Origin: Ignavibacteria bacterium
GTDB taxonomy: Bacteria > Bacteroidota > Ignavibacteria > Ignavibacteriales > Ignavibacteriaceae
Assembly (NCBI GenBank): GCA_021286645.1
Contig: JAJTBZ010000099.1
Coordinates: 1 to 39,606, forward strand
DNA: 39,606 bases
Direction: 5' to 3'
This document shows positions 1 to 39,606 of this stretch, in pieces. Each line of letters opens with the position of its first letter. Positions within the stretch are counted from its first letter, which is position 1. A program made the position numbers and the translations under genes. The notes under the pieces were generated by a model. It ran no database searches. It had not been told where the DNA came from and saw nothing but the letters and a program-made list of their open reading frames with translations.

Positions 1-509
1 GCGCTTCGTACCTTTCAGCTAAAATTGAAGCCGGAGTAGATGCAGTACAAATTTTCGATACCTGGGCCGGGAATTTGACAGAAGACGACTTCCTTGAATT
101 TTCACTTCCTTATATAACCAAGACAGTTGAACTAATTAAACGGGAAAAGCAACCTGTAATTGTATTTCCTAAAGGGGCAAATCATTCGCTGAAAAAAATT
201 GCTAAATGCGGTGCCGATGTTGTCGGTGTTGACTGGGGTGTAACTATGGAGTATGCCCGTGAAAAAATTGGTAAACATGCAGCGGTACAAGGAAATCTGG
301 ATCCAACAATTTTATATGCTCCTGAAGAAAAAATCAAAACAGAAACAGTAAAAATTCTTGAGGTATTCGGAAACCACCCGGGACACATTTTTAATCTTGG
401 ACATGGTATCTTACCCGATGTGCAACCTGCAAAAGCTAAATTCCTGGTAAAAACTGTACATGAAGAAAGCACGCGCCTGAGAAGTGAATTAAAAAAGAAG
501 AAAAAATAA
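1..509 (+). CDS. hemE: Uroporphyrinogen decarboxylase, C-terminal part (5' end outside window)
   Basis: The reading frame is open from base 3 and already in mid-protein, so the gene starts upstream of the window. HemE decarboxylates the four acetate side chains of uroporphyrinogen III to give coproporphyrinogen III in the cytoplasm. Family signatures are clear: FDTWAG near the left edge, VDWG in the middle, QGNLDP, and HIFNLGHGI near the end. The frame ends with a lysine-rich tail at TAA 507-509. The next gene, hemN, uses the product of this enzyme and starts one base later, so the two are surely co-transcribed. Certain apart from the missing N terminus. Confidence 0.96.
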   Translation, partial: ASYLSAKIEAGVDAVQIFDTWAGNLTEDDFLEFSLPYITKTVELIKREKQPVIVFPKGANHSLKKIAKCGADVVGVDWGVTMEYAREKIGKHAAVQGNLDPTILYAPEEKIKTETVKILEVFGNHPGHIFNLGHGILPDVQPAKAKFLVKTVHEESTRLRSELKKKKK

Positions 510-510
510 T

Positions 511-1887
511 ATGTACGCGATAAATTTAGACCTGATAAAGAAATACGATAAACCGGGCCCGCGCTACACAAGTTACCCTACAGCGCCTCACTTCAATGAT
601 GCGTTCACTTCGGATAAGTATCTTGATGAAATAATTGCGACAAATCACGGTGAAGCACTTCCCGACCTGTCCATTTACTTTCATCTTCCATACTGCGATA
701 CTCTTTGTTATTTCTGCGGTTGCAATATGATTATTACCCGAAATAGAGATAGAGTTAATGAATATGTACGCTATATAAAAAAGGAAATAGACTTATTGCG
801 CCCATACCTTCACCAGGGCAGAAAAGTCTCGCAATTGCACTGGGGAGGCGGAACCCCGACACACCTGACTCCGGAAGAAATTGATGATCTTGCATCCTAT
901 ATCCGAACTTCATTTCAGTTTACTGAAAACTCTGAAAATAGTTGTGAAATCGATCCCCGGGGATTAACAAAAGCACATCTCGAGGCATTACGGAATAACG
1001 GGTTCAATCGTATCAGTATGGGGGTACAGGATTTTAATATTAAAGTTCAACAGGCTGTAAACAGGGTTCAACCTGAAGAAATGACAAAACAGGTCATCTC
1101 ATGGGCAAGAGAACTTGGTTTTGACAGTATTAACCTTGATCTCATTTATGGATTACCCTTCCAAACTGTTGACTCGTTTATGCATACAGTTGAAAAAACT
1201 ATCGATATGGATCCGGATCGAATTGCAGTTTTTAATTATGCCCATGTCCCGTGGATGAAAAAGCATATGGGACTTATTAATGCTGAGGACATACCACCCG
1301 CAGAAGTGAAACTTGACATATTAAAATCTACAATTGAACGATTGACCGGAACCGGCTATGAACTTATTGGCATGGATCATTTTGCCAAACCAAACGACGA
1401 GTTGAGTATCGCGCTTCGGGAGAAAAAACTATACAGAAATTTTCAGGGATACAGTACGCATGCCGGTACCGATCTGTACGCTTTCGGAATTACGGCTATA
1501 AGCCAGCTCAACAATATTTATTCACAAAACTATAAAACGGAAAAAGAGTATTATTCAGCCATCGATGAGGGTCGCCTTCCTGTTATGAAGGGATACTCGC
1601 TTTCTCAGGATGATCATATTCGCCGGCATGTAATAATGCGGTTAATGTGCGATTATGAACTGTCTATTCCAGATGTTGAAAACCGGTTTTCCATTAATTT
1701 TTCAGAATATTTCCGTACAGGATTACAAAATCTTAAAGATTTTATTGACGAAGGACTGGTTACAATAAGCAACAATAAGATTGAGATTCATGAAATGGGG
1801 CAGTTACTTATTCGAAATATTGTAATGAATTTTGACGGTTATATCGAACGGAACGAAGATTCCGGACGATATTCAAAGACTTTATGA
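511..1887 (+). CDS. hemN: Oxygen-independent coproporphyrinogen III oxidase
   Basis: A radical SAM enzyme that decarboxylates coproporphyrinogen III to protoporphyrinogen IX without oxygen. The 458-residue length is normal for true HemN. The N terminus carries the HemN-specific KPGPRYTSYPTAP. The cluster motif CxxxCxxCxC is C62, C66, C69 and C71, where the extra fourth Cys separates HemN from HemW-like proteins. GGGTPTHL follows near residue 112. The gene begins one base after the hemE stop, with only an A-rich stretch as ribosome site, which suggests coupled translation. Oxygen-independent heme synthesis points to anaerobic or facultative growth. A strong hairpin follows at 1894, ending the heme unit. 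Confidence 0.97.
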   Translation: MYAINLDLIKKYDKPGPRYTSYPTAPHFNDAFTSDKYLDEIIATNHGEALPDLSIYFHLPYCDTLCYFCGCNMIITRNRDRVNEYVRYIKKEIDLLRPYLHQGRKVSQLHWGGGTPTHLTPEEIDDLASYIRTSFQFTENSENSCEIDPRGLTKAHLEALRNNGFNRISMGVQDFNIKVQQAVNRVQPEEMTKQVISWARELGFDSINLDLIYGLPFQTVDSFMHTVEKTIDMDPDRIAVFNYAHVPWMKKHMGLINAEDIPPAEVKLDILKSTIERLTGTGYELIGMDHFAKPNDELSIALREKKLYRNFQGYSTHAGTDLYAFGITAISQLNNIYSQNYKTEKEYYSAIDEGRLPVMKGYSLSQDDHIRRHVIMRLMCDYELSIPDVENRFSINFSEYFRTGLQNLKDFIDEGLVTISNNKIEIHEMGQLLIRNIVMNFDGYIERNEDSGRYSKTL

Positions 1888-1893
1888 CGTACG

Positions 1894-1925
1894 AGCCGGA
1901 TTAAAAATCCGGCTTTCCTTTTCTA
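1894..1925 (+). terminator. Rho-independent terminator after hemN
   Basis: An 8-bp perfect stem (AGCCGGAT at 1894-1901 pairing with ATCCGGCT at 1907-1914) with a 5-base loop and a T/C-rich tail. It lies 7 bases after the hemN stop and separates the heme unit from the peptide-modification cluster. Confidence 0.8.
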
Positions 1926-2103
1926 TCCCTCCATTCAACCACTAATGATATTTTTCTTTGAAAATAATGAATCCCTTTGACTATTTCCGCATCAAATTGG
2001 CATATTTGTAATTGGAAGAAATTAGAAATTCCTGATGTGGGGTTATTTATTATATCAACTGCCCCGCAAGGAGTATTCACTACTAAACTGTTTCGGAGAT
2101 TGA

Positions 2104-2754
2104 ATGGATACAACAGAGATAAATAAACGATATTCTGCGCTGGCTGAAGACAGTTGCTGCCTTTCATGCGGCGGAGCATTAAATTTCAGCTCACCTAACC
2201 CGGGTGAAGTTTGTATTGACCTTGGGTGTGGGCGGGGAAATGATGTGATCCGTATGGCACAAACTGTTGGAACCGATGGGTTCGTGTACGGGCTTGATGT
2301 TTCCGATGGAATGCTGGAGAAAGCCAGGAAAAACGCGGAGAAACTGGAAGTGAAGAACGTGCAATTTGTCAAATCCGAATTGCAGTCCATGGCACTCCCC
2401 TCCCAGGTGGCTAATTTGGTAATATCGAATTGTACCATCAATCATGCCCAGGATAAAGAAAAAGTTTGGAATGAAATTTACCGGGTTTTAAAGAAAGGCG
2501 GTCGTTTTGTTGTTAGTGATATATATTCACTTTCGGAAGTACCCGAAGAATACCGCAACGATCCTGTAGCTGTTTCAGAATGCTGGGCAGGTGCAATTGA
2601 GAAAGAGTTATATTTGAAAATAATCTCTGATGCAGGATTCGAAAATGTTCAGATTCTTGAAGAAAGCCAACCTTATGAGAAGGGTAAAATTGAAGTTTCA
2701 AGTTTTACCATTTCAGGAGTAAAACCCGCAGGTGGCTGTTGTTGTAATCATTAA
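2104..2754 (+). CDS. ArsM-like SAM-dependent methyltransferase with Cys-rich C-terminal tail
   Basis: A class I methyltransferase of 216 residues. The SAM-binding motif is IDLGCGRGND (38-47) and the later strand is FVVSDI. It resembles arsenite methyltransferase: ISNCTIN (C110) and SECWAGA (C160) sit where ArsM has its conserved As(III)-binding Cys, and a CCxxC group (C18, C19, C22) lies in the N-terminal Cys position. The protein is shorter than usual ArsM and ends in GGCCCNH, a possible soft-metal ligand. A GGAG box at 2095-2098 supports this start. It sits 23 bases before the small Cys-peptide gene, so it may act on arsenic, on the peptide, or on a product of both. The methyltransferase fold is certain; the substrate is inferred. 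Confidence 0.85.
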   Translation: MDTTEINKRYSALAEDSCCLSCGGALNFSSPNPGEVCIDLGCGRGNDVIRMAQTVGTDGFVYGLDVSDGMLEKARKNAEKLEVKNVQFVKSELQSMALPSQVANLVISNCTINHAQDKEKVWNEIYRVLKKGGRFVVSDIYSLSEVPEEYRNDPVAVSECWAGAIEKELYLKIISDAGFENVQILEESQPYEKGKIEVSSFTISGVKPAGGCCCNH

Positions 2755-2766
2755 TTACCCTATCAT

Positions 2767-2772
2767 AGGAGG
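2767..2772 (+). promoter_or_regulatory. Strong Shine-Dalgarno site of the peptide gene
   Basis: A perfect AGGAGG with a 5-base spacer to ATG 2778. Most neighbours in this cluster have weak sites, so this one marks the small ORF as truly and strongly translated. Confidence 0.85.
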
Positions 2773-2777
2773 ATACC

Positions 2778-2873
2778 ATGAAAACACTAATCAAAAAAGC
2801 GCAAGCTTCTTCACAGAAGGTTGCTCAATGCTGTGCAAAGACCTCAAAGGTTGTAGCCGGATGTCATGATTAA
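2778..2873 (+). CDS. Small cysteine-containing peptide, putative RiPP precursor (31 aa)
   Basis: ATG at 2778 to TAA at 2871-2873 encodes 31 residues, too short for usual gene calls. The first half is basic and polar (MKTLIKKAQASSQK). The second half holds three cysteines, C18, C19 and C29, in the quasi-repeated contexts QKVAQCC and SKVVAGC, and ends in HD. It has no hydrophobic signal peptide. The ideal ribosome site at 2767, the terminator right after it at 2884, and the radical SAM/SPASM gene 109 bases downstream are the usual arrangement of a short precursor peptide made in excess over its maturase. The modification is unknown; a thioether or another Cys-based change is an inference from the SPASM partner and the Cys content. 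Confidence 0.75.
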   Translation: MKTLIKKAQASSQKVAQCCAKTSKVVAGCHD

Positions 2874-2883
2874 TCTTTCATGC

Positions 2884-2918
2884 AAAAGCCGAAATCAGTA
2901 ATGGTTTCGGCTTTTTTG
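2884..2918 (+). terminator. Terminator/attenuator between peptide and maturase
   Basis: An 11-bp perfect stem (AAAAGCCGAAA 2884-2894 with TTTCGGCTTTT 2905-2915) and a T-run. Placed between the precursor and its maturase, it should let most transcripts end after the peptide while partial read-through feeds the downstream enzymes. Confidence 0.85.
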
Positions 2919-2982
2919 TTTATTCACCACCTGAATCGTTTCCCTTATTTGCGCATCATACTACCAAAGAAAATAAGAAAAC

Positions 2983-4293
2983 ATGGAATTATCAAAACAT
3001 AATATCGTTTCGAAAATTGAAGGCACTGAGGACTACTATATAGTTAATTTGCTTTCGGGAAATGCTGATATTCTCAGTGCGCAAAAAGCCGAGGAAATTT
3101 TTTCAGGGAATTTTTCTGATATCGATGAATATATAGAAAAGGGGTATATAGTCGAGCAGGCCGCGGAAAAAAAGATTTATAATGAAAAGTATCTTGATTT
3201 TATCGAGTCGCGAGATACTGATGAAGTTCAAATATTTTTTGTGCCCTGGTATGCATGTAACTTCGATTGCAGCTATTGCTATCAGTCCGGTTACCATAAT
3301 AAATTTACTGTACCCTCTACTGAATTAATTGATTCATTCTTTGCATATGTACTAAAAAAATTCGCTCATAGAAAGAAATATATAACCATATTCGGAGGGG
3401 AACCTCTATTACCTGGCGAAACATATCGCAACACTATTACATATATTCTATCGCGTGCAAAAGAAGCGAATCTGGAAGTAGCAATAGTTACCAATGGCTT
3501 TTTACTTTCTGAGTACATCGATATTTTGAAGGATAATCCTATTCGTGAGGTTCAGGTAACATTGGATGGCGTTAATGCTACACACGACTCGCGCCGCTAC
3601 CTGCAAGGCGGAGGACAGACATTTGAATCTATCTGTAAAGGAATTGATCAGGCATTAACTTCAAATGTTACAATAAATCTTCGTATGGTTGTAGATAAAG
3701 AGAATATTAAAGCTCTGGTGGACTTGGCGAATTATGCTATCAATAAAGGTTGGACTAAGAGCCCGTTTTTCAAAACTCAACTTGGCCGTAATTATGAATT
3801 ACACTATTGCCAAACTGGCAATGAGCGGCTTTTTAGCAGGCTCGAGTTCTATACTGCTCTATTTCATGAAGTAAACGAGCATCCGGAAATACTGGAATTC
3901 CATAAGCCGGCTTTTTCAATATCAAAATTTCTTTTCGAAAACGGCGAACTTCCATCACCATTATTTGACTCATGCACGGGATGCAAGACAGAATGGGCCT
4001 TCGATTACACTGGCAATATATATGCATGCACTGCAACTGTTGGTAAACCGGGCGAAGCCCTTGGGACATTCTATCCTGAAGTTACTCTTAATGACGATAT
4101 GGTAATGGACTGGGAGGATAGAGATGTAACAGCTATTGCTGCATGTAAAGAATGTAGTTTGCAGCTTGCGTGTGGTGGCGGATGCGCAGCCGTAGCACAA
4201 AACAGGAATGGAAGTATTCAATCTCCCGATTGCCGGCCTGTTAAAGAATTAATTGGAATGGGAATTAAATTATACTCAACACATGAGGAATAA
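2983..4293 (+). CDS. Radical SAM/SPASM peptide maturase
   Basis: A 436-residue protein. The radical SAM cluster motif is C92-xxx-C96-xx-C99 (CNFDCSYC), with the SAM-binding GGEP at 138-141. The C terminus is a textbook SPASM domain for two extra iron-sulfur clusters: C334-x9-G-x4-C349, then C388-xx-C391-x5-C397-xxx-C401 and C417, plus C331. The N-terminal 75 residues look like the small PqqD/RRE-like region found in many peptide maturases, but this is a weak call. SPASM enzymes of this type modify short ribosomal peptides, and the likely substrate is the 31-residue peptide upstream. The stop lies two bases before the thioredoxin-reductase fusion, so the two are coupled. The enzyme class is certain; the chemistry is not. 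Confidence 0.93.
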   Translation: MELSKHNIVSKIEGTEDYYIVNLLSGNADILSAQKAEEIFSGNFSDIDEYIEKGYIVEQAAEKKIYNEKYLDFIESRDTDEVQIFFVPWYACNFDCSYCYQSGYHNKFTVPSTELIDSFFAYVLKKFAHRKKYITIFGGEPLLPGETYRNTITYILSRAKEANLEVAIVTNGFLLSEYIDILKDNPIREVQVTLDGVNATHDSRRYLQGGGQTFESICKGIDQALTSNVTINLRMVVDKENIKALVDLANYAINKGWTKSPFFKTQLGRNYELHYCQTGNERLFSRLEFYTALFHEVNEHPEILEFHKPAFSISKFLFENGELPSPLFDSCTGCKTEWAFDYTGNIYACTATVGKPGEALGTFYPEVTLNDDMVMDWEDRDVTAIAACKECSLQLACGGGCAAVAQNRNGSIQSPDCRPVKELIGMGIKLYSTHEE

Positions 4294-4295
4294 CT

Positions 4296-5591
4296 ATGTC
4301 AGAAAAAATAATTTACGTTAATCATGATACATTTGAAAAAGAAGTACTAACAGGTGGCAAAGTAGTTGTCGATTTTTACTCTACTGAATGCCCGCCGTGT
4401 GAAGCACTCGCAGCGAAATTTGAACCCTTAAGCGAAATTTATGGAAGCGATATAAAATTTGTAAAAATATTCAGACAGGAAAACCGTGAACTGGCTACAA
4501 ATTTAGGAGTAACATCCTCCCCTACATTACTTTTTTACGAGAATGGAAATCGGGTGGGTGAACAATTAAGCGGGGGCGTTAAAAGAGCAGATATTGTTAA
4601 GAATTTGAATTTATTATTGACTCCGCAACGAGCGGATGAATTGCAGAATTTAAATACAAAAAGTGAAACTTTTTGCGATGTGCTAATCATCGGGGCCGGA
4701 CCCGCAGGCCTTGCCAATGCAATATACTCTGCGCAGGCAAAATTAAAAACAATTGTCGTAGACAAAGAGCTACCGGGCGGACAGGTAAAGGTAACTCACT
4801 TAGTCAGTAATTATCCTGGCTTCAGCGAACCCATTTCCGGATATATGCTGATGCACCACATGGCAGAACAGGCTAAATTGGCTGGTGCCGATTTCCGTTC
4901 CGCTGTTGATATTACTTCAGTGAATTTTTCTGATAAATATATTATAGTTGACGGTGTGGAAACCATTCACGCCAGGAAGATTGTTATTGCAACCGGTTCA
5001 TCACCTCGTTTACTGAATGTAAAAGGCGAACGGGAATATAAGGGGCAGGGTATTTCATACTGCGCTACATGTGATGCTAAATTCTACGAGGGTAAACACG
5101 TAATTGTAATCGGGGGTGGGAACTCAGCAATTGAGGAATCGCTATTCATTGCCAAGTTCGCTTCAAAAATAACTGTTGTACATCAGTTTGATAAACTGCA
5201 GGCTAATAAAGCTGCGCAGGAAAAAGCTTTCGCGAATGAAAAAATTGAATTCATTTTTGAGCACGAACCCCGTGAATTTATTAAAAATGGTAGCAGTGTA
5301 AACGAAGTACTCGTTGAGGATTTAAAGACAAAACAACTCAAAAAACTGAGCTGTGACGGTGTATTTATTTTTGCAGGTATGGCCCCCAATATTGCTGAGT
5401 TTGGTAATGTATTTGAGCTCGATTCGTGGGGTTATATAAAAACTGACGCGGCATGCAAAACTACTATTCCAGGTGTTTTTGCTGTTGGCGATGTAGCAAG
5501 CAAGCAATACCGGCAGATTACCACTGCAGTTTCCGATGGCACAATAGCTGCAATTACAATTGCTCGTGAACTTGAACATGAAAATGAGTAG
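4296..5591 (+). CDS. Thioredoxin-thioredoxin reductase fusion protein
   Basis: One 431-residue chain with two redox modules. Residues 1-110 are a thioredoxin fold with active site C32-P-P-C35 (not the usual WCGPC) and the cis-proline in TSSPT (P76). Residues 127-431 are a thioredoxin-reductase-type flavoprotein: FAD motif GAGPAG 133-138, dithiol C256-A-T-C259, nucleotide motif GGGNSAIE 273-280, and the closing FAVGDV. The usual NADPH-binding HRRxxxR is replaced by HQFDKLQ near 296, so NADH or another donor is possible. Start ATG 4296 has GAGGA seven bases upstream. Encoded directly after the maturase, it probably supplies dithiol electrons to keep peptide cysteines or bound metal reduced, or serves the ArsM-like enzyme, a family known to need thiol reductants. 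Confidence 0.92.
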   Translation: MSEKIIYVNHDTFEKEVLTGGKVVVDFYSTECPPCEALAAKFEPLSEIYGSDIKFVKIFRQENRELATNLGVTSSPTLLFYENGNRVGEQLSGGVKRADIVKNLNLLLTPQRADELQNLNTKSETFCDVLIIGAGPAGLANAIYSAQAKLKTIVVDKELPGGQVKVTHLVSNYPGFSEPISGYMLMHHMAEQAKLAGADFRSAVDITSVNFSDKYIIVDGVETIHARKIVIATGSSPRLLNVKGEREYKGQGISYCATCDAKFYEGKHVIVIGGGNSAIEESLFIAKFASKITVVHQFDKLQANKAAQEKAFANEKIEFIFEHEPREFIKNGSSVNEVLVEDLKTKQLKKLSCDGVFIFAGMAPNIAEFGNVFELDSWGYIKTDAACKTTIPGVFAVGDVASKQYRQITTAVSDGTIAAITIARELEHENE

Positions 5592-5658
5592 ATTTACATC
5601 AATCAGTTTCCTGGATCACTTTAATTTGATTTTCATTTTTTGATATTGAGAGCTAATA

Positions 5659-6204
5659 ATGGAATACGAAAAAATATATAATCAGGGTGTGCTGAAATTG
5701 CGTACACCGGAACGACTCGAACGGCTTGAAGTGCCCCGTGTAGTAGCAAGTTGTCTGGAAGGCAATAATTTTTCTTCTGTGCTCGATATAGGAACCGGAA
5801 GTGGTGTATTTGCAGAAGCGTTCTTCCATTCCGGTTTACGGGTTTCGGGAATTGACGTAAATCCCGAAATGATTGAATTTTCACAAAAGCTTTTGCCTCA
5901 ATGTACATTTGAACTTGGAAAAGCTGAAGATTTATCGGCAGGAGATCAATCTTTCGATATGGTTTTTATGGGACTGGTATTTCACGAAGTAACAGATGAA
6001 GCTAAGACACTACAGGGAGCTTATAGAGTTTGTGGGATACGAACAGCTATTCTGGAGTGGCCATATAAGGATGAGGAGTTAGGGCCGCCATTGCTTCATA
6101 GAGTGCAACCAGGACGAATTCAGGAGTTAGCCATTGCAGCGGGATTCAAAAATATACAAATAGTTGAATTAGAAAAACTTATACTCTACCTGTTGAACAA
6201 ATAA
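5659..6204 (+). CDS. Class I SAM-dependent methyltransferase, last gene of the peptide cluster
   Basis: A small (181-residue) methyltransferase of the UbiE/Methyltransf_11 type. The SAM motif is LDIGTGSGVFAEAF near residues 42-55, an acidic loop GIDVNPEM follows, and FDMVFMGLVFHEV lies near residue 105. It lacks the Cys pattern of the ArsM-like gene at the other end of the cluster. It starts 67 bases after the thioredoxin fusion on the same strand with no terminator between, and a hairpin follows it at 6229, so it is probably the last gene of the same transcript. Substrate unknown: the modified peptide, a thiol or a metalloid are all possible. Confidence 0.82.
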   Translation: MEYEKIYNQGVLKLRTPERLERLEVPRVVASCLEGNNFSSVLDIGTGSGVFAEAFFHSGLRVSGIDVNPEMIEFSQKLLPQCTFELGKAEDLSAGDQSFDMVFMGLVFHEVTDEAKTLQGAYRVCGIRTAILEWPYKDEELGPPLLHRVQPGRIQELAIAAGFKNIQIVELEKLILYLLNK

Positions 6205-6228
6205 ACTTCCAATATATCCATGATTATA

Positions 6229-6266
6229 GAAAACCCCCGCTCGTATTTATACGGCAGGGGTTTTCT
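6229..6266. terminator. Bidirectional terminator between convergent genes
   Basis: GAAAACCCC (6229-6237) pairs with GGGGTTTTC (6257-6265), with extra inner pairing of GC-rich bases. A- and T-rich flanks on both sides allow it to end the peptide cluster on the plus strand and the SPFH gene on the minus strand. Confidence 0.8.
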
Positions 6267-6296
6267 TAATCAGTGTAAAAAAACTATTACAGAATC

Positions 6297-7178
6297 TTAT
6301 TTGCCGTTGTCGCCGCCCAGAATTATCGGTAAACCACTCTTTCCGGAACCAATAACGATCACCTTACTATTTGTTGAATTGGCCAGCTTTTCTGTAGCTT
6401 CTATTCCCTTCCATTTCAATAATTGCTCAGTAATACCTTTTGCAACAATATTCTGAAAATCAGAAATACCTTGTGCTTCAATACGTTTTCTTTCTGCTTC
6501 CTGTTTTTCTTTCAACAGAATAAACTGCATGCGTTGGCTTTCCTGTTCAGCTTTAAGTTTTTCCTCTATGGCCATCGTCAGGCCCTGCGGTAAAGTAATC
6601 TGCCTTAAAGGAGCCGCGAGAATAGTTAATCCCTGTTTTTCTACTAATTTTTGCAGTTGTGCTTCTATCTCGCCAGACACAGTTTCCCGTTGAGAAGTAT
6701 AAAGAGCCTTAGCCTCATATTTGGCAGTAACCGACCGAACAACCGAACGGAATTGTGGAAGTAGTATTGTTCCCTGATAATTTTCACCGACTGTTTTAAA
6801 TAGTTGATTCGTCTTATCCGGGTTTAATTGGTAAATTAAACTAATTTCAAGCTGAATTGTTAATCCTTCTTTCGAAGGGACAGGCATAGTTTCCTTAAAC
6901 TCCTGCTCTTTAATACTGAACTTGTAAACATTAGCAAGAGGGTTTACTACATTCACACCTGCTTTTAAAGTATTTTCATTAACTGTACCGAGAAAGTCCA
7001 CAACTCCCACATGTCCCGCGGGTATAATTGTAAAGCATTGCATCAATGCAATAAAGAACGCTACTATTACTCCCGATAAAGCGAATGAGGCTTCGGTTTT
7101 ATTAAAACGCAAACGTGCATTCCTGAATACCATAAAGGCAATGCCCGCTGCGGCTAAGGAAATCAAAAATAAGTACAT
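6297..7178 (-). CDS. SPFH/prohibitin family membrane protein
   Basis: A 293-residue protein with two N-terminal hydrophobic segments (about residues 2-18 and 34-52). An SPFH/Band 7 domain follows (IPAGHVGVVDFLGTV through SVTAKYEA) and then a charged coiled-coil rich in E, K, Q and R (about 205-245). It ends in a short glycine-rich tail. Proteins of this family form ring-like or raft-like membrane scaffolds and often modulate membrane proteases such as FtsH; that role is family knowledge, not visible here. It begins 16 bases after the pyrimidine phosphorylase stop, so the two share a transcript, though no functional link is obvious. Confidence 0.9.
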   Translation of the reverse strand: MYLFLISLAAAGIAFMVFRNARLRFNKTEASFALSGVIVAFFIALMQCFTIIPAGHVGVVDFLGTVNENTLKAGVNVVNPLANVYKFSIKEQEFKETMPVPSKEGLTIQLEISLIYQLNPDKTNQLFKTVGENYQGTILLPQFRSVVRSVTAKYEAKALYTSQRETVSGEIEAQLQKLVEKQGLTILAAPLRQITLPQGLTMAIEEKLKAEQESQRMQFILLKEKQEAERKRIEAQGISDFQNIVAKGITEQLLKWKGIEATEKLANSTNSKVIVIGSGKSGLPIILGGDNGK

Positions 7179-7194
7179 TGAAAATCCTTCCTGA

Positions 7195-8499
7195 TTATTG
7201 AATTATTTCCCGAATGAGTTTCGGTCTTGAAACTCGTTTTTCGGAAAACTGCAAAGCACGCACTAAGCGTTCTTTGCCTGCTTCTAATTTTTTCTTGTTA
7301 TCACAATATACATCAGCAATTTTCGTCCCTGCCGTTAATTTGTCACCAATTTTCGGATAGAAAATTATTCCTGCTTTGGGATCGATAGCATCATCCAATT
7401 TCATTCTACCTGCACCAAGTTCAAGGGCAGCCATACCGACCTCGAGATTATTCACGGCAGCCAAATATCCGTCAGCATCGGCGAAAACTTCCTCGTGGAA
7501 TTTCGGTTTCGGATAGAGAGACAAATCTTTTAAAAACCGGACATCCCCACCCTGGAATTTGGCCATTTCGACAAATTTATCGAATGCTTTTCCCGAAGCA
7601 ATCAGTTCCTTCGATTTCTCAATACCCTCTTCAATTGTTTTTACAACGCCACCCATAACAAGCATTGCACCGGAAAGATTGAAGGTAACCTCGTTTAAGT
7701 CAGGAACATCTTTACCCTGTAAGACCTCAACAGATTCAACCACTTCGAGCCAGTTCCCGATGTAATTACCAAGAGGTTGATTCATATCGGTAATAAACCC
7801 GACAACTTTTTTATCAAACTGTTTGGCTGTATTAATTAAAGAATTGGCAAGAGCCCTGCTATCTTCCAGTTTTTGCATAAAAGCACCGCTGCCAGTTTTA
7901 ATATCGAGCACCAGGCCATCAATTCCTTCTGCAAGTTTCTTGCTCATGATAGAAGAAGTAATAAGCGCGATAGATTCAACCGTAGAAGTGACATCACGCA
8001 AAGCATAGATTTCTTTATCAGCCGGAGCAATTTCTTTTGTCTGCCCAATCATTACAGCTCCGACTTTAGCCAGTGCCTTCTTATATTGTTTAAGAGAAAG
8101 ATTTGTCTTAAAGCCGGGTATAGCCTCTAATTTATCAAGCGTTCCTCCGGTATGCCCTAAACCGCGACCTGAAATCATGGGGACGCTAATTCCCGCTGCG
8201 GCAACAATTGGTGCCAGTATGAGCGAAGTTTTATCGCCAACTCCGCCGGTGGAGTGTTTATCTACTTTAAATCCGGGAACAACTGAAAGGTCGATGACTT
8301 TACCGCTATAAAGCATTGCCTCTGTAAGCGCTGCTGTCTCTTCTGTCGTCATACCTTTAAAATAAACGGCCATTAAAAATGCAGAAAACTGATATGTTGG
8401 CACTTTACCTTTAGTAAACGAATTTACCATAAATAGAATTTCTTCTTTTGATAATTCAATACCCGTTTTCTTTTTGCGAATAATATCAACAACGTTCAT
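7195..8499 (-). CDS. Pyrimidine-nucleoside (thymidine) phosphorylase
   Basis: Catalyses phosphorolysis of thymidine and/or uridine to base plus (deoxy)ribose-1-phosphate in nucleoside salvage. The phosphate-binding motif KHSTGGVGDKTS is at 81-92, followed by SGRGLGHTGGTLDKLEAIPG (110-129), both diagnostic. The chosen ATG (8497-8499) gives 434 residues, the usual length for bacterial pyrimidine-nucleoside phosphorylases. A longer frame begins with TTG at 8571 but adds a non-homologous stretch and is rejected. The C-terminal PYNP domain is complete. Whether it prefers thymidine (DeoA-like) or all pyrimidine nucleosides (Pdp-like) cannot be told from the sequence alone. It is transcribed away from alaS, sharing about 200 bases of upstream DNA. 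Confidence 0.94.
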   Translation of the reverse strand: MNVVDIIRKKKTGIELSKEEILFMVNSFTKGKVPTYQFSAFLMAVYFKGMTTEETAALTEAMLYSGKVIDLSVVPGFKVDKHSTGGVGDKTSLILAPIVAAAGISVPMISGRGLGHTGGTLDKLEAIPGFKTNLSLKQYKKALAKVGAVMIGQTKEIAPADKEIYALRDVTSTVESIALITSSIMSKKLAEGIDGLVLDIKTGSGAFMQKLEDSRALANSLINTAKQFDKKVVGFITDMNQPLGNYIGNWLEVVESVEVLQGKDVPDLNEVTFNLSGAMLVMGGVVKTIEEGIEKSKELIASGKAFDKFVEMAKFQGGDVRFLKDLSLYPKPKFHEEVFADADGYLAAVNNLEVGMAALELGAGRMKLDDAIDPKAGIIFYPKIGDKLTAGTKIADVYCDNKKKLEAGKERLVRALQFSEKRVSRPKLIREIIQ

Positions 8500-8698
8500 A
8501 GAAAGGATTCCCGAAAAATTTTTTAATAAACCTTTAAATGTAGTAAAAAAGCGGCAGGATTTAAATTTCAATACGAACCAACATGAGTAAAAATTATTAA
8601 TTGTGAATTACCGGCAAATTATCTTCTGTTTAGTTAATTTTCGGTAATTTCCTTATAATTAAGGTTAGTTTAAAATGCATTTAGTTAATAAGGTAAGT

Positions 8699-11287
8699 AT
8701 GACATCACGAGAAATTCGCCAGCAATTCCTTGACTTTTTCAAGAGTAAAGATCATAAAATAGTACCCGGATCACCGGTAATTCCATTCGAAGATCCCACG
8801 TTGTTATTCATTAACGCGGGGATGAATCAATTTAAAGATGTATTTCTGGGAACAGGAACACGGGAATACACTCGGGCCGCAGATACACAAAAGTGTATTC
8901 GTGTAAGTGGAAAGCATAATGATCTTGAAGAAGTGGGGCATGATACTTACCACCATACACTCTTTGAAATGCTGGGCAACTGGTCATTTGGTGATTATTA
9001 CAAAGAAGAAGCGATTACCTGGGCCTGGGAGCTTTTAACTGAAGTATGGAAACTTCCTAAGGAACGGTTATGGGCCACGGTGTATAAAACCGATGACGAA
9101 GCGCTTGAGTTATGGAAAACGAAGACCGATATTAACCCTGCTCATATACTTCGCTTCGCTGAAAAAGATAATTTTTGGGAAATGGGCGAGACAGGTCCTT
9201 GCGGGCCATGCTCAGAAATTCATATAAATCTTTCTGATGACATTGAAAACCCGTCATTGGTTAACGCTGGGTTGCAGGAATGTATTGAAATCTGGAATCT
9301 CGTATTTATCCAATACAACCGTACGCCGGATGGCGTATTACATGAACTGCCAAGTAAGCATGTTGATACGGGTATGGGGTTCGAACGAATTTGCGCGGTA
9401 TTACAACAAAAGCCTTCAAATTATGATACCGATGTTTTTATGCCCTTAATTAACGCAATTGCAGCCTTGGCAGGTGTTCCTTATGATACCGAAGATAACC
9501 GGATACCAATGCGTGTTATCGCCGATCATATCCGCACCCTTTCATTCGCGATTACTGACGGCGCGCTTCCCGGTAATGAAGGCCGGGGTTATGTTTTACG
9601 GAGAATATTACGCAGGGCAGCCCGGTATGGCAGAAAGATCAATCTTAAAGAACCATTTCTTTCAAAACTCTGCCCTATTCTGGCTGATACAATGGGTGAT
9701 GTTTTCCCTGAGATTAAACAAAAACTCGCTTATGTGCAGAAAATTATTCATTTCGAAGAAGAAAGTTTTAACCGTACACTCGACCGTGGCATTGAGCTGT
9801 TCGACGGGATCGTAAAGGAAATGGAAAAATCTGGTTCCAAAACAGTTTCAGGTGCCGATGCTTTTAAACTTTACGATACTTTTGGATTCCCGTTCGATCT
9901 GACGAGCGTAATGGCCCGTGAACAAAATCTAATGGTTGATGAAGATGCTTTTACTGCATTAATGCAGCAGCAGAAAGAACGCGCACGCGAAGCAACAAGG
10001 GAGAAATTGACTTCTATTAATATCCAGGCAACAAATCTGGATGGTTTCACCCTTACGGAAGAACAACCAACACGCTTTACCGGGTATGTTGAATTGGCAT
10101 CGCAGGCAAAAATTGTGGGACATAAAAAAGAACAACTGACCGATTTCGTCATTCTCGATCAGACTCCGTTCTATGTTGAAGCCGGCGGACAAGTGGATGA
10201 TACCGGTGTTTTACTGCTTGGTGAAACGAAACTTGAAGTTGCTGATGTAGTGAAGATTGATAATAAAACTGTTCATGTTGTAAAAAATGAGAATGAAATT
10301 ACACTTGCACCCGGCCTGGAGTTAACAGCGCAGGTAAACCGTGAGCATCGCTGGGATATTATGCGTAATCACTCCGCGACCCACTTTTTGCATGCTGCAT
10401 TACGAAAAATTGTTGGCACACACGTACAACAAGCGGGTTCAGCAGTTACACCAGAGCATCTCCGGTTCGATTTCAGCCATTTTACCAAGCTGAGTGAGCA
10501 GGAAATTACCGATGTAGAGTGCATGATAAACGAAGAACTCCGGAAAAACATTCCGCTGCAACACCATCGGGAAATTCCTTTCGAGGATGCAAAAAAAATG
10601 GGCGCTTTGATGTTTTTTGGTGATAAATATGGCGATAAAGTTAATGTAGTTCAATTCGGTTCTTTTTCAACAGAATTCTGCGGAGGCACACACGTAAATA
10701 ATTCATCGGAAATCGGACTAATTAAAATTGTGAGTGAATCATCTATTGCAAGCGGTGTGCGTAGAATTGAAGCGGTTACCGGCAAGGGTGTTGAAGAATT
10801 CTTAAATTCACAATTACTTAAGCACAAGTCATCTGAAGCAAAGATCCAGGAATTGCTCGAACAGAAAAAGAAATTAGAGAAAGAGATTGCTGAATTTTCT
10901 TTTAAAGAAAAACTAGCTGCACTGCAAACAATATCCGCTACTCCTGAAATGCTGAATGGCATTCCGGTATATAAAGGTATTATTTCTGCAACTGATATGG
11001 ATGAAATAAAACGATTTGGTGATGAGTTACGGAATAGTTTCAAATCCGGCATAGGCTTACTTGCTTCGGAGATTGAAGGAAAAGTTGGCCTGGTATGCGT
11101 TGTTTCCGACGATCTCATTAAAGAGAAAAAGCTCAATGCGGGCAAAATTGTCGGTGACGTTGCTAAAATTCTAGGAGGCGGTGGAGGCGGCAGGCCCCAT
11201 TTAGCTACCGCGGGAGCAAAAGATGTTTCGCGTATGGCTAATGCTCTGGCAGAATTAAATACGATTCTTGCAGTTTACCTCGTATAA
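8699..11287 (+). CDS. alaS: Alanyl-tRNA synthetase
   Basis: Charges tRNA-Ala. The full class II architecture is present: catalytic N-terminal domain from TSREIRQQFLDFFKSKDH, an editing domain with the zinc motif HSATHFLH and the CGGTH signature, a coiled-coil linker (about 710-745), and the oligomerising C-terminal domain with GGGGGRPHLATAGA. I place the start at ATG 8699, preceded by AAGG with suitable spacing and matching the usual family N terminus. An in-frame ATG at 8675 would add eight residues and cannot be excluded. Length (862 residues) is normal. A 10-bp hairpin follows at 11301. Confidence 0.97.
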   Translation: MTSREIRQQFLDFFKSKDHKIVPGSPVIPFEDPTLLFINAGMNQFKDVFLGTGTREYTRAADTQKCIRVSGKHNDLEEVGHDTYHHTLFEMLGNWSFGDYYKEEAITWAWELLTEVWKLPKERLWATVYKTDDEALELWKTKTDINPAHILRFAEKDNFWEMGETGPCGPCSEIHINLSDDIENPSLVNAGLQECIEIWNLVFIQYNRTPDGVLHELPSKHVDTGMGFERICAVLQQKPSNYDTDVFMPLINAIAALAGVPYDTEDNRIPMRVIADHIRTLSFAITDGALPGNEGRGYVLRRILRRAARYGRKINLKEPFLSKLCPILADTMGDVFPEIKQKLAYVQKIIHFEEESFNRTLDRGIELFDGIVKEMEKSGSKTVSGADAFKLYDTFGFPFDLTSVMAREQNLMVDEDAFTALMQQQKERAREATREKLTSINIQATNLDGFTLTEEQPTRFTGYVELASQAKIVGHKKEQLTDFVILDQTPFYVEAGGQVDDTGVLLLGETKLEVADVVKIDNKTVHVVKNENEITLAPGLELTAQVNREHRWDIMRNHSATHFLHAALRKIVGTHVQQAGSAVTPEHLRFDFSHFTKLSEQEITDVECMINEELRKNIPLQHHREIPFEDAKKMGALMFFGDKYGDKVNVVQFGSFSTEFCGGTHVNNSSEIGLIKIVSESSIASGVRRIEAVTGKGVEEFLNSQLLKHKSSEAKIQELLEQKKKLEKEIAEFSFKEKLAALQTISATPEMLNGIPVYKGIISATDMDEIKRFGDELRNSFKSGIGLLASEIEGKVGLVCVVSDDLIKEKKLNAGKIVGDVAKILGGGGGGRPHLATAGAKDVSRMANALAELNTILAVYLV

Positions 11288-11300
11288 TGTATTTTCTAGG

Positions 11301-11326
11301 CAAATCCCGGTAAAAACCGGGATTTG
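11301..11326 (+). terminator. Hairpin after alaS
   Basis: A perfect 10-bp stem (CAAATCCCGG with CCGGGATTTG, 6-base loop), 13 bases after the alaS stop. It has no T-run, so it may act as a 3'-end stabilising hairpin rather than a full intrinsic terminator. Confidence 0.6.
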
Positions 11327-11523
11327 CACGTAAATTAGGTCCTTTTCACTACTCTTCTCAATATTATAGCTGCAGACTTGTCTGCCCAATCACAATTCCT
11401 GTAAAAAATGCGAAAAACAAACTATTTTTTTATAAAAACTTGTTGATTCCGTTACTTTTACTTCATATATTTATCTGCAAATATTGAGAAATAATACATT
11501 TCTGCGAATTCGAAGGTTTTACG

Positions 11524-11913
11524 ATGAAAAAGTTCCTGGTGCTTTTCCTGATATGTTTTGGCTTTGCCCTGGCAACAGCTATTCTTGACACTTTTACTGC
11601 TAAGAGTGAAGGTGACAGCGTGAAGTTGGAATGGAGAACCACTGACGAAGTGAATGTAAAGGAATTTGTTATTGAACGTAAAGGCGTTTACGGAAGTTTT
11701 ACCCCGATAGCCTCTCTTACACCCCATGGCAACAACTCATCGTATTCATTTACTGATCAGAACATGTACAAAACTGCTGCCAGTGTTTATGTTTACCGTT
11801 TACGGGTAAACGACAACAGCGGCACCTATATTTACTCCAAAGAAATATCTGTCAGCCATAGCCTTTCGGGTATTAAACGTACCTGGGGTAGCATAAAAGC
11901 TATGTTCAGATAA
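11524..11913 (+). CDS. Small secreted protein with one FN3-like domain
   Basis: 129 residues. Residues 1-19 form a signal peptide (MKKFLVLFLICFGFALATA). The rest is one beta-sandwich of the FN3-like type common in T9SS cargo of this group: VKLEWRTTDEVNVKEFVIER, a core YSFTD, and YVYRLRVNDNSGTYIYSKEI. The same module type occurs inside the large secreted protein at 30337 (LNWRTASEINNYGFTVER). Unlike that protein, it has no C-terminal sorting domain and stops after a short basic tail. An AAGG at 11512-11515 supports the start. It stands alone between alaS and the SpoIID-like gene. Role unknown; probably periplasmic or surface-associated. Confidence 0.75.
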   Translation: MKKFLVLFLICFGFALATAILDTFTAKSEGDSVKLEWRTTDEVNVKEFVIERKGVYGSFTPIASLTPHGNNSSYSFTDQNMYKTAASVYVYRLRVNDNSGTYIYSKEISVSHSLSGIKRTWGSIKAMFR

Positions 11914-12004
11914 CAGAAATTTGGTTCGTGTGAATTCAGGCCAGCTCTATCGCCCTTCTGTAACTCACCTTGCAAAAATATTTTCCCTTATTTAACGGAT
12001 TTAT

Positions 12005-13225
12005 ATGCAAGCCTTAAAATATAATAGTGTAATTATTAGTTTTCTGCTGCTGTGCATGCCACTGGTAAATGCGCAACAGGCACTTAGAAATGAACAAACA
12101 AAACCGGCCGCCGTACGAGTTTTAATTCAACATGCCACAGAAGATATTCAATTCACCGTTAACGCGCCGCTCTATCTTTATAGCAATGATGTAAAAATTG
12201 CGCTGGTTAAAAAAAATAATATTATTTCGATGCACGCCGCAAGCAGAAGTTTTGAATTAACAATTCAGGGAAAAACTTTCACGGCAAATTCATTTACATT
12301 CCAGCCGGTATCTGCACTTGACCCACTAAAGTACGGTGGTAAAGAATACTCCGGGTCATTACGATTCGTCCGCACGAATACTGATATAGAAGTTATAGAT
12401 ATACTTCCTTTGGAGGAGTATGTAAAAGGAGTTCTTGCAGCAGAACTGGGGAAATCCGATAAACCCGAGATGAATGCCGCGTTACAAGCTTCAGCTATTT
12501 GTGTAAGAACATATACACTTAAAAAACTCAATAATACCAAGCAGGAATTTGATATAGAAGCCGGGACTCAACATCAAATGTTTAATGGCATTTCAAGGTA
12601 CCCGCTCATTAATGCGGCAGTTGAAAGCACTCATGGTCAAATAATTACTTTTAACAATGAGCTTGCTACGGTATTTTATCATTCTTGTTGTGGTGGAGTT
12701 ACCGAAAGTGTCGAAAATGCTTTTACAACTGCTCCTATCCCCTACCTGGTCGCAGTGAAAGACGGTGACCCTGCATATTGTGCTTCGAGTCCCGTATATA
12801 GCTGGAAAGAAGAATACACAGAGAGGGAATTCCTTAAGCTGCTCAAAGAAGGCGGGCTAATACAACCCCGTTATGATGAGCGAATTATAGCGGTTGAAGC
12901 GGAGGATCGATATCCTTCGGGAAGAATTCGAAACCTCGTCGTTCGGTTTTCTGACGGAAATATTACCGTAGTAGAATCGGGTGCATTCAGAACCACTTTC
13001 AAAAGAAAAAATTCAGCCGGTATACTACGTTCATCAGCAGTTACTGTTACATTTGATAAAAACCAGGATGATGGTGCACGAATAATTTTTGAAGGACGTG
13101 GCAACGGGCATGGCGTGGGATTATGCCAGTGGGGTTCTTTCGGAATGTCCCAAAAAGGCTCAACCGCCCAAGAGATAATTGAGCATTATTTTCCCGGAAC
13201 GAGTATAGGAAAGCAACATGATTGA
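12005..13225 (+). CDS. SpoIID/LytB-domain protein
   Basis: A 406-residue secreted protein with a signal peptide ending near NAQQ (residue 24-25). It contains the SpoIID domain: GSLRFVRTNTDIEVIDILPLEEYVKGVL, then ICVRTYTL, FYHSCCGGVTES, and the terminal GHGVGLCQWGS (about 368-378). SpoIID of Bacillus is a peptidoglycan lytic transglycosylase; homologues in non-sporulating bacteria probably also cut or remodel peptidoglycan. The N-terminal 100 residues are a less conserved beta-rich region. It overlaps the Maf gene by 8 bases, so the two are translationally coupled, in an arrangement that continues into the flippase-like gene. Confidence 0.92.
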   Translation: MQALKYNSVIISFLLLCMPLVNAQQALRNEQTKPAAVRVLIQHATEDIQFTVNAPLYLYSNDVKIALVKKNNIISMHAASRSFELTIQGKTFTANSFTFQPVSALDPLKYGGKEYSGSLRFVRTNTDIEVIDILPLEEYVKGVLAAELGKSDKPEMNAALQASAICVRTYTLKKLNNTKQEFDIEAGTQHQMFNGISRYPLINAAVESTHGQIITFNNELATVFYHSCCGGVTESVENAFTTAPIPYLVAVKDGDPAYCASSPVYSWKEEYTEREFLKLLKEGGLIQPRYDERIIAVEAEDRYPSGRIRNLVVRFSDGNITVVESGAFRTTFKRKNSAGILRSSAVTVTFDKNQDDGARIIFEGRGNGHGVGLCQWGSFGMSQKGSTAQEIIEHYFPGTSIGKQHD

Positions 13226-13814
13226 TACTTCCATACCCATCTATCTGGCTTCGAAGTCGCCGCGCAGGAGAAAACTGCTGAAACTTATTTACCCTCATGT
13301 ACATGTTCTTGACATTGCTACAGATGAGGAAGTACGCCCCGGAGAAGCTCCTGCCGAGATTGTTAAGCGGCTTGCCTCTGAAAAGATGGATGCAGCGATG
13401 GTAAAAGTAAAAAAGGGATTAGTTGTTACCGCAGATACGCTTGTAGCACTTGACGGTTTAGTTTTAGGGAAGCCGGAAGATGAAAAAGATGCCTTTGCTA
13501 TGCTTCGCAGGCTCTCCGGAAGAGAACATCATGTATTCACCGGAATTTGCATCGGGCTAATGCCTTCCGGTAAAAAATTACTCTCCTTTGAAAAAACAAA
13601 AGTAGTCTTTAAAGAATTGGCTGATGATGAAATTATATCGTATATAAAATCTGGAAGCCCGATGGATAAAGCAGGTTCGTATGGAATACAGGATGATTAT
13701 GGCGCGGTATTTGTTACGAAAATTACCGGATGTTATTATAATGTAGTGGGTTTACCATTAGCCAAGACCCACACGATGATTCAGAAAGTTATTGCCAATG
13801 CTGCAAAAAATTAA
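13218..13814 (+). CDS. maf: Maf-like nucleoside triphosphate pyrophosphatase
   Basis: Hydrolyses non-canonical or pyrimidine nucleoside triphosphates (dTTP/UTP type) to the monophosphate, a house-cleaning role. Signatures are IYLASKSPRRRKLL (8-21), VVTADTLVALDGLVLGKP, RRLSGREHHVFTG, and GSYGIQDDYGAVFV with GCYYNVVGLPL. The length of 198 is normal. The ATG lies inside the end of the SpoIID gene behind an AGGAAAG ribosome site, and its 3' end overlaps the next gene by 17 bases. Maf proteins have also been tied to septum formation, so company with a cell-wall hydrolase may be meaningful. Confidence 0.95.
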   Translation: MIDTSIPIYLASKSPRRRKLLKLIYPHVHVLDIATDEEVRPGEAPAEIVKRLASEKMDAAMVKVKKGLVVTADTLVALDGLVLGKPEDEKDAFAMLRRLSGREHHVFTGICIGLMPSGKKLLSFEKTKVVFKELADDEIISYIKSGSPMDKAGSYGIQDDYGAVFVTKITGCYYNVVGLPLAKTHTMIQKVIANAAKN

Positions 13815-14751
13815 AAAGAATATTTTCCTTTCCATTGCAGCTGCCGGCGCAATTTATATAATTTTTATTGTTTATGCTGATTATAAACAATTAACTCAAC
13901 TACTTAGCAATCTGACTATTGGTTTTGTACTACTTGTTCTATCGCTAAGTTTTACCAATTATCTCTTTCGTTTTGCGAAATGGCATTATTACTTGCATGA
14001 GCTCAGGATTAAACTAAGTGTGAGGGACTCGTTTTCCGTGTTCATGTCCGGTTTAGTAATGAGTATTACTCCAGGCAAAATGGGAGAATTGTTGAAATCG
14101 TATCTAGTAAAGCAGATTTGCGGCGAACCAATAAGTAAAACAGCCCCTATCGTATTTGCTGAACGAATTACTGATTTTTTATCCTTGGTTTTTATTGCGG
14201 TAATCGGAGCATATCAATTCGATTTCGGCAAAGAAATAACCATCGGGGTGGGTGTATTCTTTACCAGTTTGGTACTTATAATTAGTCAGCGCCGACTGGT
14301 ATATTCTATATTTCATACACTACAACGGTTTCATTTTGTTGAAAAGCATTTAAGCAAATTGATAAACGCGTATGAAAGTTCGTACTCTTTGCTGCAATTT
14401 CGGCCTTTAGTCTTAATGACATTGGTAAGCATCGGGTCGTGGTTCTTCGAATGTTTGGGATATTATCTTATTCTCCGTAATTTTGGTGTTACCGTTTCAA
14501 TGCTATGGGCCTCATTCGCGTATGCTTTTGGAACCATAGCGGGTGCGATAACCATGTTACCAGCGGGGCTGGGTGTTACGGAAGGTTCTTTAACGTTTTT
14601 GGTAATAAACCAACACTACGCGAAAGATGTGGCAGTAGCCACTACTTTCCTTATTCGGGTAGCGACTTTGTGGTTTGCTGTCATTGTAGGTATTTGCAGC
14701 GTGATTCTTTATCAAAAACGATTTGGAAAGATCCAAATAGATAATCACTAA
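13798..14751 (+). CDS. UPF0104/lysylphosphatidylglycerol-flippase-like membrane protein
   Basis: A polytopic membrane protein of 317 residues with about seven to eight hydrophobic segments. It has the family hallmarks: SFTNYLFRFAKWHYYL near residue 55, MSITPGKMGELLKSYLV near 85-101, and AITMLPAGLGVTEGSL near 255. These match the MprF-type flippase/UPF0104 family of putative lipid transporters. The start is ATG 13798, inside maf; the open frame also reaches a TTG six bases earlier. It is the third gene of an overlapping spoIID-maf-flippase set, so a cell-envelope role is likely. The substrate is unknown. Confidence 0.88.
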   Translation: MLQKIKKNIFLSIAAAGAIYIIFIVYADYKQLTQLLSNLTIGFVLLVLSLSFTNYLFRFAKWHYYLHELRIKLSVRDSFSVFMSGLVMSITPGKMGELLKSYLVKQICGEPISKTAPIVFAERITDFLSLVFIAVIGAYQFDFGKEITIGVGVFFTSLVLIISQRRLVYSIFHTLQRFHFVEKHLSKLINAYESSYSLLQFRPLVLMTLVSIGSWFFECLGYYLILRNFGVTVSMLWASFAYAFGTIAGAITMLPAGLGVTEGSLTFLVINQHYAKDVAVATTFLIRVATLWFAVIVGICSVILYQKRFGKIQIDNH

Positions 14752-14772
14752 TAAACCCCGGAGAAAAAAGAT

Positions 14773-16023
14773 ATGAAGAAATTCAAAAAAATCGTTATTC
14801 CAAAAGAAGGTGCTGCTATAACCTTCGAGAATGGGAAACTGGTAGTTCCAGATAACCCTATTATCCTCTTTATTGAAGGTGATGGTACCGGTCCGGATAT
14901 CTGGCGTGCATCACAGCGTGTATTTGATGCTGCTGTTGAAAAAGCTTATAAAGGTTCTAAAAAGATTGCTTGGGCTGAAATTTTTGCCGGAGAAAAATCG
15001 CTTTCTGTTTATGGGAAAAATAAATGGCTACCTGAAGAAACCGTTGAAGCGATCCGTGAATACAAAATTGCAATTAAGGGCCCCCTCACCACACCAGTCG
15101 GCGGCGGTATCCGCAGCCTGAACGTTGCCCTCCGTCAGTTACTGGACCTTTTTGCATGCGTTCGCCCTGTTAAATACTACACTGGAGTTCCCAGCCCGGT
15201 AAAACGTCCGCAGGATCTTGATATTGTTCTCTTTAGAGAAAATACGGAAGATGTATATGCCGGTATCGAATTTAAAGCCGGCAGTGATGAAGCCGCAAAC
15301 CTTATTAAATATATAAACAAGAAATACGAAAAAAATATTCGTAAAGAATCTGGTATTGGTATTAAACCTATCAGTGCTTTCGGTTCAAAACGATTAGTGA
15401 AAAAAGCTATTGAATACGCTATTGCCAATAACCGTAAGAGCGTAACCCTGGTACATAAAGGCAATATCATGAAATTTACCGAAGGTGCCTTTAAGGAATG
15501 GGGATATGAAGTAGCGAAACAGGAATTCGGCAATCTTGTAATTTCTGAAGATGAAGTAACAAAAAACCATGGCGGAAAAGTACCTGAAGGAAAAATCCTT
15601 ATAAAAGACCGTATTGCTGACAGCATGTTTCAGCAAGTACTCCTTCGCCCTGCTGAATATGATGTAGTTGCAACACCTAATTTAAATGGTGACTATCTTT
15701 CTGATGCAGCTGCAGCACAGGTCGGCGGGTTAGGTATTGCTCCCGGTGCAAATATGAGCTACGATATTGCTATTTTTGAGGCTACTCATGGTACTGCTCC
15801 GAAATACGCGAACCTCGATAAAATCAATCCCGGTTCAGTAATTCTTTCGGGTGTTATGATGTTTGAACACCTGGGTTGGACAAAAGCAGCCGAGCTTATC
15901 GAAAAAGCTTTGCAGAAAACAATTAAACAGAAAGTTGTAACTTACGACTTCGCCCGCCTGATGACCGGTGCGAGTGAAGTAAAAACAAGTGAGTTCGCAG
16001 ATCAGATTATTAAGAATATGTAA
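14773..16023 (+). CDS. icd: NADP-dependent isocitrate dehydrogenase
   Basis: TCA-cycle enzyme oxidising isocitrate to 2-oxoglutarate and CO2. The 416-residue protein aligns throughout with the E. coli type (dimeric subfamily I). The substrate loop [13 protein letters not shown] contains S115, equivalent to the phosphorylated Ser113 of E. coli. [13 protein letters not shown] is intact. NADP specificity is supported by [17 protein letters not shown] (the K-Y pair) and by TYDFARLM, where Tyr and Arg contact the 2'-phosphate. It starts 21 bases after the flippase-like stop with GGAG upstream. No IDH kinase/phosphatase gene is in this window, so phosphorylation control is unproven. Confidence 0.97.
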
Positions 16024-16048
16024 TGCATTAAATTTGAAGGAGGTTCCT

Positions 16049-16396
16049 ATGTCTCGTGATAATAATATCAGCAAAGGTTTATTGATCGGATTTCTTACCG
16101 GCGCCGTAGTTGGTGCAGCAGTAGCATTATTATATGCTCCGAAAAGTGGTAAAGAATTACGTGAAGACCTGAAGAATAAGGCTGAAGATTTGAAGAATGA
16201 CGCCGAAAAATATATTGATTCAGCAAAAGAAAAAGCCAGTCAGACAATTAATGATGGTAAAAGAAAAGCTGAGCAGTTAATTGCAGATGCGAAAACCAAA
16301 GTTGATCAGTTAATTAAAGATGCTGACAATGTTATTACGAATGCACGGAACAAGTATTCGAAACCTGAAGGCGAAACAACTTCAGATAATGCCTAA
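16049..16396 (+). CDS. YtxH-domain small membrane protein
   Basis: 115 residues. An N-terminal transmembrane segment (about 9-29) contains GFLTGAVVGAAVALLYAPKSGKELRE, the YtxH (gas-vesicle GvpP-like) signature. A long, highly charged amphipathic helix follows, with DLKNKAEDLKNDAEK-type repeats to about residue 100. The start is fixed by GAAGGAGGT at 16037-16045 just before ATG 16049. A longer frame beginning inside icd is rejected. These proteins are often stress-linked envelope components of unknown function. The DUF948-like gene that follows is a frequent partner. Confidence 0.88.
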   Translation: MSRDNNISKGLLIGFLTGAVVGAAVALLYAPKSGKELREDLKNKAEDLKNDAEKYIDSAKEKASQTINDGKRKAEQLIADAKTKVDQLIKDADNVITNARNKYSKPEGETTSDNA

Positions 16397-16409
16397 CAGC
16401 TATTAGTCG

Positions 16410-16441
16410 CGGGGCTGCGGGTATAACTACCGGCAGCCCCG
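16410..16441 (+). terminator. GC-rich hairpin after the YtxH gene
   Basis: A 9-bp perfect stem (CGGGGCTGC with GCAGCCCCG), 13 bases past the stop. There is no T-run, so it is a weaker intrinsic terminator candidate or an mRNA end stabiliser. Confidence 0.6.
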
Positions 16442-16551
16442 TCAACTACATTTGAACGGGTGCATTGTCAACACTTTTTCAAGTTGCAGTTGTTCTGATA
16501 ATTAACCGCCGTACAAACGGAAAAACATGAACAGAAAGCTTCAAATGTAAT

Positions 16552-16938
16552 ATGGAAACCGTCAAAGAATTTTTAGTCATCTTTTTGCTGGGCAGCGCTT
16601 CTGCATTATGCCTGGCATTAATTTATTATGTGAGCCGCATAACAAAATCCATTGAAGCAATTCAATCCAATATCGATTCAATTTCCCGTCAATTTAATCC
16701 CCTGCTCGAATCTCTCACTGTTCTGTCAAAATCAGTAAAAATTTTATCAGAGGATGTACGCGCGCAAGTTACCAAAGTGGGCTGGATAGTTGAAGAAATG
16801 AAAGAAAAAATAGAAAATGTCCTTTCAATAGAAAAACGTGTTCGTGAAGCCTTCGAATCACCGGCACAAAGTTTAACTTCTTTGCTAAGCTTTTTACGCG
16901 GGAAAGTCGGCTCTTTATTCAGGAAAAATGAAAGATAG
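16552..16938 (+). CDS. DUF948-like membrane-anchored coiled-coil protein
   Basis: 128 residues with one N-terminal transmembrane helix (about 7-27). A long heptad-rich helix follows, with SIEAIQSNIDSISRQ, ISKS/LSKSVKIL-like spacing and VGWIVEEMKEKIENV, and then a basic C terminus (SLFRKNER). The layout matches DUF948 proteins, commonly encoded beside YtxH genes. No Shine-Dalgarno is evident at ATG 16552. It precedes the EF-G-like gene by 38 bases and may share its transcript. Function is unknown. Confidence 0.7.
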   Translation: METVKEFLVIFLLGSASALCLALIYYVSRITKSIEAIQSNIDSISRQFNPLLESLTVLSKSVKILSEDVRAQVTKVGWIVEEMKEKIENVLSIEKRVREAFESPAQSLTSLLSFLRGKVGSLFRKNER

Positions 16939-16976
16939 AAACCATTAAACAGTAATTTTCAACAAGGAGACAAACA

Positions 16977-19070
16977 GTGAAAGAATTTAACTCGGAGTCA
17001 ATCCGCAACATTGCCCTTGTTGGGCATGGTGGAAGCGGAAAGACCTCTTTTGCAGAAATCATGCTCTATACAGCAGGCGAAACCACAAGAATTGGTAATA
17101 TTGCAGAAGGCAATACTGTTTCCGACTACTCATCCAATGAGATCGAAAAACAGTATTCGATTTCCCTCTCTCTCTTACATGCTGAATGGAACAATACAAA
17201 AATCAACATCATTGACACCCCTGGATATTCTGACTTTATTGGCGAAGTTCAGTGCGGTTTACGTGTAGCCGATACCGCAGTTATGGTTTTAAAGGCTGTT
17301 GAAGGTGTTGAAGTAAGTTCTGAAATCATTTACCGCAGCATTAAAGAACAGAAAAAACCTATGGCCGTTGTAGTCAATAAAATTGACCATGAACGCTCAG
17401 ATTACCAGAACGTTATCAAGATAGCCAGAGAACGCCTCAACCCGGGAGTTGTGGTTATTACTTTCCCGGTTAACGAAGGTAATAATGTCGATACCGTTGT
17501 TGATATCCTGAAAATGAAGGCATATCAGTACGGTGCGGCAGGTACAAAAAAAGTTACAGAAATTGATATACCCGCTGATGCGAAAGCTGATGCCGATAAA
17601 TTTAGAACTGAGCTTATAGAGAAAGTCGCTGAAGGTTCAGAAGAGTTGATGAATAAATACCTTGAAGAAGGTGATTTATCCGAGCAGGAACTTACAAACG
17701 GTATCCTTGAGTCAATCTTAAAGGGTGATTTAGTGCCTGCATTCGCGATTTCTTCAACGAAATGCGTTGGTGCAAACAACTTTATGGATTTCACATCCAG
17801 CTTCCTCCCCTCACCAGTAAACATTCCGGCATCTGAAGCAACTATGAAAGACGCGGGAACGAAGGTTGAAGTAAAATGTAATGCAGCGGGTGAGCCCGTT
17901 ATTTTTATTTTCAAAACCATTTCTGAACAGCATGTGGGCGAACTCTCATTGTTCAGAGTATACTCAGGCTCTGTGCAGGCAGGTTTAGATATCCTTAATG
18001 TCTCTAATGGTAAAATCGAACGCATCAACCAGTTATCCGTTCTTAACGGCAGAAATCGTAAAGATATTACTAAATTGGTTGCCGGTGATATCGGTTCAGT
18101 TGTAAAGTTGAAAGATTCGCATACAAATAACACTTTAGCTTCAAAATCGCTTTCAGTAATTCTGCCTACCATTAAATTCCCTGAGTCGATTATCAGTAGT
18201 GCTATTATCCCGCGCGCCAAAGGCGATGAAGATAAGATTGCAAACGGTCTGCATACAATTCATGAAGAGGATCCGTCATTCTCTCATAAATTCGACCCTG
18301 AATTAGCTCAAACTATTATATTTGGCCAGGGTGAAATTCACCTTGACTTAGCAGTAAAACGCTTAAAAGAGCGCTATGGTGTTGAGGTAGATTTAGCTGA
18401 ACCAAAAATTCCATACCGTGAAACCATCAAAGGTCGATGCGAAAGCATGGAATACAAACATAAAAAACAATCGGGTGGACGTGGTCAGTTTGGTCATATC
18501 TATCTGAAAGTTGAACCTCTTCCTCGCGGTACCGGCTTCCAGTTTGAAGATATAATTGTAGGCGGTGTTGTTCCAGGTAGATTTGTTCCGGCGGTAGAAA
18601 AAGGCGTTGCAGAAGTAATGACCAGAGGTATTCTTTCCGGTTGTCAGGTAATTGATATTAAAGTTACCTTATTTGACGGTTCTTATCACCCTGTTGATTC
18701 AGATGAAATGTCCTTTAAGATTGCCGGCTCTATGGGCTTCAAAAAAGCATTCATGGAAGCAAAACCGTGCTTACTTGAACCAATTTATGAAGTTGAAGTT
18801 ACCATGCCTGAAGAATGCATGGGCGATGTAATGGGTGATATCTCCAGCCGCCGTGGTAAGATCCTCGGTATGGAAAGCGATGGTCACTTCCAAAAAATCA
18901 AAGCCCTCGTTCCATTGGCAGAATTGTACAAATATTCATCAACCCTTCGCAGCTTAACCGGCGGTCGTGGTGCGCATACAAGAAAATTCTCGCACTATGA
19001 AGATGTTCCGAAAGAAGTTGAAAACAAGATCGTTGAAGAATACAAAAAACTTAAAGAAGAAGGTAATTAA
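16977..19070 (+). CDS. EF-G-2-like translational GTPase
   Basis: A 697-residue protein with all five EF-G domains, but of the divergent EF-G-2-like subgroup rather than canonical FusA. The P-loop is GHGGSGKTS (16-24) instead of AHIDAGKTT. The G3 motif is DTPGY (80-84), so the usual catalytic His after PG is Tyr, and G4 is NKID (134-137). Domain IV carries KQSGGRGQFGHIYL. The GTG start at 16977 follows AAGGAGA at 16964-16970. It is not in a ribosomal-protein (str) operon, which fits a paralogue. The role may be a translocation variant or a recycling or stress function; that part is open. Confidence 0.9.
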   Translation: MKEFNSESIRNIALVGHGGSGKTSFAEIMLYTAGETTRIGNIAEGNTVSDYSSNEIEKQYSISLSLLHAEWNNTKINIIDTPGYSDFIGEVQCGLRVADTAVMVLKAVEGVEVSSEIIYRSIKEQKKPMAVVVNKIDHERSDYQNVIKIARERLNPGVVVITFPVNEGNNVDTVVDILKMKAYQYGAAGTKKVTEIDIPADAKADADKFRTELIEKVAEGSEELMNKYLEEGDLSEQELTNGILESILKGDLVPAFAISSTKCVGANNFMDFTSSFLPSPVNIPASEATMKDAGTKVEVKCNAAGEPVIFIFKTISEQHVGELSLFRVYSGSVQAGLDILNVSNGKIERINQLSVLNGRNRKDITKLVAGDIGSVVKLKDSHTNNTLASKSLSVILPTIKFPESIISSAIIPRAKGDEDKIANGLHTIHEEDPSFSHKFDPELAQTIIFGQGEIHLDLAVKRLKERYGVEVDLAEPKIPYRETIKGRCESMEYKHKKQSGGRGQFGHIYLKVEPLPRGTGFQFEDIIVGGVVPGRFVPAVEKGVAEVMTRGILSGCQVIDIKVTLFDGSYHPVDSDEMSFKIAGSMGFKKAFMEAKPCLLEPIYEVEVTMPEECMGDVMGDISSRRGKILGMESDGHFQKIKALVPLAELYKYSSTLRSLTGGRGAHTRKFSHYEDVPKEVENKIVEEYKKLKEEGN

Positions 19071-19091
19071 TCACTTCTTAATCAGAATTAC

Positions 19092-19125
19092 AAAGGGTAC
19101 CGGCTTCTGTTGGTACCCTTTTTTG
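19092..19125 (+). terminator. Rho-independent terminator after the EF-G-like gene
   Basis: A 10-bp stem (AAAGGGTACC 19092-19101 with GGTACCCTTT 19112-19121) and a T-run, about 20 bases after the stop. Confidence 0.88.
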
Positions 19126-19272
19126 TTGCTTACTTGTTTCTATTGTTTCATATATACCACACGCACTATTTCGCGCACCGCAACTTTACCCAGATCAATA
19201 ATATTTGGAAATTTAGCAATTCCATTCCTTATATTAAATAACTAAAGTTTCTCTTTCGAGATTGGAGCCGTT

Positions 19273-20214
19273 TTGAATAATCTTTCTCTTGTAGCGCTGC
19301 TTATTATTATGAATGTAATTTTACCTGGTACCAATATATCTGCCCAAATAGAACAGACTGATTCTCCGGTCTTAGTCTTCATCGGGGATACTCAGGGACA
19401 TAGCAATTGGGAATTTTTCCGTGAAGATAACACCGGTGTTGCACATGTTCTGCTCGAGAAAATTGCCGCCGACAGCCCCAAGGCAATTATCCATCTAGGA
19501 GATATGGTTTTTCGTGGATCTTCGCAAACCCAATGGAATAAATTCGCCCGCGATGCTGCAGCTGTTTTCAATAAGAACATTCCAATCTTCCCTATTCTTG
19601 GTAACCACGAATACATGGGAAATAATAGCAAGGCTCTGGCTTTTGTACGTAAACAATTCCCCTTCCCCACCCGAACAACCTGGTATTCAAAAGTTTTTCA
19701 GGATATCGCTATTCTCTTTCTTAATTCCAATGATGATGAATTGAATAATGCTGAATTACTGGAACAGATTGACTGGTATAAACAGGAGCTCCGGAAGTAT
19801 GAGTGTGATTCAACCATCCATTACATAATCGCGGTATCGCACCATCCCCCGTTCACTAATAGCAACCTGGTCGGGTGTAGCAAATACATGCGACAATACT
19901 TCACTTCAGAGTTCGAGAAATCCGGGAAAGCATTGGCTTTTTTCTCAGGTCACTGTCACAGCTATGAGCATTTTATACACAAGGGAAAGCACTACATTGT
20001 AAGCGGCGGAGGTGGAGGCCCAAGACAAAAGATAAAACCGGGCGCAGGCGGTAAAGACATGCCAGAAGATTTATTCAAAGCCGGACCTATACGTCCCTTT
20101 AATTATTGCAGATTATACGAGAATGGTACTTTACTCTCCCTGGAGGTAATGGGCTACAATAAGGTTTCAATGAAATTTTCTGTTATTGATTCAATCGATC
20201 TATCTGCAAAATAG
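19273..20214 (+). CDS. Secreted calcineurin-like metallophosphoesterase
   Basis: 313 residues. A signal peptide (about 1-24, ending NISAQ) precedes the dinuclear metallophosphatase fold. Metal-ligand motifs in order are GDTQG (38-42), GDM (76-78), GNHEY (110-114), SHHPPF near 195 and GHCHSYEHF near 227. The motif order and spacing resemble purple-acid-phosphatase-type enzymes, so it probably releases phosphate in the periplasm or outside the cell. The frame begins with TTG at 19273 behind GGAG (19264-19267). An ATG at 19309 would cut into the signal peptide. The 3' end overlaps the convergent SGNH-like gene by 32 bases. Confidence 0.9.
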   Translation: MNNLSLVALLIIMNVILPGTNISAQIEQTDSPVLVFIGDTQGHSNWEFFREDNTGVAHVLLEKIAADSPKAIIHLGDMVFRGSSQTQWNKFARDAAAVFNKNIPIFPILGNHEYMGNNSKALAFVRKQFPFPTRTTWYSKVFQDIAILFLNSNDDELNNAELLEQIDWYKQELRKYECDSTIHYIIAVSHHPPFTNSNLVGCSKYMRQYFTSEFEKSGKALAFFSGHCHSYEHFIHKGKHYIVSGGGGGPRQKIKPGAGGKDMPEDLFKAGPIRPFNYCRLYENGTLLSLEVMGYNKVSMKFSVIDSIDLSAK

Positions 20215-20953
20215 CGGGAAGTAAATTCTCTGCTATAAAAATACCAAGCCGCCTATGTGCCGCTTTGGTCAATGATTTATGGTCCTCGGCGAAATGCAAT
20301 TTGTTATTCATCTGAATAAATGTATAAAACGGCAGGTAGCAAGTTGCAATATCTTTATTCTTGTTGAACAACCTACTTAGATACCAGGAAAACAGATTTT
20401 CCATACTACTTGTATAGCGGGGTATTGGGCCGGTAAAAAGTACCTGAACACCTGCCTCGTTGCACAAATTTAATATAGTCCGCAATTCACTAATATAACC
20501 GGAACAACAAGTCGCTAAATTTCCCAACATAGCTCCTGCGATATAATTACATTCACTCAATAGCCCATGCAGGCGGCCCGGATGAACCGTATTTCCGGTA
20601 GAGATGGCCGTTGTGGTCATCTTTTGGAAAATTGTTTTACCCCTTATAATAAATGCAGAACTATTCGTTTCCGAATTTAGCTGAGATTGCTGATATAGTT
20701 TGATGTGATTAATTATCGATTCGAACCGGGTATGAAAAATTACAATATGAGGATTATTCTCCAAAATACCTTTTTGGACGATACCTGCGCAATCGTGATA
20801 ATCGAAATACCTGATAGTGGTAATTGCACAATCATATCCCAATTTTTTTTGCAGAAAATCTTGCATGTGGTTGTAATACAAATCCTGGCGGCAAATATCC
20901 TTTTGTTCTACAAAACACCCTCCTATTATGGTAATCCTAATTATCTTATTCAC
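20183..20953 (-). CDS. Divergent SGNH/GSCFA-like protein
   Basis: 256 residues, no signal peptide. The N terminus IRITIIGGCFV looks like the first block of an SGNH or GSCFA-type hydrolase, with Cys where GDSL enzymes have Ser. IVIFHTRFE and VQVLFTGPIP match later strands, and DHKSLTKAAHRRLG near residue 224 matches the last block. The position usually holding the catalytic His is Ser (D-H-K-S-L-T), so standard catalysis is doubtful. The GTG start overlaps the upstream aldolase-like gene by 8 bases, so the two proteins probably work together. The fold call is moderate; the function is unknown. Confidence 0.6.
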   Translation of the reverse strand: MNKIIRITIIGGCFVEQKDICRQDLYYNHMQDFLQKKLGYDCAITTIRYFDYHDCAGIVQKGILENNPHIVIFHTRFESIINHIKLYQQSQLNSETNSSAFIIRGKTIFQKMTTTAISTGNTVHPGRLHGLLSECNYIAGAMLGNLATCCSGYISELRTILNLCNEAGVQVLFTGPIPRYTSSMENLFSWYLSRLFNKNKDIATCYLPFYTFIQMNNKLHFAEDHKSLTKAAHRRLGIFIAENLLPAILQIDRLNQ

Positions 20954-21851
20954 TTGCCGGGCCTTTAGCTTCGCGGTAGGCTTTATACTCCTGTGGAGCT
21001 ATCAATCTGCGCCGAGAATTTATTGAAACGCTGTTTCCTGAAGATTTAAAATCGAGATATTGCTCAATATTGTCTCCTTCATTATTTTCAGCATCGTCGC
21101 TCTCAATAAATATAGATTGTTGCATTGAGAAATTATGCAGGGCAATTGATTGGGCTTTCGAGAGCGTTACCTGCCCGAACCCTTTAGGAAAAAGCTGCCG
21201 GAGAAATCTCCAATGCTCTACCATTGAGTTGGTAATTGTCAACTGAAGAAATGGCGAGTTTATAAACATAAATTCTGGAGCGAGGAAGTGCGCAAAATGC
21301 CTTACCCAGGATTTATATTCTTCACTATCCTGGTGGTAAAATGGAAAATTATTTTGGGCTAAATTAAAATCACAATGACCAAAAGCAATAGCGTTGCATG
21401 TGCCCTTACTACAGTTTACAATTGAGCCAAGCTCAGCAAATGCCTCTTTTGTTTCAATAATGGGAATCAATCTTGTTCCCGTTGGTACACTGCCGGCAGC
21501 ATGGATTAATTCACTCGCAGAAAATATTTTCGGCAGGAATACTGCCAGGTCAGCCACCATTTTGTTAAGCTCTTCGAGCAGGGTAATATCTTTTTCAAAT
21601 TCACTCGAATCAACCGGATTAATTCGAATCCCGAGTCGGATTTCGGTGAATTGGCCTGATAAGCGCGGAAACAAGCGGAGTATCCACTCCCTTGCTTTTT
21701 CCCTGCATTCATTTGCAATTAAACTGTTAGAATCATGGTAAAGGTCCTCCAGATCAAAACAAATAACAGCCTGCAGCGCTGCCATCCTCTTCATATATGA
21801 CGCGTATTCGGCATTACGAAAATTTGTAAAGTGGAATATTTTATTTTTCAT
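20946..21851 (-). CDS. HpcH/HpaI aldolase / CitE-like family protein
   Basis: 301 residues with the TIM-barrel lyase pattern: FDLEDLYHD (32-40), IRINP (75-79), LPK (106-108), PIIETKEA (130-137; Glu as Mg ligand) and AFGHCDFN (156-163; Asp as second Mg ligand). These residues are those expected for a divalent-metal-dependent C-C lyase or acyl-CoA lyase acting on a 2-oxo or malyl/citramalyl-type substrate. The C-terminal 60 residues diverge, with an acidic ESDDAENNEGDN stretch. It is followed by the SGNH-like gene in an 8-base overlap. No citrate lyase subunit genes are near, so it is not a citrate lyase operon. Confidence 0.8.
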   Translation of the reverse strand: MKNKIFHFTNFRNAEYASYMKRMAALQAVICFDLEDLYHDSNSLIANECREKAREWILRLFPRLSGQFTEIRLGIRINPVDSSEFEKDITLLEELNKMVADLAVFLPKIFSASELIHAAGSVPTGTRLIPIIETKEAFAELGSIVNCSKGTCNAIAFGHCDFNLAQNNFPFYHQDSEEYKSWVRHFAHFLAPEFMFINSPFLQLTITNSMVEHWRFLRQLFPKGFGQVTLSKAQSIALHNFSMQQSIFIESDDAENNEGDNIEQYLDFKSSGNSVSINSRRRLIAPQEYKAYREAKGPASE

Positions 21852-22026
21852 AGATATTATTTATAGCCGCCACAGCTATACATTCGTGCATACCAATCAC
21901 TATTGTATAAGGCAATGTATAAAAAGTATAAGTAAAAAAGAAATTTCTACTGAATTGGCTGCTGCTATAATTAGTAATTTATTGGACTCAATTGATAATG
22001 AATATCTTTTATATTGACTTATTCTG

Positions 22027-22034
22027 TAATTTTG
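22027..22034 (+). promoter_or_regulatory. Bacteroidota-type -7 box upstream of the YncE/phosphatase lipoprotein
   Basis: TAATTTTG matches the TAnnTTTG -7 consensus of this group and is followed by CAGG. The gene starts 35 bases downstream. A well-spaced -33 TTTG is not evident, so this rests on one box. Confidence 0.4.
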
Positions 22035-22069
22035 CAGGTAGATAATGTATATAGTAGTTTGGAAAACGT

Positions 22070-24517
22070 ATGAAATACTTTGCTTTAACATGCTTATTAC
22101 TCAGTAGTTTCGTTTGCTTTAATGGGTGCTCGCATCATGCATCAATGCGGCTTCCGGGAAACGATGGTACCGGAACTGTTCTTCTTTCAAATGGCTGGCA
22201 TCTCTCCCCCGCCGGTAGTCAAATAGCCGTTGGGGACCTGCCTCTTAACATGATCGTGAGTCCCGATGGAAGGTATGCTATCATTACATTGAACGGCGAT
22301 GGCAAAGAAGGGCTTGAAGTAGTTGATTTACAACTAAAAAAAGTAACGCAAACTATGCTTATGAAGCGTGCATGGGTTGGTTTACAGTTCTTTGATAAAG
22401 CCCGCAAGGTAATTGCATCAGGAGGTAATGAACATAAGGTTTTTATCTACGATTTCATAGCAGGTAAATTGAAACTTTCCGACTCAATAATTGTAGGTGC
22501 CCCGTGGCCAAAGCAAAAATTATGGCTTGCCGGTCTGGATATCAATGAATCGAGTTCACGATTATACGTTACAGCACGACAAAGTAACGAACTATATGAA
22601 TTAGACCTTGAGACCAAATCAGTAATAAAATCCATCCCGCTTCCTGAAAAACCATATACTTGTTTAAGCTCAAAATATTCGGATAAGTTGTATGTATCAC
22701 TCTGGGGGGGAGCAGCTGTCGTTGTAGTTGACCGGAAAACTCTTCGTATTACTTCTACAATATCAACAGGAAGCCATCCAACCGATATGGTAGAGTCACC
22801 TGACGGGAATTATTTATATGTGGCCAATGCCAATGAAAATTCAGTATCAGTAATTGATTTGGCTCAGAATCGGGTTGTAGAAACACTCAATGCCTCTCTC
22901 GGTCCCAACCTGCCGCCCGGGAGCACACCAAATGGAGTTACTTTAACGGAAGATGGAAAGACTCTCTATATAGCTAATGCAGATAATAATTGCCTGGCAG
23001 TGATGGATGTTACAACACCCGGGCACTCTGTTTCGCGCGGGTTCATCCCAACAGGCTGGTATCCCACGGCGGTTCGTATAGCGCCCGCTACAGGACAGAT
23101 AGTGGTTTGTAATGGGAAAGGTGGAACCTCCAAGGCTAACCCGAACGGGCCGAATCCCTATGCAAAAGACACGTTGGATGAATACATTGCCCGATTGTTA
23201 AAGGGTACCGTTTCTGTAATACCGCCACCCTCACAAGAAGAATTAGCTATTTATTCAGCAATGGTATATAAAAACTGTCCTATTGCGCAAACTGATTCAA
23301 TGCAGAAGCAATGGCCGGCTATACACCCCGTAATTCATACGAAAGATCATCCTTCCCCTATAAAACATGTATTTTATATAATTAAAGAAAACCGTACCTA
23401 TGATCAGGTATTTGGTGATATGCCCGAAGGGAATGGCGACCCTTCTCTTTGTTTGTTTCCCGACTCGGTTACTCCCAATCTACACGCCCTCGCGAGAGAG
23501 TTTGTATTATTAGATAATTTCTATGGCGACGCTGAAGTAAGCGCCGATGGGCATAACTGGTCCAACGGGGCTTACGCGACTGACTATGTAGAAAAATCCT
23601 GGCCCACCAGCTATAGCGGACGCGGAGGAGATTACGAGTACGAAGGCGGGTACCCTATAGCCTACCCGTTTAATGGCTATATGTGGGATAACTGCCTGCG
23701 TAACAATGTAACTTTTCGCAGTTATGGCGAGTTTGCACATGGTGGTAAAACAAAAGACGACCCTGTTATGGCAACGATTAAATCGCTTGAAGGACACGTT
23801 GCTCCAGGCTACAGATCATGGGACCTTGACTACTCCGATCTCGATCGCGTAAAAGCTTGGATGAGTGAATTTGAACAATATGAGAAAAATGGCGATCTGC
23901 CACAGTATATGGTCTTTAAACTACCCAATGACCATACCTGGGGTACTTCCCGAAATAAATTAACACCCCGCGCTTATATGGCGCAAAATGATTTAGCGGT
24001 CGGAAAACTTGTTGAGCGAATCACCAACAGCCCATACTGGAAAGAATCGGCAATTTTTATTATTGAAGATGATGCTCAGGACGGGGCTGACCACGTTGAT
24101 GCACATCGGATGGAAGCTCTTGTTGTCAGTCCATATACTAAAAGGCACTTTGTAGATCACACGATGTATTCTACTTCATCCATGATCAGAACAATGGAAG
24201 AAATACTGAAACTTCCACCAATGAGCCAATATGATGCGGCCGCATCGCCAATGTTTAATTCATTTACCAATACGCTCGATCTTACACCGTATGCTGCAAA
24301 AAATGCGACTTATAACTTACAGGAAATAAACCCCTCACGTGCATTGGGACAACTGGAAAGCGAGCAACTTGATTTCAGCCGTGAAGATGCTGTACCGGAG
24401 CAGTTGATGAATAAAATTGTCTGGCAATCAGTGTATGGTGAGTCAAAACCGGTTCCTTCCCCTGTGAGAAGTGCATTTGTGAAGACGCTAAAAAAAGCAG
24501 ATGACGATGATGATTAG
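22070..24517 (+). CDS. Lipoprotein: YncE-like beta-propeller fused to alkaline-phosphatase-type phosphoesterase
   Basis: 815 residues. A lipoprotein signal ends at C20 (FNGC). Residues about 55-350 are YVTN/YncE-type propeller repeats, such as VSPDGRYAIITLNG, LYVANANENSVSVIDL and LYIANADNNCLAVMDV. From about 420 to 760 lies a phosphoesterase domain of the phospholipase C/acid phosphatase superfamily: HVFYIIKENRTYDQVFGD, ADGHNWSNGAYATDYVEKSW, then FIIEDDAQDGADHVDAHR. The C terminus is acidic (KKADDDDD). This known two-domain arrangement probably acts on phosphate esters or phospholipids at the cell surface. A -7-like box lies upstream at 22027 and a good terminator follows. Confidence 0.9.
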   Translation: MKYFALTCLLLSSFVCFNGCSHHASMRLPGNDGTGTVLLSNGWHLSPAGSQIAVGDLPLNMIVSPDGRYAIITLNGDGKEGLEVVDLQLKKVTQTMLMKRAWVGLQFFDKARKVIASGGNEHKVFIYDFIAGKLKLSDSIIVGAPWPKQKLWLAGLDINESSSRLYVTARQSNELYELDLETKSVIKSIPLPEKPYTCLSSKYSDKLYVSLWGGAAVVVVDRKTLRITSTISTGSHPTDMVESPDGNYLYVANANENSVSVIDLAQNRVVETLNASLGPNLPPGSTPNGVTLTEDGKTLYIANADNNCLAVMDVTTPGHSVSRGFIPTGWYPTAVRIAPATGQIVVCNGKGGTSKANPNGPNPYAKDTLDEYIARLLKGTVSVIPPPSQEELAIYSAMVYKNCPIAQTDSMQKQWPAIHPVIHTKDHPSPIKHVFYIIKENRTYDQVFGDMPEGNGDPSLCLFPDSVTPNLHALAREFVLLDNFYGDAEVSADGHNWSNGAYATDYVEKSWPTSYSGRGGDYEYEGGYPIAYPFNGYMWDNCLRNNVTFRSYGEFAHGGKTKDDPVMATIKSLEGHVAPGYRSWDLDYSDLDRVKAWMSEFEQYEKNGDLPQYMVFKLPNDHTWGTSRNKLTPRAYMAQNDLAVGKLVERITNSPYWKESAIFIIEDDAQDGADHVDAHRMEALVVSPYTKRHFVDHTMYSTSSMIRTMEEILKLPPMSQYDAAASPMFNSFTNTLDLTPYAAKNATYNLQEINPSRALGQLESEQLDFSREDAVPEQLMNKIVWQSVYGESKPVPSPVRSAFVKTLKKADDDDD

Positions 24518-24543
24518 AATTCTTATTGTAAAATAACAATAAT

Positions 24544-24581
24544 AGAGGCTGACAGGATCTTACTGCTCAGCCTCTTTTTTT
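24544..24581. terminator. Terminator between convergent lipoprotein and MFS genes
   Basis: A 9-bp stem (AGAGGCTGA 24544-24552 with TCAGCCTCT 24567-24575) followed by seven Ts. The T-run runs into the complement of the MFS stop codon, so the two genes are packed end to end. Confidence 0.87.
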
Positions 24582-25848
24582 AACTAATTTTCCGCAGCCG
24601 GGGTACAAAGAAAAATACTGAGAGTGCAAACAATAACAGCAGGGTGCCATTAATTTGCAACGCGGCTGCTTCACCAAATGCATGAGCAAACAACCCGACA
24701 AGAAGAGAGCCGATAGGCATCATCCCGAAAAATGTTAACGTGTAAATTCCCATTATTCTGCCGCGGAATTCATCGGATACCAATGACTGAATCATACCAT
24801 TCGCCAGATTGAGTATAAAAAGCGCTGAGCCACCTGCACAAACCAAAACTAACAGGGAGAGATATAAAGTATTGATAAATGAAAATACAATAAGCGCAAT
24901 AGGAAAAACTATCAGGCCGGTCATCATTAATCTTCCTTTTATTTTATGCTGACTGAATGCAGCCAGGAACAGGGCGCTAAAAACGGCACCTACACCTCTT
25001 GCCGATTGGAGAAATCCATTTACCGCAGCATCGCCATGCAGTTCTTTCACTGCCCACGCGGGAAATAACGTCCCGAAGGACATACCGAACGCGCACGTTA
25101 CCGCAACAATGATAATAACGAATAAAATTACCCGTTGACCCTTCAGGTAATGATAGCCCTCCTTCATATCGGTAAGAAATGATTTATTTGATTTCCTGCT
25201 CTGGAATGGAGGCAGATGCATTTTCACGAGCGCTATTATTACACCGATAAAAGAAACCCCGTTCACGGCAAAACAAAACGCGGGGCCGAAGGCAGCGTAC
25301 ACTAAACCCGCGACCGCCGGACCAATTGCCGTTGCAGTATTAAACATGCCGGAATTAAGCGCGATGGCATTTACCATATCTTCCCTGCCAACCATTTCCA
25401 GAACAAATGATTGCCGGGCCGGGGCATCAAACGCATTTGCTATTCCGAGTAAAAAGCCAAAAATTATTATTTGATATGGTTGTATTATCTGCAAATAGGT
25501 TAATATCGCCAGTGTAAATGCCAAGATCATCATGAATACCTGTGTGCAGAGTATTATTGTTCGTTTCGGGTAACGGTCAGCAATTATCCCCGCGTACGCG
25601 GAAAAAAGCCACGCAGGTATTCCGCTCGCGAAGCCTACATACCCGAGATATGCCGGTGAATGAGTTAATTCATATACTAAAAACCCCAGCGCCGTTCCCT
25701 GCATCCACGAACCAAGAAGCGAGGTTAATTGCCCCGTAAACCAGAGTCGGTAATTTCTATGACGAAAGGCCGAAAACATTGCCTTAACTTTGCTATTTTT
25801 CCCGGCATCATCTGACGGCGTGTTATTTTCTAAATGATTTGTTTTCAA
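24580..25848 (-). CDS. MFS transporter (MFS_3 / enterobactin-exporter-like)
   Basis: 422 residues with about 12 hydrophobic segments. The N terminus FRHRNYRLWFTGQLTSLLGS and the loop GIIADRYPKRTIIL (motif A) are typical of the MFS_3 group, which includes EntS-like exporters and many putative drug or lipid exporters. It also has ANAFDAPARQSFVLEMVG, a common signature there. The frame starts with TTG at 25848; an ATG at codon 24 is the alternative start. It lies 33 bases after the DUF6438-type gene and is probably co-transcribed with it. The substrate cannot be read from the sequence. Confidence 0.9.
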   Translation of the reverse strand: MKTNHLENNTPSDDAGKNSKVKAMFSAFRHRNYRLWFTGQLTSLLGSWMQGTALGFLVYELTHSPAYLGYVGFASGIPAWLFSAYAGIIADRYPKRTIILCTQVFMMILAFTLAILTYLQIIQPYQIIIFGFLLGIANAFDAPARQSFVLEMVGREDMVNAIALNSGMFNTATAIGPAVAGLVYAAFGPAFCFAVNGVSFIGVIIALVKMHLPPFQSRKSNKSFLTDMKEGYHYLKGQRVILFVIIIVAVTCAFGMSFGTLFPAWAVKELHGDAAVNGFLQSARGVGAVFSALFLAAFSQHKIKGRLMMTGLIVFPIALIVFSFINTLYLSLLVLVCAGGSALFILNLANGMIQSLVSDEFRGRIMGIYTLTFFGMMPIGSLLVGLFAHAFGEAAALQINGTLLLLFALSVFFFVPRLRKIS

Positions 25849-25881
25849 TAAATAATTCTTTCATTTATAGAGAGCACCTGA

Positions 25882-26817
25882 TTATCGCTTCAGCGGTACC
25901 CATGTCTGACTCTCCCGTAATCTCAATATTGCATTATACAGCGCTTTTAGTCCCAATGTACCCCGCTGCCCATAGTCTGCTATTTGTTTGGTTTTTCCGC
26001 CATTGTACACAAGTGTTACCGAAGCTGACGGAGCATCGGTGTAGGTAACTTTGTAATTATCTTTAAGAGAAACAAAATTCACTTCGGATAGTAACGATTT
26101 CAACTCACTAAAATCATCCGGACGAAGAATTGTTGAGAACTCTCCCTGCATCGGGTTAAATTTCTCCGCATGTAATTCTGCATTCCCTCTGGAGTCAATT
26201 TTTAGTGCAAACATGGGGCATCGGCCGTGGCATCCGGTGAACCTGCATTCAAGGCTCTCAAATATTAACTTTTTCGTGGGAACTGTATTTTCTATCAGGT
26301 TTCCTTGTATTACTTTCAACTCTGCCCGAACAATTCGTGAAATAGAATCCTGAGTCTCGCCCCATGCAGTAATGTAACCATGTTTCTTCGATTTTGTAAA
26401 AGTGGCCGCCGTAGCAGGCATATTCTCGGTATTGAGCACAAGTTGTTTAACCGTAAAATTATTATAGCCACTGTCGGTGAAACATAAAACAATCTTTTTC
26501 GAACCAAGTGTACCGGTAACCAGAAGATCGGGCCAGCCATTGTTATCAAAATCATCGATATACCACATCCGGTATTTACCAGGCAGTAGTATCCTCCTGA
26601 AATTTGTTTTTGCCGTAAGAGAATCCAGACCCGGGATAAAATCCGAAAAAATTTTACCAAATTTACTAATGAAACATTTAAGATCAGCTGTATTTTTAAT
26701 TATCGAAAGCTCATTTTTCTGCAAATTGGGATAAATTTCAGCTGCCTGGCAAAAAAATGCCGCCATAAATACAAACCCGATAAAAACAACACGCGTGATA
26801 AGTTTTCTATTAATCAT
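25882..26817 (-). CDS. Secreted protein with DUF6438-like domain
   Basis: From ATG 26817 the protein is 311 residues with a signal peptide (KLITRVVFIGFVFMAAFFCQA). The first half contains a short FG-GAP/VCBS-like stretch (WYIDDFDNNGWPDLLVTGT). The second half has CRFTGCHGRCPMFALKI followed by a predicted beta-rich fold, the pattern of DUF6438, where the closely spaced Cys (CxxxC and nearby) are conserved. A longer frame from 26934 adds 39 residues ahead of the signal peptide and is rejected. It is probably periplasmic or outer-membrane-associated. Function unknown. Confidence 0.75.
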   Translation of the reverse strand: MINRKLITRVVFIGFVFMAAFFCQAAEIYPNLQKNELSIIKNTADLKCFISKFGKIFSDFIPGLDSLTAKTNFRRILLPGKYRMWYIDDFDNNGWPDLLVTGTLGSKKIVLCFTDSGYNNFTVKQLVLNTENMPATAATFTKSKKHGYITAWGETQDSISRIVRAELKVIQGNLIENTVPTKKLIFESLECRFTGCHGRCPMFALKIDSRGNAELHAEKFNPMQGEFSTILRPDDFSELKSLLSEVNFVSLKDNYKVTYTDAPSASVTLVYNGGKTKQIADYGQRGTLGLKALYNAILRLRESQTWVPLKR

Positions 26818-26996
26818 TATAAATTCAACAAAAATATATATCATTAGACAGCGGTAGCAACCACTTAGTTTAGATAACTGACCGGTAAAGAACAAAAGCC
26901 GATAAAAATCGGTTTCTAATATACAAATTCTCATACTTCCTTTGCGTTAAGTCACGAAGCAATAAAAATATGTTTTTTTTATCGGTGGGATTGCTC

Positions 26997-27004
26997 TATT
27001 TTTG
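26997..27004 (+). promoter_or_regulatory. Bacteroidota-type -7 box upstream of the T9SS metalloprotease gene
   Basis: TATTTTTG matches TAnnTTTG and is followed by CAGG, as at 22027. It predicts a leader of about 70-80 bases before the gene. Upstream is a run of eight Ts rather than a clear -33 TTTG. Confidence 0.45.
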
Positions 27005-27083
27005 CAGGCTCAATTCGTCTGGAGGAGATATGGAGACAGGGAATTGAATTGTTATATTATTATTATTTGTTAGGATGTCGTCT

Positions 27084-30032
27084 ATGTTGCGTTTCACTTT
27101 CAGCCGAGTGTGGCTGTACTCCCTCATAGTAGTCCTGTTTCCCGTGCTGGTTGCCGCCCAGAGTTCTGCAGCTTCCAGATTATCGGATGCAGACTACTCA
27201 CAATTACTGTTGAACAGGTTACATAAAATAACCTCGAAAGAAGCCCTGATGACCGGGCAAAAACCGAACCGCGCGAACCATAACATGACAATGTTATTGC
27301 TCGATGCCAAGAAAAACTGGAATCGCTTAACCACCGATGCTCAAAAGGCCTTTAGCGTAAAAGATACCCGCCCTACCGGTCTTGACAAGAAATATCTCGA
27401 AACTACGAAGAATTTCTTCCAGTTCTATTATACAACAACAGGTACCAATGCAGTTGCTACAACTGACGCGAATGCAAATGGTGTTCCTGATTATGTAGAA
27501 AATATGGCTGCTGCTTTCTGTAAAGCACTTTCATTCTACGATTCTGTTGGTTTTAGCCATCCCCCGCTTGCAGCTTCCGATAACGGCCGTTATGCTGTAT
27601 ATCTTTCCAGCAGTGACGCGGGTGATTATGTGTATGGTTACAGCCAGCCTGAAACAAATATCCATGATAACCCCGCTACACCCATTGTAGAACAGAATGC
27701 TTATACCAGTTTTATGGTTATGCGCAGTGAATATAATGACTTCGGTAACACAGCTGCTGAAAAACAAATTGCTATGGAAGTTACCGCCGCTCACGAATTT
27801 TTCCATGCCGTTCAATTCGGTTACGAAACCGAAAATATGGAAGGTTATTTAATGGAAATGTGCTCAACCTGGGCTGAAGACAAAGTATTCCCCGGTGATG
27901 ATGATAACTGGCAGTATTTAACAGATATCTTTAATACTCCGGATGTTTCTACCGATTGGGATGAAGCTTTGGACGGCGATGCTGTTAACTATAGCAGCGA
28001 CTATTCAATGCACTGGTATGCAGCATGGATTTTTATGCGCTATGTTACCGACCAGACCGAAAGCGCAATTGTTAAGAACATTTTTGAAAACAATATTACC
28101 GTTACCACCTCAAGCGCAATCGATAACGCTTTAAAATCAAAAGGCAGTTCTTACACTGACGCGTTAAAAAATTACTATGTAGCTTTAGGGCTTTTAACCT
28201 CATCAAATACTGCTCCCATGAGTAAATATCGCTTCCAGAGAGCGGATGACTACAGAACCCTTACGCGTAATTCCGGCGGCAGCCCTGCCGGCCCGTTCGT
28301 TATCAAGTATGAAAATACTATCAATTACACGGGTTCCAAGGTTACCTACTCTTCAACCTCGAAGGGCGATAAGAGATTAATGCGCGCGAGTGCAGACTTT
28401 ATTAAAATTACTCCAAACGGAAATTTCTCGATTAGTGTTGCTCCTAAAACTGCAAACACAAACTTTACTATCCGTTTATTAAAGTCGGATTCATATACAA
28501 ATCCGACCAAGCTCGCGGTTGTTGAACCAACAATTACCGGCAGCAATTATGTAATTAATGTTCCTGATTATGCCAGCTACTCGAAATATGTATTGGTATT
28601 ATATAATGCAAAATACTCAACCGCGCAATCACGTGATACCACTTCAATACAGTATGATATTACCGTTGATAAGGCACAATTAACCGATGGCGTAGCGCTT
28701 GATGCACCGGTTGGAGGCGAAAGCTGGCAGATTGGTACAATCCATAATATTTTATGGGAAAGTGCTAATGTTACCAATGTAAAATTAGAATACACTACCG
28801 ATAATGGAACAACCTGGAGCACAATAATTGCTTCTACCCCGGCTGCAGCAGGTACTTATGCATGGACTGTTCCGAACACTGCATCTACTAACTGTAAAGT
28901 GCGGGTCAGCGATGCAGCAAACGCGGCTTCCAATTCAGCAAGCCCTGCGGTATTTTCAATCATACAGCCGCTGCCATTTGGTATTATTACTCCGAACGGC
29001 GGTGAAACATGGTATGTTACCACTAACCAGAATATATCCTGGAATCCCAACACTGTCGTGAATGTAAAAGTTGAATACACAACTGATAATGGTACTACCT
29101 GGTCAACAGTTGTTGCAAGTACTCCTGCAAATGTTGGTTCATATCAGTGGACTATCCCGAACACTGTGTCAACTACATGCAAAGTCCGTTTAAGCAGTGT
29201 AGAAAATGCTGCAATTACTTCAATGAGTGCATCGGCATTCAGTATCGCGCCAAAACCGGTTTCTATAACAATAATCTCAGAAGATTTTGCAAAAGTTACC
29301 ACTGGCAGCATTACATCACCCGGCTCTATCGATATTGGTACTGCTTTAGATACCTATACTCAGAAAGCCGGCTGGACCGGTTCGAAAGTGTATGCAGCAG
29401 GCGGAGCAGTTAAAGTAGGTGCTTCCTCTAATCAGGGTTATATAGTAACACCTGCAATTGATCTTTCCGGAGCGGAAGGTAAAGGACAGGTTAATTTTGA
29501 TGCCCAGATGTACGGAACAGATACCGGTGTGTTACAGGTAATGCTTTCAACCGATGGCGGTACAACATTTACCCAGGTAGGAAGTGATGTAACTCCGGCA
29601 GCTTCCATGTCCCCTGTATCTGTCAGCTTCACAGGCGGTAAAGTAAACTCGATGATTAAAATTACCGCGAAAGTAGCTTCAAAGAACCGTTTCTACCTTG
29701 ATAACATCAGTGTTATTTCCGGCGGCAGTTCAGCTGTTGATGATGGTAAAAAATCTCAGACCTTACCTCAGGGTTTTGTTCTGGGTCAGAATTACCCGAA
29801 TCCGTTCAACCCGAGCACTACTATCTCTTTCAGCATCCCTGAAAGCGGTAACGTACAGTTAACTATTTTCAATCAGTTGGGCGAAAGAGTTGCTTCTCTG
29901 GTTAATGGACATCTGAACGCCGGCGCGCACTCTGTTGTATGGAACGCGGCTAATCAGGTTTCCGGCATCTACTTCTATCAGTTATCAGCCGGTAACTACT
30001 CAGTAGTAAAAAAATTAGTCTTAATGAAGTAA
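27084..30032 (+). CDS. T9SS-secreted putative metalloprotease (MXAN_6640-like)
   Basis: From ATG 27084 the protein has 982 residues. The in-frame ATG at 27075 is the alternative, but only the later one has room for the AGG upstream. A signal peptide (about 1-25) ends at VAAQ. The catalytic region holds HEFFH at about 237-241, a zincin motif, followed by EGYLMEMCSTWAEDKVFP with candidate third ligands. This resembles the MXAN_6640-type putative metalloprotease family. Two tandem Ig-like repeats of about 90 residues follow (28690-29250), then a jelly-roll-like region. The last about 85 residues are a T9SS type A sorting domain (NYPNPFNPSTTISFSIPE to KKLVLMK). Extracellular proteolysis is the likely role. 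Confidence 0.85.
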   Translation: MLRFTFSRVWLYSLIVVLFPVLVAAQSSAASRLSDADYSQLLLNRLHKITSKEALMTGQKPNRANHNMTMLLLDAKKNWNRLTTDAQKAFSVKDTRPTGLDKKYLETTKNFFQFYYTTTGTNAVATTDANANGVPDYVENMAAAFCKALSFYDSVGFSHPPLAASDNGRYAVYLSSSDAGDYVYGYSQPETNIHDNPATPIVEQNAYTSFMVMRSEYNDFGNTAAEKQIAMEVTAAHEFFHAVQFGYETENMEGYLMEMCSTWAEDKVFPGDDDNWQYLTDIFNTPDVSTDWDEALDGDAVNYSSDYSMHWYAAWIFMRYVTDQTESAIVKNIFENNITVTTSSAIDNALKSKGSSYTDALKNYYVALGLLTSSNTAPMSKYRFQRADDYRTLTRNSGGSPAGPFVIKYENTINYTGSKVTYSSTSKGDKRLMRASADFIKITPNGNFSISVAPKTANTNFTIRLLKSDSYTNPTKLAVVEPTITGSNYVINVPDYASYSKYVLVLYNAKYSTAQSRDTTSIQYDITVDKAQLTDGVALDAPVGGESWQIGTIHNILWESANVTNVKLEYTTDNGTTWSTIIASTPAAAGTYAWTVPNTASTNCKVRVSDAANAASNSASPAVFSIIQPLPFGIITPNGGETWYVTTNQNISWNPNTVVNVKVEYTTDNGTTWSTVVASTPANVGSYQWTIPNTVSTTCKVRLSSVENAAITSMSASAFSIAPKPVSITIISEDFAKVTTGSITSPGSIDIGTALDTYTQKAGWTGSKVYAAGGAVKVGASSNQGYIVTPAIDLSGAEGKGQVNFDAQMYGTDTGVLQVMLSTDGGTTFTQVGSDVTPAASMSPVSVSFTGGKVNSMIKITAKVASKNRFYLDNISVISGGSSAVDDGKKSQTLPQGFVLGQNYPNPFNPSTTISFSIPESGNVQLTIFNQLGERVASLVNGHLNAGAHSVVWNAANQVSGIYFYQLSAGNYSVVKKLVLMK
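28690..29250 (+). repeat. Two tandem Ig-like domain repeats
   Basis: Units starting near GGESW (28713) and GGETW (28998) share the pattern G-G-E-[ST]-W ... VK[LV]EYTTDNGTTWST ... W-T-[VI]-P-N-T-x-S-T-x-CKVR. The DNA is diverged but clearly homologous, so this is an internal duplication of a Kre9/KNH-like Ig fold. Confidence 0.8.
29787..29836 (+). repeat. 50-base exact direct repeat (second copy 32542-32591)
   Basis: The DNA for QNYPNPFNPSTTISFSI is identical over 50 bases, including every third codon position, in the two T9SS sorting domains. On both sides the two genes differ immediately. Confidence 0.95.
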
Positions 30033-30336
30033 TATTCCTGAAAGATTGTTTTCAAAGCCGCCGTGGTACTAACCCGGCGGCTTTTTTGTTTTCTGCCCTT
30101 ATACAATGACTTCACACCGAGGAATTATAATATTCATTATATATACATGTTTATAATTAAAATCGCTCAATTTATGAATTTATTTTCATATTTCGCTAAA
30201 CTTTTCATGCATTTATACGATAATCCTTTCACGAGAGAACTCATCAAAGTATGCTGAAATAAGTGGGTAGGTATCGTCCAACCGTGTCCGTGAGATGATA
30301 GATATTATTTTATTATTTAGTGGGAGCAGCCACCTT
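30033..30336 (+). other. Intergenic region between the two T9SS cargo genes
   Basis: The first 50 bases hold the terminator of the protease gene (30055). The rest is AT-rich without any ORF having a ribosome site. The promoter of the repeat-rich protein should be here, but I see no convincing TAnnTTTG box. Confidence 0.5.
30055..30088 (+). terminator. Terminator after the T9SS metalloprotease gene
   Basis: AAGCCGCCG (30055-30063) pairs with CGGCGGCTT (30075-30083), followed by a T-run. Confidence 0.88.
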
Positions 30337-32787
30337 ATGAGACAATTGTTTACAGTTACTTACATACTAACAGCACTTATATTATTACCATCAAACCAAA
30401 TTCAGGCTCAGGCTTCATGGCCGGGAGAAGGAACGAATACCGGTATCAGCTGGGTTCAGTATCGCAATGCCGATGGTTCACTGGTACGTGATGTTTCCGG
30501 AGAGCCAAGTATCATTGCCGTGCAGGATATCTGTTACGATGATGCAGCCAACGCTCCGGCCTCAGTTCTTATTGCCAGTGACGGTACCAACATGTTTTTC
30601 CGTATCATGGTAGGTGACAAACCCACGAATACCCAGGGTAGTATAGTTAACAACGTTGGGTATATTGTTGAAATTGCCGATGCAAGCGGCACTTTTCAGG
30701 CTGCGGTTGCATTAGTCAAATCTTCGAAAGATGAGATTAAAGTTTCAAATGCCGCCGGTACAATCAGTAACGCCATTTATTCATCCCCTACCGCTGCAAT
30801 TCGCGCGGTACAGGTGGTTCCCGGCAGTGCCACCGATGCACACTGGTATGTCGATTTTCAAACGACTATTGCTTCTATAACAACCGCATGGTCCAGTTTT
30901 GGCGGGTCTACACCAACAAAATATTACTTCGGCACCACCGCGGGCGCCAGTATTAACACTATCAACAAGGACTGGATGGGAGGTAATGTTAGCTCTGTAG
31001 ATTGGACAAGCATTTCCCAGGCACGCCCGACAAGTATAAGTACCGGTACTCTTTATTCTTCAAATATTTCGGGTTCCGTTACCGGTGCCGGCACGGGAGT
31101 AACTTTAAGTTACTCTGATACTACTGCTAAAACTTCTACCATTAACGGTTCTTATAACTACACCTTTGCCGTTTCATACAATTGGTCGGGTACGGTAACG
31201 CCCTCAAAAACGGGATATACATTTACACCTGCCAGCAGAACCTACAGCAACATAGTTGCCGACCAAACTTCCCAAAATTACACGGTAGATAAAGTACTGG
31301 TCTCCGGAACTATTACCAATGGTGCCGGGTCCACCGTAACATATACCGGAGGTTCTGTTACGGCTAATGGTTCCGGGTACTATGAATTTTGGGTTACTTC
31401 CGGCTGGACCGGAACCATAACTCCCTCTTTAAGCGGTTATACTTTTTCACCGGCTTCAATTACTATTTCCTCAGCAGTCACCGCTCCTTTGGGCAGCCAG
31501 AATTTTACCGCGCTGCTCTCGCCAATTATTTCCGGTAAAGTTCGGATGCAATCTGGCGGTACAGGCATTTCGGGGGTAACTATGTCATATACCGGAACCA
31601 GCAGCGGCTCAACATCTACGAATGGCACCGGTGATTATTCAATTACCGTGGTCAGCGGTTCCAATGAAACAGTAACACCTTCAAAAACCGGATATACGTT
31701 TACTTCTGCCAGTTTATCATATTCCAATTTAACAACACACCAGACAAATCAGGATTATGTCATTGCCACTATCCTTATTTCCGGCACAACTACAATTGGC
31801 GGTGTTACACTGAGCTATACTGACGGTACAGCAAAACAAGTAACTTCCGATGGCAGCGGTAACTATTCAGCCTGGGTTTCGTACAACTGGAGTGGTTCAC
31901 TGACACCTACGAAAACAGGGTATACATTCAATCCCCAGTCATTTAGCAATGTTACTGCACCTGCCACTGCCAACTTTACACCATATGTAACCATAAGTGG
32001 AAATACCGGGCTAAGTGGTACGAACGTGGAACTCGTCTATAATTCGACAACCTTAAACACTACATCGGACGGATCAGGGAATTATTCATTTCTGGTACCA
32101 TACAATACCAGCTCCGTTGTGGTTACACCGACAAAAATTGGCTATGTATTCACACCTGCCAATCGCTCGGCATCCAATATTACCTCAGCAACAACTATTC
32201 CTACGTTCTCATCGGTTATGCCGGTAGAGTTGGCTGCATTTTCGGGTTCGGTTAAAAACAATATTGTACACTTAAACTGGCGGACTGCAAGCGAAATTAA
32301 CAATTATGGTTTTACTGTTGAACGCCAGGTTAAAGGAAAAAGTAACTGGGTAACTCTTGGTTTTGTTCAGGGGGCCGGATACAGCAATCAGGCAATTGAT
32401 TATTCCTTTAATGATAAACAACCGCTAACGGGAACTTTGCTCTACCGCCTGAAACAAACAGATAATGACGGCACTTTTTCATACTCAGCAATAGTAGAGA
32501 TTAAAGATGCAATAATCATTCCCGCATACCTGCAGGTTGCACAGAATTACCCGAATCCGTTCAACCCGAGCACTACTATCTCTTTCAGCATACCGGAAAC
32601 AGGTACTGTTCGGATTACGATCTATAATCAGTCAGGCGAGCAGGTAATTGAGTTACTGAATGAAAACCTTAATGCGGGTGCACATTCAATTACCTGGAAT
32701 GCTACTCACCAGGCTTCAGGTATGTACTTATGTAAAATAGTGACGGGCAAATTTACTTCGGTAAGAAAATTACTACTTGTTAAATAA
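30337..32787 (+). CDS. T9SS-secreted repeat protein with FN3-like domain
   Basis: From ATG 30337 the protein is 816 residues, starting with a signal peptide (MRQLFTVTYILTALILLPS... ending IQAQA). An ATG at 30295 adds 14 residues in front of it and is less likely. The N-terminal module (about 25-240) is beta-rich with no recognised motif. Five repeats of about 70 residues follow (31069-32214), each ending GYTFxPxxxxYSNxxxxxxxQNYT or a variant, with the look of carboxypeptidase-regulatory/Ig-like folds. An FN3-like domain (LNWRTASEINNYGFTVER) comes next, and then a type A sorting domain ending RKLLLVK. A surface adhesin or matrix role is an inference. Confidence 0.85.
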   Translation: MRQLFTVTYILTALILLPSNQIQAQASWPGEGTNTGISWVQYRNADGSLVRDVSGEPSIIAVQDICYDDAANAPASVLIASDGTNMFFRIMVGDKPTNTQGSIVNNVGYIVEIADASGTFQAAVALVKSSKDEIKVSNAAGTISNAIYSSPTAAIRAVQVVPGSATDAHWYVDFQTTIASITTAWSSFGGSTPTKYYFGTTAGASINTINKDWMGGNVSSVDWTSISQARPTSISTGTLYSSNISGSVTGAGTGVTLSYSDTTAKTSTINGSYNYTFAVSYNWSGTVTPSKTGYTFTPASRTYSNIVADQTSQNYTVDKVLVSGTITNGAGSTVTYTGGSVTANGSGYYEFWVTSGWTGTITPSLSGYTFSPASITISSAVTAPLGSQNFTALLSPIISGKVRMQSGGTGISGVTMSYTGTSSGSTSTNGTGDYSITVVSGSNETVTPSKTGYTFTSASLSYSNLTTHQTNQDYVIATILISGTTTIGGVTLSYTDGTAKQVTSDGSGNYSAWVSYNWSGSLTPTKTGYTFNPQSFSNVTAPATANFTPYVTISGNTGLSGTNVELVYNSTTLNTTSDGSGNYSFLVPYNTSSVVVTPTKIGYVFTPANRSASNITSATTIPTFSSVMPVELAAFSGSVKNNIVHLNWRTASEINNYGFTVERQVKGKSNWVTLGFVQGAGYSNQAIDYSFNDKQPLTGTLLYRLKQTDNDGTFSYSAIVEIKDAIIIPAYLQVAQNYPNPFNPSTTISFSIPETGTVRITIYNQSGEQVIELLNENLNAGAHSITWNATHQASGMYLCKIVTGKFTSVRKLLLVK
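31069..32214 (+). repeat. Five tandem protein repeats of about 70 residues
   Basis: Units start near 31069, 31304, 31530, 31780 and 31993, each beginning SG[STKN]. Shared features are a YS/YTG strand, GSGxY, NWSG or equivalent, and TP[ST]KTGYTF. The repeats are diverged from each other at DNA level, so the array is not recent. Confidence 0.8.
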
Positions 32788-32815
32788 ACTACAATAGAAA
32801 TTGTACATTGCACAA

Positions 32816-32843
32816 AAAAACGCCGGGGCCTCCGGCGTTTTTC
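32816..32843. terminator. Terminator between convergent genes
   Basis: AAAAACGCCGG pairs with CCGGCGTTTTT across a short loop (inner stem 32821-32826 with 32832-32837). Flanking A- and T-runs let it work in both directions. Confidence 0.85.
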
Positions 32844-32849
32844 TTTTTC

Positions 32850-33689
32850 TCAATACTCTTCGTGCAACAGTGACACATAGTACAGTAATTTACCGTACTC
32901 TTCCTTTGTAATAAATGAGGCCAGCCGCTGCATGCTCCCTTCGGTTTCAGAATTGCCAGATACGGACTGATAGGAAACCAAAATATTATCAGAGGCGGAA
33001 GGTTCAAAGAATTTTACTGACCACGTAAGAACAGAATCCCGGGACATATACGTACCCGGCACTGCTTCGAAGCCCGGACGCGCGGTAGTAATACCATCAC
33101 GCAACACGAGATGCACCTGCATACTTTCTACATTCCCCTTCCATAAACCGGCATGCGCAACATCAATCATAAATCCACGGGCTCCCATTGTAATAGCTAC
33201 CGAGTCGCCATTGGGATTGGCATCAATATCAGCGAGTGACGTTTCAGCCCAGAAAAGTGCTTTCACCTTCCGGGTTTCACCGGGCTGTAAGCGGGCTTTT
33301 ATGGTGTACCATTCGCCGGAATCATCATGAAGTACTACTGGCTCTACTCTTTCGCCCTGTACCCACATCTGAACGCCCAAAATACCATTGGAAACTTTGC
33401 CGGCGGACTCATTTTCATTATGCCCGGTAGAAGGCAAAGCCAGTTCAACCTCGAGCCGTGTATCGGAAGTATTGGCAAGTTCGGCTTCGGTAAAAACGGC
33501 CACTGCATTAGCATACACGAATGCTACTACTCTGCTGCGAGTCAACTGCACCGGGCTTTCCATTCCGCTTGCCACTCCCCGGCAATGTAATACCGGCAGC
33601 ATAGCTATATAATCCTGAGCACTAACACTATGTGAAAATACAATCAATACTATAAAGAACAAAAATTTTCTTAATGATGGAATACTCAT
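32850..33689 (-). CDS. Secreted protein of unknown function
   Basis: From ATG 33689 the protein is 279 residues. AGGTGA lies just upstream, which decides this start over a TTG/ATG frame 18 bases longer. A signal peptide ends at VSAQ (about residue 24). The rest is predicted beta-rich: FTEAELANTSDTRLEVELALPS, QPGETRKVKALFWAET, and later FEPSASDNILVSYQSV. It recalls proteins with an outer beta-sandwich that process secretory cargo, but I recognise no family. Convergent with the T9SS protein gene through the shared terminator at 32816. Confidence 0.65.
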   Translation of the reverse strand: MSIPSLRKFLFFIVLIVFSHSVSAQDYIAMLPVLHCRGVASGMESPVQLTRSRVVAFVYANAVAVFTEAELANTSDTRLEVELALPSTGHNENESAGKVSNGILGVQMWVQGERVEPVVLHDDSGEWYTIKARLQPGETRKVKALFWAETSLADIDANPNGDSVAITMGARGFMIDVAHAGLWKGNVESMQVHLVLRDGITTARPGFEAVPGTYMSRDSVLTWSVKFFEPSASDNILVSYQSVSGNSETEGSMQRLASFITKEEYGKLLYYVSLLHEEY

Positions 33690-33923
33690 AAATTTCACCT
33701 GCGGCAAATACTTTAATCTGAATGTTGTATCTCAATAATAGATATAATCAGTTAAAAAATAAAATTAAACATCATGCACATTTAGATATTAACCTGTTTG
33801 GAATACTCCTCTTCTTCCTCACGCAACAAATCTTATCTACAACCGTTGCCCCAATGGTAACCGCCAGTTTCCCCATCGCCCCATGTAACACGGTGACATG
33901 GAATGACAATAGCAAGGTTATTA

Positions 33924-34397
33924 CTACGCCTGTATTAGCAAACTACCTTTATGTGTAACCGGGAAATTGACCGAATTTGCAATAAAGCACATTTTATGAG
34001 CAGAATCATGCAACTCATCGATCCTCTGTTCCTCAACTGCATTGCCAACTGTTACAATTGGATGCAGAACCACTTCCGTGAACCTGCCGGAGCCGTCCGC
34101 TGCAATTTCCATTGTACCACCCGGGGTATCGATATATTCCAGCACGCTGATACCCGCGTTGGCACACAAGTGCAGGAACCATAGCATGTGGCAGCCCGCG
34201 AGCGAGGCTAACAACAACTCTTCGGGATTGTATTTTTTTGCATCGCCCCTGAAAACCGGATCCGCTGAACATGAAATAATTTCTTTATCCGTACCGGATA
34301 TATTGTGGCTGCGCGCGTATGATATATATGAGGAAGTACCTTCCCCCCTGTTCCCTGTCCACTCGAGATTAATCGTATATGTATGAATTTTCGTCAT
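33924..34397 (-). CDS. OsmC-family peroxiredoxin-like protein
   Basis: 157 residues. NPEELLLASLAGCHMLWFLHLC (C69) and HKMCFIANSVNFPV (C137) are the two catalytic-cysteine motifs of OsmC/Ohr proteins, which reduce organic hydroperoxides with thiol or lipoyl donors. The exact subgroup cannot be fixed: the pattern is closer to OsmC/YhfA-like than to Ohr. The ATG is preceded by GAGGG. It lies 70 bases downstream of the short-chain dehydrogenase on the same strand. Confidence 0.92.
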   Translation of the reverse strand: MTKIHTYTINLEWTGNRGEGTSSYISYARSHNISGTDKEIISCSADPVFRGDAKKYNPEELLLASLAGCHMLWFLHLCANAGISVLEYIDTPGGTMEIAADGSGRFTEVVLHPIVTVGNAVEEQRIDELHDSAHKMCFIANSVNFPVTHKGSLLIQA

Positions 34398-34467
34398 TAT
34401 GCCCTCGTATATAATTCAATTCCAATATACATTTTTTTTCACAGGTGTTACGTACCTTTCTGTTACC

Positions 34468-35184
34468 CTATATTTTCTCGTATAACCAGGCAGGTATATA
34501 TTTCAGGAACCTCGCGAGTACCGCCCACCGTTTTGAAACATATACGATCTTTTTCTTTTTCGTAATTGCCCGATAAATCTGGCGGGCTATTTTCGGTACC
34601 GGCATAACCCAAAACAACCCTTCACCCTTTGCCATGGCAGTATCAACCAGTCCCGGCCGTACATCCGTAATATGCAGGGTAATTTTTTCCTTACACGCCC
34701 TTTGCCGTAACCCTTCGAGATAGTTAATCTGGTATGCTTTAGAAGCATTGTACGCCGGTGCCAGCCTGCTGCCCCGCAGGCCTGCGATTGAACTGATAAC
34801 CACCAGATGTCCATACTTTTGCCCGGTAAAATACGTATAAGCCCACCCCGCTATACAGGTAAAACCACTGACATTCGTATTAACAGCTTCCATCTCAATA
34901 GAATAATTCAGGGTATGGTTTACGTGCCCCGTTCCCGAACTGAGTATCAATAAATCCACGTTCCCTAATTGCGCCGCGAGTAAATCCAGCGAAGCCCGTG
35001 TGGCAAGGGGATCTGTTACATCAAATATACACGGAATAAACACTCCGGGACGAGACTGCGCCAGTTCGTTGAGTAATTCACCTCTTCTGCCGGTAATACC
35101 GACAATATACCCGTTTTCAGCGAGCAATTCCGCCAGTCCCCTGCCAATTCCCGATGTTGCCCCGATAACTATTGCTTTTTTCAT
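34468..35184 (-). CDS. Short-chain dehydrogenase/reductase
   Basis: 238 residues from ATG 35184. The Rossmann motif GATSGIG is at 8-14, ILSSGTG occupies the NNAG position, and the catalytic set S131/S132, Y145 and K149 (YNASK) is complete. NAD(P)-dependent oxidation or reduction of an alcohol or carbonyl is expected; the substrate is unknown. A longer frame from 35232 adds a non-homologous N terminus and is rejected. It is probably co-transcribed with the OsmC gene. Confidence 0.92.
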   Translation of the reverse strand: MKKAIVIGATSGIGRGLAELLAENGYIVGITGRRGELLNELAQSRPGVFIPCIFDVTDPLATRASLDLLAAQLGNVDLLILSSGTGHVNHTLNYSIEMEAVNTNVSGFTCIAGWAYTYFTGQKYGHLVVISSIAGLRGSRLAPAYNASKAYQINYLEGLRQRACKEKITLHITDVRPGLVDTAMAKGEGLFWVMPVPKIARQIYRAITKKKKIVYVSKRWAVLARFLKYIPAWLYEKI

Positions 35185-35486
35185 TTTACAATACCCGATA
35201 ATTCTGCTTAATTTCCGTAAATACACGTGCATTCCAAAACACCGCCCGCGTTCCCCTGCAAATCTACTAAAGCCACACGAGAATCCGGCATTTCGGCTAA
35301 GAGAATTTTCCGTGTTACATTTCTGTATTTTGCTTAACCCTCGACAATTATCCTTTTTACTGCTGCATTTATATCTCCGGGTAAAACTATAGCTTGCGTT
35401 TTGTATGGTAACTGAGTATATTTACGAATTGGCGGCCGCACGGAGAGCTTAATATCTATCATGTAATATTCTAATTCTTGAATTGT
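35185..35486. other. Intergenic region upstream of the SDR and TonB-receptor genes
   Basis: About 300 bases between divergent genes. A TATTTTGC stretch near 35335 resembles a shortened -7 box for the receptor gene, but it lacks one T of the consensus and is too far from the start to be persuasive. No other ORF with a ribosome site is seen. Confidence 0.4.
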
Positions 35487-37730
35487 ATGAATACGGGACA
35501 GGTTTGCAACAAAAGTATGTCCGGATATTTGAGCAGGCACGCAATAACTGCCCAAGTTTTTCTGTTTTGTGTGCTATTTGTAGTTACAGCACATCCACAG
35601 GAATCTCCCGATTTAACCTCTATGTCCCTGGAAGAACTGCTAACGGTAAATGTAGTAACGGCGACAAATATTAATGAAAAACTCAGTGACGCCCCTGCTA
35701 CGGTAATTGTACTCACACAAAAAGACCTGCACACACGGGGTTACACGAACATTTCAGAATTCCTGGATGATCTTCCGGGTATAGATGTTGTTCGCACGGG
35801 CGGCGATTATTACCTGCAAACATACTGGCGCGGCTACCGCACTACTTATAGTTCTCCATTCCTGTTCCTTGTTGACGGACGCGTTAATAACAGTTTATAT
35901 TTTAATCACGCCGTTAACCTGGTAACGTACCCGATCAGCAATATAGAGCGTATAGAAATAGTGTACGGGCCGGCATCTTCGGTATATGGCGGTAATGCTT
36001 CTATGGGCGTAATAAATTTCATCCTGAAAAAAGATATGGATGAAGATGGCAGTAAATTGCAGGCTACCATGGCAACAGGGACAAATCAACAACGGCTTGC
36101 AGATATCAGCTATTTCTATAAGCACGATATTTTCAGGCTTAACATTGCCGGCAGATTTGAGGTTTCAAACCGTGATATCAGCAATGCAAATATGTATGAA
36201 TGGACCAAAACGCAGTATTATCATGATACCGCACTTTGGGGTAAAATGCGATCGAATACTGCATTCGCTGATGAAGGCTACCTGCCTGACAGGAAATATA
36301 ATATTGGGCTGAATGTATTCTACGGAGAAACCGAGCTTGGTATAAATTACAATACGCTGAATGAAACATACGGTTTTACTTACCCCGCGGATAAAACCGC
36401 TGCCTCTTCATGGAAACTATATGATCTCAGCGCGCATTTTTCCCATCATTTTACCCTGAAGGAAAATATCACTTCAGGAACCTCGGTTACATGGCGTAAA
36501 AATGGATCAGATAACACCTCAAATGAAATTGCCGGTTACGAGCTGCCTGATGGTTCGCGGATAATATATATGGATTATTATCTTTCCACTAATTACGCGG
36601 TAACATTCGATCAGAATTTCCTCTTGCAACTCCCTGCTAACGTAACCATGAATACCGGATTTACCTACACGCAAAAGAATTTACAGAAAGCATATATTAA
36701 TCCCACGGGGCCGGCAGTGCCGCCGTGGAATTTTGATCCGGCTACGTATCACTTCCCCGCAGTCCCCGATGAAGATTCTGATCCGGCAAACCGTATAACT
36801 CTTGAAGAAGAAGCGGTGTACATACAGGCGAAATACAAACTCCCGGAAGTGCCGTTCATAACAAATAACTATATTAATATTGGCGGAAGAATTGACCATA
36901 ACTCAATTTATGGCACCAACTCTACCCTGCGGGCTGGCTACGTGGGCACTCTCGATAAATTGAGTGTAAAATTCCTTTATGGTGAAGCGTTCCAGGAACC
37001 CACACCCCGTAACGTGTTCGGCAATTATATGGCTGCGGGACACAATGAAAATTTGAAATCAGAATTTTCTAAAACACTCGAACTTACCGCGACATACACG
37101 AACAACGATTTTTCTGCCGGACTGGATGGATACAAAGTAAACGTAAAAAATGCCTTCATTAATTTCGAAGGAGGCGCGTTCAACGCAGGCGAAAGAAATA
37201 TTTATGGTTTTGATGCCAGTTTACATTATCAATATTTTCTGCTTTCTGTACTTCGTATCTCTTGTCAGGGCTACTACTCCTATACGTATGGCACAGAAAA
37301 GAAATATTGCTTATCAGACGGGGTAGCAATTGAAACCGGTATCGGCCCGATTGGTGATCTGGCCCGACATAAGTTCACGCTAAATTCTACAGTAAGTTGG
37401 GGTGCCTACACGCTGAATATCCGCGGCAGAATTATTTCTTCACGCGAAACTGTTGATACAAATCCCCTGGGTGAAATTCCCGGCTATTCCGTTTGGGACG
37501 CTTCATTCCAATGCAGCGATTTCCTCACATCGGGTGTGGGGCTCTCGATCAGATGCACTAATATTTTCAATACAGTGTACGCGCAGCCTGGTGTTGGCTC
37601 CGCCAACGCCGGCAATACACCCGGCTACCGCGATGCGAACTACCACTGGCACGGCAGCCTCGGGTGGTTCTCCTCGGAATTACCTCAGCCGGGAAGGCTG
37701 ATTATAGCCGGTATAACGATTGAGTATTGA
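35487..37730 (+). CDS. TonB-dependent outer-membrane receptor
   Basis: 747 residues from ATG 35487 (a TTG nine bases earlier and ATG 35517 are alternatives). The signal peptide region is AQVFLFCVLFVVTAHPQ. A plug domain (about 30-170) holds LSDAPATVIVLTQKDL, GYTNISEFLDDLPGIDVVRT, FLFLVDGRVNN and IERIEIVYGPASSVYGGNA. The remainder is a long aromatic-rich beta-barrel ending in an aromatic-final strand, LIIAGITIEY. Members of this family import siderophores, vitamin B12, glycans or metals. No neighbouring substrate-specific gene is present to narrow it down. No N-terminal carboxypeptidase-like extension, so it is not a SusC-type protein. Confidence 0.92.
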   Translation: MNTGQVCNKSMSGYLSRHAITAQVFLFCVLFVVTAHPQESPDLTSMSLEELLTVNVVTATNINEKLSDAPATVIVLTQKDLHTRGYTNISEFLDDLPGIDVVRTGGDYYLQTYWRGYRTTYSSPFLFLVDGRVNNSLYFNHAVNLVTYPISNIERIEIVYGPASSVYGGNASMGVINFILKKDMDEDGSKLQATMATGTNQQRLADISYFYKHDIFRLNIAGRFEVSNRDISNANMYEWTKTQYYHDTALWGKMRSNTAFADEGYLPDRKYNIGLNVFYGETELGINYNTLNETYGFTYPADKTAASSWKLYDLSAHFSHHFTLKENITSGTSVTWRKNGSDNTSNEIAGYELPDGSRIIYMDYYLSTNYAVTFDQNFLLQLPANVTMNTGFTYTQKNLQKAYINPTGPAVPPWNFDPATYHFPAVPDEDSDPANRITLEEEAVYIQAKYKLPEVPFITNNYINIGGRIDHNSIYGTNSTLRAGYVGTLDKLSVKFLYGEAFQEPTPRNVFGNYMAAGHNENLKSEFSKTLELTATYTNNDFSAGLDGYKVNVKNAFINFEGGAFNAGERNIYGFDASLHYQYFLLSVLRISCQGYYSYTYGTEKKYCLSDGVAIETGIGPIGDLARHKFTLNSTVSWGAYTLNIRGRIISSRETVDTNPLGEIPGYSVWDASFQCSDFLTSGVGLSIRCTNIFNTVYAQPGVGSANAGNTPGYRDANYHWHGSLGWFSSELPQPGRLIIAGITIEY

Positions 37731-37862
37731 GCTACGCCAATCCTTGTAATATATTTACGTACTAAATACTGAAGGGATGCTGGCTGTAACCAGTATAGCG
37801 CACTCAACGATAAAGCTTGCTTTAATATCTCCTTTGCGTATATTACCCGATGAGCTTCTGCC

Positions 37863-38255
37863 TCATGTCATCCTTTCACCAGTGACGACTCTTGCCAAAT
37901 CTCCTTTTTCAGCAATTATTACATACGCCAGATACAGCGAAAAGAACAGTGTTCCCCCTGCAAGTGCTGCTATGGCAAGGATAAAGGATTTTACTCCCGG
38001 CCCGTTCCGCCATATAATCCAAATAGCAGATAAAACAAGGTAAAAACTGAAATCCAGATTGAACTGGCCGCTCCATGAAAATTGCGAGATATTGTGTATA
38101 AATACCGGAACAAAATTCATTCCTTCGAATTTTATTACCATCAGTGTATATACAAGTTCAACTACAAATACAAGTGCTACAAAAATGAGCAGGGGCAGTC
38201 TATTGTTTACCCGATTACGCGATGTTTCTGTTTTTGATGTTATATTTTTTTCCAT
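37863..38255 (-). CDS. DUF2834-like small membrane protein
   Basis: 130 residues with three hydrophobic segments (about 21-42, 70-85 and 91-112). FSWSGQFNLDFSFYLVLSAIW and the closing pattern resemble DUF2834 proteins. The N terminus is charged. The ATG 38255 follows AGGT, and the gene overlaps the upstream membrane-protein gene by 16 bases. Its function is unknown. Confidence 0.6.
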   Translation of the reverse strand: MEKNITSKTETSRNRVNNRLPLLIFVALVFVVELVYTLMVIKFEGMNFVPVFIHNISQFSWSGQFNLDFSFYLVLSAIWIIWRNGPGVKSFILAIAALAGGTLFFSLYLAYVIIAEKGDLARVVTGERMT

Positions 38256-38656
38256 AACGGACCTACTGAAATAAGTAATACAATAATGTTAAATAATATA
38301 TTTGAGGCATTACCCGACGTGAATGAGCCGGCACTATCCAATAAAAACCAGGCGGCTAACCCGGTTACTACCGATTTACGCACTTCCTCAGGGGCGTGAT
38401 CGTACACCCATTTTTGTAAGCACCATATACAGACACCCCAGCCGAACAGGAATCCCCCTGTTAATGCGGATAAAAATCGGGTTGTAGGTTCAAGATAGGT
38501 TTGCACTCCGTCAACAGGCCAACATAGAATATCGAGTGAAAGCCGCGCGGGTTCTGATGTCTTAAGCATTGTGCCGAAAAAGAATACGGGACCGAAAAGA
38601 CCAATGAATACCGCGGTAAATTTTAGGTATGATTTATAAAAATGAAGTTTATTCAC
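38240..38656 (-). CDS. Small membrane protein, possible TetR-controlled
   Basis: 138 residues with about four hydrophobic segments. There is a GTG start at 38656 with AAGG upstream. No recognised family. It lies between the TetR gene and the DUF2834-like gene on the same strand, overlapping the latter, so the three probably form one regulated unit. Confidence 0.65.
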   Translation of the reverse strand: MNKLHFYKSYLKFTAVFIGLFGPVFFFGTMLKTSEPARLSLDILCWPVDGVQTYLEPTTRFLSALTGGFLFGWGVCIWCLQKWVYDHAPEEVRKSVVTGLAAWFLLDSAGSFTSGNASNILFNIIVLLISVGPLWKKI

Positions 38657-38736
38657 AGATAACCTTTTATAATAAATAGATCACTGCAAAAGTATTACCC
38701 AAGGAGTGGAAATTTTAGACGGGGGCGTACAATACG

Positions 38737-39270
38737 CTAAGTAAAATTCGCAATTATTCTTTTGAGGTTTTCGAAATAAATCTCAAGCCATTTTTCGTTG
38801 AGATTTTCGGGAGTTATCTGTAAATAAAAATTATCCAATGCCAGCTCAAATATTCCTTCAATGCATTTCCGGGGCAACGTTAGTTGCATTTCTTTAATCC
38901 ATAACATTACAAACGCGGTACCGACTATCTCATTAACCCGCTGAACAACTTTATGGTATTCATTATTATCCTGATAGAACCGGAGCTGCCGATGAAACAA
39001 GAGATCGGTTTTATGATCGATTAGAATATCCCTGAGTTCCGGATTAATACTACGGGCATTGTTTTCTTCCTCTGCCATTATTTTCGCCCGTGAAAAGTGG
39101 TATTCGAGAAGCTCACTAACAAATATTTCCAAATCGGCAAAATGGTGGTAGAACGATGATTTGCTGATGCCGACTATCCTGGCAAGCTTTTCAATTTTCA
39201 ACTCACTAATGCCATTATAAGCGGCAAATTCATATCCGCTCGTTATCCAATAGTCTTTACTTTCAAGCAC
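38737..39270 (-). CDS. TetR-family transcriptional regulator
   Basis: 177 residues. The N-terminal helix-turn-helix is LKIEKLARIVGISKSSFYHHFADLEIFVSELL (24-55), a standard TetR pattern. The C-terminal ligand domain is unspecific. It starts with GTG at 39270; an in-frame stop lies just upstream, so no longer start exists. It likely represses itself and the two membrane-protein genes downstream. Confidence 0.9.
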   Translation of the reverse strand: MLESKDYWITSGYEFAAYNGISELKIEKLARIVGISKSSFYHHFADLEIFVSELLEYHFSRAKIMAEEENNARSINPELRDILIDHKTDLLFHRQLRFYQDNNEYHKVVQRVNEIVGTAFVMLWIKEMQLTLPRKCIEGIFELALDNFYLQITPENLNEKWLEIYFENLKRIIANFT

Positions 39271-39369
39271 TCTGATACCCGTTATTCATGTAAATGACTC
39301 CGCAAAATAAAACAGGAATTCGGATTTTTATGACAAAAAAAAACACGCACCCTTCACTGAAACCAGTGA

Positions 39370-39401
39370 GCATGTTAGATGTATTAACTCATCTAACATG
39401 C
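39370..39401. terminator. 12-bp perfect inverted repeat
   Basis: GCATGTTAGATG (39370-39381) pairs with CATCTAACATGC (39390-39401) around an 8-base loop. A second small hairpin lies just left (TCACTG 39354-39359 with CAGTGA 39364-39369), then a run of As that reads as Ts on the minus strand. It lies just beyond the stop of the minus-strand partial gene, so it is best read as that gene's terminator. Confidence 0.65.
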
Positions 39402-39413
39402 TAATCAAAATCT

Positions 39414-39606
39414 TTACGGGGTATATTCCCAAGGTTCAATTTCTTTTAAATGAACTTCAGCTTTTAACTTATCACCCAGATATATACTGAGGATAAAATG
39501 ATCTTTTATATCTTCACAAAAATCATCCTGATCCACTACGTAGATCCATTTACCACTCGTAAAAGTCCACAACCATCCACCCATTGTGCCCTTGGATTCT
39601 TCCTTG
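39414..39606 (-). CDS. C-terminal fragment of an unrecognised protein (5' end outside window)
   Basis: On the minus strand the frame is open from the window edge to TAA (39414-39416), giving 63 residues. It is rich in aromatic residues (GGWLWTFTSGKWIYVVDQDD, then EIEPWEYTP at the end) and mildly acidic. The hairpin at 39370 follows it at the expected distance for a terminator, which supports a real gene. I recognise no family. Confidence 0.6.
   Translation of the reverse strand, partial: KEESKGTMGGWLWTFTSGKWIYVVDQDDFCEDIKDHFILSIYLGDKLKAEVHLKEIEPWEYTP

Follow-up and report, generated by a model that had tools for sequence, protein, structure and literature searches.

Several systems are known in which a small peptide is encoded beside a SPASM-type radical SAM enzyme, among them CbpA/CbpB and SbtA/SbtM, to which an initial annotation likened the locus described here. 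Mycofactocin and PQQ are peptide-derived cofactors, and there too a short conserved peptide occurs strictly together with an enzyme of the SPASM type and with redox partners. The best solved match to the maturase of the present locus is CteB, the SCIFF thioether maturase (PDB IDs: 5wgg; 5why), whose system has a small Cys-containing precursor like ours; we know of no ArsM-like enzyme or thioredoxin–thioredoxin reductase (Trx-TrxR) partner for it. The anaerobic sulfatase-maturating enzymes (PDB IDs: 4k36–4k39), the Cys-every-fifth maturase CefB and the PapB-type ranthipeptide maturases are the other points of comparison, and PapB accepts Cys-Xn-Asp with n from 0 to 6 (PMC9413430).

The window, by which we mean the whole analysed stretch of 39,606 nucleotides from an Ignavibacteria bacterium (contig JAJTBZ010000099.1), holds all five open reading frames that the initial annotation had proposed, and its 31-residue Cys peptide does have both a ribosome-binding site and a terminator-like hairpin:

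2104 to 2754, plus strand: compact ArsM-like SAM-dependent methyltransferase of 216 aa, a core gene (open reading frame with family and structure matches)
2767 to 2772, plus strand: ribosome-binding site of the 31-aa peptide, AGGAGG (from sequence)
2778 to 2873, plus strand: precursor-like peptide of 31 aa with the C-terminal core AQCCAKTSKVVAGCHD (open reading frame and alignment)
2884 to 2915, plus strand: intrinsic-terminator-like hairpin in the gap between peptide and maturase (14-pair stem, then a T-run)
2983 to 4293, plus strand: radical SAM/SPASM maturase of 436 aa, N-terminal region predicted to be RRE-like (PF04055, Cys pattern and model)
4296 to 5591, plus strand: Trx-TrxR fusion of 431 aa, a core gene (PF00085 at residues 5–104, TrxR at 128–425)
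5659 to 6204, plus strand: second class I methyltransferase of 181 aa, accessory only (PF08241/PF13649)

The gap from maturase to fusion is 2 nt (4293 to 4296). Our favoured reading is that the first four genes form a RiPP-type maturation system, a new RiPP family in which the radical SAM enzyme installs a crosslink in the peptide; we hold this to be reasonably likely rather than established, as there are no product, expression or binding data and the chemistry and role are inferred. Since it travels with the same three dedicated enzymes across several phyla, the three-cysteine peptide probably gives rise to a small modified molecule that has not been described.

By comparison of genomes, the linkage of the peptide with the SPASM enzyme, the ArsM-like enzyme and the Trx-TrxR fusion is well supported, and the four are inherited as one unit. 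Each of the peptide, the maturase, the fusion and the ArsM-like subfamily occurs in 7 of 245 genomes of the class, and these are the identical seven, the window's genome included; the ArsM-like matches in them have E-values of 1e-101 or better, with the next match at 3.7e-57. Across 395 genomes of the phylum, peptide and maturase are found in an identical five. The main set of loci (L017–L096) comprises the best 80 of 201 relatives, in about 80 genomes as two loci fall in one bin, and spans Bacteroidota, Ignavibacteria, Spirochaetota, Myxococcota, Elusimicrobia and Margulisbacteria. All four genes are present in 72 loci, in the order ArsM-like, peptide, maturase, fusion in 68 and fusion, ArsM-like, peptide, maturase in 4, and we count this change of position with retention of the set in favour of a single unit; one locus (L032) has no fusion within the 17 kb of sequence examined. 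The distance matrices agree, with Mantel r of 0.82–0.88 and none of 999 permutations as high. This agreement may partly reflect shared descent. The maturase tree omits L030, whose maturase reads with a mid-gene stop.

The five-gene set of the initial annotation thus holds for the four genes that recur but not for the fifth (5659–6204), which we rejected as a core member: it is found in only 4 (L011, L014, L020 and L070) of 87 loci searched, a number that includes three duplicates (L010, L013 and L016, equal to L017, L019 and L027). Carriage on mobile elements was likewise considered and rejected: the maturase has no match in plasmids or viral contigs, and the peptide, a 31-aa query of little power, none in phages or plasmids and 31 pattern matches in viral contigs, none of them confirmed.

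Failure of the small open reading frame to be conserved beside the maturase in related genomes would have refuted the initial annotation, but 77 of the 80 loci (the best 80 of 201 relatives) carry the peptide directly upstream of the maturase. The three genomes that lack an adjacent copy still encode the peptide, beside the ArsM-like gene: at a contig end in L018, on one 51,867-base contig with the maturase/fusion pair but about 9.6 kb upstream of it in L064, and on a different, short contig (7,152 bases) in L088. The C-terminus of the peptide is a nearly invariant core, AQCCAKxSxxxxGCHD, with cysteines at 18, 19 and 29, a mean pairwise identity of 0.80 over 16 residues and 9 invariant columns; M1, A16, C18, C19, A20, K21, G28, C29, H30 and D31 are invariant in 43 aligned peptides. 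Each invariant core residue counted is encoded by at least two synonymous codons (78 sequences; final Asp not counted), so selection acts on the protein. None of five peptides tested matches an NCBIfam model. We also considered selenocysteine in the peptide and rejected it, a stop-permitting scan at each core Cys having given a single chance match (L081).

This conservation bears on whether the small open reading frame might be merely an attenuator leader peptide, which regulates the maturase gene through Cys codons placed ahead of a terminator while the maturase itself has another substrate. A short Cys-containing frame with a terminator-like hairpin between it and the maturase is what such a device would look like, and besides the window it is seen in 16 of the 48 loci where the gap is at least 40 nt, against a mean of 0.7 and a maximum of 3 in 40 sets shuffled with our own segment-swapping routine (only loci with gaps of at least 40 nt were used). 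Yet only 48 of the 77 peptide loci have a gap of that length, the remaining 29 being below 40 nt, and 32 of the 48 have no hairpin by our simple rule; the stems of different loci differ in sequence. The amino acids rather than the codons are conserved, up to and including the final GCHD, and in two genomes peptide and maturase are separated by 9.6 kb or lie on different contigs. Amino-acid conservation and the distant peptide copies lead us to reject attenuation, to which we give hardly any likelihood.

The cysteines expected of a SPASM maturase (C92, C96 and C99, and SPASM cysteines 331, 349, 388, 391, 397 and 401) are kept in 81 of 81 sequences. The initial annotation would also have fallen had the maturase belonged to a well-studied family with a different, unlinked substrate, but no NCBIfam model reaches its cut-off among the best 25 of 79 matches. 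The top score, over the full length, is to the CefB model NF038107 (142.3 bits, cut-off 600; at most 164.8 bits for four relatives), though the cysteines of the window peptide do not fall at every fifth residue. PapB-type maturases (NF047865) give 124.4 bits against a cut-off of 340. The invariant terminal Cys-His-Asp of the window peptide, a Cys-X1-Asp, lies within the spacing that PapB accepts; it is the only such motif there, and Cys-X3-Asp is absent. The suggested likeness of the maturase to that of CbpA/CbpB could not be upheld, as TIGR04163 gives 66.1 bits against a cut-off of 375 and CefB, PapB and TIGR04463 all score higher, and the selenobiotic SbtA/SbtM model is not among the best 25 of 79 matches.

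The best solved matches are again peptide maturases. CteB is found with a profile E-value of 1.3e-19 and a Foldseek E-value of 3.7e-18, and aligns to the maturase model with a VIA-align Z of 26.1 over residues 4–435 (393 residues aligned), but it is only 19% identical, acts on a different peptide, and its family model TIGR03974 gives 85.5 bits against a cut-off of 425. The fold does not fix the reaction, because CteB is tied with the anaerobic sulfatase-maturating enzymes (Z 25.4–25.6; model TIGR03942, 74.4 bits against a cut-off of 349). Matches to the latter start only from residue 80 and leave the N-terminal region unshared, whereas the CteB alignment takes it in from residue 4; moreover, the core four-gene set has no sulfatase, unlike the systems of these enzymes. 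In the model, which has a mean pLDDT of 84.6 (residues 402–416 are below 50), the N-terminus consists of strands at 7–11, 18–22 and 27–31 and helices at 33–41, 47–52 and 59–77, and looks like an RRE, an inference from the predicted fold without an RRE profile.

The two remaining core enzymes resemble known proteins without being typical of them. By both sequence and fold, the nearest solved structure to the ArsM-like enzyme is CmArsM, and the enzyme has in common with ArsM/AS3MT the fold, the SAM domain and the positions of Cys72/174/224, to which its C22, C110 and C160 align; these three and C37 are conserved as Cys in all 72 aligned sequences. The structural model has low confidence at residues 17–21, immediately ahead of C22. 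The enzyme lacks the Cys-rich N-terminal extension (about 55–60 residues) of the four common ArsM homologues compared, its C-terminal region is shorter than in three of those four, and at 193 bits it stays below the cut-off of 263 for arsenite methyltransferase (NF008823), and it represents a subfamily distinct from the common ArsM type. Six other cassette genomes of the class sample each have at least one further ArsM-like gene that scores like the common type. In the fusion, the CPPC (C32/C35) and CATC (C256/C259) motifs are kept in 74 of 74 sequences, as both are in known Trx-TrxR fusions, but here Trx lies N-terminal to TrxR, in contrast to the known ones. It scores 329.6 bits with the thioredoxin reductase model TIGR01292, just below the cut-off of 343.45. 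The fusion looks dedicated, because the window's genome encodes another TrxR, with 38% identity to it; within the class sample this type of fusion occurs only alongside the peptide system (7 of 245).

An enzyme of this kind could instead point to a cassette for biotransformation of arsenic or another metalloid. In such a cassette trivalent arsenic (or similar) would be bound by the tri-cysteine peptide and handed to the ArsM-like enzyme, with Trx-TrxR supplying the reducing power, and the radical SAM enzyme would either mature the peptide or form a carbon–metalloid bond. CmArsM is the top structural match, its As(III)-contacting cysteines Cys72/174/224 have counterparts in all 72 sequences, and AS3MT activity rises with a Trx/TR/NADPH system, the As(III) contacts and the AS3MT activity being taken from a review (PMC12608789). 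Against this stand the score below the arsenite methyltransferase cut-off, the additional common-type genes in the six genomes, and the rarity of an arsR-type HTH, which only 2 of the 72 scanned operon neighbours contain. The window genome's ars operon (ArsR-, ArsC-, Acr3- and permease-like open reading frames) is on another contig, and on this ground we also rejected a simple ars operon at this locus. We regard such a cassette as possible but unlikely.

The surrounding genes do not reveal an end use, with no Pfam family occurring more than three times among the 72 scanned of 94 unlabelled operon neighbours of at least 90 aa. Clustering of neighbours in 84 loci (one a duplicate, L013 equal to L019) gave a minority of transport-like clusters: TauE/SafE-like in 7 loci, TonB-receptor-like in 6 and 5, and ABC ATPase in 4. 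For most cluster labels one example each was checked with Pfam; the acyl-CoA thioesterase, sigma factor and DUF134 labels are without such a check. Among the same clusters DUF6132 is in 33 loci, DUF302 in 30, DUF1847 in 19 and an SQR-like oxidoreductase in 16. These families point to the handling of sulfur or metals in Bacteroidales; they are absent from the window's own core and so were not used as parts of the system.

SPASM maturases often serve antimicrobial or signalling peptides, and the precursor–maturase layout would fit an exported RiPP of that kind. The core is nonetheless nearly invariant across phyla, whole-genome searches find one peptide copy per positive genome (a Myxococcales bin, however, carries two loci), no exporter or immunity gene is in more than 7 of the 84 loci, and no peptidase is among the annotated clusters, those in five or fewer loci being only partly annotated. 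A leader peptidase or exporter nearby is not required of every RiPP. We consider export improbable. With a core that hardly changes from phylum to phylum, and with no leader peptidase, exporter or immunity gene seen to accompany the cassette repeatedly, the product is most likely retained in the cell, where it would act as a thiol cofactor or carrier and not as an antibiotic.

Under the maturation system that we favour, the RRE-like N-terminus of the maturase would bind the basic MKSL(I/V)KK leader of the peptide, a step inferred without binding data, and the enzyme would then link residues of the C-terminal core through radical chemistry. The most likely crosslink would be a thioether formed by one of the three cysteines, with the invariant C29-H30-D31 (Cys-X1-Asp) and C19-X3-S23 as candidate sites inferred from spacing. 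The ArsM-like enzyme would methylate the peptide, or a soft ligand on its thiols, through its own ArsM-type cysteines, and the NADPH-Trx-TrxR protein would re-reduce peptide and methyltransferase. The thioether- or metalloid-linked product that the initial annotation had envisaged remains an inference; perhaps it is a thiol or metalloid cofactor. A more specific version, a metalloid- or selenium/sulfur-bearing peptide cofactor in which the radical SAM and ArsM-like enzymes jointly assemble a tri-cysteine peptide that is methylated and carries a metalloid or thioether link, is a speculation that we think rather unlikely.

In the published literature, with subscription journals mostly outside the search so that a description there is possible, we found no description of the partner set of ArsM-like enzyme and Trx-TrxR fusion, nothing joining ArsM with SPASM and radical SAM, and, among the matches listed, no peptide motif of this kind, including QCCAK. 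A survey of RiPPs in Bacteroidales does not use the words arsenite, arsenic or thioredoxin, as far as its main text goes (PMC10352776). If the more specific, speculative version were true, the product would be a cofactor for intracellular redox or group transfer in several phyla. We know of no earlier ribosomal peptide with an ArsM-family maturase and its own NADPH-driven recycling protein. The signature of mycofactocin and PQQ is present here in several phyla, and the system offers a concrete four-gene target, and possibly a part of the thiol or metalloid metabolism of uncultured bacteria that has been missing so far.

Five open reading frames lie on the + strand at 2104-6204, in the positions that the initial annotation had given them, with hemN as the upstream neighbour and a Band 7 protein downstream on the opposite strand; the window belongs, as a single contig, to a 3.72 Mb genome.

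2104-2754, +, ArsM-like methyltransferase
2778-2873, +, 31-residue peptide, with an AGGAGG site
2884-2915, 14-pair hairpin followed by T's, between peptide and maturase
2983-4293, +, SPASM radical SAM enzyme (the maturase)
4296-5591, +, thioredoxin-thioredoxin reductase (Trx-TrxR) fusion
5659-6204, +, second class I methyltransferase

The maturase was used to scan genome contigs, and the best 80 of the 201 relatives found were fetched as loci (L017-L096). Upstream of the maturase in 77 of the 80 lies a short ORF that closes with CCA...GCHD and a stop codon, a median of 67 nt from the maturase match (range -1 to 426), so that the supposed conservation of the small ORF beside the maturase holds in relatives. 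In the remaining genomes (L018, L064 and L088) the peptide adjoins the ArsM-like gene elsewhere: at a contig end, on the maturase's own contig about 9.6 kb upstream, and on a different short contig, respectively. The peptides range from 30 to 53 residues, with a basic leader mostly starting MKSL(I/V)KK. Across 43 aligned peptides ten positions never vary (M1, A16, C18, C19, A20, K21, G28, C29, H30, D31), and two hardly do (Q17, S23); mean pairwise identity in the core is 0.80, and synonymous codons differ at every counted invariant core residue. The small ORF thus encodes a genuine, conserved peptide. A terminator-like element separates it from the maturase in 16 of 48 loci with a gap of 40 nt or more, compared to a mean of 0.7 in shuffles.

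ArsM-like and fusion matches above 100 bits occur in 75 and 77 of the 80 loci. Three of the five loci lacking the former (L018, L064, L088) have an ArsM-like gene elsewhere in the genome, and in L051 and L081 the maturase is near a contig end. For the fusion, the sequence stops at the maturase in L045 and L083, and L032 has none within its 17 kb of sequence. Where all four genes are present (72 loci), the order is ArsM-peptide-maturase-fusion in 68 and fusion-ArsM-peptide-maturase in 4. In whole-genome searches of 395 genomes of the phylum, the 5 with the peptide are also the 5 with the maturase; in 245 of the class, a single set of 7 genomes accounts for all peptide, maturase and fusion matches, with none discordant at the thresholds used (five positives, including the window's genome, are common to both samples). 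Some ArsM-like gene is present in 175 of the 245; these 7 are set apart in the ArsM search too, matching at E 1e-101 or better, with the next best at 3.7e-57. Sequence distances for ArsM, maturase and fusion are correlated with one another (r 0.82-0.88). Sequence comparison thus establishes the four genes as one unit. The initial annotation had proposed a five-gene set; the second methyltransferase is not core, being found in only 4 of 87 loci searched, and is therefore an accessory of close relatives.

Two closely related copies of the cassette (L044, L046) lie on different contigs of one Myxococcales bin, reflecting either duplication or mixed strains. In L064's genome (contig 143, L160) the ArsM-like/peptide and maturase/fusion pairs are about 9.6 kb apart, as if other genes, namely NifX-like, DUF1847 and sulfur-transport-like, had been inserted.

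The labels of the 80 loci include Bacteroidota (most), Ignavibacteria, Spirochaetota, Myxococcota, Elusimicrobia and Margulisbacteria. Since the labels name metagenome bins throughout, an isolated odd placement may reflect a binning error. In the maturase tree the window's protein groups with those of Ignavibacteria, and the Myxococcota sequences make up a single supported clade, unlike those of Bacteroidota, Ignavibacteriota, Spirochaetota and Elusimicrobiota. No match was found in the plasmid, phage and viral sequences searched.

The maturase has the radical SAM domain (PF04055), with cluster cysteines C92, C96 and C99 in 81/81 sequences, and a full SPASM cysteine set, each 81/81 except C334 (77/81) and C417 (80/81). 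C276 (GRNYELHYC), a further cysteine that does not belong to the usual SPASM motif, is also invariant (81/81). No NCBIfam model among the matches listed reaches its cut-off (bits/cut-off: CefB 142/600, PapB 124/340, TIGR04463 123/525, SCIFF 85.5/425, CbpB 66/375), and four relatives behave alike. The closest solved protein is CteB, both by profile search and by Foldseek (E 3.7e-18) of a predicted model (mean pLDDT 84.6). VIA-align matches CteB from residue 4 (Z 26.1, rmsd 3.7, 393 residues), tied with anaerobic sulfatase-maturating enzymes, which match only from residue 80 (Z 25.6). Our best guess is a thioether former, though other radical chemistry is not excluded. Another genome from this order (L015) carries a different SPASM system, with a 463-residue maturase (6361-7752, -; CefB 152.5/600 bits) followed by a 61-residue cysteine-containing ORF (6023-6208, -) without Pfam or NCBIfam match.

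The ArsM-like enzyme model (pLDDT 89.3) best matches CmArsM. C22, C110 and C160, cysteine in 72/72 sequences, align with Cys72, Cys174 and Cys224, the As(III) contacts of CmArsM according to a review (PMC12608789), which also states that AS3MT activity is raised by the Trx/TR/NADPH system. The enzyme scores 193 bits against the arsenite methyltransferase model, under the 263 cut-off, and lacks the Cys-rich N-terminal extension of four usable common ArsM homologues. The window's genome has no further ArsM-like gene that scores at this level. A separate contig (C102, locus L159, 393-3824) holds an ars-type operon: ArsR-like, ArsC-like, small thioredoxin-like, Acr3 (452.9 bits, over cut-off), permease-like and second small thioredoxin-like ORFs, the names other than Acr3 being read from ORFs only.

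The fusion keeps its thioredoxin CPPC and reductase CATC motifs in 74/74 sequences. It looks dedicated, since a TrxR of 38% identity is encoded elsewhere in the genome.

Of the 84 clustered loci, 30 have a DUF302 protein (e.g. L080, 10679-11086), in 29 cases downstream in the operon, and DUF6132, DUF1847 and SQR-like genes also recur in the vicinity; these neighbours point to sulfur or metal handling. Upstream in 14 of the 84 is a small opposite-strand gene with an IS1595 zinc-ribbon domain (e.g. L069, 5464-5904, -), short for a transposase, which may be a domesticated regulator.

Beyond the unit, its conservation and the folds, which the data establish, the mechanism is inferred. The RRE-like N-terminus of the maturase would bind the peptide leader and the enzyme would make a radical crosslink in the Cys core; the ArsM-like enzyme would transfer a methyl to the peptide, or to a ligand of the peptide's thiols, and the fusion would provide the reduction. 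The terminator-like element would yield more peptide than maturase, an excess also known in other precursor-maturase pairs. Each positive genome in the whole-genome searches has one peptide copy (elsewhere, one bin has two loci), and none of the genes commonly found near the cassette is an exporter, a peptidase or an immunity gene, with no transport-like cluster in more than 7 of the 84 loci. With the nearly invariant core, these argue for a cytosolic cofactor or carrier rather than an antibiotic.

No NCBIfam model matches the window's peptide or any of four relatives, the literature searched contained neither the peptide core nor ArsM joined with SPASM, and the system falls outside every named family whose criteria could be scored. 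The cassette works like a RiPP system, and we would class it as a new family of RiPPs whose set of enzymes is unusual; a product carrying a metalloid, if true, would make it more than that.
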